64,000 bases of DNA, from assembly GCF_013283745.1 (NCBI RefSeq), contig NZ_JABSTZ010000002.1:558001-622000 (forward strand). The letters run 5' to 3'. The notes under the pieces are model-generated. The model did not search any database. It was not told the DNA's origin and saw nothing but the letters and a program-made list of their open reading frames with translations. The position numbers and the translations under genes were made by a program. The stretch comes from Aeromicrobium stalagmiti (lineage in GTDB: Bacteria > Actinomycetota > Actinomycetes > Propionibacteriales > Nocardioidaceae). Positions 1 through 64,000 of this stretch are shown here, piece after piece (within the stretch, counting starts at the first letter, position 1; the number at the start of each line of letters is the position of its first letter).

Positions 1-339
1 TTCATGGCCGACGAGGAGGTGCAGGCCTATGTCTGCGTCTACCCGTTCGTGCGCTCGTACGAGTGGTACCTCCTGCCGGAGGAGGAGCGTCGGGCGATGC
101 TCAAGGAGCACGGCATGCAGGCGCGCCCCTACCCCGACGTGCGGGCCAACACCGTCGCGTCGTTCGCGCTGGGCGACTACGAGTGGATCCTGGCCTTCGA
201 GGCCGCCGAGCTGCACCGCATCGTCGATCTCATGCGCGACCTGCGGGCCAGCCAGGCGCGCCGCCACGTGCGCGAAGAGGTGCCGTTCTACACCGGCAAG
301 GTGCACACCGTCAGCGAGCTCACCAGCCTCTGGCCCTGA
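1..339 (+). CDS. hemQ: Coproheme decarboxylase HemQ, C-terminal part (5' end outside window)
   Basis: The reading frame is already open at base 1 (a Phe codon precedes the first Met), so this is the last ~112 residues of a longer protein. The motifs [15 protein letters not shown] (which holds the conserved proximal heme histidine), [20 protein letters not shown] and the ending [10 protein letters not shown] are diagnostic of actinobacterial HemQ, a chlorite-dismutase-fold enzyme. It oxidatively decarboxylates coproheme III to heme b, the last step of the coproporphyrin-dependent heme pathway. It converges with msrB on the other strand. The N-terminal half cannot be judged from this window. 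Confidence 0.93.
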
Positions 340-373
340 GGCTGAGCCGGCGAGGGTGCCGAGACTGTCAGGG

Positions 374-802
374 CTACTTCGGGTCGGCCTGCAGCTTGAG
401 GCTGACGCCGTTGATGCAGTAGCGCTGGTCGGTGGGGGTGCCGAAGCCCTCGCCCTCGAAGACGTGCCCGAGGTGCGAGCCGCAGGTGGCGCAGCGCACC
501 TCGGTGCGGACGCCGCCGAACAGCGAGCGGTCCTCGATGTACTCGACCCGGTCCTCGGCCAACGGCTGGTAGAACGCCGGCCAGCCGCAGTGCGCGTCGA
601 ACTTGGTCTCGCTGCGGAACAGCTCGGCACCGCAGGCGCGGCACGCATAGACGCCGACGGTGGGGTCGGTCTCGTAGGACGAGCTGAACGGACGCTCGGT
701 GCCGGCCTTGCGGAGCACCTGGTACTCGGCGGGGCTCAGCTCGGCCTTCCACTGCTCGTCGGTCTTGTCGACGGCGTACGTCTTGTCGCTCTGCTTGCTC
801 AT
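374..802 (-). CDS. msrB: Peptide-methionine (R)-S-oxide reductase MsrB
   Basis: 142 residues, the usual length for a free-standing MsrB. It reduces methionine-R-sulfoxide in oxidised proteins, drawing on thioredoxin. Two CxxC pairs (Cys54/Cys57 in CRAC and Cys104/Cys107 in CATC) form the structural zinc site. The catalytic cysteine is Cys129 in RYCING, and Cys72 in HCGWPAF is a likely resolving cysteine. SHLGHVF is the conserved sulfoxide-binding segment. No signal peptide, so cytosolic. It is convergent with hemQ and lies 51 bases downstream of the stress-type gene on the same strand. Confidence 0.96.
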   Translation of the reverse strand: MSKQSDKTYAVDKTDEQWKAELSPAEYQVLRKAGTERPFSSSYETDPTVGVYACRACGAELFRSETKFDAHCGWPAFYQPLAEDRVEYIEDRSLFGGVRTEVRCATCGSHLGHVFEGEGFGTPTDQRYCINGVSLKLQADPK

Positions 803-853
803 GCCTCAAGCCTACGTCGGCACACCAGCGCCGACCCGCTCAGCGACGACGAC

Positions 854-1342
854 TCAGCGCTGGGCGTCGAACGGGACGTGCTCGAGCAGGTGGACGCTCG
901 GGACGTCTAGCTTGCGCTGGGCGCGTGAGGTCCAGTCGATCTGGAGGAACTCCTTCACCAGGTGCGGCTCGGTGAGGATGATGACCTCGGACGAGGCAGT
1001 CTCCTTGACGAGAGCGAGGAGCGCGTCGATCGGGTCGTCCTCGGTGAGGGTCGCCGAGACCTGCTGGCCCCGGGCGGTCAGCAGCGCGGCGCTGGCCTCG
1101 AGCTCGGACTGTCCGGCGCGCACGACCTCGTCCTGCACCTCGTCGAGGAGGGCCGGCTCGGTCATCGGGACGACCTGACCACCCAGGGCGCCCATCGACG
1201 ACGCGAGGACAGCCGAGTCGCTCTCGACCGGCAGTAGCAGGTGGTAGCGGACGGTGTCGTCGAGTCCCTCGTGAAGGGCGACGATCTGGTCGGCGTCGAG
1301 ATCCTTGAGCTCGCGCTCGATGAGCAGTGCCACGTCAAACAT
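854..1342 (-). CDS. Universal-stress-protein-like cytosolic protein
   Basis: 162 residues that open with MFDVALLIERELKDLDADQ. No catalytic motif is visible. The pattern of short hydrophobic strands (RYHLLLPVE, SSEVIILTEPH, PSVHLLEHVPF) alternating with helices suggests a nucleotide-binding or UspA-like alpha/beta fold, but the family's G-2x-G-9x-G loop is not clear. An AAGGGA-type ribosome site lies just upstream of the ATG. It may share a transcript with msrB. Role unknown; the stress-protein label is inference. Confidence 0.6.
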   Translation of the reverse strand: MFDVALLIERELKDLDADQIVALHEGLDDTVRYHLLLPVESDSAVLASSMGALGGQVVPMTEPALLDEVQDEVVRAGQSELEASAALLTARGQQVSATLTEDDPIDALLALVKETASSEVIILTEPHLVKEFLQIDWTSRAQRKLDVPSVHLLEHVPFDAQR

Positions 1343-1369
1343 GTGCGGTGTCCCTTCGTTGGTTCAAGC

Positions 1370-2020
1370 CTACGTGCGGTCGCGCACCCATCGGGTCAGC
1401 AGCACCCCGTCGACGTCGAGCGCGTGTCCGAGCGTCATGGGGCGGTCGACCGCGGTGGGGCTGTGGGCGATGCGGGGTGCCTCGCCGGCGGCGAGGACGG
1501 GGGCGACGGTCAGGCAGATCTCGTCGACGAGGTCGAGGGCGACCAGGTCGCCGTGCAGGGACGGACCGCCCTCGCAGAGCACTCGGGTCAGGCCGCGGGC
1601 GGCGAGCTGCTCGAGCACCTGCGTCCAGTCGATGGAGCCGGTGCCGGCCGCGATGACGTCGACGACGTCGCGCAGACGCGCGAGGGCTTCAGCAGGGGCG
1701 TCGGCCGTCGTGATGACGATCTGGCCCGGCACGAGCAGGGCGTCTGGAACGTCGAGCCTGCGGCTGACGATGGCGATCGGGACGCTCGACGGCCCGTAGC
1801 CCTCGTCGCGAGCGGTGCCCGCACCCACGACGACGACGTCGGCCAGCGAGCGCAGGATCGAGAAGACGTGTGTGTCGATGTCGCCGCCGAGCGATCCGGA
1901 GCGGCCGTCGGACGCGTGCGCCGCGCCGTCGAGCGTCGCGACGAAGTTGCTGCGCACCCACGGACGGTCCGAGGCCGGGTACGCGTAGAGGCGCTCGATC
2001 TCCGCGTCGTCGGGCTGCAT
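1370..2020 (-). CDS. RibD C-terminal-domain pyrimidine/dihydrofolate reductase-like protein
   Basis: 216 residues consisting only of the reductase half of RibD. The motifs NFVATLDGAA near residue 25 (compare NMVMSLDG in RibD/DHFR-like enzymes), DVVVVGAGTAR near residue 60 and the NADPH-binding VLCEGGPSLHGDL near residue 148 are visible. Family members reduce the ribosyl-aminopyrimidine intermediate of riboflavin synthesis or related pteridines with NADPH. No deaminase domain and no rib genes lie nearby, so the true substrate is open. It is divergent from the PPK2 gene, with only 54 bases between the starts, so the two promoters must overlap. Confidence 0.85.
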   Translation of the reverse strand: MQPDDAEIERLYAYPASDRPWVRSNFVATLDGAAHASDGRSGSLGGDIDTHVFSILRSLADVVVVGAGTARDEGYGPSSVPIAIVSRRLDVPDALLVPGQIVITTADAPAEALARLRDVVDVIAAGTGSIDWTQVLEQLAARGLTRVLCEGGPSLHGDLVALDLVDEICLTVAPVLAAGEAPRIAHSPTAVDRPMTLGHALDVDGVLLTRWVRDRT

Positions 2021-2074
2021 GCCTGAACCCTACGGAACCACGAACCGCTTCGCGTGGTCGGGCATACTGCCGAC

Positions 2075-2914
2075 ATGGCTCAGGCACTTGGCTCCCAGCT
2101 GTCCGTCTCCGGCGCGATCGACCTGTCGTCGTTCGACTCCCGCGCCACCCCAGGCTTCGAGCGGACCAAGGAGGACGCGGCAGACGCACTCGTAAAGATC
2201 GGCGCCGAGATGAGCGACCTGCAGGAGCAGCTGTTCGCGGCGGGACGGTCGGAGTCGACCCGGGACCGGGTGCTCCTCGTGCTCCAGGGCATGGACACGT
2301 CGGGCAAGGGCGGCATCATCCGCCACGTCGCCGGCCTCGTCGACCCGCAGGGTCTGGCGGTCACCTCGTTCAAGAAGCCCACGGCCGAAGAGCTCGAGCA
2401 CGACTTCCTGTGGCGGGTCGAGAAGGCCCTTCCCGACGTCGGCATGATCGGCGTCTTCGACCGCTCGCACTACGAGGACGTGCTCATCGGCCGGGTGCGG
2501 TCGCTCGCGACCCCCGACGAGATCGAGCGCCGCTACGACGCCATCAACGCCTTCGAGCAGTCGTTCGCCGACTCCGGAGGCGTCATCGTCAAGTGCTTCC
2601 TGCACATCACCAAGGAAGACCAGAGGGACCGGCTCGCCGCGCGACTGGACGATCCGACCAAGCGCTGGAAGTTCAACCCCGGCGACCTCGACGAGCGGGA
2701 GGTCTGGGACGACTACCAGGCCGCCTACGCGATCGCGATCGAACGGTGCTCCACCGACGCTGCGCCCTGGCACCTCGTGCCGAGCGGCCGCAAGTGGTAT
2801 CGCAACTGGGCCGTCGCGACCCTGCTGCTCGAGCAGCTGCGCGAGCTCGACCTGGGCTGGCCGCCCGCTGACTTCGACGTCGAGGCCCAGAGGGCCCGGC
2901 TCGCGGCGATGTAG
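2075..2914 (+). CDS. Polyphosphate kinase 2 family protein (PPK2)
   Basis: 279 residues from the ATG at 2075; an upstream in-frame GTG at 2054 would add seven unlikely residues. The P-loop GMDTSGKGG (residues ~84-92), the lid/Walker-B region DRSHYEDVLIGRV and the conserved KFNPGDLDER identify PPK2, which transfers phosphate between polyphosphate and nucleotides. The length and single domain suggest the short class that regenerates NDP/NTP from polyphosphate. The exact nucleotide preference cannot be read from the sequence. It is cytosolic, and its stop codon nearly abuts that of the convergent AbrB gene. Confidence 0.92.
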   Translation: MAQALGSQLSVSGAIDLSSFDSRATPGFERTKEDAADALVKIGAEMSDLQEQLFAAGRSESTRDRVLLVLQGMDTSGKGGIIRHVAGLVDPQGLAVTSFKKPTAEELEHDFLWRVEKALPDVGMIGVFDRSHYEDVLIGRVRSLATPDEIERRYDAINAFEQSFADSGGVIVKCFLHITKEDQRDRLAARLDDPTKRWKFNPGDLDEREVWDDYQAAYAIAIERCSTDAAPWHLVPSGRKWYRNWAVATLLLEQLRELDLGWPPADFDVEAQRARLAAM

Positions 2915-2915
2915 G

Positions 2916-3974
2916 TCAGCGTCCGCGGCTGGTGAGCCACCGCCCGAGCAGCGGCGCCGCGAGCAGCACCAGCAGGAGTCGGATGAGCTGGACGGCCGTC
3001 ACGAACGTGACGTTGCCGCCGGTGTCGGCCGACGTCGCCAGGACGGCGTAGAGACCGCCGGGAGTCGTGGCGAGGTAGGCGTCGAGCTCGGAGACCCCGG
3101 TGAGCTCGGCCAGCAGCAGCCCGAAGGCGGCGCAGATGCCGATGATGAGCGCGATGACCAGCAGCGCCGTGGGCAGCATGCGGCCGATGGCCTTGAGGCT
3201 CTCGAGCGTGAAGCGGAGGCCCACCTGCAGGCCGATCAGCAGGAACCCGAGGCCCTGGATCCACACCGGGACCTTCACGTCGTCGAAGACGGGCAGCGTC
3301 GCGAGCGCCACGGAGGCCAGCAGCGCGCCGAGCACCGCGGGTGACGGCAGCCGGAGCAGCCGCCCGAGACCGATGCCGAGGCCGACGGCGAGCGCGGCGT
3401 ACGCGACGCCGGTCCACGTCGTGACGGGGGCGGTGACACCGGCCGCGTCGCCGGTCTCGGCGTCGAAGATCCACGACACGGCCGCCGGCATCGCGAGCAG
3501 GATGACCAGCACCCGGAGGTACTGGATCACGGTCACGACACGGTCGTCGGCACCGAGGTCGTTGGCGACCGCGGCCATCCCGGAGGCGCCGCCGGCGACG
3601 GACGCGAACGAGGCCGTGACGGGCGTGACGCCGCGGTGCAGCCTGAGCAGCTGCCCGGCGACGACGCTGAGGACCAGCGTGACGACGGAGATGACGAGCA
3701 CGGCGGGCCAGTCGCCACCGAGATCGGCGAGGGTGTCGAAGTCGACCGACGCGCCCACCGTGACGCCGATGATGCCCTGGCCGATCGTGAACGTCCACGA
3801 CGGGACGCTCACGCTGCGGCTCGAGCCGAGCGCGAACGCGAGGCCGCCCAGCAGGCCGCCGAACAGCACCGGCGAGGGAAGGCCCAGCGCACCCAGGAGG
3901 GCCGAGACGCCGGCGACGAGGGCGCCGAGCAGCACCCACGAGACCGCGGACTCGCGGCTCGGTCGTGGACTCAC
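2916..3974 (-). CDS. AbrB-family membrane transporter
   Basis: 352 residues with about ten hydrophobic segments arranged as two repeats. Each repeat carries a glycine-rich turn: LGALGLPSPVLFGGLLGGL near residue 27 and LLRLPSPAVLGALLASV near residue 206. The segment FASVAGGASGMAAVANDLGADDRVVTVIQ near residue 145 is typical of the AbrB membrane duplication family, once annotated as ammonia monooxygenase and named for E. coli AbrB. It probably exports or takes up a small organic solute; the substrate is unknown. It is on the same strand as the phosphoesterase gene, 15 bases downstream of it, and may be its operon partner. Confidence 0.85.
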   Translation of the reverse strand: MSPRPSRESAVSWVLLGALVAGVSALLGALGLPSPVLFGGLLGGLAFALGSSRSVSVPSWTFTIGQGIIGVTVGASVDFDTLADLGGDWPAVLVISVVTLVLSVVAGQLLRLHRGVTPVTASFASVAGGASGMAAVANDLGADDRVVTVIQYLRVLVILLAMPAAVSWIFDAETGDAAGVTAPVTTWTGVAYAALAVGLGIGLGRLLRLPSPAVLGALLASVALATLPVFDDVKVPVWIQGLGFLLIGLQVGLRFTLESLKAIGRMLPTALLVIALIIGICAAFGLLLAELTGVSELDAYLATTPGGLYAVLATSADTGGNVTFVTAVQLIRLLLVLLAAPLLGRWLTSRGR

Positions 3975-3989
3975 CCGTCCAACGTATGA

Positions 3990-5465
3990 CTACGGGACGA
4001 GCGAGCTCATCGCGAGGTCGAACGTCATGTCGGGCGAGGCCCGGTAGTTGCTGTGCACCTCGGCGGCGATCACGTTGGTGCCGTCGTGCAGCAGGCCGTC
4101 CGGGACGGTGAACGTGACAGGTCGCTCGACCGCGTCCTGGTGGCTCCTGGCCTTCGTGGCGTAGGTGCCGGCCGTGATCGTGCCGTCGGGCATGTTCGCC
4201 CGTCCCACCTCGGTGCCGTTGACGTAGACCACGACACCGTCATCAGCCTGGACCGTGAGACGTGGCCCGCGCAGCGCACTGGCGTCGTCGAGGTCGACGT
4301 AGCGACGCAGCTGGGCCGTCAGGGGGCGTTGCTCGTCGGTGACCTCGCCGGCGAGGTCGGTGGTCGGCCGGTAGCCGCCGAAGCCGAGCGAGGCCTGACC
4401 CTTCCGCCACGCTCCTGCGTCGAACCCGGGGGCCGTCCAGTCGTCCGGGGGCTCACCCTCGGCGAATCGGTAGCGCCACTGCGCGCCCGTCGGCACCACG
4501 ACGTCGAGCAGGTCGTCGTCGGGCGAGCTCATGGCGTAGTCGAGCGTGAACGCGCTGTCGGCGTCGGTCTCGAAACGATCGAGGGTGGGGGAGTAGGTGC
4601 GCGCGACGATCGTGTCGGCCGCCGGGTCGAAGGTGTAGTAGCGCAGCCAGCCGTCGCCGCCGTGGGGTCGTCCCTGGTAGTTGCTGAGCACCTGGTGAAC
4701 GGGCTGCCCGCAGGCGTTGGGGTCGGTGCGGCGTCCCTCGCCCTGCGTGGGGTCGGTGCGGCTGGTCCAGTGCCCGCTCACGACCATGAAGATGTTGCAG
4801 TTGCCGACCACGAGCTTGTCCCACACCTGTGGGGCGGTGTTGAGGTGCGGGTCGGACCGCGTCGTGAAGTCGGACCGGACGCTGTCGGTGTTGACGAACC
4901 CGTGGGTCGCCAGGATGACCCGGCGGTCGGGGTGCGCGTCGAGGACGCCCTGGGCCCACGCCAGCGTCGCGTCCGGCGACTCGTACTCGAGGTTGAGCAT
5001 CATGAAGTCGAGCCCGCCGGCGCTGAAGAGGCTGTAGCTGTCCTGGTTGCCGCGGTCGGCGAAGTGCCCGCCGTACGTCGCGGAGCGCGGGGTCCAGCCG
5101 GCGTCCTCGTAGCGGCTCGGCGGGAAGTAGCGGTCGAACATCGCCGCCTCGCCGGTCGTGACGTCCATGTCGTGGTTGCCGGTCAGGACGCTGTTGGGCA
5201 CACCGGCGTCGTCGAGCACCTTCATGGCGCCGCTCACGCGCTTCCACATGAGCTCGTTGGGGTGCGACTCGACGAGGTCGCCGACCTGCACGGCGAAGGC
5301 CGTGTCGAGGGTGCTGCGGGTGTCTCGGATCCACCGGGTCTGCCGCGACATCGTGGCGGCCAGCTCGTCGTCGACGGTGTAGCTCTGGGTGTCGGGGATG
5401 ACGACGACCGTGAACGACTCGTCGGCAGGGGTCGCCTCGGTCCCGGCGGCGCACCCGGCCACCAC
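3990..5465 (-). CDS. Secreted metallophosphoesterase, probable lipoprotein
   Basis: The start given is the first standard start codon (GTG), making 491 residues. Calcineurin-like metal motifs are in order: VVIPDTQ, VQVGDLVE, TGNHDMD, ATHG and SGHW. The C-terminal ~150 residues form a beta-rich accessory region with LTVQADDGVVVYVNGTEV, as in extracellular phosphoesterases and nucleases. Just upstream, in frame, lies SRHLRLPLLGLALSAAAVVAGC, a textbook lipoprotein signal with lipobox VAGC. No ATG, GTG or TTG precedes it before a stop at 5529-5531. An ATC at 5519 preceded by AGGA is the best-placed initiator. Probably anchored outside the membrane. Confidence 0.85.
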   Translation of the reverse strand: MVAGCAAGTEATPADESFTVVVIPDTQSYTVDDELAATMSRQTRWIRDTRSTLDTAFAVQVGDLVESHPNELMWKRVSGAMKVLDDAGVPNSVLTGNHDMDVTTGEAAMFDRYFPPSRYEDAGWTPRSATYGGHFADRGNQDSYSLFSAGGLDFMMLNLEYESPDATLAWAQGVLDAHPDRRVILATHGFVNTDSVRSDFTTRSDPHLNTAPQVWDKLVVGNCNIFMVVSGHWTSRTDPTQGEGRRTDPNACGQPVHQVLSNYQGRPHGGDGWLRYYTFDPAADTIVARTYSPTLDRFETDADSAFTLDYAMSSPDDDLLDVVVPTGAQWRYRFAEGEPPDDWTAPGFDAGAWRKGQASLGFGGYRPTTDLAGEVTDEQRPLTAQLRRYVDLDDASALRGPRLTVQADDGVVVYVNGTEVGRANMPDGTITAGTYATKARSHQDAVERPVTFTVPDGLLHDGTNVIAAEVHSNYRASPDMTFDLAMSSLVP

Positions 5466-5542
5466 GGCGGCCGCGGACAGGGCGAGGCCGAGGAGCGGGA
5501 GTCGCAGGTGGCGGGAGATGAGCAGATCCTACGGGCGAGTGT

Positions 5543-5578
5543 CCCGGGGTGGTCGAGTGATCACCCGACCACCCCGGG
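5543..5578 (-). terminator. Long perfect-palindrome hairpin after the CbiX gene
   Basis: Positions 5543-5560 pair with 5561-5578: an 18-bp arm with a single G-U (minus-strand RNA) position and essentially no loop. It starts about 10 bases after the stop of the CbiX-family gene and lies before the phosphoesterase start. There is no T-run, so it may end the sulfur operon with Rho or act as an RNA-stability hairpin. Confidence 0.6.
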
Positions 5579-5587
5579 GCAGGTGGC

Positions 5588-6346
5588 TCAGGCGAACAGT
5601 GCCTCGAGCGGCACGAGGTCGACTGCGCCCACGGCGTAGCGGGCGAGGACGACCCGGGCAACCTCGACGTCGACGCCCAGTGGCTCGGCGACCGCGACGG
5701 CGCCGGCCTCGTAGGCCAGCTCGGCCACCCGGTCGGGCAGGACGCCCGGCGCGAGGAACAGCTGGCCCACCGCGATGTGACGGCGACCGTCGGCTCGGTG
5801 CTGACGGACGGCCTCGCCCGCGGCCGGCGGCACGCTCGAGGCGAACGCCGCGATCGTCGGGAGCTTGTGGTGGGCACCCCACGCGCGGGCCGCTCGCGAG
5901 ATCGCTGCGTTGGCGAGCGGGTCGGACGATCCGGCTCCGGCCAGGACCAGTGCGTCGAGCTCACGCACGCGGTTCTTGGACAGTGCCTCGCGCAGTCGCT
6001 TGTCGAGCACGTGGAAGAAGGCCGACTCGATGCCGAGCACCTTGGTGGCGTGCACCTTGATGCCGACGTGCCGCTCGAGAGCGGCCGCGACGACGTTCGG
6101 CACGTCCACCGTGGCGTGGAACGCCTCGCTGAGCAGCAGCGGGACGACGACGATCTCCTGGTGACCTTCGGCGACGAGCTGGTCGACGGCCTCGTCGAAC
6201 GACGGTCCGACGTGGTCGAGGAACGCGGCCTCCACCCGGAGGTCGGGGCGCATGCACGCGACCATCTCCGTGAGGGCTGTGATGGTCTGGGCAGAACGCG
6301 GATCGGTGCTGCCGTGCGCAAGAGCAATGAGTGCTGGTGCGGTCAT
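5588..6346 (-). CDS. Sirohydrochlorin ferrochelatase-like protein (CbiX/SirB family)
   Basis: 252 residues with two CbiX half-domains. The N-terminal active-site histidine is in LIALAHGSTD (His11), and a second conserved histidine is in LLLSEAFHATVDVP. The C-terminal repeat around HIAVGQLFLAPGVLPDR resembles the first half but lacks its histidine motif. Family members insert Fe2+ (or Co2+) into sirohydrochlorin. Lying at the end of the sulfite reductase operon, it most likely makes siroheme for that enzyme. A strong AAGGAGG site precedes the ATG. Confidence 0.9.
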   Translation of the reverse strand: MTAPALIALAHGSTDPRSAQTITALTEMVACMRPDLRVEAAFLDHVGPSFDEAVDQLVAEGHQEIVVVPLLLSEAFHATVDVPNVVAAALERHVGIKVHATKVLGIESAFFHVLDKRLREALSKNRVRELDALVLAGAGSSDPLANAAISRAARAWGAHHKLPTIAAFASSVPPAAGEAVRQHRADGRRHIAVGQLFLAPGVLPDRVAELAYEAGAVAVAEPLGVDVEVARVVLARYAVGAVDLVPLEALFA

Positions 6347-6395
6347 GATGCTTGCCTCCTTCCTGGGGGTGGTGCGATGGGTCGTGCTGGGGTGG

Positions 6396-6557
6396 TCAGT
6401 GGGTGGTGAGGTCGCCGGGTGCGAGCTGGCCGACGAAGCCGAGCCGGAACGCCCTCAGGCAGGAGCGGCACTCCCACTCGCCGTGCTTCTCGCCGTGCGG
6501 ACGCAGGTCCTCGTCGGCGCAGTAGGGGCAGTGGAACGGGACGGCGCGCCCCGTCAT
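6396..6557 (-). CDS. Small zinc-ribbon protein of the sulfite-reductase operon
   Basis: 53 residues. Two CxxC pairs, FHCPYCADEDLRPH near the N-terminus and WECRSCLRAFRL in the middle, form a zinc ribbon. Similar small proteins sit beside sulfite reductase in many actinomycetes; their function is not established. A role in cofactor insertion or electron transfer is inference. Its ATG overlaps the stop of the preceding 30-codon frame as ATGA, which fixes this start over longer in-frame options. 49 bases separate it from the CbiX gene. Confidence 0.85.
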   Translation of the reverse strand: MTGRAVPFHCPYCADEDLRPHGEKHGEWECRSCLRAFRLGFVGQLAPGDLTTH

Positions 6558-6646
6558 GACGTCACTCTCCCTCGTCGTGGCCGGGGCGAACCCGGCCGAG
6601 GGCCGTGCGCACCACGCAAGTCGGTCGTGGTCTGCGGCTCCTTCAT
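6554..6646 (-). CDS. Unrecognised 30-residue coupled small ORF
   Basis: The frame runs from an ATG whose last base belongs to the sulfite reductase stop codon to a TGA that overlaps the zinc-ribbon ATG. It encodes MKEPQTTTDLRGAHGPRPGS and ends PRPRRGRVTS, rich in Pro, Arg and Gly, with no membrane segment. The exact four-base overlaps at both ends suggest it is translated, if only to carry ribosomes from one gene to the next. It occupies the place where other actinomycetes often have the PAPS/APS reductase gene cysH, but does not resemble CysH. Real product uncertain. Confidence 0.45.
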   Translation of the reverse strand: MKEPQTTTDLRGAHGPRPGSPRPRRGRVTS

Positions 6647-8331
6647 CAGCGCAGCACCTCCTCGTCGGCACGGGCGACCCAGCGGGCGAACGACTCGTCG
6701 TCGTCACGCTGCTCGAGATAGGTCCGCGAGAGCTTCTCGACGTAGCCGGGCAGCTCGCCGGCGGCGACCTTGTGGGCGCGCAGCTTGCGTCCGAAGCCGG
6801 CCTCGAGGCCCAGGGCGCCACCGAGGTGGACCTGGAAGCCCTCGACGGTGTTGCCGTCGGCGTCGTTGACGAGCATGCCCTTGAGGCCGATGTCGGCGGT
6901 CTGGATGCGGGCGCACGAGTTGGGGCAGCCGTTGACGTTGACCGTGATCGGCGTGTCCAGCTCGGGGACGCGCTGCTCGAGCTCGTCGATGAGGGTGCGC
7001 GCGGTGTCCTTGGTGTTGACGATCGCGAGCTTGCAGTACTCGATGCCGGTGCACGCCATGGTGTTGCGACGCCACTGCGACGGGCGGGCGTACAGGCCGA
7101 GCTCGGCGAGGGCCTCGACGAGCGACTCGACCCGGTCCTCCTCGATGTCGAGGACGACGAGCTTCTGCATCGGCGTCAGGCGGATGCGCGTGCCGCCGTG
7201 CGCCTCGACGACGTCGGCCAGGTTGTTGAGCAGCGTGCCGGAGATGCGGCCGACGGTGGCGGCGGCGCCGACGTAGAAACGTCCGTCGGTCTGCGGGTGG
7301 ATGCCGACGTGGTCGAGCGGCGTCTCGGGCATCTCGGGAGCCTCGAGGTCGGGCAGGGTGCGCTCGAGGTACTCGTTCTCCAGGACCTCGCGGAACTTCT
7401 CGATGCCCCAGTCGTCGACGAGGAACTTCAGGCGTGCCCGGGTGCGCAGGCGGCGGTAGCCGTAGTCGCGGAAGACGCTGACGACGCCCTCCCACACCGC
7501 GGGCACGTCGTCGAGGCCGACCCACACGCCGACGCGCTGCGCGAGCCTGGGGTTGGTCGACAGGCCGCCGCCGACCCACAGGTCGAAGCCGGGGCCGTGC
7601 TCGGGGTGCCCCGCACCGATGAACGCGATGTCGTTGATCTGCGGCACGACGTCGTGGCCGGGGTGGCCGCTGATGGCGGACTTGAACTTGCGAGGCAGGT
7701 TCGAGAAGTTGCGGTCGCCGATGTAGCGGCTCTCGATCGCGTCGATCGCGGACGTGCCGTCGATGATCTCGTCGGCGGAGATGCCGGCGACGGGGGAGCC
7801 CAGGATGACGCGGGGGCAGTCGCCGCAGGCCTCCTGGGTCGAGAGGCCGACGCTCTCGAGGCGCTCCCAGATCGTCGGGACGTCGCGGACGTCGATCCAG
7901 TGGTACTGGATGTTCTCGCGGTCGGTGATGTCGGCGGAGTCGCGGGCGAAGTCGACCGAGATGCCGGCGACGGTGCGCAGCTGCTCGAGGTTGAGCTGCC
8001 CGCCGTCGACGCGCACGCGCATCATGAAGTGCTCGGCGTCGAGCTCCTCGGGCTCGAGCGTCGCGGTCTTGCCGCCGTCGATGCCCTCCTTGCGCTGGGT
8101 GTAGAGGCCCCACCAGCGGAAGCGGCCGCGCAGGTCGCCGCCGTCGATCGAGGCGAAGCCGCGGTGCGCATAGATGTTCTCGATGCGGGCGCGGACGTTG
8201 AGCGGGTTGTCGTCCTTCTTGGACTGCTCGTTGGCGTTCAGCGGCTCGCGGTAGCCCAACGCCCACTGGCCCTCGCCGCGCTTGGGGCGCGGACGACGGG
8301 CGGGTGTGTCGGTACCGGGTGCTGATGCCAT
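6646..8331 (-). CDS. sir: Ferredoxin-type assimilatory sulfite reductase
   Basis: 561 residues, the normal length for the single-subunit NirA/SirA type. It reduces sulfite to sulfide by six electrons from ferredoxin, using siroheme coupled to a 4Fe-4S cluster. The cluster ligands are in CTGIEYCK near residue 425 and NGCPNSCARIQ near residue 465. Two ferrodoxin-like half-domains flank them, the first containing ENIQYHWIDVRDVP and ACGDCPRVILG, the second HPQTDGRFYVG. It heads the operon with the zinc-ribbon and chelatase genes. The upstream cysteine-terminated leader peptide suggests attenuation by cysteine supply. A nitrite reductase role is less likely in this setting. Confidence 0.94.
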   Translation of the reverse strand: MASAPGTDTPARRPRPKRGEGQWALGYREPLNANEQSKKDDNPLNVRARIENIYAHRGFASIDGGDLRGRFRWWGLYTQRKEGIDGGKTATLEPEELDAEHFMMRVRVDGGQLNLEQLRTVAGISVDFARDSADITDRENIQYHWIDVRDVPTIWERLESVGLSTQEACGDCPRVILGSPVAGISADEIIDGTSAIDAIESRYIGDRNFSNLPRKFKSAISGHPGHDVVPQINDIAFIGAGHPEHGPGFDLWVGGGLSTNPRLAQRVGVWVGLDDVPAVWEGVVSVFRDYGYRRLRTRARLKFLVDDWGIEKFREVLENEYLERTLPDLEAPEMPETPLDHVGIHPQTDGRFYVGAAATVGRISGTLLNNLADVVEAHGGTRIRLTPMQKLVVLDIEEDRVESLVEALAELGLYARPSQWRRNTMACTGIEYCKLAIVNTKDTARTLIDELEQRVPELDTPITVNVNGCPNSCARIQTADIGLKGMLVNDADGNTVEGFQVHLGGALGLEAGFGRKLRAHKVAAGELPGYVEKLSRTYLEQRDDDESFARWVARADEEVLR

Positions 8332-8453
8332 GAACGTCCCTTGGAGACAGGGCGCACGGCGATCAGGACAGGTTCGTCACGGGAAGGTCGCCGCGCGCCT
8401 GGATTGATTCGACGGTGTGGTGCTTCGAGATCAGTGCAGAGGTCGCGCGTTGA

Positions 8454-8534
8454 TCAGCGACACATCATGTTGCGGGCACGACCGAGGTCAACGTGGAGAC
8501 GTCCCACGAGCCAGAGTGTCTGTGCCGAAAGCAT
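8454..8534 (-). CDS. Putative cysteine-responsive leader peptide upstream of sulfite reductase
   Basis: A 26-residue frame starting MLSAQTLWLVG and ending RLHVDLGRARNMMCR. It matches the short actinobacterial leader peptides with a (R)HVDL.R core and a Cys near the end that precede sulfur-assimilation genes. The Cys codon TGT is second from last, so ribosomes starved of Cys-tRNA would stall just before the stop. 122 bases separate it from the sulfite reductase ATG, room for an attenuator. Function is inferred from known leaders. Confidence 0.7.
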   Translation of the reverse strand: MLSAQTLWLVGRLHVDLGRARNMMCR

Positions 8535-8574
8535 GTGATCAGTCTGGACGCGGGTCGCGCTCAGGACAAGCAAT

Positions 8575-8593
8575 CGTCCCGCTATCTGGGACG
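8575..8593. promoter_or_regulatory. Inverted repeat upstream of the leader peptide
   Basis: CGTCCC-GCTATCT-GGGACG is a perfect 6-bp inverted repeat with a 7-base centre. It sits 41 bases upstream of the leader-peptide ATG, where a promoter or operator is expected. The regulator is unknown. Confidence 0.3.
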
Positions 8594-8658
8594 TCTGTCC
8601 GCATCGTGGACACGCTCTGCGGGATGCCGCAGAAAACCCGTGCTGCTTGTGGTCCGGG

Positions 8659-9285
8659 TCACTCGCCCGGGACGAGGACCGACACGGCATAGGCGCCCAC
8701 CACGGCAGCCAGCAGGGTCGCTCCGGCGGCCACGAGAGCGGCGTCCCACGGCATGAGGCCGGCCGTCGCGAGGCCGATGACGGCCGCGGGGTGGAAGACC
8801 GTCAGGAGGCCGAGTGGCAGGACGGCGCCGCCCACCACGGCGGGCACACCCGCCAGCGCCTCCGGGCCGCCGCCGTCGACGCTGAGCGTGGCCCAGGCCC
8901 CGATCAGTCCCACCAGTGCCGCACCGACACCGGCAACGACGAGGCCCGGGTCGGCGTAGACGAGCGTGTCGCCGAGCCGGTCGTCGAGCGTCAGGGCGAG
9001 GAGGCCGCCGATCACGCCACCGACGGCGTGAGCCGCCACCGTGGGCAGGAGCGTCGACCAGGGGCCACGGCCGACGACGGCGAGCGCGACGGCGGAGGCG
9101 GGGTTGACCATGCCGGCACCGGAGCGCTCGTCGGTCGTGTGCAGCTGCGCGTACCAGGTGAACAGGACCGCGACGGCGGCTATCGCGACGACGGCGAGCG
9201 TCGCATCGGCTGCCCGGAGGGCGAATGCGGCGACGAGCGTGGTGATCGCCGACGTGAGGACGGCGATCGGGACGGTGCGGCCCAT
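8659..9285 (-). CDS. MIP/aquaporin-like membrane protein with one degenerate NPA box
   Basis: 208 residues with about six membrane segments. The first half contains MVNPASAVALAV, a true NPA box near residue 60. The second half contains VFHPAAVIGLATAG near residue 163, where the second NPA box is HPA. Order and spacing fit the duplicated aquaporin/glycerol-facilitator fold, but overall similarity is weak and it is shorter than most family members. It would conduct water or small neutral solutes across the inner membrane. It overlaps the acyl-CoA dehydrogenase stop by one base, so it is the second gene of that operon. Confidence 0.55.
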   Translation of the reverse strand: MGRTVPIAVLTSAITTLVAAFALRAADATLAVVAIAAVAVLFTWYAQLHTTDERSGAGMVNPASAVALAVVGRGPWSTLLPTVAAHAVGGVIGGLLALTLDDRLGDTLVYADPGLVVAGVGAALVGLIGAWATLSVDGGGPEALAGVPAVVGGAVLPLGLLTVFHPAAVIGLATAGLMPWDAALVAAGATLLAAVVGAYAVSVLVPGE

Positions 9286-10934
9286 CAGGACTCCAGGTGA
9301 GGCGTGGTGCGGGCGACGATGCCGGCGAGGTCGAGTCCTCGGGGCAGGGTGCCGAACGTACCGCCCCAGTCGCCGCCGAGGCGGGAGGCGCAGAACGCGT
9401 CGGCCACGGCCGGGTCACCGTGCTGGAGCAGGACGGTGCCCTGCAGGACGGCGGCCATCTGCCCGGCGATGCGGCGGGCACGGGTCTCGATGTCGGACAG
9501 GTCGGCGAGCTCGGTGAGCACGGTCTCGGCCATCGCGTCGAGGTGGCGGTTCTCGCCGCGCACGGTGCCGACCTCGGTGATCCACGCGTCGAGGCTCTCG
9601 GGCTCGCGCCCCAGCGCCCGCAGGACGTCCAGGGCGTTGACGTTGCCGCTGCCCTCCCAGATGGAGTTGAGGGGCGACTCGCGGAACAGCAGCGGCATGC
9701 CCGACTCCTCGACGTACCCGTTGCCACCGAGGCACTCCAGCGCCTCGGCCACCATGAAGGGGGTGCGCTTGCAGACCCAGAACTTCTCGAGGGCCAGGCC
9801 GATGCGGCGCAGCGCCTGCTCGTGGGCGTCGTGGGGCTTGTCGACCGCCGAGGCCAGGCGCAGCGACACCATCGTGGCGGCCTCGCTCTCGACCGCGAGG
9901 TCGGCGAGCACGTTGATCATCGCGGGCTGGTCGGCGAGCGTCGCGCCGAAGGCCTCGCGTCGCGAGGTGTGCCACGCGGCCTCGGCAACGGCCTTGCGCA
10001 TGATGCCGGCCGATCCGAGGATGCAGTCCTGACGCGTGGCCGAGACCATCTCGATGATCGTGCGGATGCCGCGGCCCTCGTCGCCCAGGCGCATGGCCCA
10101 GGCGTCGGTGAACTCCAGCTCGCTCGACGCGTTGGAGCGGTTGCCGAGCTTGTCCTTGAGCCGGACGATCGTGAGCCCGTTGCGGGTGCCGTCGGGGCGG
10201 ATGCGCGGCACGACGAAGCACGTGACGCCCTCGGGCGCCTGGGCGAGCACCAGGAAGATGTCGTTCATGGGTGCCGACGTGAACCACTTGTGACCGGTGA
10301 GGAGGTACTCGCCGTGCGTCTCGGTCGGACGCGCCTGCGTCGTGTTGGTGCGCAGGTCGGAGCCGCCCTGCTTCTCCGTCATGCCCATGCCGGCGAGCAG
10401 GCCGGCCTTCTGGTCGGGGGCCCGCAGGCCGAAGTCGTACGTGCGCGAGGCGAGGCCTGTGGTCCACTGCTTCGCCACGGCGTCGTCGACCCGCAGCGCG
10501 GGGATCACGGCGTACGTCATGGTGATCGGGCACATGTGGCCCTGCTCGGTCTGCCCCCACGTGAAGAAGCCGGCCGCACGCTGCAGGTGGGCCACGGGGC
10601 TCTGCGACGTCCAGGGCTCCGCGGTGAGGCCGAACCCGACACCCTGCGTCATGAGCCAGTGCCACGACGGGTGGAACTCCACCTCGTCGATGCGGTTGCC
10701 GAAGCGGTCGTTGGTGCGCAGGACCGGCTCGTTCTCGTTGGCCAGGTGCCAGTGCTCGCGGGCCTCGGCCGACCCGGCGAGGGACCCCATCGGGGTGAGC
10801 TCCTCGATGATCCGGGGGGCGTGGTCGCCGCCGAAGGCAGTCACGGCGTCGAGGAGGGCTCGGTCGGCCGTCGCGACGTTGTGCCCGACAAGTGGCGACG
10901 CCTGGTTCGCAGGTGCGCGCTGGAGGGGATCCAT
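9285..10934 (-). CDS. Acyl-CoA dehydrogenase family flavoprotein, AidB-like
   Basis: 549 residues, longer than classical acyl-CoA dehydrogenases (~380) and close to E. coli AidB. FAD-binding segments are GMGMTEKQGGSDLRTNTT and HKWFTSAPMNDIFLVLAQ. Further conserved pieces are KLGNRSNASSELEF and the C-terminal LECLGGNGYVEESGMP and SIWEGSGNVNALDVLRAL. AidB proteins bind DNA and flavin and are tied to alkylation stress; others of this length are ordinary acyl-CoA dehydrogenases, so substrate and role stay open. It is translationally coupled to the MIP-like gene and divergent from the YihY gene. Confidence 0.9.
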   Translation of the reverse strand: MDPLQRAPANQASPLVGHNVATADRALLDAVTAFGGDHAPRIIEELTPMGSLAGSAEAREHWHLANENEPVLRTNDRFGNRIDEVEFHPSWHWLMTQGVGFGLTAEPWTSQSPVAHLQRAAGFFTWGQTEQGHMCPITMTYAVIPALRVDDAVAKQWTTGLASRTYDFGLRAPDQKAGLLAGMGMTEKQGGSDLRTNTTQARPTETHGEYLLTGHKWFTSAPMNDIFLVLAQAPEGVTCFVVPRIRPDGTRNGLTIVRLKDKLGNRSNASSELEFTDAWAMRLGDEGRGIRTIIEMVSATRQDCILGSAGIMRKAVAEAAWHTSRREAFGATLADQPAMINVLADLAVESEAATMVSLRLASAVDKPHDAHEQALRRIGLALEKFWVCKRTPFMVAEALECLGGNGYVEESGMPLLFRESPLNSIWEGSGNVNALDVLRALGREPESLDAWITEVGTVRGENRHLDAMAETVLTELADLSDIETRARRIAGQMAAVLQGTVLLQHGDPAVADAFCASRLGGDWGGTFGTLPRGLDLAGIVARTTPHLES

Positions 10935-10951
10935 GTCGCTACGGTAGAGCC

Positions 10952-11848
10952 ATGGCGGTGGAACCGGTAGACCGACCGGGCATCCCCGAAGCGGTCAGCA
11001 GGCTCGTCGCGCGGACCGTGAGCAGCTGCTTCCGCTATCGCGTCACGGGCCTCGCGGCAGAGGCGGCGTTCTTCGCCATCCTGTCCCTCCCGCCGCTCGT
11101 CTTCGGCCTCGCGGGCACGATCGGGTTCATCGCCGAGCGCTATGACGTGGCTCAGGTCGACGTGCTCAAGGACCGCATCATCGAGCTGGCCTCCAAGGCG
11201 CTGACCGACAGCACCGTCGACAAGGTCATCGCGCCCACGCTCGACGAGGTGCTGGGCGGCGGCCGCATCGACGTCATCTCGATCGGCTTCGTCCTCGCCC
11301 TGTGGTCGGGATCGCGGGCACTCAACGTCTTCCTCGACACGATCTCGATCATCTACGGGCTCGGCGGCCACCGGGGCATCGTCAAGACGCGCGCGCTGTC
11401 GTTCTCGCTCTACGTCGTGGCACTGATGATCGGCATCATCCTGGTGCCACTGGTGCTGACCGGGCCCGAGCTGGCGGCCGACATCCTGTCGGACCGCTGG
11501 TCGTTCCTGCGGATGTTCTACTGGCCGGCGGTCCTGGTGCTGTCGATCGGGTTCCTCACGACGCTCTACCACCTGGCCGTGCCGGTCAGGAAGAAGTGGC
11601 GGGTGGGACTGCCGGGGGCGGTGTTCACCCTGACGATGTGGATCCTGGGCAGCTACTTCGTCCGCTGGGCTCTCGGCTTCTCGACCGGCGGCATGTCGAT
11701 CTACGGGCCGCTCGCTGCGCCCATCGCCGTCCTGCTGTGGCTCTACGTCTTGTCGATCTCGGTGCTGATCGGCGCGGCCCTCAACGCCGCGGTGGAGCAG
11801 GCGATCGACGACTCGCGGTGGGGCCACCGCCTTCCGGTCGACGACTGA
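10952..11848 (+). CDS. YihY/BrkB family inner-membrane protein
   Basis: 298 residues from the ATG at 10952; an in-frame frame opening at 10892 would run over the divergent promoter and is rejected. Six membrane segments with GLAAEAAFFAILSLPPLVF near residue 27 and the C-terminal YGPLAAPIAVLLWLYVLSIS are hallmarks of the YihY/BrkB family, once called ribonuclease BN. Role unresolved; envelope integrity or solute transport has been suggested for relatives. It stands alone, convergent with the small gene that ends at 11853. Confidence 0.9.
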   Translation: MAVEPVDRPGIPEAVSRLVARTVSSCFRYRVTGLAAEAAFFAILSLPPLVFGLAGTIGFIAERYDVAQVDVLKDRIIELASKALTDSTVDKVIAPTLDEVLGGGRIDVISIGFVLALWSGSRALNVFLDTISIIYGLGGHRGIVKTRALSFSLYVVALMIGIILVPLVLTGPELAADILSDRWSFLRMFYWPAVLVLSIGFLTTLYHLAVPVRKKWRVGLPGAVFTLTMWILGSYFVRWALGFSTGGMSIYGPLAAPIAVLLWLYVLSISVLIGAALNAAVEQAIDDSRWGHRLPVDD

Positions 11849-11852
11849 GAGG

Positions 11853-12164
11853 TCAGGCGTCCTCGGGGTCGGTCGCCGGCGTCGTCGGCGGACGTCCGTG
11901 CAGTCCCGTGGCGGTCCAGCCGTCCGCGGGGGAGTAGCGCTCGAGGGCCCATCCGTGGAGACAGAGCCTGGTCACCTCGCGTGCCGCGGCCCGCGCAGCA
12001 TCCTCGCCGCGGACGTGGAGCGCCAGCAGGTCGCCGTTCTCAAAGCTGATCCGGAACATCCCGTCGTAGGGCTTGTCGAGACCCAGCGTGAAGAGGGGGT
12101 TGCTGCGGCCGCGCTCGAGGTCTTCCTCGGTGTGGAAGCGCGAGGGAGGTTCGGGACCGGTCAC
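11853..12164 (-). CDS. Conserved small cytosolic protein of unknown function
   Basis: 103 residues from a GTG start preceded by CGGAGA; longer in-frame starts lack a ribosome site and read through non-coding sequence. The body contains SNPLFTLGLDKPYDGMFRIS, LLALHVRGEDAARAAAREV and LCLHGWALERYSPADGW. No catalytic motif, signal or membrane segment. It looks like a small alpha/beta domain; I do not recognise the family. Confidence 0.6.
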   Translation of the reverse strand: MTGPEPPSRFHTEEDLERGRSNPLFTLGLDKPYDGMFRISFENGDLLALHVRGEDAARAAAREVTRLCLHGWALERYSPADGWTATGLHGRPPTTPATDPEDA

Positions 12165-12533
12165 GGGGACATTCTCCGTGGTGGGAGGGCGAACGTGTGG
12201 CGGACATGACGAAGCCCCTCGGCCGGGTGGTGGCAGCCGGGGGGCTCGGTCGCGACGGGGACACATGGAGGGATGCCCGCCAGTCGCTGTGTGCACCGGT
12301 CGTGCGTGACCAACCGGCTCGTCCTCGACACTACGGACGTGGCGCGGGGCGGTCCACCAACGACAGACAAACGATCGGTAAACCGTCGCAACGGCTCGAT
12401 GCGTGCGGTGGCAGGGGGTGTCGCCCCTGCCTTCCAGGGGAAGCCGACAGGGGCGACCCTCGCACCATACGTTCGGGCCGTCGCAGAGACCTTGCGAGTT
12501 CGCTACAGACTGTCTGCTTCCTCCGTGCCTGAA
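12165..12533. other. 369-base intergenic stretch with two hairpins
   Basis: I see no convincing gene. Two inverted repeats are present. 12420-12429 pairs perfectly with 12448-12457 (GTCGCCCCTG / CAGGGGCGAC). 12213-12223 pairs with 12236-12246 with one wobble. Both lie downstream of the small minus-strand gene ending at 12534, so they could end its transcript before the next gene's promoter. No T-run follows either. Confidence 0.5.
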
Positions 12534-12764
12534 TCAGCCGATGTGGAGGGCGTAGTCCTCGCGGTCGCGGATGTGCTGAGCCCAGGCACGCACCGTCTCG
12601 GCCGGCAGGTCGACATCGAGCTGGGCGAGGGACCGCTCCACCTCGGGCACGATCTCGTCGAGGCCCAGGCCGGCGAAGCTGATCCGCAGCGACTCGTCCG
12701 CCGCCTCGACCTTCTGGGCCAGGTCGGCGTGCTGTTCGTCGTTCACGGTGACTGTGGTGCGCAT
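12534..12764 (-). CDS. Small hypothetical protein
   Basis: 76 residues starting MRTTVTVNDEQHADLAQKVE; the ATG at 12764 is preferred because the upstream extension reads the terminator region. Predominantly helical and acidic, with VPEVERSLAQLDVDLPAETV and an ending DREDYALHIG. No known motif. Length and charge would fit an antitoxin or a small binding protein, but no partner gene is adjacent, so no function is assigned. Confidence 0.55.
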   Translation of the reverse strand: MRTTVTVNDEQHADLAQKVEAADESLRISFAGLGLDEIVPEVERSLAQLDVDLPAETVRAWAQHIRDREDYALHIG

Positions 12765-12858
12765 GCCACGAACGTACGTGGGCTCGGCGATCACTGCATC
12801 CTCGCCGGCCGTGCGCGGCAGGTCGGCGGGGGAGAGGCGGCTTGGTTCGCACATGCAG

Positions 12859-12884
12859 AAAACCCCCGGCAAGCCGGGGGTTTT
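12859..12884 (-). terminator. Rho-independent terminator after the tRNA-Gly/Cys/Val cluster
   Basis: AAAACCCCCGGC pairs with GCCGGGGGTTTT across a two-base centre, so it has a T-run on either strand. It lies just past the tRNA-Val 3' end and would end the three-tRNA transcript, and possibly insulate the small gene beyond. Confidence 0.9.
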
Positions 12885-12890
12885 CGTCTG

Positions 12891-12962
12891 TGGGCGATAC
12901 TGGGTTTGAACCAGTGACCTCTTCCGTGTCAGGGAAGCGCGCTACCGCTGCGCCAATCGCCC
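12891..12962 (-). tRNA. tRNA-Val (anticodon GAC)
   Basis: The reverse strand folds as a 72-base cloverleaf with acceptor GGGCGAT/ATCGCCC and discriminator A. The anticodon arm is CTTCC-CTGACAC-GGAAG and the T loop TTCAAAC. It reads GUC/GUU valine codons. It is the last of three tRNAs transcribed Gly-Cys-Val, followed by the terminator at 12859-12884. Confidence 0.95.
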
Positions 12963-12985
12963 GTGATTATTCAGTTGTGCTGAAG

Positions 12986-13056
12986 AGGTGGGTACGGGAT
13001 TTGAACCCGTGTAAACGGATTTGCAGTCCGTTGCCTCGCCTCTCGGCCAACCCACC
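12986..13056 (-). tRNA. tRNA-Cys (anticodon GCA)
   Basis: 71 bases on the reverse strand. Acceptor GGTGGGT/ACCCACC with discriminator U, as expected for tRNA-Cys. Anticodon arm ACGGA-CTGCAAA-TCCGT and T arm CGGGTTCAAATCCCG. Middle member of the cluster. Confidence 0.95.
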
Positions 13057-13083
13057 GCTGGATGGGTATGGAGACCCTCTCCG

Positions 13084-13155
13084 AGCGGACAACGAGATTC
13101 GAACTCGCGACCCTCACCTTGGCAAGGTGATGCTCTACCACTGAGCTATGTCCGC
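13084..13155 (-). tRNA. tRNA-Gly (anticodon GCC)
   Basis: 72 bases on the reverse strand. Acceptor GCGGACA pairing with TGTCCGC, discriminator U. Anticodon arm CACCT-TGCCA-AGGTG gives GCC, and the T arm is GCGAGTTCGAATCTCG. First member of the cluster. Confidence 0.95.
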
Positions 13156-13183
13156 AGCGGCCTCTTTGCGAGGCCGAGAAGAA

Positions 13184-13213
13184 ACATTAGCCGATGGTTC
13201 ACGCTTGTCCCAA
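13184..13213 (-). promoter_or_regulatory. Probable housekeeping promoter of the tRNA-Gly/Cys/Val cluster
   Basis: On the minus strand TTGGGA (13213-13208) and TAATGT (13189-13184) are 18 bases apart and about 30 bases upstream of tRNA-Gly. They resemble primary-sigma -35 and -10 boxes. Confidence 0.5.
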
Positions 13214-13237
13214 ACCGGGGTCACGTAGCGTGAAGAC

Positions 13238-14071
13238 ATGAGGACATGGTTCAACGGCGAACTCCTGCAAACCCCGGACGAACCGGTGATCAGCCCCCTC
13301 GACCACGGCATGATCGTGGGCGACGGAGTGTTCGAGACGGTGCAGATCAACGGCAACCGACCGTTCGCGCTGACGCGTCATCTCGACCGCCTGGTGCGCT
13401 CGGCCCAGGGGCTCGGCATCGGCACGCCGGACGTCGGCGCGATCCGTGAGGGCATCGCCGCCACGATGGACGGCCAGGACATCGCGTTCGGTCGGATCCG
13501 GGTCACGGTGACCTCCGGCAGCGGTCCACTGGGATCGCCGCGCGGTGGGGGCGACCTGACGCACGTGGTCATCTCCGAGCCGTCGACGCGCCCTCCGGAC
13601 GTCGCGAGCATCGTGACCGTCCCGTGGCCCCGCAACGAGCGTGGAGCCGTCTCAGGGTTGAAGACGACGTCGTACGCCGAGAACGCCCTGATGATCGAGC
13701 ACGCGCTCGCGCGGGGGGCGTCCGAGGCGGTCATGCCCAACACGCGCGGCGAGCTGTGCGAGGGCACCGGGTCCAACATCTTCTACGTCGTGGGGGACAG
13801 GCTCATCACGCCGACGCTGTCGGCCGGGCCGCTGGCCGGAGTCACGCGTGCCTTGGTGCTCCAGTGGTGCGCCGGCGAGATCGACGTCGTGGAGCAGGAT
13901 GCGCCCATCGAGGTGCTGCAGACCGCGGACGAGGTGATCCTCGTCGGCACCACCCGCGACGTGCAGGCGATCTCGAAGGTCGACGACCGTGAGCTGGCCG
14001 CTCCGGGGCCCGTCACGCGCCGGGCGCAGGAGATCTGGGCACGCGAGGCAGCCCGGGGGATCGACCCGTAG
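13238..14071 (+). CDS. pabC: Aminodeoxychorismate lyase (class IV PLP aminotransferase fold)
   Basis: 277 residues, the length of PabC rather than of BCAT (~360). The class IV signature is complete: ISPLDHGMIVGDGVFETV at the N-terminus, the PLP lysine region SGLKTTSYAENALMIEHA near residue 145, and CEGTGSNIFYV near residue 170. It would release p-aminobenzoate and pyruvate from aminodeoxychorismate for folate synthesis. A D-amino-acid transaminase is the main alternative, since pabA/pabB are not adjacent. It lies between two tRNA loci and appears monocistronic. Confidence 0.82.
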   Translation: MRTWFNGELLQTPDEPVISPLDHGMIVGDGVFETVQINGNRPFALTRHLDRLVRSAQGLGIGTPDVGAIREGIAATMDGQDIAFGRIRVTVTSGSGPLGSPRGGGDLTHVVISEPSTRPPDVASIVTVPWPRNERGAVSGLKTTSYAENALMIEHALARGASEAVMPNTRGELCEGTGSNIFYVVGDRLITPTLSAGPLAGVTRALVLQWCAGEIDVVEQDAPIEVLQTADEVILVGTTRDVQAISKVDDRELAAPGPVTRRAQEIWAREAARGIDP

Positions 14072-14127
14072 ACGACCGGGTTCGATCCTCGCAGGGTCGA
14101 TGGGCTAGAGTTTCCGTCGCACGTCAC

Positions 14128-14199
14128 GGGCGATTGGCGCAGTGGTAGCGCGCTTCGTTCACACCGAAGAGGTCACTGGTTCGAACCCAGTATCGCCCA
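14128..14199 (+). tRNA. tRNA-Val (anticodon CAC)
   Basis: 72-base cloverleaf. Acceptor GGGCGAT/ATCGCCC with discriminator A, anticodon arm CTTCG-TTCACAC-CGAAG, T loop TTCGAAC. It reads GUG. Outside the anticodon arm it is almost identical to the minus-strand tRNA-Val at 12891-12962. Confidence 0.95.
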
Positions 14200-14206
14200 C
14201 CCCGCG

Positions 14207-14230
14207 AACCCCTGCTCTTGCAGGGGTTTT
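14207..14230 (+). terminator. Rho-independent terminator after tRNA-Val(CAC)
   Basis: AACCCCTGC pairs with GCAGGGGTT around a TCTT loop and is followed by further T residues. It directly follows the tRNA. Confidence 0.9.
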
Positions 14231-14371
14231 CGCATATTTAGGTCCGCGCAGGACAGGATGTGCCATGGCCGCGTCGAATCGCGACCTCGGTGCTCGGTGG
14301 CCATGGCGCTATGTCCGGGATCACAACGATTTGTGGTGCGAGACAACCAGTTACGTGTCAGTATTTCTCTT

Positions 14372-14386
14372 ACTGCAACTTGCAGT
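14372..14386. promoter_or_regulatory. Perfect 15-base palindrome upstream of the sigma factor gene
   Basis: ACTGCAA-C-TTGCAGT, 61 bases upstream of the GTG start, within a locally AT-richer stretch (14330-14395). It is a possible operator for the sigma-factor gene. No regulator known. Confidence 0.4.
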
Positions 14387-14446
14387 TACACCGAGATGAC
14401 GACGCCATCCATGTCCGAGTCTCACCGTTCCAGGGGAGTAGTACTC

Positions 14447-15781
14447 GTGACGATCCAGCATGCCCTCGCGGCGCCGTCAGACCATGGCCTGTCCATCGAC
14501 GAGCTCGAGGACAACGACCTTCTGCAGATGACCCGGCAGGGGAGCAGCGAGGCCTACGCGGTGCTGTATGACCGCTACATCTACGGCGCCCGCCGCCTGG
14601 CGCGCCACCTCGGCCAGCGGGAGGAGTCGGACGACGTAGTCTCCGACGCCTTCGCCCAGATCTTCGACCTGCTGCAGCGCGGCAAGGGTCCGGACCGCGC
14701 GTTCCGCGCGTACCTGTTCACGTCGATCCGCCACGAGTGCGGACGTCGCGCCAAGGCCAGCAAGCGCGTCATGCCGACCGACGACGACGCCCAGATCGAC
14801 ACGGCCGTGCCGTTCGGCGACGGCAACCTCGACGACTTCGAGAAGAACGCGATCCGTGCGGCGTACGAGTCGCTGCCGGATCGTTGGCGCACCGTCCTGT
14901 GGCACCTCGACGTCGAGGGACGCAAGCCCAACGAGCTGGCGGACGTGCTGGGCCTGAAGCCCAACAGCGTCTCGGCCCTCGTCTACAGGGCACGCTCGGG
15001 CCTGCGCGAGGCCTATCTGCAGCAGCACGTCGGCACCACTGACGCCGAGGTCGGACGGGCGTGCTCGTCCACCCGCGGGCACCTCGCCGCGGTCGTCCGG
15101 CGCACCGCCACCTCCCGCGACCAGGAGAAGGTCCACGCTCACCTGGAGACGTGCGACGCCTGCATGGCGGCCTACCTCGACCTGCAGGAGGTCAACCGCG
15201 AGGTCGGTGCCATCGTCACGCCTGTCGCCCTCGCCGCGGCGATCGGTGGCGGCTCGGTGCTCGCTGCGACGGCATCCGGCGGCGCGCTCCTGGCCAACGT
15301 CGTCGGTGGCATCAAGGGGCTGCTCGTGACAGCCGCGGTTCCCGCCGCAGCGGTCGCCGTGACTGGTGCCGCCGTGATCTCGGCCAGCGCGCCGTCCTCA
15401 GCGCCCGTCGAGGCCCCGGACCGACCGGTCAGCTCGACGATCGCGCCGGTCACGACGGTCGCCCACTCCGCCGCCGAAGCCGATGACAAGGCTCCCGCGA
15501 CGGCCGCTGCGGTCGAGGCCCCGAAGCCTGGTGCGGCCGGCGCCCTGCCGACCGCGGCTCCGACGCGGACCGCACCGGCGACCACCCCCGCGGCGTCCCC
15601 GGGCTCCCCGGCTGTCGACCTCGACCTCGGACCGGCCAAGGTCGCCGTCGGCCCCGACGCGATCGAGGTCACGGCGGGCCCGATCGTGGTCTCGACGAAG
15701 CCGGTCAAGGACCTGTTGGAGACGGTCGCCCCGAAGACGACCACGGCGCTCGGCCAGGTGCTCGGGGCAGCCGCGAAGTAG
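14447..15781 (+). CDS. Sigma-70 family (ECF-like) factor fused to a zinc-finger/membrane C-terminal domain
   Basis: 444 residues from GTG 14447, chosen because AGGGGAG lies nine bases upstream; an earlier ATG at 14396 lacks such a site. Sigma region 2 spans about residues 25-105 (AYAVLYDRYIYGARRLAR) and region 4 about 140-195 (LPDRWRTVLWHLDVEG, LGLKPNSVSALVYRARSGLR). Then comes an HC2-type zinc finger, HLETCDACMAAYLDL near residue 235, as in anti-sigma factors. One or two hydrophobic segments follow (about 258-320), then a Pro/Ala/Thr-rich tail predicted outside. So sigma and a tethering anti-sigma-like part are in one chain. Target promoters are unknown. Confidence 0.85.
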   Translation: MTIQHALAAPSDHGLSIDELEDNDLLQMTRQGSSEAYAVLYDRYIYGARRLARHLGQREESDDVVSDAFAQIFDLLQRGKGPDRAFRAYLFTSIRHECGRRAKASKRVMPTDDDAQIDTAVPFGDGNLDDFEKNAIRAAYESLPDRWRTVLWHLDVEGRKPNELADVLGLKPNSVSALVYRARSGLREAYLQQHVGTTDAEVGRACSSTRGHLAAVVRRTATSRDQEKVHAHLETCDACMAAYLDLQEVNREVGAIVTPVALAAAIGGGSVLAATASGGALLANVVGGIKGLLVTAAVPAAAVAVTGAAVISASAPSSAPVEAPDRPVSSTIAPVTTVAHSAAEADDKAPATAAAVEAPKPGAAGALPTAAPTRTAPATTPAASPGSPAVDLDLGPAKVAVGPDAIEVTAGPIVVSTKPVKDLLETVAPKTTTALGQVLGAAAK

Positions 15782-15784
15782 CTG

Positions 15785-16180
15785 CTACTCCTCGCCGGTG
15801 CAGCTGCTGTAGACCGTCCCGTACTCCTCGGTGTCCTGCAGCGGCGCGACGTCGGGCTCGACGATCTCCTGCCCCGTGACGGCGTAGAGGGTGTCCTCGA
15901 ACGTCACGAGCTTCGAGCCGTCCTCGCACGGGATGACGTCCTGGGCGCCGAACTCGCCGTCGGCGACGCACTGGTCGTAGTCGGCGGGCAGTGTCTCGCC
16001 GGCCTTCCAGACGTCGCTGCAGTCCGGGCCGGTCGGCGTGGGCGTCGAGTCGGTTGCCGATGGAGCCTTGCTCGACGAGCCGCCACCGGCGCTGCCGCCG
16101 CCGGAGGCATCGTCGTCGCTGCCCGAGGTGCAGCCAGCGAGGAGGAGGACGGTCACGGACATGATCGCGAGTCGACGCAT
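15785..16180 (-). CDS. Small lipoprotein of unknown function
   Basis: 131 residues. Signal MRRLAIMSVTVLLLAGC with lipobox LAGC at residues 14-17, then a Ser/Gly/Asp linker and a small domain with four further cysteines (PDCSDVW, DQCVADG, IPCEDGS, SSCTGEE) likely forming two disulfides outside the cell. VTFEDTLYAVTG suggests a short beta hairpin. It is convergent with the sigma factor gene, four bases between stops. Family not recognised. Confidence 0.7.
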   Translation of the reverse strand: MRRLAIMSVTVLLLAGCTSGSDDDASGGGSAGGGSSSKAPSATDSTPTPTGPDCSDVWKAGETLPADYDQCVADGEFGAQDVIPCEDGSKLVTFEDTLYAVTGQEIVEPDVAPLQDTEEYGTVYSSCTGEE

Positions 16181-16239
16181 CCCCCGAGCCTAGGCGCTGT
16201 CGAGCCGCCGCACGAACGGGGCGAGCGCCCCGCGTGGCG

Positions 16240-16839
16240 TCACCGACGACCGAAGAGCAGCCGGAACGGGCGTGCGGCGAGCGTCAGCAACGGCTTGCGC
16301 CCGGCGAGGAAGGCGAGGGGGCCGTCGCCCGAGAACGACCACCGCCCCCGTGCGAGCCCCATCCTGATGCGCCCCGTGACCGGCGAGACCAGGAGATCGC
16401 CGGCGCGGTCCTGGGCTATCCGGAAGCCGAGGGGCAGGCGGAACGGCAGGCGTCGGACCCGCTGGACGGTGAGGGAGCCGATGCCCTGCGCGGTGTAGGA
16501 GGTGTGAGGCACGACGTCGAAGTCGGCGAGGTCCTTCGGGATGGCCCAGAGGTCACGTCCGCCGTCGCGCGACGCGGCGCTGTTGACCCAGATGTGCGTG
16601 ATCGACACGCGGGGCCGCCAGCCCTGACGCACGAGCACCGTCGACATGATCTCGTCGTACGTCAGCGGGCTCGGCTGCTCGTAGACGAAGAAGGCGGCCG
16701 AGACGATGCCGCGCCCGAAGATCGTGATCGGGCGGGTGGCGGCCGAGTGGGGCGGTGGCAGGTGCGTGCGGGGGACGAGCCACACACCGATGTAGGCGTG
16801 GCCGTGCAGGTCCCACGGCTCGGCCGGATAGCCGGTCAT
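16240..16839 (-). CDS. Acetoacetate decarboxylase-like family protein
   Basis: 199 residues from an ATG that overlaps the flavin monooxygenase stop as ATGA. AYIGVWLVPRTHLPP, FVYEQPSPLTYDEIM, ITHIWVNSAASRDGGRDLWAIPKDLADFD and a beta-rich C-terminus resemble acetoacetate decarboxylase-fold proteins, including the WAIPK segment. In authentic enzymes a lysine in this region forms the Schiff base; I am not certain it is preserved. It is the third gene of a TetR-monooxygenase operon, so it probably acts on the same ketone or ester. Confidence 0.65.
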   Translation of the reverse strand: MTGYPAEPWDLHGHAYIGVWLVPRTHLPPPHSAATRPITIFGRGIVSAAFFVYEQPSPLTYDEIMSTVLVRQGWRPRVSITHIWVNSAASRDGGRDLWAIPKDLADFDVVPHTSYTAQGIGSLTVQRVRRLPFRLPLGFRIAQDRAGDLLVSPVTGRIRMGLARGRWSFSGDGPLAFLAGRKPLLTLAARPFRLLFGRR

Positions 16840-18278
16840 GCCCACGTGAACGCGTCGGGGTCGAGGACCTTGGTGGCCTTCGCGAACGGCAGCGTCGCGC
16901 CCGGCCAGTTGGACGTGATCCGGCCCGACGGGTGGCGGTACCAGTTGTCGCACGACCCCCAGACGGAGTCGTCGAGCTTCTGGGTGAGCTCTCGGTCGTA
17001 CGCCTGCTCCGCCTCCTCGGTGACGGCCACGGACCGGTAGCTGCCGGCCTCGAGCCGGTCGACGGCCTGCCGCATGTGGCGGGCCTGGGCCTCGAGCATG
17101 TAGATGATCGAGCCGCCGCCGAGGTTGGTGTTGGGCCCGTAGGTGACGAAGAGGTTGGGGAACCCCGGGACGTACATGCCGAGGTAGGCGTGGGCGCCGT
17201 CGGTCCACTGCGTCGCGAGCTTCTGGCCGTTGGCGCCGGTGATGTCGATCGACTCCAGGAAGTCCTGGCTGTCGAAGCCGGTGCCGTAGACGATCGCGTC
17301 GACCTCGTGCTCGACGCCCGCGTCGTCCACGACGCCCGTGGGGGTGACGCGGGTGATGCCGCGGGTCACCACGTCGACGTTGGGCTGGGCGAGAGCGGGG
17401 TAGAACTCGTTGCTGAACAGGATGCGCTTGCACCCGATGGGGTAGTCGGGCGTCAGCTTCGCCCGAAGGGTCGGGTCGGTGACCTGTCGGTGCAGGTGCC
17501 GCATCGCGATCGCCTTGTTGACGCGACCGACCTTCGACGTCGCATCGAGACCCCGCGCGAACTGCTCCATGATCGTCCAGATGCCGCCGCGCTCGAGGCG
17601 CTGGCTGAAGGGCAGCGCCTTGAACAGCCCGCGGTGGAACGCCGTGTAGGGCTTGTCGGGCTTGGGCATGAGGTAGTTGGCCGAGCGCTGGAACACCACG
17701 AGCTCGGCGGCGTCCTTGGCCAGGTGCGGGATGAACTGGACGGCGCTGGCGCCGGCGCCGACGACGGCGACGCGCTGCCCCGTGGCGTCGAACGAGTGGT
17801 CCCACTCCGCGGAGTGGAACGAGGTGCCGCCGAACGACTCGACGCCCTCGATGTCGGGCAGTCGCGGCCGGGAGAGCTGGCCGACGGCGCTGACGAGCAC
17901 GTCGACGGTCTCGACCGTCTGGTCGGCGAACGTCACGGACCACTGGGCGGCGTCGTCGTCCCACGCGGCCGCGACGACCTCGGCACCGAAGCGCACCAGC
18001 GGGCTGACACCGTGCTTGTCGGCGACGGAGCGGATGTAGGCGTGGATCTCCTTCTGCAGCGCGTAGCGCCGGGTCCACTGCGAGTTGGGCTCGAACGAGA
18101 ACGAGTAGAGCGGCGAGGGGACGTCGCAGCCCGCGCCGGGGTAGGTGTTGTCGCGCCAGACGCCGCCGAGGTCGTCCGACCGCTCCCAGAGGCGCAGGTC
18201 GGTGTGACCGGCCCGCTTGAGCTCGACGGCGACGGCGATGGCGCCGAAGCCGGATCCGATGATGCCGATGCGGGTCAT
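16836..18278 (-). CDS. FAD/NADPH-dependent Baeyer-Villiger-type monooxygenase
   Basis: 480 residues. FAD-binding RIGIIGSGFGAIAVAVEL at the N-terminus and NADPH-binding VAVVGAGASAVQFIP near residue 165 flank FGGTSFHSAEWD, an FxGxxxHxxxW(D/P) fingerprint of type I Baeyer-Villiger and related flavin monooxygenases. GVWRDNTYPGAGCDVPS is the typical substrate-loop segment. It would insert oxygen next to a carbonyl of a cyclic or linear ketone; the substrate is unknown. Its start overlaps the TetR stop by four bases and its stop overlaps the decarboxylase-like gene, so the three genes are one translational unit. Confidence 0.9.
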   Translation of the reverse strand: MTRIGIIGSGFGAIAVAVELKRAGHTDLRLWERSDDLGGVWRDNTYPGAGCDVPSPLYSFSFEPNSQWTRRYALQKEIHAYIRSVADKHGVSPLVRFGAEVVAAAWDDDAAQWSVTFADQTVETVDVLVSAVGQLSRPRLPDIEGVESFGGTSFHSAEWDHSFDATGQRVAVVGAGASAVQFIPHLAKDAAELVVFQRSANYLMPKPDKPYTAFHRGLFKALPFSQRLERGGIWTIMEQFARGLDATSKVGRVNKAIAMRHLHRQVTDPTLRAKLTPDYPIGCKRILFSNEFYPALAQPNVDVVTRGITRVTPTGVVDDAGVEHEVDAIVYGTGFDSQDFLESIDITGANGQKLATQWTDGAHAYLGMYVPGFPNLFVTYGPNTNLGGGSIIYMLEAQARHMRQAVDRLEAGSYRSVAVTEEAEQAYDRELTQKLDDSVWGSCDNWYRHPSGRITSNWPGATLPFAKATKVLDPDAFTWA

Positions 18279-18874
18279 GGGCGTTCCTTCGTCATGGGAG
18301 CTTCTTTCTGGACGAACAGCAGGACGCTGTCGGTGAGCAGGTCGAGTGCCTCGTCGCGCGTGAACGTCTGGCGCTGCAGCCACTCGCGGCACACGGCCTT
18401 GGTGAGGGCGGCCGTCGGGCGCAGCCGGGCTCGCAGGTGGGGGGAGTCGGGCAGCCCGAGGGCGTCGAGCACCAGGCGTGCAGCACGGTCGTCGGCCTCG
18501 TCGACGATCGCCTGGACGTCGGACGCCCCGTGCAGGTTGGCCGCGCCGCTCGCGGCGACCCAGGCCTGTCCGTAGGTCGTGGCGGCGTCGAGGATCCAGT
18601 CCATCGTCAGGCGGGCCCGCTCCTCGAGGGAGCGTCCGTCGTAGTCGGGCAGGGCCTGGGCCGGCATGAGGATCGAGTCGCGCATGACGTCGAGGAACAG
18701 CTCGCGCTTGTCGCCGAAGTAGTGGTTGATCAGCCCACGTGCGACACCGGCGGCCTCGGCGAGCTCGGCCGTCGACACGTCGTCGTACGCGCGGTCGGAG
18801 TAGAGCACGCGGGCCGCGTCGATGATCTGCTGACGGCGCTCGGCAGGCGCCAGGCGTAGGCGGGTGGTGGACAC
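18275..18874 (-). CDS. TetR-family transcriptional regulator of the monooxygenase operon
   Basis: 199 residues. The N-terminal helix-turn-helix runs from RRQQIIDAARVLYSDRAYDD to AELAEAAGVARGLINHYFGD, with KRELFLDV closing the domain; the C-terminal ligand domain is divergent as usual. It is the first gene of the operon with the monooxygenase and decarboxylase-like genes, so it likely represses itself and them until their substrate is present. It faces the GMC oxidoreductase gene over a 56-base promoter region carrying an operator-like repeat. Confidence 0.9.
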   Translation of the reverse strand: MSTTRLRLAPAERRQQIIDAARVLYSDRAYDDVSTAELAEAAGVARGLINHYFGDKRELFLDVMRDSILMPAQALPDYDGRSLEERARLTMDWILDAATTYGQAWVAASGAANLHGASDVQAIVDEADDRAARLVLDALGLPDSPHLRARLRPTAALTKAVCREWLQRQTFTRDEALDLLTDSVLLFVQKEAPMTKERP

Positions 18875-18894
18875 GGATCAAGTCTCGCCCGCTA

Positions 18895-18909
18895 TTGGCA
18901 GAGTGTCAA
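18895..18909. promoter_or_regulatory. Operator-like inverted repeat between TetR and GMC oxidoreductase genes
   Basis: TTGGCA-GAG-TGTCAA, one mismatch between arms, sits midway between the divergent starts at 18874 and 18931. On the minus strand its half TTGACA also makes a good -35 box for the tetR operon. It is the natural candidate TetR binding site and could control both directions. Confidence 0.45.
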
Positions 18910-18930
18910 CAAGCGTCGTACGATCGGTGC

Positions 18931-20643
18931 ATGACCAAGAACGACTTCGACTACGACGTCCTGGTGGTGGGCTCCGGCTTCGGCGGGAGTGTCGCTGCGC
19001 TGCGCCTGACCGAGAAGGGCTATCGCGTCGGCGTGATGGAGGCAGGACGGCGATTCGCCGACGACGAGCTGCCCCAGAGCAGCTGGCGCGCCACGCGCTA
19101 CCTCTGGGCGCCGTGGGCCCGCTGCTTCGGCATCATGCGCATCACGCTGCTGCGCGACGTGCTGATCGCCAGCGGCACCGGCGTCGGCGGCGGGTCGCTG
19201 GTCTATGCCAACACGCTGTACGAGCCGCTCGACGCGTTCTACCGCGACCGCCAGTGGGCCCACATCACCGACTGGAAGGACGAGCTCGCACCGCACTACG
19301 CCCAGGCCAAGAAGATGCTGGGCGTCACGACGTATCCCGGCTGGAGCCCGGCCGACGACCGGCTGCAGGCCCTCGCCAAGGACTACGGCGTCGAGGACAC
19401 GTTCCACCCCACCGACGTCGGCGTGCTGTTCGGCGACGGTCATGGCGTGGAGCCGGGCGAGACGATCGCCGACCCGTTCTTCGGCGGTGCCGGGCCCGAC
19501 CGGCGCGCCTGCATCGACTGCGGTGCCTGCATGACGGGCTGCCGCCACAACGCCAAGAACACCCTCGTCAAGAACTACCTGCACCTCGCCGAGGGGGCCG
19601 GGGCAACGGTCCACCCGTTGACGACCGTCACCGACGTGCGACCCCGTGCCGAGGGCGGCTACGCCGTCCGTACGCGGCGCACCGGCAACCCGCTGCGCCG
19701 GCGCACGTTCACCGCCGAGCAGGTCGTCTTCGCCGGCAACGCGCTCAGCACCCAGCGCCTGCTGCACCGCCTGCGCGAGTCGTCGCTGCCCCGTCTCTCG
19801 CCGCGCATCGGCGAGCTCAGCCGGACCAACTCCGAGGCCGTGCTGACGGCGCGCTCGATGCGGGGGGACGCCGACTACACGCCGGGCGTCGCGATCACCT
19901 CGTCGTTCCACCCCGACGAGCACACGCACGTCGAGGTCTGCCGCTACGGCCACGGCTCCAGCGCGCTCGGGCTGATCAACGCACCACTCGTCGACGGCGG
20001 GCACGACGGGTCGCAGCTGCGGGCTGTCTGGCGGGCGTACCGCGCCCTGGGCCTGCGGCGGGCCGTGGCGATCCACAACCCGCGCCGGTGGGCGGAGCAG
20101 TCGATCGTGGTGCTCGTCATGCAGACGCTGGACAACTCGATCACGACCTACCTCAAGCGAGGCCTGCTCGGACGACGCATGACGAGCAAGCAGGGTGTGG
20201 GCGACCCCAACCCCAGCTGGATCCCGATGGCCAACCAGGTCACGCGAGACCTCGCCCGCGACATCGGAGGCAACGCCGGCAGCTCGACCGCCGATCTCGC
20301 CGGCATCCCGATGACCGCACACTTCATCGGGGGCTGCGTCATCGGCGAGACACCGGAGACCGGGGTCATCGACCCCTACCAGCGGGTGTTCGGCCACGAG
20401 GGTCTCCATGTCTCGGACGGGTCGGCTATCACCGCCAACCTCGGCGTGAACCCCTCGCTCACGATCACCGCCCAGTCGGAGCGCGCCATGGCGCTGTGGC
20501 CCAACAAGGGCGAGCCGGACGCGCGCCCGGCGCTCGGCGAGGCATACGTGCGGGTCGCTCCCGTGCCGCCGCAGGAGCCTGCCGTCCCGGCGGGGGCGCC
20601 GGCTGCGCTGCTCCTGCCGGTGCCGAAGGTTCCGCAGCGCTGA
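18931..20643 (+). CDS. GMC-type FAD oxidoreductase, cholesterol-oxidase-like
   Basis: 570 residues from the ATG at 18931. FAD-binding YDVLVVGSGFGGSVAALRL, then SGTGVGGGSLVYANTLYEP, and the C-terminal GMC signature near IGGCVIGETPETGVIDPYQRVFG and HVSDGSAITANLGVNPSLTI. A cysteine-rich insert CIDCGACMTGCRHNAKNTL near residue 195 is shared with mycobacterial ChoD-type proteins. Such enzymes oxidise sterols or other lipophilic alcohols; no Tat signal is visible, so it is probably cytosolic. Divergent from the TetR/monooxygenase operon, which may act on the ketone made here. Confidence 0.85.
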   Translation: MTKNDFDYDVLVVGSGFGGSVAALRLTEKGYRVGVMEAGRRFADDELPQSSWRATRYLWAPWARCFGIMRITLLRDVLIASGTGVGGGSLVYANTLYEPLDAFYRDRQWAHITDWKDELAPHYAQAKKMLGVTTYPGWSPADDRLQALAKDYGVEDTFHPTDVGVLFGDGHGVEPGETIADPFFGGAGPDRRACIDCGACMTGCRHNAKNTLVKNYLHLAEGAGATVHPLTTVTDVRPRAEGGYAVRTRRTGNPLRRRTFTAEQVVFAGNALSTQRLLHRLRESSLPRLSPRIGELSRTNSEAVLTARSMRGDADYTPGVAITSSFHPDEHTHVEVCRYGHGSSALGLINAPLVDGGHDGSQLRAVWRAYRALGLRRAVAIHNPRRWAEQSIVVLVMQTLDNSITTYLKRGLLGRRMTSKQGVGDPNPSWIPMANQVTRDLARDIGGNAGSSTADLAGIPMTAHFIGGCVIGETPETGVIDPYQRVFGHEGLHVSDGSAITANLGVNPSLTITAQSERAMALWPNKGEPDARPALGEAYVRVAPVPPQEPAVPAGAPAALLLPVPKVPQR

Positions 20644-20761
20644 CGCGGCGGCGTCCGGGCGGACTGTTCACCCGGGCGTCGCGTCGGTGTCGCCCGCTCG
20701 CCATGTGGGTCGTCGACGGTCTTCCCAGACCACCGAGACCTGACCCAAGGGGCCCCCTGAC

Positions 20762-22834
20762 ATGACCTTGCTGCCGGAGACCGACCGTACGACCGACCAC
20801 CGCCGGCTGCTGCCGATGGTGGGTCACACCAAGGCGGGCCGCAGCCCCGTCACGTGCCACCTGAGGTGCGGCGACGCGTGTGCGCAGCCCGTGCCCAACC
20901 AGACCGAGGGCCCGACGTTCCGTGACGTCGTCGAGCAGACCATGAGCCGTCGCTCGGTGCTGCGCGGCATGGGTGCCACGGCAGCCGTGGCCGCGATCGG
21001 TGGCGCCGGGACGGCGCTGGCTCCACCGGCGGCGGCGGGCACGCGTCCCGTCGGCGGTGCTGCCCACGGCACGCCGAGGACCTCGCTCAGCTTCATCGCC
21101 ATCGCGCCGGTCACGTCGACCGTCGACGAGCTCACCGTCCCGTCCGGCTGGCGCTGGGACCCGATCATCCGCTGGGGCGACCCGGTGCTGAAGGGCGCAC
21201 CGCAGTTCGACCCTGCGAACCAGTCGTCCCGCGCCCAGGCCGCGCAGTTCGGCTACAACAACGACTACCTCGACATCATCGTCACCGATCGCCGCGGCAC
21301 CAAGGCGCTGCTCGTGTGCAACCACGAGTACACCAACGAGAACATCATGTTCCCGCCCGGCATCGACGCCTCCGAGCAGGCACGCATCGCCTGGGCCGCC
21401 CACGGCATGTCGGTCGTCGAGCTGCGGCGCCGTCACCGCGGCGAGCGGTGGACGTACGTCCCCGGAGCCCGGCTCAACCGGCGCATCACCCTCGACACGC
21501 CGTTCGCCGTCGACGGTCCGGCCGCGGGGTCGCCGCTGCTGCGCACCAAGGCCGACCCGACCGGACGCACGGTCCGCGGCACGATGAACAACTGCGCCGG
21601 CGGCACGACGCCGTGGGGGAGCGTGCTGTCCGGCGAGGAGAACTTCAACCAGTACTTCAAGGCATCGGGCTCCACGCCGCGCGAGACCCGCTACGGGCTC
21701 AGCGCGACGCAGGACTCCCGCAACTGGCGCGCCGTCGACCCCCGCTGGGACGCCACCACCGCCGACTACGCCAACGAGCCGAACCGCTTCGGCTGGATCG
21801 TCGAGGTCGACCCGTACGACCCGACGGCCGCACCGGTCAAGCACACCGCGATGGGTCGCTTCAAGCACGAGGGCGCCAACGTCATCATCAACCGTGACGG
21901 CCGCGTCGTGGCCTACATGGGCGACGACGAGCGCTTCGACTACGTCTACCGGTTCGTGTCGAAGGAGCGCTACCTCCCCGGTCCGGGCAGCCGGCGCCGC
22001 AAGCACAACCTGAAGCTGCTGTCGCAGGGCGACCTCAGCGTCGCCCGCTTCACCGGTGACGGCCTGGACGACGGCGTCTCCGACGGGTCCGGCGAGTGGA
22101 TCCCGCTGACGCGGGACGGGCGCTCGATGGTGCCCGGCTTCAGCCTCGAGGAGGTGCTGGTCTTCACCCGGCTGGCGGCCGACGCCGTGCAGCCGACCAA
22201 GATGGACCGCCCCGAGGACGTGCAGCCCAACCTCGCGAACGGCCGGATCTACATCGCGTGCACCAACAACACCGATCGCGGCGAGGTCGGCAAGGAGGGG
22301 CCCACCGAGCCCAACCCGCGCGCGGCCAACAAGGACGGTCACGTCGTCGAGCTCATCCCCGCCAGGGGCGACCACACCTCCACCGGGTTCACCTGGAACC
22401 TGCTGCTGGTGTGCGGCGACCCGAAGAGCGCCGGCACGTACTTCGGCGGCTACACGGGCGAGGTCTCGCCGATCTCGTGCCCGGACAACCTGGCGTTCGA
22501 CAGCCGCGGCCAGCTGTGGATCTCGACCGACGGCGCACCGAGCACGCTCGGCACCAACGACGGCCTGTTCCACGTCACGCTCGAGGGCCGCGACCGGGGT
22601 CGGGTCCAGCAGTTCCTCTCGGTGCCGACCGGCGCCGAGACCTGCGGCCCGGTGGTGCACGATCGCGACGGGTCGGTGTTCGTCGCTGTCCAGCACCCCG
22701 GTGAGGACGGCTCGTGGTCGGCGCAGAAGTCGCTGTTCCCCGACTACGTCACGCCGGGCACGACGCCCGATCGGGGCGACTTCGCCGGTCCGCGCCCCTC
22801 GGTCGTGCAGGCCACGCGCGCGCGTCGCCGCTGA
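20762..22834 (+). CDS. phoX: PhoX-family Tat-exported alkaline phosphatase
   Basis: 690 residues. The N-terminus carries CHLRCGDACAQP (residues 32-43) before a Tat signal with SRRSVLRGM at 62-70 and a hydrophobic stretch ending in AAAG. The body contains NHEYTNENIMF, WGSVLSGEENFNQYF, GRFKHEGANVIIN, PEDVQPNLANGRIYIACTNN and SCPDNLAFDSRGQLWISTDG, all typical of Ca/Fe-dependent PhoX. It releases phosphate from extracellular monoesters. A single PHO-box-like GTTCACC half site lies at 20666. The unusually long region before the Tat motif is normal for actinobacterial members. Confidence 0.92.
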   Translation: MTLLPETDRTTDHRRLLPMVGHTKAGRSPVTCHLRCGDACAQPVPNQTEGPTFRDVVEQTMSRRSVLRGMGATAAVAAIGGAGTALAPPAAAGTRPVGGAAHGTPRTSLSFIAIAPVTSTVDELTVPSGWRWDPIIRWGDPVLKGAPQFDPANQSSRAQAAQFGYNNDYLDIIVTDRRGTKALLVCNHEYTNENIMFPPGIDASEQARIAWAAHGMSVVELRRRHRGERWTYVPGARLNRRITLDTPFAVDGPAAGSPLLRTKADPTGRTVRGTMNNCAGGTTPWGSVLSGEENFNQYFKASGSTPRETRYGLSATQDSRNWRAVDPRWDATTADYANEPNRFGWIVEVDPYDPTAAPVKHTAMGRFKHEGANVIINRDGRVVAYMGDDERFDYVYRFVSKERYLPGPGSRRRKHNLKLLSQGDLSVARFTGDGLDDGVSDGSGEWIPLTRDGRSMVPGFSLEEVLVFTRLAADAVQPTKMDRPEDVQPNLANGRIYIACTNNTDRGEVGKEGPTEPNPRAANKDGHVVELIPARGDHTSTGFTWNLLLVCGDPKSAGTYFGGYTGEVSPISCPDNLAFDSRGQLWISTDGAPSTLGTNDGLFHVTLEGRDRGRVQQFLSVPTGAETCGPVVHDRDGSVFVAVQHPGEDGSWSAQKSLFPDYVTPGTTPDRGDFAGPRPSVVQATRARRR

Positions 22835-22848
22835 GCCACGGTTCCCGT

Positions 22849-22885
22849 GCCGCGGCCGAGGTGGCCCACCCACCTCGGCCGCGGC
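22849..22885 (+). terminator. Strong hairpin after phoX
   Basis: Positions 22849-22864 pair perfectly with 22870-22885 (16 bp) around CCCAC, 14 bases past the phoX stop and upstream of thrS. No T-run. Probably isolates phoX from thrS. Confidence 0.75.
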
Positions 22886-22956
22886 GTGACGTTAGGGTGG
22901 TGACAAGCAGCACGCGCCATCCGTAGGGCGCGTCGAGACCGAACGAAGGAAGCACC

Positions 22957-24933
22957 GTGTCCGAGATCCAGATCACCGTCGAGTCCACGTCACGATCGGT
23001 CGAGCAGGGCACGAAGGCCTGGCAGCTGTTCGCCGACAACCCCGAGATCATCGCGGCGCGGGTGGGCGACGCTCTCAGGGACCTTGCCTACGAGCTGGTG
23101 GACGGCGACGCCGTCTCGGGCGTGGCGATCGACTCCGCCGACGGGCGCGACATCCTGCGGCACTCGACCGCCCACGTCATGGCGCAGGCCGTGCAGGAGC
23201 TGTTCCCGGCCGCCAAGCTCGGTATCGGCCCGCCGATCACCGACGGCTTCTACTACGACTTCGACGTCGACGAGCCGTTCGTGCCCGAGGACCTCGACAA
23301 GATCGAGTCGCGCATGCGCAAGATCGTCAAGGAGGGGCAGAAGTTCGACCGCCGCGAGATCAGTGACGACGCGGCGCGGGCCGAGCTGGCCGACGAGCCC
23401 TACAAGCTCGAGCTCATCGGGCTCAAGAGCACCGCGGGCGACGCGGCGGAGGGCGCGAGCGTCGAGGTCGGCGAGGGCGGCCTGACGATCTACGACAACC
23501 TCAAGCGTGACGGCTCCGTGGCGTGGGGCGACCTGTGCCGTGGTCCGCACCTGCCGACCACCAAGCGCATCCCGGCGTTCAAGCTGATGCGCAGCGCGGC
23601 GGCCTACTGGCGCGGCAACGAGAACAACAAGCAGCTGCAGCGCATCTACGGCACCGCCTGGGAGACCAAGGAGGCGCTCGAGGAGCACCTGCACCGCATC
23701 GAGGAGGCCCAGCGCCGCGACCACCGCCGCCTCGGCACCGAGCTCGACCTGTTCAGCTTCCCGGACGAGATCGGGTCCGGCCTGCCGGTCTTCCACCCCA
23801 AGGGTGGAGTGATCAAGCGCGAGATGGAGGACTACGTCCGTCGCCGTCACATCGAGGAGGGCTTCGAGTACGTCGGCACCCCCCACATCGCCAAGGAGGG
23901 CCTCTTCTACACCTCCGGTCACCTGCCCTACTACGGCGAGGGGATGTTTCCGGCCCTCGACGTCGACGGACAGGACTACCGCCTCAAGGCGATGAACTGC
24001 CCGATGCACAACCTGATCTTCCGGTCGCGCCAGCGGTCGTACCGCGAGCTGCCGCTGCGGCTGTTCGAGTTCGGCCACGTCTATCGCAACGAGAAGTCCG
24101 GCGTGATCCACGGCCTGACCCGCGTGCGCGGATTCGCCCAGGACGACTCGCACTCCTACGTGACCCCGGAGCAGGCGCCCGGCGAGATCCGCCACCTCCT
24201 GAACTTCGTCCTGAGCCTGCTGCGCGACTTCGGCATGGACGACTTCTACCTCGAGCTGTCGACCCGCGACGACTCCAAGCCCGACAAGTTCATCGGCTCA
24301 GACGACGACTGGGCCAATGCGACCCAGGTCCTCGAGGACGTGTGCCTCGAGACGGGTCTCGAGCTGGTCCCCGACCCGGGTGGCGCGGCCTACTACGGCC
24401 CCAAGGTGTCGGTGCAGGCCCGTGACGCGATCGGCCGCACCTGGCAGATGTCGACGATCCAGTACGACTTCAACATGCCGTCGGCCGAGCGCTTCGGCCT
24501 CGAGTACGTCGCGGCCGACGGCTCGCGCCAGCAGCCCGTGATGATCCACTCGGCGAAGTTCGGCTCGATCGAGCGCTTCATGGGTGTCCTCGTCGAGCAC
24601 TACGCCGGCGCGTTCCCCCCGTGGCTCGCCCCCGTCCAGGTCGTCGGCATCCCGGTCGCCGAGCGGCACGCCGACTACCTCTACGAGCTGACCACGCGGC
24701 TCAAGGCCCTCGGCATCCGCGTCGAGGTCGACGACTCCGACGAGCGCATGCAGAAGAAGATCCGCAACGCGCAGCTGCAGAAGGTGCCGTTCATGCTGAT
24801 CGCCGGCGACAACGACGTCGAGGCGGGTGCGGTCTCGTTCCGCTACCGCAGCGGCGAGCAGGAGAACGGAGTCACGCTGGACGACGCCGTCGCCCGGATC
24901 GTCGAGGCGATCCAGAGCCGCGTCCAGGTCTGA
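22957..24933 (+). CDS. thrS: Threonine-tRNA ligase
   Basis: 658 residues starting at GTG 22957 after AAGGAAG. Order: a TGS-like N-terminal domain (1-65), the editing/SAD-type domain with [12 protein letters not shown] near residue 69 and HLPTT near 197, the class II catalytic core with motif 2 [10 protein letters not shown] and motif 3-like residues, and the anticodon-binding domain from about 555 ([12 protein letters not shown]). Charges tRNA-Thr and probably clears mis-charged Ser. It opens the conserved actinobacterial thrS-HIT-phosphotransferase neighbourhood, here interrupted by an opposed esterase gene. Confidence 0.97.
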
Positions 24934-24943
24934 GGCGGGCCGC

Positions 24944-25666
24944 TCAGGGGTTCAGGCTGCTGCGGTAGAACAACCGCTTGGCGATCTCCTGGTTGCCGAA
25001 CCGGTTGGGGTGGATCCCGTCGATCGTCCGGTGGGGGTGGCGGATGGCCTCGGTCGCGGTGTCGACGTACTCGAAGTCGTGGTCAAGGGCTGCTGACCGG
25101 ACCAGGTTGGTGACCCACCAGCGGCTCGAGCTGATGCGTCGGCCGTTGCCCCACGGCACCGTGACGATCACGGTGGCGTCGGGACGGGCGAGCTCGTCGA
25201 CCCGGGCGAGCGTCGCGCGCACGGCGTCGTCGACCTGCTGCGGCGAGCTGCGCGCGTCGCCGCGGCCGTTGCTGCGCACGGCGAGGCAGTGGCGGCGGTC
25301 GTTGACGCCGCCCTCGACGATCACCACGTCGGCGGTGCGGATGACCTCGGGATGGGCGTTGACCCTGTCGAGGAAGCTGGTGCCCGTGCACCGCACGCCG
25401 CGGCGCAGGTAGCCCGACCCGCCCTCGGCCAGCACCACCGGCTCGACGTCGATCCGATCGGCGAGGATCGACCACCAGGCGAGCTTGTCGCCGACGCCGT
25501 CACGGCTGTAGGACGAGCTGATCGAGTCGCCCACGACCACCATCGTGGTGCGCTCGGCAGGGCGCGGCGCCGCCGGCGGCGCGTCGTCGTTCTTCGCCAG
25601 GGCAGGCACCGCGAGCACGCTCGACGCGACGAGGCCCACGAGGGCGACCCCGATGGAACCCTTCAT
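24944..25666 (-). CDS. Secreted SGNH/GDSL-type hydrolase
   Basis: 240 residues from the ATG at 25666. Signal MKGSIGVALVGLVASSVLA with cleavage near ALA-KN. The SGNH blocks are visible: VVVGDSISSSYSRDG (catalytic Ser), EGGSGYLRRG (Gly), VEGGVNDRRHC (Asn) and DGIHPNRFG (Asp/His). An extracellular esterase, lipase or acyl-hydrolase, substrate unknown. It lies against the direction of thrS and the HIT gene and is probably a lineage-specific insertion in that conserved neighbourhood. Confidence 0.88.
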   Translation of the reverse strand: MKGSIGVALVGLVASSVLAVPALAKNDDAPPAAPRPAERTTMVVVGDSISSSYSRDGVGDKLAWWSILADRIDVEPVVLAEGGSGYLRRGVRCTGTSFLDRVNAHPEVIRTADVVIVEGGVNDRRHCLAVRSNGRGDARSSPQQVDDAVRATLARVDELARPDATVIVTVPWGNGRRISSSRWWVTNLVRSAALDHDFEYVDTATEAIRHPHRTIDGIHPNRFGNQEIAKRLFYRSSLNP

Positions 25667-25779
25667 GCGCAGTCTCCCTTGCGAGCGGATCCTCAGGCTA
25701 TCGTCGCGCGCCGATCGCGGCCCGCAGAATCGCCCACGTCGGTGCAGGGCCACAGGCGCCGGGCGACTAGGGTACTTGC

Positions 25780-26325
25780 GTGACGGACGAGCGCGAGGTG
25801 CAGGACGGAGTGGGGGAGCCCGACGCCTTCGAGCGGCTGTGGACCCCCCACCGGATCGTCTACATCAAGGGCGAGAACAAGCCCGAGAGCTCCGCCGAGG
25901 CTGACTGCCCGTTCTGCCGGATCCCGGGGATGGACGACGCGGACGGCCTGATCGTCCACCGCGGCGAGGTGGCGTACGCCGTGCTCAACCTCTACCCCTA
26001 CAACGCCGGGCACCTGCTGGTCTGCCCCTACCGCCACGTCGCCGACTACACCGAGCTGACGCAGGAGGAGACGGTCGAGGTCGCCCTGCTGACGAAGCAG
26101 GCGATGCAGGTCATGCGTGCCGTCACGAGCCCGCAGGGCTTCAACCTGGGCATGAACCAGGGCAACATCGCGGGGGCCGGCATCGCCGCGCACCTGCACC
26201 AGCACATCGTCCCCCGATGGGGTGGCGACGCCAACTTCCTGCCCGTCATCGGGCACACCAAGACCATGCCGCAACTGCTGGGCGACACCCGCGAGATGCT
26301 CGCGGCCGCCTGGCCCAAGGAGTAG
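25780..26325 (+). CDS. HIT-family protein (Ap4A phosphorylase/hydrolase type)
   Basis: 181 residues from GTG 25780. CPFCRIPGMDD near residue 43 contributes zinc ligands, LNLYPYNAGHLLVCPYRH is the conserved strand, and the histidine triad is AAHLHQHIVPRW near residue 140. Actinobacterial homologues downstream of thrS (Rv2613c in M. tuberculosis) split diadenosine polyphosphates. Cytosolic. Only nine bases from the CDP-alcohol phosphotransferase gene, so same operon. Confidence 0.92.
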   Translation: MTDEREVQDGVGEPDAFERLWTPHRIVYIKGENKPESSAEADCPFCRIPGMDDADGLIVHRGEVAYAVLNLYPYNAGHLLVCPYRHVADYTELTQEETVEVALLTKQAMQVMRAVTSPQGFNLGMNQGNIAGAGIAAHLHQHIVPRWGGDANFLPVIGHTKTMPQLLGDTREMLAAAWPKE

Positions 26326-26334
26326 AAGAAGCCC

Positions 26335-26973
26335 ATGCTCGAACGTTTCCGCCAGTTCTGGACCAACGTCTGGTCCCCGCTCGCCGACCTGCTGCTGAGG
26401 CTCGGCGTCACGCCGAACCAGGTGACGGTCGTCGGCACGCTGGGCGTCAGCGGCGGCGCGCTGTTCTTCTTCCCGCGAGGTGACTTCTTCATCGGCGTCA
26501 TGGTCGTGACGGCATTCGTGTTCAGCGACATCATGGACGGCTACATGGCCCGCAAGCTGGGCACGTCGTCGAAGTGGGGCGCGTTCCTGGACTCCACGCT
26601 CGATCGCGTCGGCGACGCAGCGGTGTTCGGCGGCATCATGCTCTACTACACGACCTCCGACGCCGAGGCCGATCTCGGCGACCCCAGGATCTACCTCTAC
26701 CTGAGCCTGGCCTGCCTGGTGCTGGGCAACCTCACGTCGTACGCCCGTGCGCGCGCCGAGTCGCTCGGCATGACGGCGAAGGGCGGCATCGCCGAGCGGT
26801 CCGACCGGCTCGTCTCGATCCTGGTGATGACGGGCTTCGCCGGCCTGCTGGACCTGCCGTTCCTGCGCGAGATCACCCTCTGGGCGCTCGCCCTGGCCAG
26901 CCTGGTCACGGTCTTCCAGCGGATGCGGATCGTCTACAAGCAGGCGGTCGTCAACCCCGAGCTCGGATCCTGA
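26335..26973 (+). CDS. CDP-alcohol phosphatidyltransferase (PgsA/PIP-synthase family)
   Basis: 212 residues and six membrane segments. The full family signature D-x2-DG-x2-AR-x8-G-x3-D-x3-D is present as D65, D68, G69, A72, R73, G82, D86 and D90. It joins a CDP-diacylglycerol to an alcohol in the inner membrane. Position after thrS-HIT matches actinobacterial phosphatidylinositol-phosphate synthase, but the acyltransferase and pimA that normally follow are absent here, so the acceptor (inositol phosphate or glycerol phosphate) is uncertain. Confidence 0.9.
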   Translation: MLERFRQFWTNVWSPLADLLLRLGVTPNQVTVVGTLGVSGGALFFFPRGDFFIGVMVVTAFVFSDIMDGYMARKLGTSSKWGAFLDSTLDRVGDAAVFGGIMLYYTTSDAEADLGDPRIYLYLSLACLVLGNLTSYARARAESLGMTAKGGIAERSDRLVSILVMTGFAGLLDLPFLREITLWALALASLVTVFQRMRIVYKQAVVNPELGS

Positions 26974-27002
26974 CCGCTCAGAAGCCGTAGGACAAAAGGT
27001 GT

Positions 27003-27030
27003 AAGAAACGGGGCCCTCGGGCCTCCTACT
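27003..27030 (+). promoter_or_regulatory. Candidate ECF-type promoter before the sigma factor gene
   Basis: AAGAAAC (27003-27009), 14 bases, TCCTACT (27024-27030), 82 bases upstream of the sigma-factor GTG. The same pair with 14-15 base spacing precedes the sortase and its putative substrate. It may be the target of the sigma factor itself. Confidence 0.6.
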
Positions 27031-27111
27031 GGTGCACACCACACCGGGAGGAGGGCGAGGCGATGGCCGAGAATGTCGCAGTCATGCCCGGTTTCCTCCT
27101 AGGATGCGAGC

Positions 27112-28794
27112 GTGACCGAGCCGACGGGGCTGCCCGGACCGACCGATGCGGAGCTCGTCGCCCGCGTGCTGGCGGCCGACCGCGAGGCGCTCGGCACGAT
27201 GTACGACCGCTACGGCGGCAAGCTCTACGACTTCGCCTACTCGATGCTGCGCCAGCGCGAGGACGCCGCCGACGCGGTGGCCGACTCCTTCGTGATCGTC
27301 GCCGAGCGGCTCGGTCAGCTGCGCGAGGCCGATCGGCTGCGCCCCTGGCTCTACGCGATCGTGCGGAGCGAGTGCCTGCGCAGGCTCAAGGCGCGCAAGC
27401 GGATCGCCTTCGGCGACGACGAGCAGCTGGTCGCCATGGCTGACGACCGTCTGACCCCCGACCAGGAGGCCGAGCGCGCGGCCGCGCAGCAGATCGTCTG
27501 GGACGCCGCCGCCGGCCTCACGGACCGCGATCGTGCCCTGCTCGACCTGCACCTGCGCCAAGGCCTGGAGGGAGCCGAGCTCGGGGAGGCGATGGGCGTG
27601 ACGGCCGCCAACGCGTACGTCATGGTCAACCGGCTCAAGGCACAGGTCGAGCGCTCCCTCGGCGCGTTGCTCATCGCCCGCATGGGCCGCGACGACTGTG
27701 ACGAGCTCGACGGGGTGCTCGCCGACTGGGACGGCACGTTCTCGCCCCTCATCCGCAAGCGGGTTGCTCGCCACGTCGACGACTGCGATGTCTGCTCGCG
27801 GCGGCGCAAGAAGTTCCTCAGCCCCTGGATGCTGCTCGCCACCGTGCCGGTCTTCACCGCGCCGCTGTCGTTGCGCGACCGGGTCGTGGCCGACACCGAG
27901 CTGGTCGCGTTTACGACTCCTGCGGGCGAGCCCCTCGCCGCTGCGCCGCTGGCTGCCGCGACGATCCCGTCGGCGACGCGGCGACGACCGCGTGCTGCCG
28001 TCGCGGCGATCGCCGCAGCCGTCGTGCTCATCGGGGGCGGTGGGGCGGCCCTGCTGTGGCCGGGTGGTGACGACCCCACGCCGCAGTCGGCCGACGTCGC
28101 GACGCAGGCGCCCACGCCCACCGAGCCGGCGGCCACGCCGAGCGCACCGCCGAAGGACGTCAAGGACAAGAAGCCCAAGCCGACCCCCAGCGCCACGACA
28201 CCGGCGGCCATTGCTCCGGGCACCCTGACGCTGTCGACGTCGTCGATCTCCCTGGGACGCAGCGACAGCGCGGGGAGCTTCACGGTCACCAACACGGGTG
28301 ACGCTCCGGTCGCCTTCCAGCTCTCGGACGGCGCGGGCTGGCTGACGACCGCTGCTGCCAGTGCCACGGTGGCGCCCGGAGGCTCCACCACGGTGTCGGT
28401 GCGTGCTGACCGGGGAGCGGTGGCGGAGGGGGAGTCGTCCGACTCGGTGCGGGTCGCGTGGCCCTCGGGGCGGGCGTCGGTCAGGGTCTCCCTGACCGAG
28501 GAGCGCCCGCCGTCGGTGGGTCGACCGTCGACCGGCGCAGACCCGTCGTGCGAGGTCCCGGTCTCGGTCGCCGTGTCCGACGAGAGCCGGTTGACGTCGG
28601 TCGTGCTGCGCTGGAGCGGCCCGAGCGGCTCCGACAGCGCGACGATGACCCGGTCGGGCTCGCGGTGGACGGCCCAGATGGGCACGTTCTCGGTCGGCGG
28701 GTCGGTGACGATGCGCGTGACCGCCCGGGACGCACGCGGCAACCAGGCGACGGGCCCCAGCCGGACGGTGTCGGTCAACCCCTGCCCGCAGTAG
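27112..28794 (+). CDS. Sigma-70 family factor with fused zinc-finger, membrane segment and extracellular beta domain
   Basis: 560 residues from GTG 27112. Sigma region 2 about 14-95 (LGTMYDRYGGKLYDFAYS, LRPWLYAIVRSECLRRL), region 4 about 138-190 (DRDRALLDLHLRQGLEG, MGVTAANAYVMVNRLKAQV). A CxxC-type finger follows, RHVDDCDVCSRRRKK near residue 225. The membrane helix at about 298-320 (AAIAAAVVLIGGGGAALLW) is followed by a Pro/Thr/Lys linker. The extracellular part holds a BACON/Ig-like domain near 365-455 (SFTVTNTGDAPVAFQL) and a second beta region with paired cysteines. It appears to sense outside and direct transcription in one chain. Sortase and substrate genes follow. Confidence 0.87.
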   Translation: MTEPTGLPGPTDAELVARVLAADREALGTMYDRYGGKLYDFAYSMLRQREDAADAVADSFVIVAERLGQLREADRLRPWLYAIVRSECLRRLKARKRIAFGDDEQLVAMADDRLTPDQEAERAAAQQIVWDAAAGLTDRDRALLDLHLRQGLEGAELGEAMGVTAANAYVMVNRLKAQVERSLGALLIARMGRDDCDELDGVLADWDGTFSPLIRKRVARHVDDCDVCSRRRKKFLSPWMLLATVPVFTAPLSLRDRVVADTELVAFTTPAGEPLAAAPLAAATIPSATRRRPRAAVAAIAAAVVLIGGGGAALLWPGGDDPTPQSADVATQAPTPTEPAATPSAPPKDVKDKKPKPTPSATTPAAIAPGTLTLSTSSISLGRSDSAGSFTVTNTGDAPVAFQLSDGAGWLTTAAASATVAPGGSTTVSVRADRGAVAEGESSDSVRVAWPSGRASVRVSLTEERPPSVGRPSTGADPSCEVPVSVAVSDESRLTSVVLRWSGPSGSDSATMTRSGSRWTAQMGTFSVGGSVTMRVTARDARGNQATGPSRTVSVNPCPQ

Positions 28795-28846
28795 GGGTTC
28801 GTCGCCGCTGACAGGCCGGTGGCCGCACGGCTCGGCCGATAGTTGC

Positions 28847-28874
28847 AAGACCGGGGACCCTCGGTGCTCCCACT
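28847..28874 (+). promoter_or_regulatory. Candidate ECF-type promoter before the sortase gene
   Basis: AAGACCG (28847-28853), 14 bases, TCCCACT (28868-28874), 30 bases upstream of the sortase ATG. A two-mismatch version of the motifs at 27003 and 29570. Confidence 0.5.
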
Positions 28875-28903
28875 CGTGTCCGACCACGAGCCCGGAGGCC
28901 CCG

Positions 28904-29512
28904 ATGAAAGACCTGCTGAGACACCGGCTGCGCCGCGCCACGGCCGCCCTGACCCTGGGCGTCGCCCTGTGGGGCGCGGGCGGTCGAACCGGTGAGACCG
29001 TGCCGGCGGTCGTCGCGCCCCAGCCCACCCGAACGGTGCTCCCGCAGGTGCAGGTGGCGCCGGCGGCGCGCGACGTGGGGGAGCCCACGCGGCTGAGGAT
29101 CCCCGCGATCGGGGTCGACGAGCGCCTCCACGCCGTCGGCCTGCTGCCCAGCGGAGCGATGGAGACGCCGGACTTCGGCGATGCCGGCTGGTACGAGCCG
29201 GGTCCGCGGCCGGGGGCGCCCGGTCCGGCCGTGCTCGTGGCGCACGTGCACGGTCCGGCCGGCGACGACGTCTTCGCCGGGCTGCACGAGCTCAGGCGGG
29301 GCGACCGGGTGTCCGTCTCGCGGCACGGCGGGGGAGACACGTTCGTCGTGACGGACGTCGAGCAGGTCGACAAGGACGCGCTGCCGTACGACCGGATCTG
29401 GGGACCGACCCGCCGGCCGGTCCTGCGGCTCATCACCTGTGGCGGATCACCGGATCCGATCACTCGCACCTACCCCGACAACACGATCGTCTACGCCGAG
29501 AAATCACTCTGA
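28904..29512 (+). CDS. Class F sortase
   Basis: 202 residues. An N-terminal membrane segment (about 12-27) holds it outside the membrane. The catalytic set is VAHVHG (His114), LITCGG (Cys179) and ITRTYPDN (Arg188). RIPAIGVDERLHAVG and PGPAVLVAHVHG are typical of actinobacterial class F enzymes. It cleaves a sorting signal on a secreted protein and joins it to the wall. The next gene encodes a likely substrate, and both lie behind the same promoter motif as the upstream sigma factor. Confidence 0.92.
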   Translation: MKDLLRHRLRRATAALTLGVALWGAGGRTGETVPAVVAPQPTRTVLPQVQVAPAARDVGEPTRLRIPAIGVDERLHAVGLLPSGAMETPDFGDAGWYEPGPRPGAPGPAVLVAHVHGPAGDDVFAGLHELRRGDRVSVSRHGGGDTFVVTDVEQVDKDALPYDRIWGPTRRPVLRLITCGGSPDPITRTYPDNTIVYAEKSL

Positions 29513-29569
29513 CGACGGGCAGAAGCCGGCGCGAGACCTGCCGACGAAAAGGATTCTCGGAAAAGCTGC

Positions 29570-29598
29570 AAGAAACCTGCGGCCGGGTTGCTCCTACT
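29570..29598 (+). promoter_or_regulatory. Candidate ECF-type promoter before the proline-rich surface protein gene
   Basis: AAGAAAC (29570-29576), 15 bases, TCCTACT (29592-29598), 60 bases upstream of the ATG. Both boxes are identical to those before the sigma factor gene. Confidence 0.6.
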
Positions 29599-29657
29599 TC
29601 CGAACGAGCACGAACCACCCACCCACAGCAGCACCTCGACCTCACAGGAGACACGCC

Positions 29658-30284
29658 ATGAACACCACGATCCGCAACCTCGTCATCGCCGCCCCGCTGG
29701 CCACCGCCGCCTTCATGATGGTCCCGGCCGCCGCCATGGCGACCGAGCCCGGCCCCGTCATCGTCATGCCGCCGGCCGAGCCCCAGCCCGACATCGACGA
29801 CATCGCTCCGGCGCCGAAGCCCGAGAAGCCGAAGGGTCCGAGCGACATCGCTCCGGCGCCGAAGCCTGACAAGCCGAAGGGTCCGAGCGACATCGCTCCG
29901 GCGCCGAAGCCCGAGAAGCCGAAGGGTCCGGGCGACATCACCAACCCGGAGCCCGAGCCGACCCAGCCCACCGGCCCCGGCGACCTCACCAACCCGGAGC
30001 CCTGCCCGACCCACGGCGTCGACTGCACGCCCGACGGTGGGTCCGGCTCGGGCGACGACGACAGCGACCAGGACGAGACCGATCCCGATCCCGTCGACGG
30101 GTCCGCCGACCCCGCTGACGACGCGGTCGACACGATCGCCGTGCCCACCCGCGTCGACGCCGGTCTGGCCGCCGATGGTCAGGACGACGGCGGCATGAAC
30201 CTGTCGTGGCTGCTCGCCGGTGGCGCGGTCGTGAGCGCCTCGGGCGCGGCGTTCGCGGCCCGCAAGTGGGCGCGCAGTGCCTGA
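29658..30284 (+). CDS. Secreted Pro/Lys-repeat surface protein, probable sortase F substrate
   Basis: 208 residues. Signal peptide 1-28 (cut near AMA-TE). Residues 48-92 hold three copies of a 15-residue unit DIAPAPKPEKPKGPS, encoded by three 45-bp repeats, followed by shorter DITNPEPEP-type units, one disulfide pair (CPTHGVDC) and an acidic stretch. The C-terminus has VPTRVDAG (162-169), a hydrophobic helix (181-200) and a basic tail RKWARSA, the layout of a cell-wall sorting signal without LPXTG. I infer it spans the wall as a stalk. AGGAGA precedes the ATG. Confidence 0.75.
   Translation: MNTTIRNLVIAAPLATAAFMMVPAAAMATEPGPVIVMPPAEPQPDIDDIAPAPKPEKPKGPSDIAPAPKPDKPKGPSDIAPAPKPEKPKGPGDITNPEPEPTQPTGPGDLTNPEPCPTHGVDCTPDGGSGSGDDDSDQDETDPDPVDGSADPADDAVDTIAVPTRVDAGLAADGQDDGGMNLSWLLAGGAVVSASGAAFAARKWARSA
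29799..29933 (+). repeat. Three tandem 45-bp repeats inside the surface-protein gene
   Basis: Units 29799-29843, 29844-29888 and 29889-29933, nearly identical in DNA (changes at one or two codons, Glu/Asp). They encode DIAPAPKPEKPKGPS. Such repeats can change copy number between strains and so alter stalk length. Confidence 0.9.
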
Positions 30285-30293
30285 GTCGTGGGC

Positions 30294-30334
30294 GCAGAAG
30301 GACCCCGACCTCCCCGAGGCCGGGGTCCTTCTGC
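30294..30334 (+). terminator. Terminator hairpin after the surface-protein gene
   Basis: GCAGAAGGACCCCG (30294-30307) pairs perfectly with CGGGGTCCTTCTGC (30321-30334). It closes the sigma-sortase-substrate unit. Confidence 0.85.
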
Positions 30335-30443
30335 ATGCCCTGACCTGCGGGAACTACGTGACACGCCCTATGTGACATCAACGTTGACACATACCCCGGG
30401 TATGACGCATGCTGGTCGGACCGACCGACCACGAGGAGCACCG

Positions 30444-31469
30444 ATGTCGCAGACGATGGACCACCAGAACGCCGAGCTGCCCGACATCCCGGTCGACGTC
30501 AGTCCCGAGCAGTACGCCGACATCCTCCGCGGGCTGTCGCAGGCCTCGGTCGATCGTCACTTCGACGCCTTCGTCGACGTCCCGTGGGACCACCCCGACT
30601 TCCAGGTCCGGTCCGACGACCCGCGCTGGGTGCTGCCGACCGACGTCGATCCGCTCGGCGCGCACCCGTGGTACCAGGCCCAGTCGCTCGAGCGTCAGAT
30701 CGCGATCGGGCAGTGGCGCCAGGCCAACATCCTCAAGGTCGGTCTGCAGTTCGAGAACATCCTGATCCGCGGGATCATGCAGTACGTCTTCACGCTGCCC
30801 AACGGCTCGCCGGAGTACCGCTACCTGACGCACGAGGCGACCGAGGAGTGCCACCACACGCAGATGTTCCAGGAGACGGTCAACCGCATCGGTCTGCCGG
30901 TCGAGGGCATGCCGTGGCTGATGCGCCGCATCGCGGGCATCCTGCCGTGGGCGGGCTCCGCGGTGCCCTACGCGTTCTTCATCGGTGTCCTCGCCGGCGA
31001 GGAGCCGATCGACCACACGCAGAAGGGCATCCTGCGCAGCGGCAAGGAGCTGCCGCCCGTCCTGTCGCGGATCATGGAGATCCACGTGGCCGAGGAGGCC
31101 CGCCACATCTCGTTCGCCCACCACTACATCCGCCGCAACGCGCCCCGGCTCGGTCGCGTCGAGAAGCTCGTCATCTCGGTGCTGTTCCCGGTGATCATGC
31201 GGGTGCTGTGCGACGTGATCATGGTGCCCTCGAAGTCGTTCCGCCGGGAGTTCGGCATCCCGCGCAGCGTCATGAAGGACCTCTACTGGCGGGCCCCGGA
31301 GTCGCGCGAGCGCCTCCAGGAGCTGTTCGGTGACGTCCGGATGCTCGCCGACCAGGCCGGTCTGCGCCAGAGCCGGGTGTCGCGCCTGATGTGGAAGCTC
31401 TGCCGCATCGACGGCCGCGCCTCGCGCTACCGCAGCGAGCCGCCGGTCACCTTCGCGATCGCGGACTGA
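30444..31469 (+). CDS. Diiron oxygenase of the AurF (amine N-oxygenase) family
   Basis: 341 residues from the ATG at 30444, which has GAGGAG upstream. Iron-binding carboxylates and histidines stand in helices: Glu104 in LQFENILIRG, ATEECHHTQMF (134-142), EEP near 188 and VAEEARHISFAHHY (215-228). AurF-type enzymes oxidise aromatic amines stepwise to nitro groups with O2; others hydroxylate different substrates. No polyketide or arylamine genes are adjacent, so the substrate is unknown. The reductase gene starts four bases after the stop and is the obvious electron donor. Confidence 0.87.
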   Translation: MSQTMDHQNAELPDIPVDVSPEQYADILRGLSQASVDRHFDAFVDVPWDHPDFQVRSDDPRWVLPTDVDPLGAHPWYQAQSLERQIAIGQWRQANILKVGLQFENILIRGIMQYVFTLPNGSPEYRYLTHEATEECHHTQMFQETVNRIGLPVEGMPWLMRRIAGILPWAGSAVPYAFFIGVLAGEEPIDHTQKGILRSGKELPPVLSRIMEIHVAEEARHISFAHHYIRRNAPRLGRVEKLVISVLFPVIMRVLCDVIMVPSKSFRREFGIPRSVMKDLYWRAPESRERLQELFGDVRMLADQAGLRQSRVSRLMWKLCRIDGRASRYRSEPPVTFAIAD

Positions 31470-31473
31470 GCCG

Positions 31474-33138
31474 GTGGCCCACGTCGTCACCCAGGCGTGC
31501 TGCGGCGACGCCTCGTGCGTCTTCGCCTGCCCGGTCAACGCGATCCATCCGACGCCCGACGAGCCGGACTTCGCCCTGGCGGAGATGCTCTACATCGACC
31601 CGGTGTCGTGCGTCGACTGCGGTGCCTGCGTGACGGCGTGCCCCGTCGGCGCGATCGCGCCGCAGGACAAGCTCACCGAGGCCCAGCTGCCCTTCGTCGA
31701 CATCAATGCGGTGTTCCACGCCGAGCCGCGCAACCACCCGGCCCAGGCGCCGGTGGCGCCGGTGACCGGCCGGACCTCCCACGACGACCTCCGGGTCGCG
31801 ATCGTCGGGTCCGGTCCGGCCGCGCTCTACGCCGCCGACGAGCTGCTGAAGCGTCCGGGCGTCCACGTCACCGTGATCGACCGCCTGCCGACCCCGCACG
31901 GGCTGGTGCGCTCGGGGGTCGCGCCCGACCACCAGAGCACCAGGTCGATCGACGGGCTGTTCCGTCAGATCGAGGACCAGCCCGGCTTCTCCTACGTCCT
32001 GGGCGTCGAGGTTGGCACGGACATCTCCCACGCCGAGCTCGCCGACCACCACCACGCGGTCGTCTACGCGACCGGTGCGTCGAGCGACCGACGCCTCGGT
32101 GTCCCGGGGGAGGACCTCCCGGGCAGCACGACGGCGACGGCGTTCGTCGCCTGGTACAACGGCCATCCCGATCACGCAGACCACACCTTCGACCTGAGTG
32201 GCGAGCGGGCGGTCATCGTCGGCAACGGCAACGTCGCCCTCGACGTCGCCCGGATCCTGGCCACCGAGCCCGACCGGCTGGCGTCGACCGACATCGCCGA
32301 CCACGCGCTCGAGGCGCTGCGCGGCAGTGCGGTCCGCGAGATCGTGCTGCTCGGTCGTCGCGGCGCGGCCCAGGCGGCGTTCACCCTGCCCGAGCTGGTG
32401 GGTCTCGTGGCCCGCGACGACATCGAGATCGCCGTCGAGGGTGACGACCTCGTCGCACCCGTCGACGACCCCATGACGCGCGAGAAGATCGCGACGCTGC
32501 GCGCCGCAGCGTCGCGTCCGGCACGAACCGGTGCCCGCCGGATCGTCTTCCGCTTCGCGGCGTCGCCGGTCGAGGTGCGCGGCGACGGCGCTGTCGAGGG
32601 TGTCGTCGTCCGGCACAACCGGCTCGTGACGACGGAAGGCGTGGTCAGGCCTGAGCCGACCGACGTCACGGAGACGATCAGGACGGGCCTGGTGCTGCGG
32701 TCGATCGGCTACCGCGGCGTGCCGATCCCCGGCGTCCCCTTCGACGAGCGGGCGGCGGTCGTCCCGCACCGGGCCGGCCGGGTCGACGGACTGGCGGCGA
32801 CCTACGTCGTCGGCTGGATCAAGCGTGGACCGAACGGCTTCATCGGCACCAACAAGTCGTGTGCCCAGGAGACGGTGGAGAGCCTGGTCGCCGACGCCAA
32901 CGCCGGAGTCCTTCCGGCACCCGCACGCACGCACCGCGAGCTGCGCGCCCTCGTGCGGTCACGCTCGGCGGCCGCGATCGACGCTCGAGGCTGGCGAGCC
33001 ATCGACCAGCTGGAGCGGCTCGAGGGGGCGAGTCGGGGTCGTCCGCGCCGCAAGCTCGTGCGGCTCGCCGACCTGCTCGAGGCGGCCGCGGTCGCCGCTC
33101 CGGCCCGGCGACGGCGTCGCGGACTCGTCCGCCGGTAG
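31474..33138 (+). CDS. Ferredoxin-NADP reductase FprA-type fused to an N-terminal 7Fe/8Fe ferredoxin
   Basis: 554 residues from GTG 31474. Residues 1-75 are a two-cluster ferredoxin (CCGDASCVFACPVNAI and CVDCGACVTACPVGAI). The rest is an adrenodoxin-reductase/FprA fold with FAD site VAIVGSGPAALYAADELL near 108, VRSGVAPDH, NADPH site AVIVGNGNVALDVARIL near 245 and the C-terminal WIKRGPNGFIGTNKSCA. Such a chain passes electrons from NADPH through FAD to Fe-S clusters and on to an oxygenase, here probably the adjacent AurF-type enzyme. A basic, Arg-rich tail of about 60 residues follows the core. Confidence 0.9.
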   Translation: MAHVVTQACCGDASCVFACPVNAIHPTPDEPDFALAEMLYIDPVSCVDCGACVTACPVGAIAPQDKLTEAQLPFVDINAVFHAEPRNHPAQAPVAPVTGRTSHDDLRVAIVGSGPAALYAADELLKRPGVHVTVIDRLPTPHGLVRSGVAPDHQSTRSIDGLFRQIEDQPGFSYVLGVEVGTDISHAELADHHHAVVYATGASSDRRLGVPGEDLPGSTTATAFVAWYNGHPDHADHTFDLSGERAVIVGNGNVALDVARILATEPDRLASTDIADHALEALRGSAVREIVLLGRRGAAQAAFTLPELVGLVARDDIEIAVEGDDLVAPVDDPMTREKIATLRAAASRPARTGARRIVFRFAASPVEVRGDGAVEGVVVRHNRLVTTEGVVRPEPTDVTETIRTGLVLRSIGYRGVPIPGVPFDERAAVVPHRAGRVDGLAATYVVGWIKRGPNGFIGTNKSCAQETVESLVADANAGVLPAPARTHRELRALVRSRSAAAIDARGWRAIDQLERLEGASRGRPRRKLVRLADLLEAAAVAAPARRRRRGLVRR

Positions 33139-33228
33139 TGACCTGTCCGTCATGTGTCCGGCGGGCCGGCCCCGTGGCCCCGGGAGTAGAATGAGGTGCA
33201 CGTTCCCGGCACAACAAAGGACATCTCA

Positions 33229-34125
33229 GTGAGCATTGATGCAACAACGGTCGGCACCTCTCGCGTCAAGCGCGGCATGGCGGAGATGCTCAAGGGTGGC
33301 GTGATCATGGACGTCGTCAACGCCGAGCAGGCCAAGATCGCCGAAGACGCCGGCGCGGTCGCCGTGATGGCGCTCGAGCGGGTCCCGGCCGACATCCGTT
33401 CGCAGGGCGGCGTGGCCAGGATGTCCGATCCCGACCTGATCGACGGCATCATCGAGCAGGTCTCGATCCCGGTCATGGCCAAGGCCCGCATCGGTCACTT
33501 CGTCGAGGCACAGGTGCTGCAGAGCCTGGGTGTCGACTACATCGACGAGTCCGAGGTGCTGACCCCGGCCGACTACGCCAACCACATCGACAAGTGGAAC
33601 TACACGGTCCCGTTCGTGTGCGGAGCGACCAACCTGGGCGAGGCGCTGCGGCGCATCACCGAGGGTGCGGCGATGATCCGCTCCAAGGGCGAGGCCGGCA
33701 CCGGTGACGTCTCCAACGCCACGATGCACATGCGCAAGATCGGTGGCGAGATCCGCCGGCTGCAGTCGCTGTCCGTGGATGAGCTCTACGTCGCGGCCAA
33801 GGAGCTGCAGGCGCCGTTCGAGCTGGTCAAGGAGGTCGCCGAGGCGGGCAAGCTGCCCGTCGTGCTGTTCACCGCCGGCGGCATCGCGACCCCGGCCGAC
33901 GCGGCCATGATGATGCAGCTGGGTGCCGAGGGAGTGTTCGTCGGCTCGGGCATCTTCAAGTCCGGCAACCCCGCCGAGCGTGCTGCCGCGGTCGTCAAGG
34001 CCACCACGTTCTTCGACGACCCCGACGTCATCGCCAAGGTCTCGCGTGGCCTGGGCGAGGCGATGGTCGGCATCAACGTCGACGAGATCCCCGAGCCCCA
34101 CCGCCTGGCCGAACGCGGCTGGTGA
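33229..34125 (+). CDS. pdxS: Pyridoxal 5'-phosphate synthase lyase subunit PdxS
   Basis: 298 residues from GTG 33229 with AAAGGA upstream. [51 protein letters not shown], the ribose-phosphate lysine in [14 protein letters not shown] and the C-terminal GINVDEIP are invariant PdxS blocks. With PdxT it makes PLP from ribose 5-phosphate, glyceraldehyde 3-phosphate and glutamine-derived ammonia. Its partner pdxT lies about 8.2 kb downstream, beyond the duplicated signal-peptidase modules. A strong terminator follows it, so the two are not simply co-transcribed. Confidence 0.97.
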
Positions 34126-34164
34126 TGCTCGCGCGGCCCACGCCGCGCAGCTCGACCGACGACC

Positions 34165-34204
34165 AGACACCCCCGAACATTTTCGGGGGTGTCTGTCTTT
34201 TTTT
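34165..34204 (+). terminator. Rho-independent terminator after pdxS
   Basis: AGACACCCCCGAA (34165-34177) pairs with TTCGGGGGTGTCT (34182-34194) around CATT and is followed by GTC and a run of seven T. One of the strongest terminators in the window. It separates pdxS from the alternate-signal module. Confidence 0.95.
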
Positions 34205-34374
34205 GTTTGTTTTCCTTGGCGCGCACGTGAGAAAAGGCGCATGGTTCAAGGGAGGGATCCGCTGAGGGGCGTGTAGGGAGCAAGCATGACCATCGATGTC
34301 ATGTGCCCGCGGGTCGTTCGTTTCGTCCTTGCAGCCACTGGGGTTGCGGGGAAAAACAAGACCGGGAGAACACC

Positions 34375-34941
34375 ATGAAGAAGTCCACCAAGGGCGCCCT
34401 CGCGGCGTCGGCTGCAGGCATCCTGCTGCTCGGCGGCGCGGGATCGCTGGCCTACTGGACGGCCGACGGCACGGCCGACGGCGGTTCGGTCAGCTCCGGC
34501 GAGCTCAAGCTGAGCGACGGCACCTGCGACGCGACGTGGGTCTATGGCCCCGACAACGCCCAGGCCGGCCAGCCGGTCGCCCTCATCGTGCCGGGCGACA
34601 CGATCACGAAGGACTGCGACTTCGAGATCACCGCCAAGGGCGATAACCTGGCCGCGACGCCGACCCTGCCGGCGACGATCACGCTCAACCAGACGGCGGG
34701 CGACGAGAACCCGGCGCCGACGCTCTCGGCCACGGCCGCGGCGTCCTACTCGGTCACGCCCGACGCGCTGGTCGGTGGCAAGGTGACGTCGCTGCACGAC
34801 GGCGACACGCTCACCGCTGCCATCACGGTCACGTTCCCCTACGGCAACGCGACGACCTCGAACGCCAACGACACGCAGAACCTCGTCGCCCAGCTCGACA
34901 CGCTGACGGTCAGCCTGGTCCAGGACGACCCGAACGCCTGA
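34375..34941 (+). CDS. Alternate-signal (SipW/TasA-type) exported protein, module copy 1, gene 1
   Basis: 188 residues beginning MKKSTKGALAASAAGILLLG, then GGAGSLAYWTADGTADGGSV. This basic start, long hydrophobic run and A-[YF]-W-[TN] segment with small residues mark the signal cut by SipW-like peptidases (RER_14450-type alternate-signal proteins). The mature part is an all-beta domain, Thr/Asp-rich, with one cysteine pair (TCDATW and KDCDFEI). It is probably the main secreted product of the module, perhaps fibre-forming as TasA is; that is inference. First gene after the pdxS terminator. Confidence 0.85.
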   Translation: MKKSTKGALAASAAGILLLGGAGSLAYWTADGTADGGSVSSGELKLSDGTCDATWVYGPDNAQAGQPVALIVPGDTITKDCDFEITAKGDNLAATPTLPATITLNQTAGDENPAPTLSATAAASYSVTPDALVGGKVTSLHDGDTLTAAITVTFPYGNATTSNANDTQNLVAQLDTLTVSLVQDDPNA

Positions 34942-34957
34942 TCGACCTCCCGGTCCT

Positions 34958-35000
34958 GACGGGGCCGTGGTGGGCCCAGGGGTCTCACCACGGTCCCGTC
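34958..35000 (+). terminator. Hairpin between gene 1 and the signal peptidase in copy 1
   Basis: 34958-34972 pairs with 34986-35000 over 15 bp with one G-U pair and a 13-base loop, no T-run. It may partly end transcription, or protect gene 1 mRNA, so that the secreted protein exceeds its peptidase. Copy 2 has a hairpin at the same place. Confidence 0.6.
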
Positions 35001-35026
35001 TCCCGACCGGCAGGTCGGTGCCGCAC

Positions 35027-35596
35027 ATGTCGAAGCGTCGAGCAGAGCACCTCACCGTCCACGGATGGCTGACCCAGGTCGTGGCCTGGTTCGTCATCGC
35101 CGCCGTGGTGGCTTCGCTTGCCCTCTCGGTGCTGATTCCCCGGCTGGCCGGCGCCACCCCCTACACGATCCTGACGGGCTCGATGAAGCCCGGCATGCCG
35201 CCGGGCACCCTCGTGGTGGTCAAGGCGATCGACGTCGACGACCTCGATGTCGGGGACGTCGTCACCTACCAGCTCGAGTCGGGCCAGCCGACCGTCGTGA
35301 CCCACCGGGTCGTGGCGGTGGGAGTCGACCTGGCGGGGCGCACCGTGCTGACGACCCGAGGCGACGCCAACGACGCGACCGACGAGAAGCCGGTCATCCC
35401 CGCCCAGGTCAGGGGCGAGCGGTGGTACTCCGTGCCTTATCTCGGACACGTCAGCACGTGGTTCACCGATCGACAGCGCGAGTCCGCGACGGTCATCGTC
35501 GCGGCGGTGCTGCTCGGCTACGCGGTGACGATGTTCGTCGGCGCCGCTCGGAGCCGTGGCGACCGTGTGCGCCGCAGGGAAGGAGTGCGCACATGA
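35027..35596 (+). CDS. Signal peptidase I, SipW/ER type (Ser-His), module copy 1
   Basis: 189 residues from the ATG at 35027. A membrane helix at 15-38 and a second at about 165-180 enclose the external catalytic domain. The nucleophile is Ser52 in LTGSMKPGM. The second catalytic residue is His93 in VVTHRVV, where ordinary bacterial enzymes have Lys; this marks the SipW/archaeal-ER class. GDANDATDE is the box D region. Likely cuts the alternate signals of the flanking proteins. Its stop overlaps the next ATG as ATGA. Confidence 0.92.
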   Translation: MSKRRAEHLTVHGWLTQVVAWFVIAAVVASLALSVLIPRLAGATPYTILTGSMKPGMPPGTLVVVKAIDVDDLDVGDVVTYQLESGQPTVVTHRVVAVGVDLAGRTVLTTRGDANDATDEKPVIPAQVRGERWYSVPYLGHVSTWFTDRQRESATVIVAAVLLGYAVTMFVGAARSRGDRVRRREGVRT

Positions 35597-36237
35597 TCGA
35601 CGTCACGCGATCCGGCGCGCTCGCGCTGGTGCTGATCCTCGGCGCCGCCCTGCCGGCAGCCGCCGACCCCGAGGTGGGGCTCAGCGACGACGGGGTGACG
35701 TTCGGTCCCCGGCTCACCGAGCCGCTCTACGACCCCGCCGTGGTCTGGGTCCCCGGTGACGAGCGGGTCCGCACCTTCTACGTGCGCAACGAGTCCGACG
35801 ACGACGCACGCCTGTCGATCGACGTGCTCGGCTCGACCGTGGACTCGTTGATGGACACCGGTGACCTGTCGGTCTCGGCCCGCGGTGACGGTGGACCGTG
35901 GCAGGGGGTGTCGACTGCGGGGACCCATCGGCTGGTGTCGGGCGTCGACCTGCCGTCCGGTGACGTGTCACGGGTCGACGTCGAGGTGGCGCTCGACCCG
36001 ACCTCCGTCAACTCCTCGCAGCGCCGACGCCTCGACGTCGACTTCCGGGTGCGTCTGGTCCAGAAGCCGGCCGGTGTCGAGGACGCCGGCGAGACCGTCG
36101 ATCCTCCCGACGGCCTCCTGCCCGACACCGGAGGACCCGTCACCTGGGTCGTCCTCGTCGCCGCCTGCCTCATCGGCGGCGGAACCATCCTGACGTCGCG
36201 GCGTCACGAGAAGGAAGACTCCCATGTCCAGTCATAA
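35593..36237 (+). CDS. LPDTG wall-anchored surface protein, module copy 1
   Basis: 214 residues. Standard signal peptide 1-24 (LGAALPAAA-DP). The mature domain contains GLSDDGVTFGPRL, VVWVPGDERVRTFYVRN and RLSIDVLG, a beta sandwich like that in archaeal/CARDB-type or SipW-cluster surface proteins. The C-terminus has LLPDTGG, a hydrophobic helix and a RRHEKE tail, a full LPXTG sorting signal. It would be anchored by a sortase outside this window; the class F sortase upstream is a less likely partner. The next gene starts 14 bases before its stop. Confidence 0.85.
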   Translation: MIDVTRSGALALVLILGAALPAAADPEVGLSDDGVTFGPRLTEPLYDPAVVWVPGDERVRTFYVRNESDDDARLSIDVLGSTVDSLMDTGDLSVSARGDGGPWQGVSTAGTHRLVSGVDLPSGDVSRVDVEVALDPTSVNSSQRRRLDVDFRVRLVQKPAGVEDAGETVDPPDGLLPDTGGPVTWVVLVAACLIGGGTILTSRRHEKEDSHVQS

Positions 36238-36826
36238 GTCGACCCGCCGAGCGTCTCGCACGTCATGGTGGCGGTCCGCCCGGCTGCGAGCCGTGCTCAG
36301 CCTCGGCGTCGTGCTGGGGGTCGGCACGACCGGCACGATGGCGTCGTGGTCCGACACGGCCGTCGCGACCAGTGGCACGTTCACGACGGGCCAGCTCGAC
36401 CTGAAGCTCGGCAATCCTGCGGTGGACGCCAACCCGCCTCAGTTCACGACCGACTTCGCGATGACGGGGATGGTCCCGGGCAGCACCAAGGACGGCGTCC
36501 TGCGCATCACCAACGCCGGCACGGTGCCGTTCACCTTCAAGGCGTCCGGCTCGGCGACCAACAGCGGCGTGGGCACCGACCAGCTCGGGGCGGCGCTGCG
36601 CATCTCGGTCTACCCGTCGAGCAGCGCCGGCGTCTGCACGGGCACGGCCATCGTCACCGACCAGCCCGTCAACGGCGCCTTCCTGCCCAGCCAGGCGTCG
36701 CTGGCCAACGCCGCTACCCGTGACCTGTGCTTCCGGGCCACGCTGCCGTCGGCTGCCTCGACCGACCTGCAGGGCAAGTCGAGCGTCCTGACGCTGACGT
36801 TCACCGCAGACCAGGTGGCTCCCTGA
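36224..36826 (+). CDS. Alternate-signal (TasA/camelysin-like) exported protein, module copy 1, gene 4
   Basis: 200 residues. Basic start with RRASRTSWWRSARLRAV, hydrophobic LSLGVVLGVGTTGTMASW, then SDTAVATSGTFTTGQLDLKL. This is the classical SipW-dependent signal followed by the first strand of a TasA/camelysin-type beta domain. FAMTGMVPGSTKDGVLRITN and a cysteine pair (GVCTGTA, DLCFRATL) follow. Secreted, likely bound to the surface or built into a fibre. It overlaps the LPDTG gene by 14 bases and is followed after two bases by the fused peptidase. Confidence 0.85.
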   Translation: MSSHKSTRRASRTSWWRSARLRAVLSLGVVLGVGTTGTMASWSDTAVATSGTFTTGQLDLKLGNPAVDANPPQFTTDFAMTGMVPGSTKDGVLRITNAGTVPFTFKASGSATNSGVGTDQLGAALRISVYPSSSAGVCTGTAIVTDQPVNGAFLPSQASLANAATRDLCFRATLPSAASTDLQGKSSVLTLTFTADQVAP

Positions 36827-36828
36827 CC

Positions 36829-37806
36829 ATGACGACGCCGCGATCCGCCCGACGAGGCGCACACGCGCTCGGTGAGATCGCCCTGACCGTGGGCGCTCTC
36901 CTGGGGGTGCTGTGCGTCGTCGTGGCGGGTCTGGCCCTGGTGCTCGACGTCAAGCCCCTGATCTTCCGGTCCGGCTCGATGACGCCGACGATCCAGACGG
37001 GTGCCCTCGCCGTGGCGCGGTCCGTCCCGGCCTCGGACATCCAGGTCGGCGACGTCGTGAGCGTGGTGGGCGCCGGCGACGTGCGGGTCACGCACCGCGT
37101 CACCGGGGTCGAACGATCTCGCGACCGGGCCCGGCTGACCCTCAAGGGCGACGCCAACGAGGCAGCCGACCCCCTGCCGTACGACGTCGCGAGCGCGGAC
37201 CGCGTGCTGTTCGACGTCCCCCGGCTCGGCTACGTGCTGTCGTGGCTCTCGGGGCCGGCCGGTGCCTTCCTGGCCGGGATGCTCGTCGTCGTAGCGGTCC
37301 TGGTGATCGTGCGGCGCAGGCCGACCGACGATGGGGGAAACTCCGGTGCCGCGTCGCCGCCGGGCGGGCGCGGGGGAGCCCGCAAGGGCGCCAGGAGCAG
37401 ACGCTCCCGCGTCGTCTCGCGCAGCACCGTCGCGGTCGTGGCGACCGTCGCCATGGGTGCGCCGGCCGCCGCGGCGGGCTGGATCGACACCGGCACGGCG
37501 ACGAGCGGCACGTTCAGCACGACGACCATCGCGGTGCCGGCCAACTTCAGGTGCGGCGCCCTGGGAGTGCTGTCGGTGACCTTCAGTTGGGACGCCGTGC
37601 CGGGTGCCACGAGCTACACCGTCCACTACGGGGCCGGCGGTGCTCTCACCCGGGAGGTGACCACGACGTCCACGACGTTCGTCAGCGCCATCTCGGGCGG
37701 AACCGCATGGGTGAGGGCCAACCGGGCCTACACGAGCACGACCTGGACCTCGGCGGCCTCCAGTACGCGGTCCTACACAGTGGCCGTCGTCAGCCTCTGC
37801 AGCTGA
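36829..37806 (+). CDS. Signal peptidase I fused to an alternate-signal exported domain, module copy 1
   Basis: 325 residues. Residues 1-165 are a complete Ser-His signal peptidase (helix 17-40, Ser50 in FRSGSMTPT, His89 in RVTHRVT, box D KGDANEA, second helix 148-162). An Arg/Gly/Ser linker leads to a second hydrophobic run at 197-216 and then AGWIDTGTATSGTFSTTTI, the mature start typical of SipW substrates. A fibronectin-III-like domain (SVTFSWDAVPGATSYTVHY) ends the chain. So the peptidase carries its own likely substrate behind it. The reading frame is continuous, with normal codon use. Confidence 0.9.
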   Translation: MTTPRSARRGAHALGEIALTVGALLGVLCVVVAGLALVLDVKPLIFRSGSMTPTIQTGALAVARSVPASDIQVGDVVSVVGAGDVRVTHRVTGVERSRDRARLTLKGDANEAADPLPYDVASADRVLFDVPRLGYVLSWLSGPAGAFLAGMLVVVAVLVIVRRRPTDDGGNSGAASPPGGRGGARKGARSRRSRVVSRSTVAVVATVAMGAPAAAAGWIDTGTATSGTFSTTTIAVPANFRCGALGVLSVTFSWDAVPGATSYTVHYGAGGALTREVTTTSTTFVSAISGGTAWVRANRAYTSTTWTSAASSTRSYTVAVVSLCS

Positions 37807-37879
37807 GGTATCCGGCCGGTCGGGGTGGAGCCCCCGCTAGGCTGCTCCGTCGAGGGAGGGACACCTCGAAGGGACATCG

Positions 37880-38419
37880 ATGGACCAGTTCGGCCGTCGG
37901 CGGGCGAGTGGCCCGCTGCGCTCCGGGTGGTTCTGCCGCACCCTGGGCCTGCGGGTCGGGGCGGTCCTCGGAGCGCTCTGCCTGCTCGCGGCGGCGGCCG
38001 TCGTGGTGCTCGGCCTGAGCCCGATCACCCATCGATCAAGCTCGATGGCGCCGGCGATCTCCTCCGGCGACCTCTCGTTCGCCCGCACCGTGTCAGCCGG
38101 CTCCGTCGGCGTCGGCGACGTCGTCAGCGTCACCAACAGGTTGGGGCAGCGGATCACCCACCGGGTCACGCTCGTCGAGCCGTACGGCAGCAGCATCCGG
38201 CTGACCCTCAAGGCCGACCGGTCCGCGGTGCCCGACGCCGAGACCTACGAGGTGACCGAGGTCGATCGGGTGGCGTTCTCGGTGCCGTGGCTCGGGCTCC
38301 TGGTGAAACCGCTCGACGGCCTGCTCGCGGTCGTTGTCGGCGGTCTGCTGATCGCGTGCCTGGGTCTGGTCGTGGCCTCGCCGCACCGGCGCGGGGGCGG
38401 TTCTCGGCGCTCGGCATGA
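37880..38419 (+). CDS. Third signal peptidase I of the Ser-His type, between module copies
   Basis: 179 residues. N-terminal helix at about 24-46, Ser55 in HRSSSMAPAI, His94 in RITHRVT, box D partly changed to KADRSAVPD where the others have KGDAN, and a C-terminal helix at about 143-165. The changed box D may lower or shift its activity. It has no substrate gene of its own. Its stop overlaps the following 90-codon frame as ATGA. Confidence 0.85.
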   Translation: MDQFGRRRASGPLRSGWFCRTLGLRVGAVLGALCLLAAAAVVVLGLSPITHRSSSMAPAISSGDLSFARTVSAGSVGVGDVVSVTNRLGQRITHRVTLVEPYGSSIRLTLKADRSAVPDAETYEVTEVDRVAFSVPWLGLLVKPLDGLLAVVVGGLLIACLGLVVASPHRRGGGSRRSA

Positions 38420-38688
38420 GCGTCTCGCTGAATGGGCCTTCCGCGGAGTATGATGATCATGTCGCCGCGCGCGAGGTATGGGAGTGCCTCACATCGCGTG
38501 ACGACTCAAGAGGGAGCTCGGCCCGTCCGACGTTCGTCGTCATGGATGGTCTGCTCACTCCGTTGCCCCGATCGGGAGGGATATCCGAGAGGGAGCGGCG
38601 GCGGTGGCGTATCCCCTGGAGATTCGTCTCTCACGCCACCGCCGTCGTCACGCGGATGAGACGGTCGCGGGCTCATCGGCCGATGTGA
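38416..38688 (+). CDS. Unrecognised 90-codon frame coupled to the third signal peptidase
   Basis: The ATG overlaps the peptidase stop (ATGA). It encodes MSVSLNGPSAEYDDHVAARE near the start, FVVMDGLLTPLPRSGG in the middle and an Arg-rich end SHATAVVTRMRRSRAHRPM. The third-position GC is clearly lower than in its neighbours, with several AGA, ATA and ACA codons, so it may be a recently acquired gene, a decayed remnant or not coding. No motif recognised. Confidence 0.35.
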   Translation: MSVSLNGPSAEYDDHVAAREVWECLTSRDDSRGSSARPTFVVMDGLLTPLPRSGGISERERRRWRIPWRFVSHATAVVTRMRRSRAHRPM

Positions 38689-38814
38689 TCATGCCGTCTG
38701 GTCCCTTCGGGCCATCTTTGCTGCGGCAGCGTGTCCTGGTCGATTCGTGGTCGTTACAGGAGACGAACCACGGATCGTTCGGTGGTTCCCACTCCCACCT
38801 GAACGGACTCCCGC

Positions 38815-39336
38815 ATGAAGAAATCGACGAAGGGCGCGCTCGCGGCCGCCGCGGCCGGAACGCTCCTCCTCGGAGGCGCCGGCTCCCTCGCGTTCTGGAA
38901 CGCCACCGTCACGCTCGAGGGCGGCGACATCAACGGCGGCAAGCTGACCCTGACCCTCGATGAGTGCTCGGACTTCGAGTACGAGGACGGGACTGCGTAC
39001 GACCAGGCGATCGTGCCCGGCGACCTGCTGACGAAGGTCTGCACCTACACGATCGGCGCCAGCGGCGACAACCTCGCGGCCACCCCTTCGGTCGACGACG
39101 GAGACGGCTCGACCGGCACCCTCAACCCCTTCGTGACCGTCGACGCCGACTTCGACGTCGCCGGCGCGCCGCTCGGCGGGGCAGGTCAGATCACGTCCGA
39201 CAACGAGGGCGACACGCTGACGGCGACCATCACGGTCGACTTCCCGTTCGGTGCGGCTGTCGACAACGCGAGCAACGACAGCAAGACGCTGACGCTCGAC
39301 GACTACGTGGTGACGCTGACGCAGGACGTCAACTGA
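38815..39336 (+). CDS. Alternate-signal exported protein, module copy 2, gene 1
   Basis: 173 residues, paralogue of the gene at 34375. The signal MKKSTKGALAAAAAGTLLLG is almost identical, followed by GGAGSLAFWNATVTLEGGDI. The mature beta domain keeps the two cysteines (DECSDFEYE and KVCTYTI) and the VPGDLLTK and GDNLAATPS segments seen in copy 1. The signal is far better conserved than the mature part, which suggests the signal is under constraint from the peptidase while the surface-exposed part varies. Confidence 0.85.
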   Translation: MKKSTKGALAAAAAGTLLLGGAGSLAFWNATVTLEGGDINGGKLTLTLDECSDFEYEDGTAYDQAIVPGDLLTKVCTYTIGASGDNLAATPSVDDGDGSTGTLNPFVTVDADFDVAGAPLGGAGQITSDNEGDTLTATITVDFPFGAAVDNASNDSKTLTLDDYVVTLTQDVN

Positions 39337-39360
39337 CCCGTTGAACCCGTCCGTTCCCGC

Positions 39361-39388
39361 AGGGGCGTCGGCCGTCGCCGGCGCCCCT
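39361..39388 (+). terminator. Hairpin between gene 1 and the signal peptidase in copy 2
   Basis: 39361-39372 pairs with 39377-39388 over 12 bp with one G-U pair around CGTC. Same position in the module as the hairpin at 34958-35000 although the sequences differ. Confidence 0.6.
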
Positions 39389-39420
39389 CCCGGGTACACC
39401 TTCCATGAACCGAGGACTTC

Positions 39421-39978
39421 GTGAAGAGCATCGCCGGATGGATCGGCCAGGTCGTCTCCTGGCTCGTGATCTTCGCGGTCCTCGGCGTGCTCGCGATCTG
39501 CGTGCTGGTTCCCCGCCTGGGTGGCGGGACGCCCTACACGATCCTCACCGGGTCGATGGCGTCGTCCTACCCGCCGGGCACTCTTGTCGTGGTCCGGCCG
39601 ACTCCCATCGACGAGATCGCCATCGGTGACGTCATCACGTACCAGCTGGAGCCGGGCAAGCCCGCGGTAGCCACGCACCGCGTGATCGGCGAGAAGATCG
39701 CCGACGACGGATCGACCCGACTGCTGACCCAGGGCGACGACAACTCGGCCCCCGACCTCGGGTCGGTCCGCGCCGAGCAGATCCGGGGCACGCTCTGGTA
39801 CGCCGCGCCGTACCTCGGTCGGGCCAACCAGCTGCTCGACCGGTCCCAGCACCAGGCGGCCGTGGTCGCGGTCGGCTCCGGTCTCGTGATCTACGCCGCG
39901 TTCATGCTGGTCTCCGCTGCCGTGGACGTCCGCCGCCCCGCAGCGACCGAGCGTCCGAAGCAGGACGTGGCCGCATGA
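39421..39978 (+). CDS. Signal peptidase I, SipW/ER type, module copy 2
   Basis: 185 residues from GTG 39421. Helices at about 8-29 and 148-168. Ser45 in ILTGSMASSYPPG and His86 in VATHRVI form the dyad; QGDDNSAPD is box D. Orthologous in order and sequence to the gene at 35027 (shared VPRLGGGTPYTILTGSM-type segment). Its stop overlaps the next ATG as ATGA. Confidence 0.92.
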   Translation: MKSIAGWIGQVVSWLVIFAVLGVLAICVLVPRLGGGTPYTILTGSMASSYPPGTLVVVRPTPIDEIAIGDVITYQLEPGKPAVATHRVIGEKIADDGSTRLLTQGDDNSAPDLGSVRAEQIRGTLWYAAPYLGRANQLLDRSQHQAAVVAVGSGLVIYAAFMLVSAAVDVRRPAATERPKQDVAA

Positions 39979-40634
39979 GGATCCTCATCACCGGTCTGCT
40001 GACCGTCGTGGGTCTCGTGCTCGGCGCCGCGACACCGGCCTCGGCTGCGGACGAGATGGGCCTGAGCCATGACGGCATCACCTTCACCCCGACCCTCGGC
40101 GGCACCGTGTTCGACGACGGCATCGCGTGGGTTCCCGGCGACACGCGGACCGAGGTGTTCTACGTCCGCAACCAGGGCAATGCGCTCGCACGGCTGACCA
40201 TCGACGTGCTCGGTGCCCGAGTCACCGATCTCCTGGACTCCGGCGACCTCAGCATCACGGCGAGCGCCGAGGGCCGGTCACGAACCGTGGTGGACGCCGA
40301 CGAGCACCGCCTGCTCACGATCGAGGACATCGAGGACGAGCAGATCGTGCCCGTCACCGTGACCGTCTCGTTCGACGAGTCGTCGACCAACGAGACACAG
40401 CTCCTGGCCAGTGACGTGTCGTTCCGGGTCAACCTGCGACAGACCGGCGCGGTGCTCGACGACTCCGCCGGGGCCGATCCCGGCGACCCGGGTGTCCAGC
40501 CCGACTCCGGGCTCCTGCCCGACACCGGCGCGCCCGCGATGGGGTGGGCCGCCCTGGCCGCGGCCCTGATCGGCGCCGGCTCCGCACTCATCGCACGACG
40601 ACGTACTCACACAGAGGGAGCCTCCCATGGCTAA
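39975..40634 (+). CDS. LPDTG wall-anchored surface protein, module copy 2
   Basis: 219 residues. Signal peptide 1-25 (TPASA-AD). MGLSHDGITFTPTL, IAWVPGDTRTEVFYVRN and RLTIDVLGARVTDLLDSG correspond one for one to the copy 1 protein, roughly half identical by eye. The C-terminus has GLLPDTGAPA, a hydrophobic helix and RRRTHTE, a full LPXTG sorting signal. Overlaps the next gene by eight bases. Confidence 0.87.
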   Translation: MRILITGLLTVVGLVLGAATPASAADEMGLSHDGITFTPTLGGTVFDDGIAWVPGDTRTEVFYVRNQGNALARLTIDVLGARVTDLLDSGDLSITASAEGRSRTVVDADEHRLLTIEDIEDEQIVPVTVTVSFDESSTNETQLLASDVSFRVNLRQTGAVLDDSAGADPGDPGVQPDSGLLPDTGAPAMGWAALAAALIGAGSALIARRRTHTEGASHG

Positions 40635-41232
40635 GCACTCCACATCCCGACTTCGTCAGGGCCTGCGCAGCCTGCGCAGCGCGCCCGTCCGGGCGCTCCT
40701 CAGCCTCGGGGTCGTGCTCGGCCTCGGAGCCGTGGGCACCCTCGCGTACTGGACCGACGCCGCGACGCTCACCGGCGGAACGTTCCAGGCGGGCACTCTC
40801 GACATCAAGCTGGGCGGCGCCGACAACGACCCCACCGCGTTCACCACCAGCTTCGCGATGAGCAACATGCAGCCCGGTGACAGCAAGTCGGCGACCGTGG
40901 CCGTCCAGAACGCCGGCTCGCTCGACTTCACCTACACGGCAACCGGCACCGCAACCGGCGGCCTCGCGTCGAGCCTGGTCTTCCGGGTCGTCCCGGGTGG
41001 CACCTCGACCGGCACGGCCTGCACGGGCGGCACCCAGACCTACAACGCGGCTCTCAGCACCACGGCCACGGGCGTGATCACGGCCAACCGTCCGCTGGCA
41101 CGCAGCGGCCAGCCCGGGGACAGTGAGTCCTTCTGCGTCGTCGCCACCATCCCGACCGGCACCACGACCGGTCAGGGCCTCTCTGCCACGGCCGCATTCA
41201 CGTTCAGCGCTAAGCAGGTCGGAGCCCCGTAA
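40627..41232 (+). CDS. Alternate-signal (TasA/camelysin-like) exported protein, module copy 2, gene 4
   Basis: 201 residues. Basic N-terminus with RLRQGLRSLRSAPVRA, hydrophobic LLSLGVVLGLGAVGTLAYW, then TDAATLTGGTFQAGTLDIKL. FAMSNMQPGDSKSATVAVQN and the cysteine pair (TACTGGT, ESFCVVATIP) match its copy 1 counterpart. Its stop overlaps the fused peptidase ATG by one base (TAATG). Confidence 0.87.
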   Translation: MAKHSTSRLRQGLRSLRSAPVRALLSLGVVLGLGAVGTLAYWTDAATLTGGTFQAGTLDIKLGGADNDPTAFTTSFAMSNMQPGDSKSATVAVQNAGSLDFTYTATGTATGGLASSLVFRVVPGGTSTGTACTGGTQTYNAALSTTATGVITANRPLARSGQPGDSESFCVVATIPTGTTTGQGLSATAAFTFSAKQVGAP

Positions 41233-42260
41233 TGTCCGACCCCCAGATGCGGCTCGGCTACGTGGAGATCCCCGAGACACGGGCCGAGCGACGCCAGCGC
41301 AGACGCCGCGCGGTCTTCTCGTTCCGCGCCGTCCGTGAGGTCACCCTGACGGTCGGCGCCGTCCTGGGCGTGCTGTGCGTCCTGAGTGCCGTCGTCGCCG
41401 TGGCGTTCGACGTCAGGCCGGTGGTGTTCAGGTCGGGCTCGATGGCGCCGGCGATCGACACCGGGGCCCTGGCGATCTCCCGAACGGTTCCCGCCTCCGA
41501 GCTCGCCGTGGGTGACGTCGTGACGGTCAGGACGGGGACCGGTGTGCGCGTCACCCACCGCATCAAGGACCTCTCCCGGTCCGACGGCAAGGCCACGCTC
41601 GTCCTCAAGGGAGACGCGAACGGGGTGCCCGACGAGAACGTCTACGTCGTGGACTCGGCCCCGCGCGTGCTGTTCGACATCCCGAAGGCCGGGTACGTCG
41701 TCTCGTTCACGTCCGGCCCGATCGGGATCTTCGCCGGCGGGCTCCTCGTCGGGGTGGTGCTGCTGACCATCTTTCGGCCCCGGACGCCGCGCGCCCCGGA
41801 CCAGGGGGGCTCACGCAAGGGATCCGGGCGCCGGAAGGCGGCGTCGATCACGTCGGTCATGATCGTCGGCACCTGCGTCACCGGAGTGTTCTCGGGCGCG
41901 CAGACCCAGGCCTACTACACCGACACCGCCACGGCGACGTCCGGCACCTTCACCCGACCGGCGGCTGTCACGATCACCGGCTGCACCACGAGCGGCAACA
42001 GCCTCACCATCACCTGGACTGCTCCGGTGAGCCCGACCACGTGGGAGTTCCGCTACTCGTACAGCACGCCGGCCGGTCAGACCGAGGTGGACTCCTTCTC
42101 CGGAAACCTGCGCACCAGGACGTCCACGACCAACCTCAACAACAAGGCCGGCACCCTGACGCTCGTCGGCCTCTTCCCCTCACCCACGGGAGAGCGCACA
42201 TCGTTCACCTACGCGTTCAGCGGCAACGGCTCGGGACGTAGCTGCACGCTCGTCCCATGA
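41232..42260 (+). CDS. Signal peptidase I fused to an alternate-signal exported domain, module copy 2
   Basis: 342 residues. A longer basic N-terminus (RRQRRRRAVFSF), helix at 38-60, Ser70 in FRSGSMAPAI, His109 in VRVTHRIK, box D KGDANGV, second helix at about 162-180. A basic linker precedes a third hydrophobic run at 205-222, then TQAYYTDTATATSGTF, the SipW-substrate signature, and a beta domain with one cysteine pair (GCTTSG, RSCTLVP). Same architecture as 36829-37806, so the fusion is ancestral to the duplication. pdxT starts 35 bases later. Confidence 0.9.
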   Translation: MSDPQMRLGYVEIPETRAERRQRRRRAVFSFRAVREVTLTVGAVLGVLCVLSAVVAVAFDVRPVVFRSGSMAPAIDTGALAISRTVPASELAVGDVVTVRTGTGVRVTHRIKDLSRSDGKATLVLKGDANGVPDENVYVVDSAPRVLFDIPKAGYVVSFTSGPIGIFAGGLLVGVVLLTIFRPRTPRAPDQGGSRKGSGRRKAASITSVMIVGTCVTGVFSGAQTQAYYTDTATATSGTFTRPAAVTITGCTTSGNSLTITWTAPVSPTTWEFRYSYSTPAGQTEVDSFSGNLRTRTSTTNLNNKAGTLTLVGLFPSPTGERTSFTYAFSGNGSGRSCTLVP

Positions 42261-42295
42261 CGTGAGGCGGAGCGCACCGTCGATAGACTTCCGCG

Positions 42296-42895
42296 GTGGC
42301 TTCCCCCTCGATCGGCGTCTTCGCCCTGCAAGGTGACGTTCGCGAGCACCTGCACGCCCTGACAGCACTCGGCGTCGACGCGTTCAGCGTCCGCCGGCCC
42401 GAGGAGCTCGCCCGCTGCGACGCCCTGGTGCTGCCGGGTGGGGAGTCCACGACGATGTACAAGCTCGCGCGGACGTTCGAGCTGTTCGAGCCACTCGTCG
42501 ACCGCATCCGCGGCGGCATGCCCACCTTCGGCACGTGCGCCGGGATGATCATGCTCGCCGACCGCATCGAGGACGGCATCGTCGGGCAGGAGACGCTCGG
42601 CGGGCTCGACATCACGGTGCGGCGCAACGCGTTCGGCAGGCAGGTCGACTCCTTCGAGGGCGACATCGCGTTCGACGGCTTCGCCGACCCGGTGCACGCG
42701 GTCTTCATCCGCGCTCCTTGGGTCGAGGCGGTCGGTCCGGAGGTCGACGTCCTTGCCACGATCCCGACGGGCGAGGCAGCCGGTAGAATCGTCGCGGTCC
42801 GACAGGGCAGCCTGATGGCGACCTCGTTCCACCCCGAGGTGGGGAGCGACGATCGCATTCACCGCTACTTCGTCGACCAGGTCTTGCAGGCCTAG
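42296..42895 (+). CDS. pdxT: Pyridoxal 5'-phosphate synthase glutaminase subunit PdxT
   Basis: 199 residues from GTG 42296. [30 protein letters not shown], the glutaminase nucleophile in [11 protein letters not shown] (Cys near residue 81), [12 protein letters not shown] and the His/Glu pair in [10 protein letters not shown] are all present. It supplies ammonia to PdxS. With no clear promoter gap, it may depend on transcription from the second surface module, an odd arrangement for a vitamin gene. Confidence 0.96.
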
Positions 42896-42956
42896 CGCCG
42901 GCAGCCGAGGACCAGTCAGCCGTACGACCCGCCAGTCATCAGTTAGGGGCAGCGCC

Positions 42957-43718
42957 ATGTCAGGCCATTCCAAGTGGGCGACCACGAAGCACAAGAAGGC
43001 CATCGTCGACGCCAAGCGCGGCAAGATGTTCGCCAAGATGGTCAAGAACATCGAGGTCGCTGCGCGGATCGGTGGACCTGATCCTGACGGCAACCCCACG
43101 CTCTACGACGCGATCCAGAAGGCCCGCAAGTCGTCGGTGCCCAAGGACCACATCGACCGCGCGGTCAAGCGCGGCGGAGGCGTCGGCGACGACGCCGTCG
43201 ACTACGCGACGATCATGTACGAGGGCTATGCGCCCGGCGGCGTCGCGCTGCTCGTGGAGTGCCTCACCGACAACCGCAACCGTGCCGCCATGGAGGTCCG
43301 CACGGCGATGACCCGCAACGGCGGCACCATGGCCGACCCGGGCTCGGTCTCCTACATGTTCCACCGCAAGGGCGTCATCATCGTCCCGCAGGAGCAGGAG
43401 GGCGGGCCGACCAACGAGGACGACGTCCTGATCGCGGTGCTCGACGCCGGTGCCGAGGAGGTCAACGACCTCGACGGGTCGTTCGAGGTGCTCAGCGAGC
43501 CGACCGACCTGGTGGCCGTGCGCACGGCGCTGCAGGAGGCCGGGCTCGACTACGACTCGGCCGACGCGTCGTTCGTGCCGACGATGACCGTCGACGTCGA
43601 CGTCGACGCCGCCACCAAGATCATGAAGCTGATCGACGCGCTCGAGGACTGTGACGACGTGCAGAACGTCTTCGCCAACTTCGACGCCTCCGACGAGGTC
43701 ATGGCCCAGGTCGAGTGA
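42957..43718 (+). CDS. yebC: YebC/PmpR-family protein (translation/transcription factor)
   Basis: 253 residues. [39 protein letters not shown] and the central [22 protein letters not shown] are invariant family blocks. YebC-type proteins have been described as transcriptional regulators and as factors easing translation of difficult motifs such as polyproline. Conserved placement before ruvC. Confidence 0.95.
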
Positions 43719-43779
43719 CCTCGGGCCGGCCGTCCCTCGGCGCGTCGCCCGCGGCGTGACGGGGGAGCCGTCTAGGCTG

Positions 43780-43795
43780 TCGAACATGCGTTCTA
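43780..43795 (+). promoter_or_regulatory. LexA (SOS) box upstream of ruvCAB
   Basis: TCGAACATGCGTTCTA contains a perfect GAAC-N4-GTTC, the actinobacterial/Gram-positive LexA box, 17 bases before the ruvC ATG. A TAGGCT -10-like element overlaps its left flank. It would place ruvC-ruvA-ruvB under DNA-damage control. Confidence 0.85.
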
Positions 43796-43815
43796 TCTGG
43801 GTGGCGCGGCCATGA
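43786..43815 (+). CDS. Nine-codon frame overlapping the LexA box and the ruvC start
   Basis: ATG at 43786 reads MRSIWVARP and stops at TGA 43813-43815, overlapping the ruvC ATG as ATGA. If the transcript starts upstream of it, it could set ribosome entry into ruvC; it may equally be chance. Confidence 0.25.
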
Positions 43816-44351
43816 GGGTGCTCGGGATCGATCCGGGCCTCACCCGCTGCGGTGTCGGCGTCGTCGACGGCACGGTCGGACGCCCGCTGACGATGGTGCA
43901 CGTGGGAGTCTTCCGCACCCCGGCCGACCTCGACACGGCCCGTCGGCTGCACCGGCTCGAGCAGATGGTCGAGGCGAGCGTGCTCGAGCACCGGCCCAAC
44001 GTCGTGGCGGTCGAGCGCGTCTTCAGCCAGCACAACGTCCGCACGGTCATGGGCACGGCCCAGGCGAGCGGCATCGCGATGCTCGTGGCCGCTCGCCACG
44101 GCATCCCCGTGCACCTGCACACGCCCAGCGAGGTCAAGGCCTCGGTGACCGGCAGCGGACGGGCCGACAAGGCGCAGGTCACCCAGATGGTCACCCGCCT
44201 GCTGCGGCTGACCGAGGCCCCCAAGCCGGCCGACGCGGCCGACGCCCTGGCGCTCGCGATCTGCCACATCTGGCGCGGTGGCGCCCAGAACCGCCTCGAG
44301 ATGGCGGTCGCGGCCGCCGCGCGCGCCACCCCGACGAGAGGACCTCAATGA
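43812..44351 (+). CDS. ruvC: Crossover junction endodeoxyribonuclease RuvC
   Basis: 179 residues. Acidic catalytic positions are in [15 protein letters not shown] (Asp7), [13 protein letters not shown] (Glu near 68) and [14 protein letters not shown] (Asp pair near 140). Cuts Holliday junctions made and moved by RuvAB. Its stop overlaps the ruvA ATG as ATGA. Confidence 0.97.
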
Positions 44352-44938
44352 TCGCCCACGTCCGCGGCCCCGTCGCCGCCGTCACGCTCACCTCAGCCGT
44401 CATCGACGTCGGGGGAGTCGGCATGCAGGTCATGTGCACGCCTGCCACGATCGCGGGCCTGCGCATCGGCACCGAGGTGCAGCTGGCAACCTCGATGGTC
44501 GTCCGCGAGGACTCCTTGACGATCTTCGGCTTCGCGACGCCCGACGAGCGCGACATGTTCGAGCTGGTCCAGACCGCCAGCGGGGTCGGCCCCAAGGTCG
44601 CCCAGGCGATGCTCGCCGTGCTCGATCCCGACCGGCTGCGCCAGGCGATCGGCCAGGGCGACCTGACGACCCTGACGTCCGTCCCCGGCATCGGCCGCAA
44701 GGGGGCCGAGCGCATCGTCGTCGAGCTCAAGGACCGCGTGGGCGTCACCACGACGGTCGCGGCAGGCGCACCGGCCTGGCGGTCGCAGGTCAACGAGGCG
44801 CTGCTCGGCCTCGGCTGGTCCACACGCGACGCCGAGGCTGCGCTCGACCGCGTCGCGGCCGATCTGCCGCCGGGCAGCGAGCCTGACGTCTCGACGATTC
44901 TGCGCGACGCGCTGCGCTCGCTCGCCAAGGCCCGCTGA
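44348..44938 (+). CDS. ruvA: Holliday junction branch migration subunit RuvA
   Basis: 196 residues. N-terminal OB-fold ([38 protein letters not shown]), then two helix-hairpin-helix motifs ([17 protein letters not shown] and [19 protein letters not shown]) and the C-terminal RuvB-binding helices. The stop overlaps the ruvB ATG by one base. Confidence 0.97.
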
Positions 44939-46008
44939 TGCGCGACGACACCGACTTCGGCGACGACGACATCGATGCCTTCGAGGCGATCGTCGCCGAC
45001 GCCCGGCCCGAGGACCGAGCGTTCGAGGCCGCGCTGCGCCCGCGCACGCTCGACGAGCTCGTGGGGCAGGAGCGTGTGCGCGAGCAGCTGTCGCTGATGC
45101 TCGAGGCAGCGATGGGACGTGGTCGCACACCTGACCACGTCCTGCTGTCCGGACCACCCGGCCTCGGCAAGACGACGATCGCGATGATCATCGCCACCCA
45201 GCTGTCCGCGCCGCTGCGCATCACGAGCGGTCCGGCGATCCAGCACGCCGGCGACCTGGCGGCGATCCTGTCGGGCATCAACGAGGGCGACGTCCTGTTC
45301 ATCGACGAGATCCACCGCATGTCGAGGCCGGCCGAGGAGCTGCTCTACATGGCGATGGAGGACTTCCGGGTCGACGTCATCGTCGGCAAGGGGCCCGGCG
45401 CCACCGCGATCCCGCTCGAGATCCCGCCCTTCACCGTCGTCGGCGCGACGACCCGCGCGGGTCTGCTCCCGAGCCCGTTGCGCGATCGTTTCGGGTTCAC
45501 CGCACAGCTCGACTACTACGACGCCGAGGAGCTGCACCGCATCGTGGTGCGGTCCGCCGGCCTGCTCGACCTCGAGGTGACCGACGACGGCGGCCGCGAG
45601 ATCGCGTCACGGTCCCGCGGCACGCCCCGCATCGCCAACCGGCTGCTGCGCCGGGTCCGCGACTTCGCCGAGGTGCGGGCCGGGGGAGTCGTCGACCACG
45701 ACGTCGCCCGCGAGGCCCTCTCGCTCTACGAGGTCGACGAGCTCGGCCTCGACCGGCTCGACCGGGCCGTGCTCGACGCGCTGTGCCGCAGCTTCGGCGG
45801 CGGACCCGTCGGCGTCTCGACGCTGGCCGTCGCGGTCGCCGAGGAGCGCGAGACCGTCGAGGAGCTGGCCGAGCCGTTCCTGGTGCGCCTGGGATTCCTG
45901 GCCAGGACGCCGCGAGGTCGCGTCGCGACACCCGCCGCCTGGCGCCACCTCGGGCTCGCGGCGCCGGCGGGAGTCGACCAGCTCGCGCTGCCTGACGACC
46001 CTGCCTGA
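44938..46008 (+). CDS. ruvB: Holliday junction branch migration ATPase RuvB
   Basis: 356 residues. Walker [14 protein letters not shown] near residue 72, Walker [10 protein letters not shown] near 120, sensor I GATTRAG near 168, arginine finger in PLRDRFG and a C-terminal winged helix. Hexameric motor of the RuvABC resolvasome. Confidence 0.97.
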
Positions 46009-46125
46009 CGGACACGGAGTGAGGCGCGGCATGCTGGAACGGTTGCCGGGTTAAACTATCCGACGGCCCTCCGGCCGTTCCTGAGCCGAGCTCAGGTCAC
46101 TCACACTCGTACGGGAGCTTTCACC

Positions 46126-46431
46126 GTGGAAAACTGGGCGTCCACCGTCTTGCCCATCGCGATCTTGGTCGTGGCCTTCTGGTTCCTGGTCCTGCGGCCC
46201 GCCCGCGCCCGCCAGCGCGAGTTCCAGGGGCTCCAGAGCCAGCTGGCTCCCGGCCAGCAGGTCATGCTCGCCAGCGGCATCTTCGGCGAGACCGTCACGA
46301 TCGGTGACGAGACGATCGAGCTGCGCGTCGCGGCCGACACCGTCATCGTCGTCAACCGTCACGCCGTCTCGCGCATCATCCCCGACCCGGTCGACGCCGG
46401 GACCGACATCGAATCGGGCACCGACGACTGA
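46126..46431 (+). CDS. yajC: Preprotein translocase accessory subunit YajC
   Basis: 101 residues from GTG 46126. One membrane helix (ILVVAFWFLVLRPARARQRE, residues 11-30), then the conserved GQQVMLASGIFGETV and a short acidic tail. Joins SecDF at the Sec channel. The secD ATG overlaps its stop by one base. Confidence 0.93.
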   Translation: MENWASTVLPIAILVVAFWFLVLRPARARQREFQGLQSQLAPGQQVMLASGIFGETVTIGDETIELRVAADTVIVVNRHAVSRIIPDPVDAGTDIESGTDD

Positions 46432-48074
46432 TGGCCAGCTCTCCCCAGCGCAGCGCGAACCTGCCTCGGCCCAAGCGCACGCTGACCTTGTTCATCGCGG
46501 TGCTGATCGCGCTCTACGGCCTCGTCGCCCTGATCGACCTCAACGCCGACAAGGGTGACGGCAGCGCCTGGCACCCCAAGCTCGGTCTCGACCTCGAGGG
46601 CGGCACCCGCATCTCGTTGCAGGCCAAGGCGACCGAGGGCGACGTCACCCCTGACAAGCTCGAGCAGGCCCGCAACATCATCGACCAGCGCGTCAACGCA
46701 ACGGGCGTGGCCGAGGCCGAGGTCACGACGCAGGGCAGCGACCAGGTCATCATCGAGATCCCGGGCGAGCGCAAGGCCGGCATCGTCGACGAGGTCGGCA
46801 AGACCGCCCAGCTGAGGTTCCGTCTCCTGTGGACCGGCGACCTTGGCAGTGCTGCGAAGCCGGCCTCGGAGAAGGACGCCGCGGCGCAGCAGAAGATCAT
46901 CGACGACATCGACTGGAGCAAGCTCACGCTCGACCAGATGATCACGGCCGAGACCCAGGGCCTCGACACGCTCCCCAAGACGTACCAGAAGGGCATCGAG
47001 GCCCTCCAGGCGCAGGCCGCCTCGTTCGTCTGCTCCGCGGACGGCGTCAACGTCGACGACGTCGCCGGCAAGCCGCTGGTCACGTGCGACACGACGCGCG
47101 GCGAGGTGCAGATCCTCAGCCCCACGGTCATCCCCGGGTCCGACATCAAGAGCGCCGATCCGCAGTACGACTCGCAGCGCGCCGAGTGGAGCGTCCGGAT
47201 CGAGCTCAAGGGTGACGGCAAGGGCGCCTTCAAGACCGTCACGACGGCCCTCACCCCGGCGCAGAACCGGTTCGCGGTCGTCCTCGACGGCGAGGTCATC
47301 ACGGCCCCGGCGTCGCAGGCGGCCATTACCAACGGCGTCTCGTCGATCACCGGTGGGTTCAACGCCACGACGTCCAAGGCCCTGGCCAACCAGCTGAAGT
47401 TCGGCGCGCTGCCCCTGACGTTCGGTGTCAACGGCAGCGAGGAGATCGGGCCGTCGCTCGCCGGCTCCCAGCTCGACGCGGGCCTGCTGGCCGGAGTCAT
47501 CGGCTTGATCCTGGTCGTCGTCTACTGCCTGTTCTACTACCGCGGCCTCGGGCTCGTGATCATCGGCTCGCTGCTCGTGGCGTCCGCACTGACGTACGTC
47601 ATGGTGCTGCTGCTCGGCAAGGGCGTCGGGTTCACCCTGACGTTGCCAGGCATCGCGGGACTGATCGTGGCGATCGGCATCACCGCCGACTCGTTCATCG
47701 TGTTCTTCGAGCGCATCCGCGACGAGGTGCGTGACGGCAAGTCGCTGCGACTCGCGGTCGAGGCCGGTTGGGTCCGCGCCCGCGGCACGATCCTCGCCGC
47801 CGACGCGGTGTCGATCATCGCGGCGCTGACGTTGTTCATCTTCGCGATCGGCGTGGTGCGCGGCTTCGCGTTCGCGCTCGGCCTCACGACGCTGATCGAC
47901 GTGTTCGTCGTCTTCTTCTTCACCAAGCCCCTGGTCTCGTTGCTGGCTCGGACGAAGTTCTTCGGGCAGGGGCACAAGCTCTCCGGCCTCGATGCCGGTC
48001 ACCTGGGCATCACCGGCCGCAAGGTCTCCGAGATCTCGCGCACCGGCGCCAGCACCGTGAGGAAGGCCAACTGA
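46431..48074 (+). CDS. secD: Protein translocase subunit SecD
   Basis: 547 residues, six membrane helices with a large periplasmic-side domain between helices 1 and 2. D1 motif LGLDLEGGTRISLQAK near residue 51, ARNIIDQRVNATGVAEAEV, FAVVLDGEVITAPASQAAI, and the proton-path segment GIAGLIVAIGITADSFIVFFERIRDE. Uses the proton gradient to pull proteins out of the Sec channel. It would serve export of the many secreted proteins encoded in this window. Confidence 0.96.
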   Translation: MASSPQRSANLPRPKRTLTLFIAVLIALYGLVALIDLNADKGDGSAWHPKLGLDLEGGTRISLQAKATEGDVTPDKLEQARNIIDQRVNATGVAEAEVTTQGSDQVIIEIPGERKAGIVDEVGKTAQLRFRLLWTGDLGSAAKPASEKDAAAQQKIIDDIDWSKLTLDQMITAETQGLDTLPKTYQKGIEALQAQAASFVCSADGVNVDDVAGKPLVTCDTTRGEVQILSPTVIPGSDIKSADPQYDSQRAEWSVRIELKGDGKGAFKTVTTALTPAQNRFAVVLDGEVITAPASQAAITNGVSSITGGFNATTSKALANQLKFGALPLTFGVNGSEEIGPSLAGSQLDAGLLAGVIGLILVVVYCLFYYRGLGLVIIGSLLVASALTYVMVLLLGKGVGFTLTLPGIAGLIVAIGITADSFIVFFERIRDEVRDGKSLRLAVEAGWVRARGTILAADAVSIIAALTLFIFAIGVVRGFAFALGLTTLIDVFVVFFFTKPLVSLLARTKFFGQGHKLSGLDAGHLGITGRKVSEISRTGASTVRKAN

Positions 48075-49174
48075 TGGGACGCATCAGCACGTTCGGACAG
48101 CACCTCTACGAGGGCCGCGTCTCGTTCGACTTCATCGGGCGCCGCAAGCTCTTCTACGTGATCTCGGCCGTCATCGTGCTCGTGGCCGCGCTCGCCTTCG
48201 TCCTGCGGGGGTTCAACCTGGGCGTCGAGTTCAAGGGCGGTGTCGAGTTCACGGCCAAGGTCCAGGTCGCCAACGCCGCCTCGACCGACGCGATGGTCCA
48301 GGGCGTCGAGGACGCCGGGGTGCCCGACGCGGGTGACCCGACGGTGCAGACGTCGGGCAAGGACACGATCCGGATCCAGACGCGCGCCCTGACCCAGGAC
48401 GAGGCGACCCAGGTGACCGCGTCCCTCAAGGAGGCCGGCGCCACCGAGGTGAGCCAGAACCTGATCGGTCCGACCTACGGCAAGCAGGTCGCGACCAAGG
48501 CCCTGACGGGGTTGATCGTGTTCCTCGTGATCATCGTGATCTTCATCTGGGCCTACTTCCGGGAGTGGCGCATGTCGGTCGCGGGCATCGTGGCCCTGGC
48601 GCACGACCTGGTCATCACGGCCGGCGTCTATGCGCTGTCGGGCTTCGAGGTCACGCCGGCCACCGTGACCGGCCTGCTGACGATCCTCGGCTTCTCGCTC
48701 TACGACACGGTCGTCGTGTTCGACAAGGTGCGCGAGAACACCAAGGGCATCCTCAAGTCGTCGAGCCGGACCTATGCCGAGCAGGCCAACCTGGCGCTCA
48801 ACCAGACGCTGGTGCGGTCGATCAACACCTCGATCACGGCGCTGCTGCCGGTCGGCGCGCTGCTGTTCGCGGGCGTGTTCATCCTCGGCACCGGTCCGCT
48901 CAAGGACTTGGCGCTGGCGCTGTTCGTCGGCATGCTGGCCGGCGCGTACTCGTCGATCTTCATCGCGACCCCGTTGGCCTCGCAGCTCAAGGAGCGTGAG
49001 CCGGCCATCAAGGCCCAGGCAGCGCGCGTGCTCGCCCGGCGGGCCAAGGAGGCTGAGGCGCCGGTCGCGGCCGGTGCGGCTCCGAGTCGTCCGGTGCAGG
49101 CCTCGGGCGCCGCCAAGCGGGCGCAGCCGAGTCGCAAGCCCCGCTCGCAACGCGGCAAGGGCGGCTCGTCCTGA
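48074..49174 (+). CDS. secF: Protein translocase subunit SecF
   Basis: 366 residues from the ATG that overlaps the secD stop. YEGRVSFDFIGRRKLFYVIS and LGVEFKGGVEFTAKVQV at the N-terminus, six helices with LTILGFSLYDTVVVFDKVREN and the ENTK motif, LNQTLVRSINTSITALLPVG near 240. The C-terminal ~55 residues are a basic, Ala/Pro-rich tail typical of actinobacterial SecF. Confidence 0.96.
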   Translation: MGRISTFGQHLYEGRVSFDFIGRRKLFYVISAVIVLVAALAFVLRGFNLGVEFKGGVEFTAKVQVANAASTDAMVQGVEDAGVPDAGDPTVQTSGKDTIRIQTRALTQDEATQVTASLKEAGATEVSQNLIGPTYGKQVATKALTGLIVFLVIIVIFIWAYFREWRMSVAGIVALAHDLVITAGVYALSGFEVTPATVTGLLTILGFSLYDTVVVFDKVRENTKGILKSSSRTYAEQANLALNQTLVRSINTSITALLPVGALLFAGVFILGTGPLKDLALALFVGMLAGAYSSIFIATPLASQLKEREPAIKAQAARVLARRAKEAEAPVAAGAAPSRPVQASGAAKRAQPSRKPRSQRGKGGSS

Positions 49175-49254
49175 GCCCTGGCCGCGTGCCATGCTGATCG
49201 CACCCCACTGCGGCGCGGGACGGGCCCGGCATCGTCGCGACCAGGAGGACAACC

Positions 49255-49737
49255 ATGAAGATCTCACTCGCAGTCGCAGGCGCCGTCCTGCTCGGCAGCT
49301 CGCTCGCGGCCTGCGGCGGGGGTGACGGCGGCAGCTCGGGCGGCTCTGGCGGCTCCGAGGCCGACTACTGCAAGGACATCAAGTCGGCAGCCACCTACAT
49401 CAAGGGCCTCAACGGCGGCGACGTCTCCCAGTTCAACGAGGCGTTGGACCAGTTCAAGGCGCTGGGCGACGAGGCACCCGACGCCGTCAAGGACGAGTGG
49501 GTCACGCTCGAGAAGGGCATCTCGACGGTCGAGAAGGCCTTCGAGGACGCCGGTCTGAAGCTGTCCGACCTCGGCAAGGTCCAGGCCGGAGAGATCCCCG
49601 AGGGCGTCGACGTGGCGAAGCTGCAGAAGCTTCCCCAGACGCTCCAGGGTCTCGACAGCAAGGAGTTCACCACGGCCAACGACGCCATCACCAAGCACGC
49701 CAAGGACGTCTGCAAGGTCGATCTCGACGCGTCCTGA
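49255..49737 (+). CDS. Small helical lipoprotein
   Basis: 160 residues. Signal MKISLAVAGAVLLGSSLAAC with lipobox LAAC at 17-20, a Gly/Ser linker, then a helical domain with cysteines in EADYCKDI and KDVCKVDL that probably join first and last helix. Family of unknown function common in actinomycetes. Lone gene followed by a hairpin. Confidence 0.75.
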   Translation: MKISLAVAGAVLLGSSLAACGGGDGGSSGGSGGSEADYCKDIKSAATYIKGLNGGDVSQFNEALDQFKALGDEAPDAVKDEWVTLEKGISTVEKAFEDAGLKLSDLGKVQAGEIPEGVDVAKLQKLPQTLQGLDSKEFTTANDAITKHAKDVCKVDLDAS

Positions 49738-49750
49738 CGCACCAGGCTCG

Positions 49751-49783
49751 GCAGGTCTCGTGGGCTTCGCCCGCGGGACCTGC
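49751..49783 (+). terminator. Terminator hairpin after the lipoprotein gene
   Basis: 49751-49765 pairs with 49769-49783 (15 bp, two G-U pairs, TTC loop) 13 bases past the stop. No T-run. Confidence 0.65.
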
Positions 49784-49818
49784 TGACGTCCCGCCGTTCC
49801 ACCCCTGAGGAGTCCTGC

Positions 49819-50349
49819 ATGACCGACGTCCACGCCACGATCGACCGCCTGGTGCGCCCGATCGCCGACTGGCCCGAGCCCGGTGTCACGTTCCGCGACA
49901 TCACGCCGCTGCTCGGCGACGCCGACGCGTTGGCCGCGGTGGTCGACGCGATGGTCGACCTCGCCGGTGAGGTCGGCTCGATCGACGCCGTGCTCGGCAT
50001 CGAGGCGCGCGGCTTCATCTTCGGTCCGGCGATCGCCCTGCGGCTCGGCGCGGGGTTCGTGCCGGTGCGCAAGGTCGGCAAGCTCCCGGCCGACTCGCTC
50101 TCGACGTCGTACGACCTCGAGTACGGGTCGGCGACCCTGGAGATGCACGTCGACGCCCTGAGGCCCGGCGCGCGGGTGCTCGTGGTCGACGACGTCCTGG
50201 CGACCGGCGGCACCATGGAGGCGGCCGCCGACCTGGTGACCCAGGCCGGGGGTTCCGTCGCCGGCAACCTGGTCATGATCGAGCTGGCGCCCCTCGGCGG
50301 CGTCGAGCGTCTGTCGCCCGTCGGATGCGTCGCCGTCCGTACCTACTGA
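49819..50349 (+). CDS. apt: Adenine phosphoribosyltransferase
   Basis: 176 residues. PDWPEPGVTF-type start (DWPEPGVTFRDITPLLGD), GIEARGFIFGPAIALRLG, VPVRKVGKLPADSLS and the PRPP loop VLVVDDVLATGGTMEAA. Salvages adenine to AMP. Placement between secF and rel is typical of actinomycetes. Confidence 0.96.
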   Translation: MTDVHATIDRLVRPIADWPEPGVTFRDITPLLGDADALAAVVDAMVDLAGEVGSIDAVLGIEARGFIFGPAIALRLGAGFVPVRKVGKLPADSLSTSYDLEYGSATLEMHVDALRPGARVLVVDDVLATGGTMEAAADLVTQAGGSVAGNLVMIELAPLGGVERLSPVGCVAVRTY

Positions 50350-50373
50350 GCCTTCCTCCACGAATCGAGAGCC

Positions 50374-50466
50374 ATGAATCCCCATCAGGTCCGCATCGTC
50401 GCCCTCGTGCTGGTCGCGATCCTCGTGCTCGGCGCTGCGGCGACGCTGCTCGGCGAGCTGGTCTGA
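50374..50466 (+). CDS. 30-residue single-helix membrane peptide
   Basis: MNPHQVRIVALVLVAILVLG then AAATLLGELV: one predicted membrane helix from residue 7 to 28 and nothing else. The ATG follows GAGAG. It lies between apt and rel on the same strand. All third positions fit the strong GC bias, which supports coding. Function unknown. Confidence 0.55.
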   Translation: MNPHQVRIVALVLVAILVLGAAATLLGELV

Positions 50467-50521
50467 CCGCCCGCCATGTGCACACCCTCGGACTAGACTG
50501 GACGAACAGTGAGGAGAGCGC

Positions 50522-52828
50522 GTGGCTGATCGGATCGAAGCACCGCCGGCTGAGTCGAAGAACACCGACTCGGCCCCGGCTTCTGCGCGCGTGCGCAACC
50601 GTCTGGCGCGCATCGGTGGCAGCAAGGCCGCATCGCCCGACACGGTGCTCGACCCGCTGATCAAGATCTATCGGGCGACCCATCCCAAGGGCGACATCTC
50701 GGCCATCCAGAAGGCCTACGAGATCGCCGAGCGCATGCACGACGGGCAGAAGCGCAAGAGCGGCGATCCCTACATCACGCACCCCCTCGCGGTCACGACG
50801 ATCCTCGCCGAGCTCGGCATGACGACGCCCACGTTGTGCGCGGCACTGCTGCACGACACCGTCGAGGACACCCCCTACACGCTCGAGCAGCTGACGGCCG
50901 ACTTCGGTGAGGAGGTCCGTCACCTCGTCGACGGCGTGACCAAGCTCGACAAGGTCAAGTACGGCGACTCGGCGCAGTCCGAGACCATCCGCAAGATGGT
51001 CGTCGCGATGAGCCGCGACATCCGCGTCCTGGTCATCAAGCTCGCCGACCGCCTGCACAACATGCGCACGCTGCGCTACCTGCGCCAGGACAAGCAGGAG
51101 CGCATCGCCCGCGAGACGATCGAGATCTTCGCGCCGCTGGCCCACCGCCTCGGCATGAACACCATCAAGTGGGAGCTGGAGGACCTCGCGTTCGCGACCC
51201 TGCACCCCAAGGTCTACGACGAGATCGTCCGGCTCGTCGCCGACCGTGCGCCCTCGCGCGAGCAGTTCCTCGAGCGGGTCGTCGGCGACGTCGAGTCCGA
51301 CCTGCGCCACGTCAAGCTCAAGGCGACGGTGTCGAGCCGGCCCAAGCACTACTACTCGATCTACCAGAAGATGCTGGTCGGCGGCCGCGAGTTCTCCGAC
51401 ATCTTCGACCTCGTGGGAGTCCGCATCCTCGTCGACTCGGTCGCCGACTGCTACGGCGTCCTCGGCGTGCTGCACGCGCGCTGGAACCCGATCCCCGGAC
51501 GCTTCAAGGACTACATCTCGGTCCCGAAGTTCAACATGTACCAGTCGCTGCACACCACGGTCATCGGCCCGCAGGGCAAGGCTGTCGAGCTGCAGATCCG
51601 CACCTACGCGATGCACCGTCGCGCCGAGTACGGCGTCGCGGCGCACTGGAAGTACAAGGAGGACTCGTCCGCCGGGGTCAAGGGGGGCAAGGCGCCCGAC
51701 GGCAACGACATGCTGTGGCTGCGTGAGCTGCTTGACTGGCAGTCCGAGACCGAGGACTCGGTCGACTTCTTGGACTCCCTGCGCTTCGAGATCAACAACG
51801 CCGGGGTCTACGCCTACACCCCGCGCGGCGACCTCATCCAGCTTCCGGCCGACGCGACTCCGGTCGACTTCGCCTACGCCGTCCACACCGAGGTCGGTCA
51901 CGCCTGCATCGGTGCCCGCGTCAACGGTCGTCTGGTCTCGCTGGAGTCGACGCTCGAGAGCGGCGACGTCGTCGAGATCTTCACCTCCAAGTCGCCCGAC
52001 GCCGGCCCGAGCCGTGACTGGCTCGACTTCGTCGCGAGCCCCCGGGCCCGCAACAAGATCCGCCAGTGGTTCACCAAGGAGCGTCGTGAGGAGGCGATCG
52101 AGCGGGGCAAGGACCTGATCGCCAAGCAGATGCGCAAGGAGGGCCTCCCGCTCCACCGCCTGTTCAAGCACGAGACGCTCGCGACGGTCGCCCAGGAGCT
52201 GCACCTGCCCGACGTCTCGACGCTCTACGCCTCGGTGGGCGAGAGCAACGTCGGGGCGCAGAGCGTCGTCGACCGCGTGATCGACCTCGCCGGCGGACGC
52301 GAGGGGGCGCAGGAGGACCTCGCCGAGGCCACGACCCTGCCGGGGGTGGGCTCGCGTCGTCGCGCCGACACGGGCGATGCCGGGGTCATCGTCGAGGGGC
52401 TCGAGGGCGACGACGTCATGATCAAGCTCGCTCGCTGCTGCACGCCGGTGCCGGGCGACACGATCCAGGGCTTCGTGACCCGCGGCGCGGGTGTGTCGGT
52501 GCACCGCACCGACTGCGTCAACCTCATCTCGCTGCGCTCGCAGCCCGAGCGTCTGGTCTCGGTGCGGTGGGCGCCGACCGGCAAGAGCACGTTCCTCGTC
52601 GCGATCCAGGTCGAAGGGCTCGACCGGCCGCGTCTGCTCAGCGACATCACGCGGGTCATCTCCGACCAGCACGTCAACATCTTGTCGGCCTCGCTGTCGA
52701 CGGGCCGCGACCGCGTGGCCAAGTCGAAGTTCACCTTCGAGATGGCCGATCCCAAGCACCTGGGCCACGTCCTGAGCGCCGTGCGCACCGTCGAAGGCGT
52801 CTTCGACGTCTACCGCCTCACCCAATAA
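50522..52828 (+). CDS. rel: Bifunctional (p)ppGpp synthetase/hydrolase Rel
   Basis: 768 residues from GTG 50522. HD hydrolase domain about 60-215 ([34 protein letters not shown]), synthetase domain about 250-390 ([30 protein letters not shown]), TGS about 425-490 ([14 protein letters not shown]), helical and zinc-finger region with [10 protein letters not shown] and HRTDCVN, and a C-terminal ACT domain. Full-length and bifunctional, the master enzyme of the stringent response. Its stop directly meets the inverted 22-bp repeat array. Confidence 0.97.
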
Positions 52829-52895
52829 CGCTGACGAGACCCTTTCCGCCCCTCGGCGAGAGGCTTCTTGCCCCTCGAGGAGACCGTTGCCGCCC
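52829..52895 (+). repeat. Left array of a 22-bp tandem repeat (inverted with respect to the right array)
   Basis: Begins CGCTGACGAGACC (52829-52841), then units at 52842-52863 and 52864-52885 and a degenerate third from 52886. Units have the form [CG]TT[TC]C[CT][GT]-CCCCTCG-rich core-GAGAGG/GAGACC. It runs from the rel stop codon to the stop codon of the AbiEi-like gene. Confidence 0.8.
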
Positions 52896-53846
52896 TCAGG
52901 CGGCAGGTCGGCGGGACTTCGGCGCCAGCATGCCCCAGCGCCGCGGAAGCGGCGTGATGCCCAGCAGGGCTCCCAGCTCGTCCTCGAACGACGTGTCGGT
53001 CCCGAAGATGCGCGGATGGTTGCCGAGCACCCACCGCCACCCGAGGACGTCGCTCAGGTAGGCGCGTCGCTCGAGGTCGTGAGCCGCATGCTCGTCGTCG
53101 GTGTGGAACTCGCGACCGTCGTACTCCGTGCCGATCAGCAGCTCGGGATAGGGCAGGTCGATGAAGTACGACCGACCGAAGTCGTCGACGACCTCGAACT
53201 GGGGCTCGGGCGGGGGGAGGCCCGCGTCGAGGATGCGCAGCCGTTGCCACGACTCGCCCGGCGACTGCGCCCGTGGGTCGACGATGGCCGCGAGGCTTCG
53301 TGCCTGGACGATGCCGCGATAGCCCTTGCGCCGCGCGACGTAGTCGACGAGCTCGGGCACGTCGACGAGTCCGGCACGTGCCACGGCGTCGCCCGCTGCC
53401 AGGGCGTACGGCCTGTACATGCGTCTCAGCAGGTCGGACGTGGTGCGCAGCGGCGTGGTCAGCTGGACGCCGTCGACGACCTCGATGTCGTCATCGGTGA
53501 GGATCGCCTGGCGGCCGCGAGACCCGGTGCGCTCGACCCTGGCTCCGCTGTGCCGGACGACCATCGACGGCTCGAAGTCGTGGCGCCGCCCGGGTGCGAA
53601 GACCTCGACGCCGCGGACCCAGGCCGCTGTCTCGTCGCACACCACCGCGTTCGGCGGAGTGACCAGCCGGAGCGCCCGGAGCCTGGTCGCGCGGGAGTCA
53701 GGGACCTTGGCATCGAGGTAGACGCCGCGGAACTCGCGCCTGACCAGACCCTGCTCGAGGTGCAGGCGCAGGGCCTTGGCGGTGAGACCGAGATCGCGGG
53801 CCTGGGCCGGCGTGAAGGGATGACCGTCGTTCAGGAGCCATGACAT
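52896..53846 (-). CDS. AbiEi-like N-terminal domain protein with C-terminal Vsr/DUF559-like nuclease fold
   Basis: 316 residues from the ATG at 53846. Residues 1-60 resemble the winged helix of AbiEi-type regulators (FTPAQARDLGLTAKALRLHL, LVRREFRGVYLDA). The C-terminal ~110 residues contain PQFEVVDDFGRSYFIDLPYP, LLIGTEYDGREFHTD and RRAYLSDVLGWRWVLG, a pattern of a PDDEXK/very-short-patch-repair-like domain (D..E.D). Such proteins are frequent in actinomycetes and often called AbiEi antitoxins, though no toxin gene is adjacent. It is flanked by inverted 22-bp repeat arrays. Confidence 0.7.
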   Translation of the reverse strand: MSWLLNDGHPFTPAQARDLGLTAKALRLHLEQGLVRREFRGVYLDAKVPDSRATRLRALRLVTPPNAVVCDETAAWVRGVEVFAPGRRHDFEPSMVVRHSGARVERTGSRGRQAILTDDDIEVVDGVQLTTPLRTTSDLLRRMYRPYALAAGDAVARAGLVDVPELVDYVARRKGYRGIVQARSLAAIVDPRAQSPGESWQRLRILDAGLPPPEPQFEVVDDFGRSYFIDLPYPELLIGTEYDGREFHTDDEHAAHDLERRAYLSDVLGWRWVLGNHPRIFGTDTSFEDELGALLGITPLPRRWGMLAPKSRRPAA

Positions 53847-53898
53847 GCATGGGATCTCATCGTCATCGCGCGCCGGCGTCGAGTCGTCCGTCCACAGG

Positions 53899-53977
53899 GA
53901 GCCCATCGAGGGGCGGGAACGCTCTCGCGAAGGGGCGGCAACCCTCTCCTCGAGGGGCGGGAACGGTCTCGTCAGCG
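53899..53977 (-). repeat. Right array of the 22-bp tandem repeat
   Basis: Read on the minus strand it begins CGCTGACGAGACC (53977-53965), then units at 53964-53943, 53942-53921 and 53920-53899. The first unit, split, is GTTCCCGCCCC + TCGAGGAGAGG. Its end abuts the stop codon of the acyltransferase gene at 53978. Mirror image of the left array. Confidence 0.85.
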
Positions 53978-56473
53978 TCAGGTGGGGATGAGCTTGAAGA
54001 GGAACCTGCGGGTCACCATGAGCCAGATGGCGGCGAGCACGGCGGTGTGGACCAGGGTGCCCTGCCACCAGCTCATCCGGTCCAGACCGGGGACGTTGCC
54101 GACGGCCAGCACGAAGAAGACGTGCACGATGAAGACGTAGAGGCTCGCCGTGCCCAGCGGCACGTAGAACCAGCCGAAGACCCGGTTGAGCGGCAGCCAG
54201 CACGCCGTGAGCAGCGCGTAGGCCGTCACGAGCACCAGGACCAGGTCGAGCAGCCGGCCGGCCTGCAGGTTGGTGCGCTGGTAGAGGTGGGGATAGAGCC
54301 AGTCGTACGTGCCCTGGTCGGTGAACGGCACCGTGAACCCGAGATGCTGCCCGGCCCACAGGAGGGCGAGCGTGCCGGCGTAGCCGGCGACGAGCACCGA
54401 GACCAGCGCGATGCCCCGGCGGGTGACGAGCGCTGCGGTGATCTGGCGACGGTAGTAACCGATGACGAGGCCGTGCGTGAAGGCGATCTGCCACGACAGG
54501 AGCGGGAAGACGACCTCGAACTGCGACGGCAGCGGATGCCAGTGGGTCTGCGCCTCAACGAGGTAGAGCACCCAGCTGACACCGAGCACGATCCACCACA
54601 TCCGGCGGCGGATCAGCCACATCAGCGCGGGCACGAGCAGCGAGAGCACCACGAAGAGCCCCATGATGTTGAAGACCCACGGGCCCATCTCGAGCAGGAG
54701 GAACTGCTGGACGGCGTACCACGGTGGTGGGTAGTCGAACAGGCGCGGGAAGTTGCCGTAGAGGTCGTAGACCTGGCCGGCCGACGTGGTGCCGTCGGCG
54801 CCGGTGCCGCGGTCGGTGAAGGTCGTGACGACGCGGGCCGACACCCCCGGGAGCAGCCCGATGAGCCACACGAGCGTCACGACGGCGAGTGCGGTGACGT
54901 ACTGCTTGCGCGCACGCCGCAGCGCCCCCACGGCCGCGCCCCACTCGCCGAGGCGCTTGACGCCGATCGGGTAGACCATGCCGAGGACGACGCCCGACAG
55001 CAGGACGAACATCTCCGCGCCGGTGATCGCGCCGATCGCGTTGAGGGTCACGTACGAGTAGGGGCCCGCGACCTCGATGTGGGTGACGACGACGGCCACG
55101 ATCGTCCATCCGCGCAGGAAGTCGAGGCGTCGGTCGCGCGGGTCGTCCTCGGGGGAATAGCGCCACTGGGGCCGCCAGCGCGTCGCGGCCCCGGCCAGCA
55201 TGAAGAGGCCGAGCGCGAGCACGGTGCACGCGACGATCCAACCCATCTGGTCGGTCGTGCCGGGCCGCTCGCGATACTGCGTCGTGGCCTCGTTGGCCGT
55301 CTCCTGGTCGAGCGCCCGGGTGACCGGCCCCGTCAGCAGGCCGTCGCGCGCCAGGTCGGTGCGCAGGGCGTCGGCGAGCTCACCGGTGTGGGTCGCACGC
55401 CAGTCGACGACCAGGCCGTCGACCTCCTCCTCGGGTCGCTGCTTCTCCAGCCAGGCGAAGGCGGCGATGTTGGGGTGGGTGAGCCGGATCGTCGGGTCGA
55501 ACAGCTGGCTCCACCAGTCGCGCTTGACCGTGAGCTCGGGATCGCCGCCCTTGCTGCCGGGAATCGTCAGGATGCCGGTCTCGATGGCGAACGGCGCCCC
55601 GGTGTCGCGCGAGAACCGGTCGTAGAACGGCACCCGGTCGCTCGGTGCGTCCGATCCGTAGCCGTAGGTCTCGGCGAGCCTGGCCTCGACCTCGCCGGGA
55701 CGAGCCTGCAGGCCGTCGCCGAAGTCGGGTCGTCGACCGAAGTGGTACATCGTGGTGCCGACCCAGTCGACGGCGTCGGCGCCGGGGTAGTAGGGGCCGT
55801 ACGGGTCGTCCCGGGCGTCGACCTTGCCGTCGCCGGACGTGTCGAGCTGGGCTGCGACCCGCGGACCCGATCCGGGCACAGCGCCGTACGCCTTGCCGAA
55901 CGGGTAGCCGGCACCGTAGGCCACCGTCCAGAGCATCGCCGAGTGCGGCGCCAGGCCGTGGACCTGCTTCGCCACGGTGCGGAAGGCCGCCCTGTAGGCG
56001 TCGGGCTGCTGGCCCCACGTGGTCCACGAGCCGTTCATCTCCGGGGCGAACCGCACCAGGAAGATCGTGCCGTGCCGTTGGTGGAGCCGCTCGAGCTGGC
56101 GGGCCAACGACCGGGCGTCACGGCCGGTGAGGTCGTCGAGCGGCTTCGTCGGCTCGAGCGTCAGCTGCGCGACGCTGCCGTACGGGGCGGCCTGCTCGAC
56201 GAACTGCCGCAGGTAGGTGCTGTCGTCGCTGGACAACGGGTAGCGGACGGCCTGCCCGTACAGCGATGGTCCGGTGCCGAGCCGCTCGGCGTACTGCGTG
56301 GCGCCGTCGGTGGTCCAGTCGAGGACCGGCCCGAACCACGGCTCGCGGGTGGGTGCCGGCACGGGACTGGGGCTCACGGCACCGGCCGACACAGGTGCGA
56401 GGACGAGCAACGCAGTCAGCAGCGCGAGCAACGCTGCTGGTACGCCGTGCCGGCCCCCCGATCGACGAGTCAT
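53978..56473 (-). CDS. Secreted glycosidase-like domain fused to an OpgC-type membrane acyltransferase
   Basis: 831 residues. Signal peptide 1-31, then a GH26-like region (about 40-380) with FLVRFAPEMNGSWTTWGQQP, whose Glu matches the GH26 acid/base position, and PFAIETGILTIPG as a possible second Glu. From about 395 there are some ten membrane helices with RRLDFLRGWTIVAVVVTHI, the OpgC/acyltransferase-3 start motif. It may trim and acylate the polymer made by the operon's glycosyltransferase. Its ATG overlaps the preceding stop as ATGA. Confidence 0.8.
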   Translation of the reverse strand: MTRRSGGRHGVPAALLALLTALLVLAPVSAGAVSPSPVPAPTREPWFGPVLDWTTDGATQYAERLGTGPSLYGQAVRYPLSSDDSTYLRQFVEQAAPYGSVAQLTLEPTKPLDDLTGRDARSLARQLERLHQRHGTIFLVRFAPEMNGSWTTWGQQPDAYRAAFRTVAKQVHGLAPHSAMLWTVAYGAGYPFGKAYGAVPGSGPRVAAQLDTSGDGKVDARDDPYGPYYPGADAVDWVGTTMYHFGRRPDFGDGLQARPGEVEARLAETYGYGSDAPSDRVPFYDRFSRDTGAPFAIETGILTIPGSKGGDPELTVKRDWWSQLFDPTIRLTHPNIAAFAWLEKQRPEEEVDGLVVDWRATHTGELADALRTDLARDGLLTGPVTRALDQETANEATTQYRERPGTTDQMGWIVACTVLALGLFMLAGAATRWRPQWRYSPEDDPRDRRLDFLRGWTIVAVVVTHIEVAGPYSYVTLNAIGAITGAEMFVLLSGVVLGMVYPIGVKRLGEWGAAVGALRRARKQYVTALAVVTLVWLIGLLPGVSARVVTTFTDRGTGADGTTSAGQVYDLYGNFPRLFDYPPPWYAVQQFLLLEMGPWVFNIMGLFVVLSLLVPALMWLIRRRMWWIVLGVSWVLYLVEAQTHWHPLPSQFEVVFPLLSWQIAFTHGLVIGYYRRQITAALVTRRGIALVSVLVAGYAGTLALLWAGQHLGFTVPFTDQGTYDWLYPHLYQRTNLQAGRLLDLVLVLVTAYALLTACWLPLNRVFGWFYVPLGTASLYVFIVHVFFVLAVGNVPGLDRMSWWQGTLVHTAVLAAIWLMVTRRFLFKLIPT

Positions 56474-56904
56474 TCCGATCGGCGGCAGGTGATGCGCCAG
56501 ATGTTGAGGCCGTCATGGCGCTCGTGCGAGATCTCGTCGACCGTGGCCAGCGCGAGCGCCAGCCCCCGTCCGTCCTCGGCGTCCTCGCCGGGCATGGAGA
56601 TCTGCTCGAAGTCGATCTGGACGGGTCGCCCGTCGTCGCGGAACTCCGCGGCGAGCTCGCCTCGATCTCCGCGCAGGACGATGTCGAAGCTGCGCGGCTC
56701 GTCGCTGGGGGGATCGGTGCGCCTGGAGTGCTCGAGGATGTTGCCGGCGACCTCGATGACCGCGGTCTCGAACCGGATGCGGTCGACCATCGACGTGTCG
56801 GGCACCTCGTCGAAGAGGCGGGCGACGAGGTCGTGCACCTCGTCGAGCGACGCCGGGCCGAGGGGCGCGACCATCGTGAGCGTCACGGCCGATTCGTCAG
56901 CCAC
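56470..56904 (-). CDS. Anti-sigma-factor-type serine kinase (RsbW-like HATPase)
   Basis: 144 residues from GTG 56904. N-box ETAVIEVAGNILEHSR near residue 45, G1 box FRDDGRPV and G2 DGRGLALALATVDEI near residue 112 of the GHKL ATPase fold. It would phosphorylate or bind the STAS protein encoded just before it. It overlaps the STAS gene by eight bases and the acyltransferase gene by four. Confidence 0.88.
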   Translation of the reverse strand: MADESAVTLTMVAPLGPASLDEVHDLVARLFDEVPDTSMVDRIRFETAVIEVAGNILEHSRRTDPPSDEPRSFDIVLRGDRGELAAEFRDDGRPVQIDFEQISMPGEDAEDGRGLALALATVDEISHERHDGLNIWRITCRRSE

Positions 56905-57235
56905 GGTCGAAGGCCTCCTCCACGGAGTCGCGCGGGCGCAGGACCTTGTCGAGGTTGGTGAGGCGCAGGATCGTCAGGACCTGCTCGTTGGGTGCCGCGA
57001 TGCGCAGGTCGCCTCCGGCCTGTCGGGTCGACTTGAGACCGGCGATCAGCGCCCCGAGGCCTGAGGAGTCCATGAACTCCGTCGCCGAGAGATCGACGGC
57101 GATGCGCGGGGTGCCGCTGTCGACGAGCCCGGCGATGGCCTCGGTCAGCTGGCGAGCCGACACCATGGTCAACCGGCCGACAGGGCGGATGACACCGACC
57201 CCCTGATCGCTGCGCTCGACCGTGAACTCCGTCAT
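56897..57235 (-). CDS. STAS-domain anti-anti-sigma-type protein
   Basis: 112 residues, a single STAS domain. The phosphoacceptor motif is FMDSSGLGALIAGLK with the conserved Asp-Ser-Ser near residue 56. VGVIRPVGRLTMVSARQL and LRLTNLDKVLRP are family strands and helices. Switch protein between the HATPase kinase and the SpoIIE phosphatase; its end target may be the glycosyltransferase rather than a sigma factor, as no sigma gene is in the operon. Confidence 0.92.
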   Translation of the reverse strand: MTEFTVERSDQGVGVIRPVGRLTMVSARQLTEAIAGLVDSGTPRIAVDLSATEFMDSSGLGALIAGLKSTRQAGGDLRIAAPNEQVLTILRLTNLDKVLRPRDSVEEAFDRG

Positions 57236-59190
57236 GAAGGCTCCTTCTCGTGGATGTCGTCGGGCTGGTAGCCGCGGTAGAGCGCGGCCTGGATGAGGAC
57301 GCTGAAGATCAGCAGGTCGAACACGACCCACACGATGTTGACCCAGGTGCCGAGCGGGTCGGCCTCCCCGGTTGCCAGGCGTGCAATGCCGGCCGCCGAG
57401 GCGAGCACCAGCAGCGCCATCGCCCACAGCTGGGGCTTGATGAGGTGCCACGGCGGGCCCTGGCGTTCCTGGCGGGTCTTGGGAGTCACCGCGAAGTCGA
57501 GGCTGCGACCCAGGAACACGTTGCCGAACGCCGAGGTGAACGACTTGATCCACACCGGGAACAGGGCCAACGAGTACTGCTGCCCGCGCCAGGTCTTGGC
57601 GCCACGACCGACGACGAAGAAGAGCAGCTGGTTGACCACGAGGAACGGGATGAGCCGCGCGAAGAAGTCGCTGCCGAGCGAGTCGACCGGCAGGACGCCG
57701 ATCGTCAGGTAGACGATCGGCGCGGCGATGTAGACGAGTGCTGCGAACCCCGACAGATAGCTCCACATCGTCGACCAGTACATGAGGCGCTGGGCGATCG
57801 TCAGACCACGCTGCGTGAGGGGGTTCTCGCGGAACATGACCTGCACGGTGCCCTGGGCCCAGCGCAGGCGCTGGGTCAGCATCGTGCCGAGGTCCTCCGG
57901 CGCGAGGCCGTAGGCGAGCGTCTCGTGGTGGTAGACCGAGCGCCAGCCCATCGTGTGCAGGCGCATGCAGGTCGCCATGTCCTCGGTGACCGAGATCGTC
58001 GCCAGCGGCATGATGGGCTGGGCCTCGTGCCCGCGATCGACGTCGATCGCCCCGATCAGCGCGCGGACGGTCTCGAGCGCGCCGAGTGGCGACCAGTCGC
58101 GGTGCGACATCTGGTCGAGCGCCGTCATGTCGATGACGGCCAGACCACCGTCGATGTCGTCGATGTGGTCGGACATGGTCTCGATCGCCGCGAGGTCGGC
58201 CTGCAGGGCGCGCATGTCGGACTCGACCAGACCGCGGCTGATGGCGTCGACCCGCTGCTGGAAGCGATAGGTGACGTCGGCGATCGCCAGCCCGCGCCGC
58301 AGCTCGCGCTGCGCCCGTCCGACGTCGTAGGCGACCTCGTCGAGCGAGGCGCGCAGGTGCTCGTCGGCGGGCGTCAGCTGCTTCGTGGCCTTGGCCAGGA
58401 CAGCCTTGGACGTCCGCAGGGCCCGGTTGACGGACACCTCGACCTCGCCGACGTAGCGGGCCACGCCGAGCTGCATCAGTGCCTCGCGGCGGATGACGGC
58501 GTTGGAGCCGCAGAAGAACGCGGCGTTCCAGCCGTCCTTGCCCTGCTGGATGGGGCCATAGAAAAGGGGAGCCTGGCTGCCGAGCGGATCGCTGTCGGGC
58601 ACGTTGGTGAAGACCTGGGGCGTCTGGACCAGCGCCACCTGCTCGTCGCGGAAGTAGCCGAGCGTGCGGTCGAGGATGTTCGGCTCGGGGATCTGGTCGG
58701 CGTCGAGGATCAGGAGGAACTCGCCCTCGGTCGCCATCAGGGCGTTGTTGATGTTGCCGGCCTTGGCGTGGCGCGGCCGGTCGATCCAGTCCTCGGAGCG
58801 CCGGATCCAGCCGATGCCGTTGGCCTCGGCCCACGCGCCGAGCTCGGCCCGGTTGCCGTCGTCGAGCAGCCAGGTCTCGTGCGGGTGGGTGATGGCCTGG
58901 GCCGCGAGCGCGGTCTTCTGCACCAGGTCGAGCGGCTCGTTGTAGGTCGTGATGAACACGTCGACCGTCGCGCCCTCGGGCGGCGCGTCGGGCTCGCCGC
59001 GACGCTTGACGCGCCACATCGTGAGCCCGAAGAGCAGGGAGTCGATGAGGCTGTAGGTCTCGGCGATCACGAGGGGAACGGCGATCCACCACGCGTCCCA
59101 GTTGAGGGAGAACAGCCAGCGCCACACGACGTAGTTGATGCCGAGCATCGCGGTGACGAGCACCAAGAGGCGCAGGAGCCAGGTCCGCAT
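57232..59190 (-). CDS. Family 2 processive glycosyltransferase (cellulose-synthase-like) with a large insertion
   Basis: 652 residues. Two N-terminal helices (5-55), then the GT2 core: DVFITTYNEP (78-87), LLDDGNR (Asp110/111), HAKAGNINNAL, LILDADQIPEP (DxD 163-165), FFCGSNAVIRREAL (225-238), TED 402-404 and QRLRW 440-444. A C-terminal membrane block of about five helices forms the export channel. Between 245 and 398 is a helical, charged insertion absent from BcsA-type enzymes. No PilZ domain, so control is probably not by c-di-GMP but by the partner-switch genes in the operon. Polymer unknown. Confidence 0.9.
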   Translation of the reverse strand: MRTWLLRLLVLVTAMLGINYVVWRWLFSLNWDAWWIAVPLVIAETYSLIDSLLFGLTMWRVKRRGEPDAPPEGATVDVFITTYNEPLDLVQKTALAAQAITHPHETWLLDDGNRAELGAWAEANGIGWIRRSEDWIDRPRHAKAGNINNALMATEGEFLLILDADQIPEPNILDRTLGYFRDEQVALVQTPQVFTNVPDSDPLGSQAPLFYGPIQQGKDGWNAAFFCGSNAVIRREALMQLGVARYVGEVEVSVNRALRTSKAVLAKATKQLTPADEHLRASLDEVAYDVGRAQRELRRGLAIADVTYRFQQRVDAISRGLVESDMRALQADLAAIETMSDHIDDIDGGLAVIDMTALDQMSHRDWSPLGALETVRALIGAIDVDRGHEAQPIMPLATISVTEDMATCMRLHTMGWRSVYHHETLAYGLAPEDLGTMLTQRLRWAQGTVQVMFRENPLTQRGLTIAQRLMYWSTMWSYLSGFAALVYIAAPIVYLTIGVLPVDSLGSDFFARLIPFLVVNQLLFFVVGRGAKTWRGQQYSLALFPVWIKSFTSAFGNVFLGRSLDFAVTPKTRQERQGPPWHLIKPQLWAMALLVLASAAGIARLATGEADPLGTWVNIVWVVFDLLIFSVLIQAALYRGYQPDDIHEKEPS

Positions 59191-59193
59191 GGT

Positions 59194-60417
59194 TCAGCCT
59201 GCCTCCGGCAGACGACGGATCGCGAGCATGGTGACGTCGTCCAGCGGAACGGCGCTGTCGGCCATCGACCGGACGGTCTCGACGAGGTCGGACGGGGTGG
59301 GGTGCAGGTGGGCGAGGTCGGCGATGACGCCGAGCACCTCGGGGGTGCCGCCGAGCAGGTCGAACAGACCGTCGCTGAAGCACACGAGCATGTCGCCCGG
59401 CATCAGGTCGACCTGACGCTCGGTCCACTTCCACTCGTCGGTGATGCCGAGCGGCAGGTCGCTCGTGGCGAGGTGCTCGTGCGACCCGTCGGCGCGCACG
59501 ACCAGCGTCAGGCCGTGCCCGGCGTCGACGTAGCGGACCTGGCCGGTGGTGGGGTCGGCCCAGCCGAAGAAGCCGGTGACGAACGCCGAGCTCGCGGCGA
59601 GGTCGGCGAGCAGGATCGTGTTGACCTCGGTCAGGGCCGTGCCCAGGTCGGCGTCGTCGCCGAAGCGGCCGGCGGCGAACGCGCGGTTCTCCGAGCGCAC
59701 CACGGCGCGAGCCGTCGCCATGAGGATCGCGGCGCCGGTGCCCTTGCCCATGACGTCGGCGACGGTGAAGCTGTGCTGGCCGTCGATCTCCTGGTGGTCG
59801 AAGAAGTCGCCGGCGACTGCGCCGGCGGCCAGGCAGACTGCGGACGCGTCGTAGCCCTCGATGACCGGCGCCGTGCTGGGCAGCAGCGACTGCTGCACCT
59901 CGCGGGCGCGGTCCATCTCGTTGGAGCTGCGCAGCTCGGCCTCGACCCACTGGCTGAGCTCGAGCATCAGGTCGAACTCGCGGGCGCTGAGCGTGCGCGT
60001 GCGGCGGTCGTAGAGGCAGAACGTGCCGATCGCCGTGCCGTGGGCGTCGTGCAGGGGGAAGCCGGCGTAGAAGCGGATGTGTGGCTCACCTGCGACACCC
60101 GGAAGGTCGCGGTAGTGAGGGTCCGTGGAGGCGTCCTCCACGATGACCGGCTGGTCGAGCAGGACGGTGCGGGCGCAGAACGTCGCGTCGCGCGGGGCCT
60201 CGACGACCTCGAGGCCGATGCACGACTTGAAGTAGGCGCGATCGCGGTCGATCAGGGTGATCGTCGAGATCGGGACGTGGAACGCGATGCGCGCGAGCCG
60301 GGTGAACCGGTCGAAACGCTCCTCGGGGGGCGTGTCGAGGATCTGGAGCACGTCGAGCCCACGACGACGTGCCTGCTCCACCACGTCCAGCAATGCGAAC
60401 ACCTCCGAGAGCAGCAC
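59194..60417 (-). CDS. GAF-domain SpoIIE/PP2C-type serine phosphatase
   Basis: 407 residues from GTG 60417; a TTG at 60393 with CGGAGG eight bases upstream is an equally good start and removes eight residues. GAF domain about 30-165 (RIAFHVPISTITLID, GLEVVEAPRDATFCARTVL), coiled linker with MDRAREVQQSLLPS, then PP2C domain (AAGAVAGDFFDHQEID, TVADVMGKGTGAAILMATA, YVDAGHGLTLVVR, LVCFSDGLFDLLG, PLDDVTMLAIRR). It should dephosphorylate the operon's STAS protein in response to a small ligand. First gene of the operon. Confidence 0.92.
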   Translation of the reverse strand: MLLSEVFALLDVVEQARRRGLDVLQILDTPPEERFDRFTRLARIAFHVPISTITLIDRDRAYFKSCIGLEVVEAPRDATFCARTVLLDQPVIVEDASTDPHYRDLPGVAGEPHIRFYAGFPLHDAHGTAIGTFCLYDRRTRTLSAREFDLMLELSQWVEAELRSSNEMDRAREVQQSLLPSTAPVIEGYDASAVCLAAGAVAGDFFDHQEIDGQHSFTVADVMGKGTGAAILMATARAVVRSENRAFAAGRFGDDADLGTALTEVNTILLADLAASSAFVTGFFGWADPTTGQVRYVDAGHGLTLVVRADGSHEHLATSDLPLGITDEWKWTERQVDLMPGDMLVCFSDGLFDLLGGTPEVLGVIADLAHLHPTPSDLVETVRSMADSAVPLDDVTMLAIRRLPEAG

Positions 60418-60492
60418 CAGGACCTTGGTCCCAGCCTAGCCGCGGAGTGGGTCAGCGGCAGTGCCCTGCGTCCGGAGTCGGGGCGAGGCGGG

Positions 60493-61728
60493 TCAGGAGA
60501 AGTCGGCCTGGGCCTTCTGGGCCATCGCGAGGAAGGCCTGCTTGGACTCCAGGTCGGCCGTCAGGTCCTTGACCTTCTTGGCATCGCCCTTGGCCTCGGC
60601 GGCGGCGATCTTGGCGGAGACCTCGTCGATGGCGCGCTGCAGCTTGCCGATCATGTCGTCGGCGCGGGCAGACTTCTCCGGATCGGTCTTCTTCCACTGC
60701 GTCTCGGTGGCGTCCTTGACGGCCTGCTCGATCGTGCGGATCTTGGCCTCGAACTCGCCGATCTTGGCGCGCGGCACCTTGCCGGCGGCCTCCCAGCGGT
60801 CGGCGATGTCCAGCCACGCCTTGCGGGCGGCGTCGACGTTCTTGATCGGGAGCAGCTTCTCGGCCTCGGCGAGGATCTCGAGCTTCTTGTCGGCGTTGAC
60901 CTCGTACTCGGCGTCGAGCAGCGAGTTGGCCTCGTCGCGCGCGGTGAAGAAGGCGTCCTGTGCGGCGCGGAACCGCTTCCAGAGCTTGTCCTCGACGTTG
61001 CGGGGCGCGGAGCCGGCCTTCTTCCACTCGGTCATCAGGTCGCGGTACTTGCCGGCCGTCGGGCCCCACTCGGTGGACGTCGACAGTGCCTCGGCCTCGG
61101 TGATCAGCCGTTCCTTGACGACCTTGGCGGCGTCGCGCAGCGTCGACTGCTCGCCGAAGTGACTCTTGCGACGGCGCGTGTAGGTCGTGCGGGCCGAGCT
61201 GAAGCGGTGCCAGAGCTCGTCGTCGGCGGACTTGCTGAGGCGGGGGAGAGCCTTCCACTCGTCGAGCAGGGCGCGCAGCTTGTCGGCGCCGGCCTTCCAG
61301 TCGGTGCCGGCGGCGATCTTCTCGGCGGCCTCGGCGATGCGGGTCTTCTCGGTCGCGGCCTCGGCGACCTTGGCGGCGCGCTCGACCTTGCGTTCCTCGC
61401 GCTGCTTGTCGATCGCGGGCTGCAGCGCGTCGAGACGGGTGACGAGCGAGTCGAGGTCGCCCATCGCCTGGGCGTCGACCAGCTGCGAACGCACCTTCGT
61501 CACGGCCTTGGCGGCGTCGTCGGGCGAGACCGTGCCGCTCTCGAGACGCTTCTCCAGCAGGTCGACCTCGACCTCGAGGCCCTCGAACCGGCGGACGTAC
61601 AAGGCCATCGCCTCGACGGGGTCACCCCCGGGCCACTGGCCGATCAGTCGTTCGCCGTCGGTGGTCTTCACGTAGACGTTGCCGTCATCGTCGACACGAC
61701 CCCAGGGGTTCGTGGGCGCAGAGCTCAT
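60493..61728 (-). CDS. DUF349 coiled helical-repeat protein
   Basis: 411 residues from the ATG at 61728. N-terminal NPWGRVDDDGNVYVKTTDGE is a small beta domain common in actinobacterial members. The rest is three or four helical DUF349 repeats, each with a W..A..P....LW..F...R pattern (LDEWKALPRLSKSADDELWH, MTEWKKAGSAPRNVEDKLWK, WLDIADRWEAAGKVPR), ending in a coiled coil. Cytosolic; function of the family not settled. Confidence 0.88.
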   Translation of the reverse strand: MSSAPTNPWGRVDDDGNVYVKTTDGERLIGQWPGGDPVEAMALYVRRFEGLEVEVDLLEKRLESGTVSPDDAAKAVTKVRSQLVDAQAMGDLDSLVTRLDALQPAIDKQREERKVERAAKVAEAATEKTRIAEAAEKIAAGTDWKAGADKLRALLDEWKALPRLSKSADDELWHRFSSARTTYTRRRKSHFGEQSTLRDAAKVVKERLITEAEALSTSTEWGPTAGKYRDLMTEWKKAGSAPRNVEDKLWKRFRAAQDAFFTARDEANSLLDAEYEVNADKKLEILAEAEKLLPIKNVDAARKAWLDIADRWEAAGKVPRAKIGEFEAKIRTIEQAVKDATETQWKKTDPEKSARADDMIGKLQRAIDEVSAKIAAAEAKGDAKKVKDLTADLESKQAFLAMAQKAQADFS

Positions 61729-61792
61729 GGCGGACAGTCTAGGGCGACGACTGCGTGGAGCGCGCCCGCCCGCCTCGCGTACCCTGTCGGAC

Positions 61793-62487
61793 GTGCTTCT
61801 CACGTCATTTCCAGCCGGTCCGCTGCAGGCGAACTGCTACTTCGTGTCCCGGGGTCCCGGCACCGGCTGTGCGATCGTCGATCCCGGCATGGACGCGATC
61901 GAGGGCGTCCGCCAGGTCGTCGCCGAGCACAACCTGCGGCCCGAGGCGGTCCTCATCACGCACGGCCACTTCGACCACATGTGGAACGCCCAGGACGTCG
62001 CGGCTGCGTACGACTGCCCCGTCTGGATCCACCCCGCCGACCGCCATCTGCTGAGCGACCCGATGGCCGCGATCTCGGGTGAGTCGGCAGCGATGCTGCG
62101 CACCCAGCTCGGCATGACCGACCTGCCCGACTTCGTCGAGCCCGCCGACGTCCGCGATGCCGTCGACGGAGCCACGATCGAGGTCGACGGACTGACCCTC
62201 ACGGTCGACCACGTGCCCGGACACACGCCCGGCACCGTCGTCTACCGCGTGCCCTACGTCGGGCCCGAGGACGTCTCGCAGGTCATGTTCTCCGGCGACT
62301 TCCTGTTCGCCGGCTCGATCGGTCGCACCGACCTGACCGGTGGCTCGCACCCGCAGATGCTGGACAGCCTGCGTGATCGCGTGCTGCCCCTGGCCGACGA
62401 CATCGTCGTCCTGCCGGGCCACGGCGGACAGACCTCGATCGGCCGCGAGCGGGCGACCAACCCGTTCCTCGCCGAGGTGGCGTCCTG

Positions 62488-62488
<1 letters not shown>
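61793..62488 (+). CDS. Metallo-beta-lactamase fold hydrolase (glyoxalase II-like)
   Basis: 231 residues from GTG 61793. Zinc ligands THGHFDHMWN (His57, His59, Asp61, His62), VDHVPGHTPG, FSGDFLF and LPGHGGQT. QANCYFV at the start is typical of small YcbL/glyoxalase-II-type thioester hydrolases. It precedes hisS in many actinomycetes; its stop overlaps the hisS ATG by one base. Confidence 0.92.
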
Positions 62489-63794
<1,306 letters not shown>

Positions 63795-63798
<4 letters not shown>

Positions 63799-64000
63799 TC
63801 CGCACCCATGACGCCGGAAGCCTGCGCGCCGACCACATCGGCCAGCAGGTCACGCTCGCCGGATGGGTCGCGCGACGGCGAGACCACGGCGGTGTCGCGT
63901 TCATCGACCTGCGCGAGGCCTCGGGCGTCGTCCAGGTCGTCGTCCGCGAGGAGGTCGCCCACCAGCTCCGCGCCGAGTACTGCCTCAAGATCGTCGGCAC
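63795..64000 (+). CDS. aspS: Aspartate-tRNA ligase, N-terminal part (3' end outside window)
   Basis: GTG at 63795 overlaps the hisS stop (GTGA). The 68 visible residues start with [20 protein letters not shown] and continue [29 protein letters not shown]: the anticodon-binding OB-fold of bacterial AspRS. The catalytic domain is outside the window. Confidence 0.93.

Follow-up and report, generated by a model that had tools for sequence, protein, structure and literature searches.

Exchangeable five-gene cassettes between pdxS and pdxT in Aeromicrobium stalagmiti, proposed to encode wall-anchored donor-strand fibres

Gene content of the pdxS-pdxT interval

The window, i.e. the whole 64,000-nucleotide stretch of A. 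stalagmiti DNA analysed here, carries two five-gene blocks between pdxS and pdxT, copy A (A1 to A5) and copy B (B1 to B5), together with a third peptidase gene (X), a structured RNA element and, further upstream, one of the two sortase matches of the whole genome (Table 1). An earlier note on this DNA had placed the blocks at 34375-37806 and 38815-42260 in the same gene order, and both positions and order were confirmed. Its statement that nearly all joins after gene 1 are overlaps also holds, since these joins measure -4, -14 and +2 bases in copy A and -4, -8 and -1 bases in copy B, that is five overlaps out of six and one 2-base gap; genes 1 and 2 are separated by 85 bases in A and 84 bases in B. 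A pdxS match was found in 46 of the 49 genomes of the Aeromicrobium genus sample.

Table 1. Features of the pdxS-pdxT locus and the candidate sortase (positions in the window; scores in bits)
Feature	Position	Strand	Evidence or remark
Sortase, class F-like; candidate partner of the LPDTG proteins	28904..29512	+	NF033748 147.6 (cut-off 166), PF04203 74
pdxS	33229..34125	+	ORF, start codon chosen manually; flanks the locus on the 5' side
Intrinsic terminator after pdxS	34164..34195	+	14-pair stem, then TCTTTTTTT
A1: secreted protein with SipW-type signal, related to gene 4	34375..34941	+	TIGR04089 150.9, TIGR04088 26.4
A2: SipW-type (S26B) signal peptidase	35027..35596	+	TIGR02228 88 (cut-off 51.85)
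A3: ordinary signal peptide, TasA/AbpA-like beta sandwich without donor segment, LPDTG anchor	35593..36237	+	TIGR01167 16.1
A4: TasA/camelysin-like subunit, SipW-type signal	36224..36826	+	TIGR04088 33.8, TIGR04089 23.5, Pfam M73 16.2
A5: S26 signal peptidase fused to SipW-type signal, donor-like segment and FN3 domain	36829..37806	+	
A5 donor-like 16-residue segment, residues 216-231	37474..37521	+	Flanked by third helix (190-210) and FN3 domain
X: third S26-type peptidase without tail, final slot A gene	37880..38419	+	TIGR02228 37.5, below cut-off 51.85
Structured RNA element	38440..38674	+	Covarying; matches no Rfam family
B1: A1 counterpart	38815..39336	+	TIGR04089 139.9, TIGR04088 22.8
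B2: SipW-type signal peptidase, GTG start	39421..39978	+	TIGR02228 80.8
B3: LPDTG protein, A3 counterpart	39975..40634	+	TIGR01167 16.7
B4: TasA/camelysin-like subunit	40627..41232	+	Pfam M73 33.7 (cut-off 22.5), TIGR04088 36.8, TIGR04089 17.8
B5: peptidase-tail fusion, A5 counterpart	41232..42260	+	TIGR02228 71.9; family alignment
pdxT	42296..42895	+	Flanks the locus on the 3' side

The two copies are clearly diverged, as the earlier note had described, with global protein identities for genes 1 to 5 of 88/171, 85/182, 94/210, 84/188 and 137/293 (51, 47, 45, 45 and 47%) and global alignment scores of 340, 400, 395, 320 and 489. Local scores reached 345 for gene 1, 320 for gene 4 and 498 for gene 5, against a shuffled maximum of 102 in 300 comparisons, and chance is excluded as the source of the resemblance.

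X and the RNA element were both absent from the earlier description of the locus. The X protein is 42% identical to A5 and 40% to B5, and its gene also stands next after A5 in the genomes G142, G134, G151, G112, G106, G109 and G115. An Rfam search with the RNA element returned a single chance match (UCA1, E 0.27), and assignment to a known RNA family was rejected.

Protein families and the peptidase fusion of gene 5

Profile comparisons link genes 1, 3 and 4, with matches of 96.7% between genes 1 and 4, 94.1% between genes 3 and 1 and 91.2% between genes 3 and 4; the family alignments hold 36 of 92 gene-1, 41 of 42 gene-3, 38 of 104 gene-4 and 31 of 41 gene-5 candidates, plus the window's two in each case. 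A1 and B1 are both members of TIGR04089 (cut-off 60), A4 and B4 fall below that cut-off, and all four carry the TIGR04088 signal domain (cut-off 19). In the Pfam family M73, B4 lies above the cut-off and A4 below it, and B4 reaches 15.2 of the 450 bits of the TasA equivalog NF046066. The three best solved structures for the gene-4 family profile were AbpX (0.0033) and two TasA entries (0.0055), all weak matches. For the gene-3 model, the top Foldseek match was an archaeal bundling pilus, and the model aligns to TasA from residue 45 onward, that is without the donor strand, which comprises residues 28-38 in TasA (PMC9674648). A3 and B3 score above the cut-off of the LPXTG model TIGR01167 (15.9), carry LPDTG, a predicted hydrophobic helix (183-206) and a basic tail, have candidate sortases encoded in the genome, and fall within the sortase-anchored LPXTG proteins, their anchoring being predicted.

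A2, B2, A5 and B5 all lie above the cut-off of TIGR02228, and the score against NF046067, the equivalog model for Bacillus SipW, stays below its threshold (80.3 of 190). In the 33 aligned gene-5 proteins (two from the window and 31 of the 41 candidates), S50, H89 and D108, which we take to be the catalytic residues of a Ser-His peptidase, are invariant, as are the tail cysteines C242 and C324. The gene-3 alignment was too variable to serve as query for the contig scan, and therefore the gene-2 alignment was used; the scan confirmed 157 places with a gene-2 relative, and the top 80 of these form the set of named loci, which were chosen for that relative and are not a census. Of these 80 loci, 66 encode S26 proteins of fusion size (71 proteins in all), and 61 of the 71 have a SipW-type junction. 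The predicted model gives the gene-5 tail an FN3 fold and shows in A5 three predicted helices and a basic linker, with pLDDT under 50 at residues 210-231. The tail matches gene 4 by profile over 26 columns (95.0%), is variable and swapped independently of the peptidase half, and occurs free-standing with its own signal in loci L188 and L189. Among the profile matches of the 11 locus proteins, which come from libraries that may lack a TapA model, none bears the name TapA.

Donor-segment matching and the proposed fibre

Within a cassette, the 16 residues following the signal of gene 4 resemble those of the gene-5 tail, with 7.90 identical residues against 5.87 (sd 0.19) in shuffled pairings, a value reached in none of 5000 shuffles over 59 cassettes (59 of the 67 gene-4 rows, eight being dropped that had no parsed gene-5 partner). 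The matching persists in 18 dissimilar cassettes (z 4.9) and is confined to the segment, as neither the 16 residues upstream, i.e. the signal core (z 1.0), nor the 16 residues downstream (z 1.3) match. Among nine genomes with two cassettes, the own segment beats the cross pairing in six and ties in three. The post-signal segments of genes 4 and 1 match as well (z 5.1).

Based on these findings, we consider it about an even chance that the product of each cassette is a fibre anchored to the wall and assembled, like TasA, by donor-strand exchange. The fibre and the cleavage are inferred; what the sequence shows directly is which genes are present and in what order, their protein families, the fusion, the matching of segments and the fact that cassettes are exchanged. 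First, SipW-type signals would direct export of the products of genes 1 and 4, and gene 2, the gene-5 peptidase half or both would trim them. The N-terminal donor strand freed in this way (typically A-[YF]-W-T-D...) would insert into the next subunit's groove, gene 4 forming the shaft and gene 1 probably also. Gene 5 would represent SipW fused to a TapA-like initiator, in which the peptidase would lie outside and the basic linker inside, the third helix acting as a second signal ahead of the donor segment and the FN3 domain; from this architecture and the segment matching, we propose the tail as the equivalent of TapA. The FN3 domain is complete and offers no groove, so the tail would be confined to one end of the fibre, probably its start. 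Gene 3, a TasA-like body with LPDTG and without a donor segment, would consequently act as strand acceptor only, an end cap closing the opposite end and linked to the wall by sortase. With donor segments specific to each cassette, a cell that carries two cassettes could yield separate fibres. More tentatively, the fibre's first subunit may be carried in cis by the signal peptidase itself, which by self-cutting would release or arm a donor strand to initiate assembly at the membrane; each cassette would have its own donor-strand code, keeping the fibres of one cell apart, and the swappable FN3 domain would provide a variable exposed end.

Alternatively, the gene-5 tail may never be released and may serve as a membrane-tethered FN3 adhesin, or as a docking arm that recruits the gene-4 product for cleavage, in which case genes 1 and 4 may encode soluble matrix proteins. 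The covalent joining to the enzyme throughout the loci with fusion-sized proteins, the three helices with their basic linker, which would suit a stable membrane protein, and the independent swapping of a variable tail all agree with such tethering. However, the tail opens, like the substrates, with a SipW-type signal and junction and matches gene 4 by profile, and free-standing tails with their own signal exist; we regard permanent tethering as somewhat unlikely.

Another source of the segment matching, with no shared groove involved, could be that each cassette's signal peptidase is selective for the residues that follow its cut site. These signals are handled by a SipW-type peptidase, cleavage by the E. 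coli peptidase LepB is poor with an aromatic P2' (PMC10269814), and the segments of genes 4 and 1 match too. However, the signal core lacks matching, and the excess is largest at positions 9, 11, 12 and 14 past the predicted cut. To our knowledge, signal peptidases do not read as far as positions 9-14 after the cut, and we judge this explanation unlikely.

The proposed donor-strand fibre resembles several known systems in part. The B. subtilis tapA-sipW-tasA operon likewise has a SipW-type peptidase next to beta-sandwich substrates that bear signals of the SipW type, and its accessory protein TapA has a subunit-like N-terminus (AFHDI versus AFNDI in TasA) and a complete Ig fold that can only occupy the filament start (PMC10151520). 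The cassette locus differs in that the initiator-like protein is fused to the peptidase and has, by model, an FN3 fold, and in having two or three peptidases, an LPDTG anchor and a second substrate family (TIGR04089). The C. perfringens sipW-bsaABCRSD system also involves a SipW-dependent secreted polymer and a nearby sortase gene, whereas BsaA is without LPXTG, the polymer is independent of srtB, and neither a fusion nor cassette exchange is described in the available portions of that report (PMC7395162). In B. cereus, TasA and CalY are two co-assembling SipW-processed subunits with the chaperone-like accessory protein CapP, but CapP is a separate protein and the system is described as sortase-independent (PMC13082335). 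Bundling pili (AbpA 7ueg, AbpX 9sj2), which supply the top fold match of gene 3 and the top profile match of gene 4, are archaeal. The NCBIfam models TIGR04089 and TIGR04088 cover single proteins or domains, while the module, the fusion and the anchor lie outside the model names.

History and exchange of the cassettes

The five-gene block is frequent among Nocardioidaceae and has relatives elsewhere in the actinobacteria; in the family sample, 50 of the 63 modules in which four or more genes were parsed have the full order 1-2-3-4-5. Both pdxS and pdxT were present in 41 of the 80 named loci, and module genes lay between them in all 41. Single-copy loci, for which the earlier note had suggested searching, exist in several genera, and a scattering of the genes, which it had named as counting against its reading, did not turn up. 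The self-contained set that it had envisaged for making, cleaving and wall-anchoring a polymer, here of the TasA type, stays together as a unit, the three activities being putatively assigned by homology.

The old tandem duplication that the note had stated is not supported. In cassette-free species the RNA element lies directly upstream of pdxT, and in the A. stalagmiti window this pdxT-side element separates copy A from copy B. On the joined genes, sisterhood of the window's two modules was rejected (dlnL 260, p-AU 1.1e-5), as was a single clade of the A and B groups (dlnL 291, p-AU 9.5e-5), in tests that presuppose a single history, which exchange of parts violates, and with groups defined after inspecting a tree. 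Gene by gene, the single clade was rejected for gene 1 (p-AU 1.4e-6), gene 4 (1.7e-43) and gene 5 (4.8e-4), was borderline for gene 3 (0.045) and was not rejected for gene 2 (0.81), where the constrained tree lies 21 log units above the free quick tree. The intervening RNA element, the joined-gene tests and the results for genes 1, 4 and 5 together led us to discard a simple tandem duplication. Since the gene-by-gene tests are mixed, a duplication in this lineage with later divergence, perhaps with exchange of parts, keeps a small share of probability: the copies share order, place and strand, single copies exist elsewhere, and sisterhood of the window pair was not rejected for genes 1 (p-AU 0.10), 2 (0.053) and 5 (0.17). 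However, some species have slot A only and others slot B only, and the slot B cassette of G106 differs from that of G115 although their slot A genes are 88-96% identical. We judge such a duplication quite improbable.

Cassettes are present, absent or swapped from species to species, and these comparisons indicate that they are exchanged, whole and in parts, at the pdxS-pdxT site, as expected for a surface structure under diversifying selection. Eleven empty-site spacers (285-483 bases) held no trace of the window sequence adjoining pdxS or pdxT (best local scores 15-27), and their interpretation as deletion scars was rejected. That genes 4 and 5, being adjacent where exchange of parts is common, acquired like segments by gene conversion is very improbable, as the matching is restricted to 16 residues and the excess of codon agreement at identical residues, 254/440 = 0.577 within cassettes versus 0.543 (sd 0.024) between them, is not clear, and recent conversion is rejected.

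Among Gram-positive bacteria, donor-strand fibres have been described in Bacillus. Among the matches listed in searches of titles and abstract openings in the open-access literature, which leave subscription papers mostly outside their scope, no description of the five-gene module was found, and the genus name was absent from the open-access matches listed for Aeromicrobium fimbriae. If the proposal is true, the cassettes would encode an actinobacterial donor-strand fibre with its own start, an initiator fused to the processing enzyme, and its own end, a wall-anchored acceptor, neither of which figures in the accessible part of the published TasA model. Because segments match between genes 4 and 5, this model can be tested directly across cassettes, and the exchange of cassettes at a single chromosomal site would provide a natural variant series for the causes of surface-fibre diversity.

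Gene content, family membership and distribution

The ten genes that the earlier note had placed between pdxS and pdxT are present in the same order, with coordinates slightly corrected, and are joined by an eleventh gene, X, encoding a third S26-type peptidase. Gene by gene, cassettes A and B share 45-51% identity. A terminator lies directly 3′ of pdxS, and a class F-like sortase is encoded ~5 kb upstream of the cassettes. Elsewhere in the same genome, another SipW-type peptidase adjoins a gene-4-like protein (L076:7093-8436; G000:C1, ~312 kb), and another LPDTG protein with a gene-3-like match lies away from the cassettes (L078:7220-7879, minus strand; G000:C1, ~289 kb).

Features of the pdxS-pdxT region and loci of the RNA element
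Feature	Description	Position
Window		G000:C12:558001-622000
A1	alternate-signal protein	34375-34941
A2	SipW-type peptidase	35027-35596
A3	LPDTG protein	35593-36237
A4	alternate-signal protein	36224-36826
A5	S26 peptidase-tail fusion	36829-37806
X	eleventh gene, third S26-type peptidase	37880-38419
Element	structured RNA	38440-38674
B1	alternate-signal protein	38815-39336
B2	SipW-type peptidase	39421-39978
B3	LPDTG protein	39975-40634
B4	alternate-signal protein	40627-41232
B5	S26 peptidase-tail fusion	41232-42260
Element in G138		G138:C1:1187062-1187254
Element beyond window		L122-L130

A1 and B1 are TIGR04089 members, scoring 150.9 and 139.9 bits against a cut-off of 60; the TIGR04088 signal is present in genes 1 and 4, and genes 2 and 5 reach TIGR02228, for which X stays below the cut-off (37.5 vs 51.85); S50, H89 and D108 of gene 5 are presumably its catalytic residues. 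Pfam M73 (camelysin) is matched above its cut-off by B4 and below it by A4, and genes 3 match the LPXTG anchor barely above the cut-off and no other family above cut-off in the family-profile searches. Profile-profile comparison nevertheless links genes 1 and 4 (96.7%), 3 and 1 (94.1%), and 3 and 4 (91.2%). Against solved structures, the top three matches of the gene-4 profile were AbpX (E 0.0033) and TasA (0.0055, 0.0097), the fourth, FAP74 (E 0.011), being unrelated, and the gene-1 and gene-3 profiles found no TasA-like chain. By family membership, the peptidase and the signals belong with the TasA/SipW system, whereas the subunit family is a borderline member; a TapA relative was not found by sequence among the cassette proteins of the window.

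Among 197 family genomes, gene-3 matches occur in 68, some merely LPXTG-like, and gene-5 matches in 117, some being other S26 peptidases. Around a chosen subset of these matches, 50 of the 63 modules with at least four parsed genes have the full 1-2-3-4-5 order, and most lie in the pdxS-pdxT interval. A gene-2 relative was confirmed at 157 places; of the best 80 of these, 41 have both pdxS and pdxT, with module genes between them in all 41. S26 proteins large enough to be the fusion (250 or more residues past the active serine) are encoded at 66 of these 80 loci, some of the other 14 running into a contig end. They number 71, of which 61 show a SipW-type junction inside the tail; in two Nocardioides loci (L188, L189) the tail is a separate protein. 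A variant order, 1-4-2-(3)-4-5, prevails in most Rhodococcus, Williamsia, Gordonia, Arthrobacter and Kitasatospora loci, the fetched stretches of which contain neither pdxS nor pdxT, and Rhodococcus additionally has 1-4-5-1-4-2. The record titled Sporosarcina beigongshangi, labelled Firmicute (L220), contains a 1-4-2-3-4-5 module of actinobacterial type, which suggests contamination, misnaming or transfer. Modules off the pdxS-pdxT site (L119/L149, L067-L070) were seen in G145, G100, G103, G094 and G136, where the pdxS and pdxT matches are just 5-8 bases apart; G140, G063, G130 and G112 have a second full-length pdxS match elsewhere.

Two slots around a structured RNA element

In the genus sample of 49 genomes, the pdxS-pdxT spacer lies on one contig and was measured, by hand count, in 44 (all but G151, G159, G155, G167 and G171). 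It is shorter than 500 bases in 21, 3.7-4.8 kb, one cassette length, in 14, 6.1-6.2 kb in 2, and 7.3-8.8 kb, two cassettes, in 7; single-copy loci, which the check in the earlier note called for, exist in several genera. The nearest relatives by pdxS have an empty site (G124, 99%; G063 and G126, 98%).

An element of ~235 bases occupies 9 of the 11 empty spacers read (absent from G019 and G121), and the same element lies in the window between X and B1. Its alignment of 18 sequences contains helices with many two-sided changes, in 18 pairs compared with 7.7 (sd 1.7) after shuffling and 3-9 after sliding, and it has no Rfam family. The element model matches 22 of the 49 genomes, including all 18 source sequences and a weak match located elsewhere in G103; G106 has a weak antisense match within its own element. 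Since the new matches in G138, G128 and G157 each end no more than a few bases from pdxT, the element looks like a leader of pdxT, and may be a novel vitamin B6 leader RNA. Its downstream neighbour is pdxT in part of the genus but cassette B in the window. The slot before the element (slot A) is alone filled, with a cassette and X, in G142, G134 and G151, the contig of the last beginning inside gene 5, and the slot after it (slot B) alone, with one cassette, in G169.

Possible duplication, probable refilling, and exchange of cassettes

The tree of 63 concatenated modules places window cassettes A and B far apart. A simple tandem duplication, as the earlier note proposed, is rejected by the joined genes, both with the window pair as sisters (dlnL 260, p-AU 1.1e-5) and with the A and B groups as a single clade (dlnL 291, p-AU 9.5e-5), although these trees presuppose one history, with which mosaic cassettes conflict, and all tree tests used quick trees and hypotheses set after viewing a tree. 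Singly, the single clade is rejected by gene 1 (p-AU 1.4e-6), gene 4 (1.7e-43) and the gene-5 peptidase (4.8e-4), with a borderline 0.045 for gene 3, and the window pair as sisters gives 0.10, 0.053, 0.045, 2.9e-6 and 0.17 for genes 1 to 5.

Cassette A itself is a mosaic, because its genes point to different relatives: gene 2 falls with its slot-A counterparts from G142, G112, G115, G106 and G109 (98/96), the joined tree places the cassette beside G047 (support 80), and A4 is 64% identical to gene 4 of G047 and at most 47% to those slot-A relatives. Between G106 and G115, pdxS (100%), slot A (88-96%), X (93%) and pdxT (99%) are closely similar, whereas the slot-B cassettes are only 38-53% identical, so a whole cassette was replaced there; slot-B gene 2 of G106 clusters with G014, of a different genus code (99/96). 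Between G112 and G115, A1 and A2 are 91% and 80% alike, and A4 and A5 51% and 52%. Judged from sequence, the gene-5 tail is exchanged independently of the peptidase part, as in two examples out of 1711 pairs: G134 and G142 (peptidase 74%, tail 37%), and G102 and G106 (peptidase 40%, tail 67%).

The best account is that of two separate slots, filled and refilled, which the position of the element, the species with only slot A or only slot B filled, and the mosaics all fit. A duplication followed by exchange of parts may instead have occurred, as gene 2 alone does not reject the single clade (p-AU 0.81, the constrained tree beating the free tree), but the element between the copies and the species with one slot filled argue against it.

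Matched segments and a putative fibre builder

Within 59 cassettes (67 gene-4 rows less the 8 that lacked a parsed gene-5 partner), the 16 residues past the predicted cut of gene 4 and of the gene-5 tail agree at 7.90 positions compared with 5.87 (sd 0.19) when shuffled, a value reached in 0 of 5000 shuffles, which overstate the strength of matching because related cassettes are non-independent; z 4.9, from the 18 cassettes with gene-4 identity below 50%, is the safer figure. Residues 5-16 alone give z 10.2, with the greatest excess at positions 9, 11, 12 and 14, and no clear matching was found in the 16 residues upstream of the cut (z 1.0) or downstream of the segment (z 1.3). Segments of genes 4 and 1 match with z 5.1, those of the gene-5 tail and gene 1 with z 1.5. 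Codon agreement is not clearly elevated (0.577 within cassettes vs 0.543, sd 0.024). In nine two-cassette genomes, the own gene 4/gene 5 pairing wins in six and ties in three.

In the TasA fibre, residues 28-38 of each subunit occupy the groove of the next (PMC9674648), and TapA is described as having an N-terminal motif nearly that of TasA and a complete Ig fold, by which it is confined to the filament start (PMC10151520). Applying the same logic to the anatomy of the cassette proteins, the gene-5 tail, with a donor segment and a complete FN3 domain, would be the initiator, gene 4, and gene 1, would form the shaft, and gene 3, a sandwich with a wall anchor and without a donor segment, would be the accept-only end; the peptidase fusion would place the initiator at the site of the cut. 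The cassettes thus probably work like a TasA/SipW fibre builder, the putative fibre itself being deduced from this anatomy.
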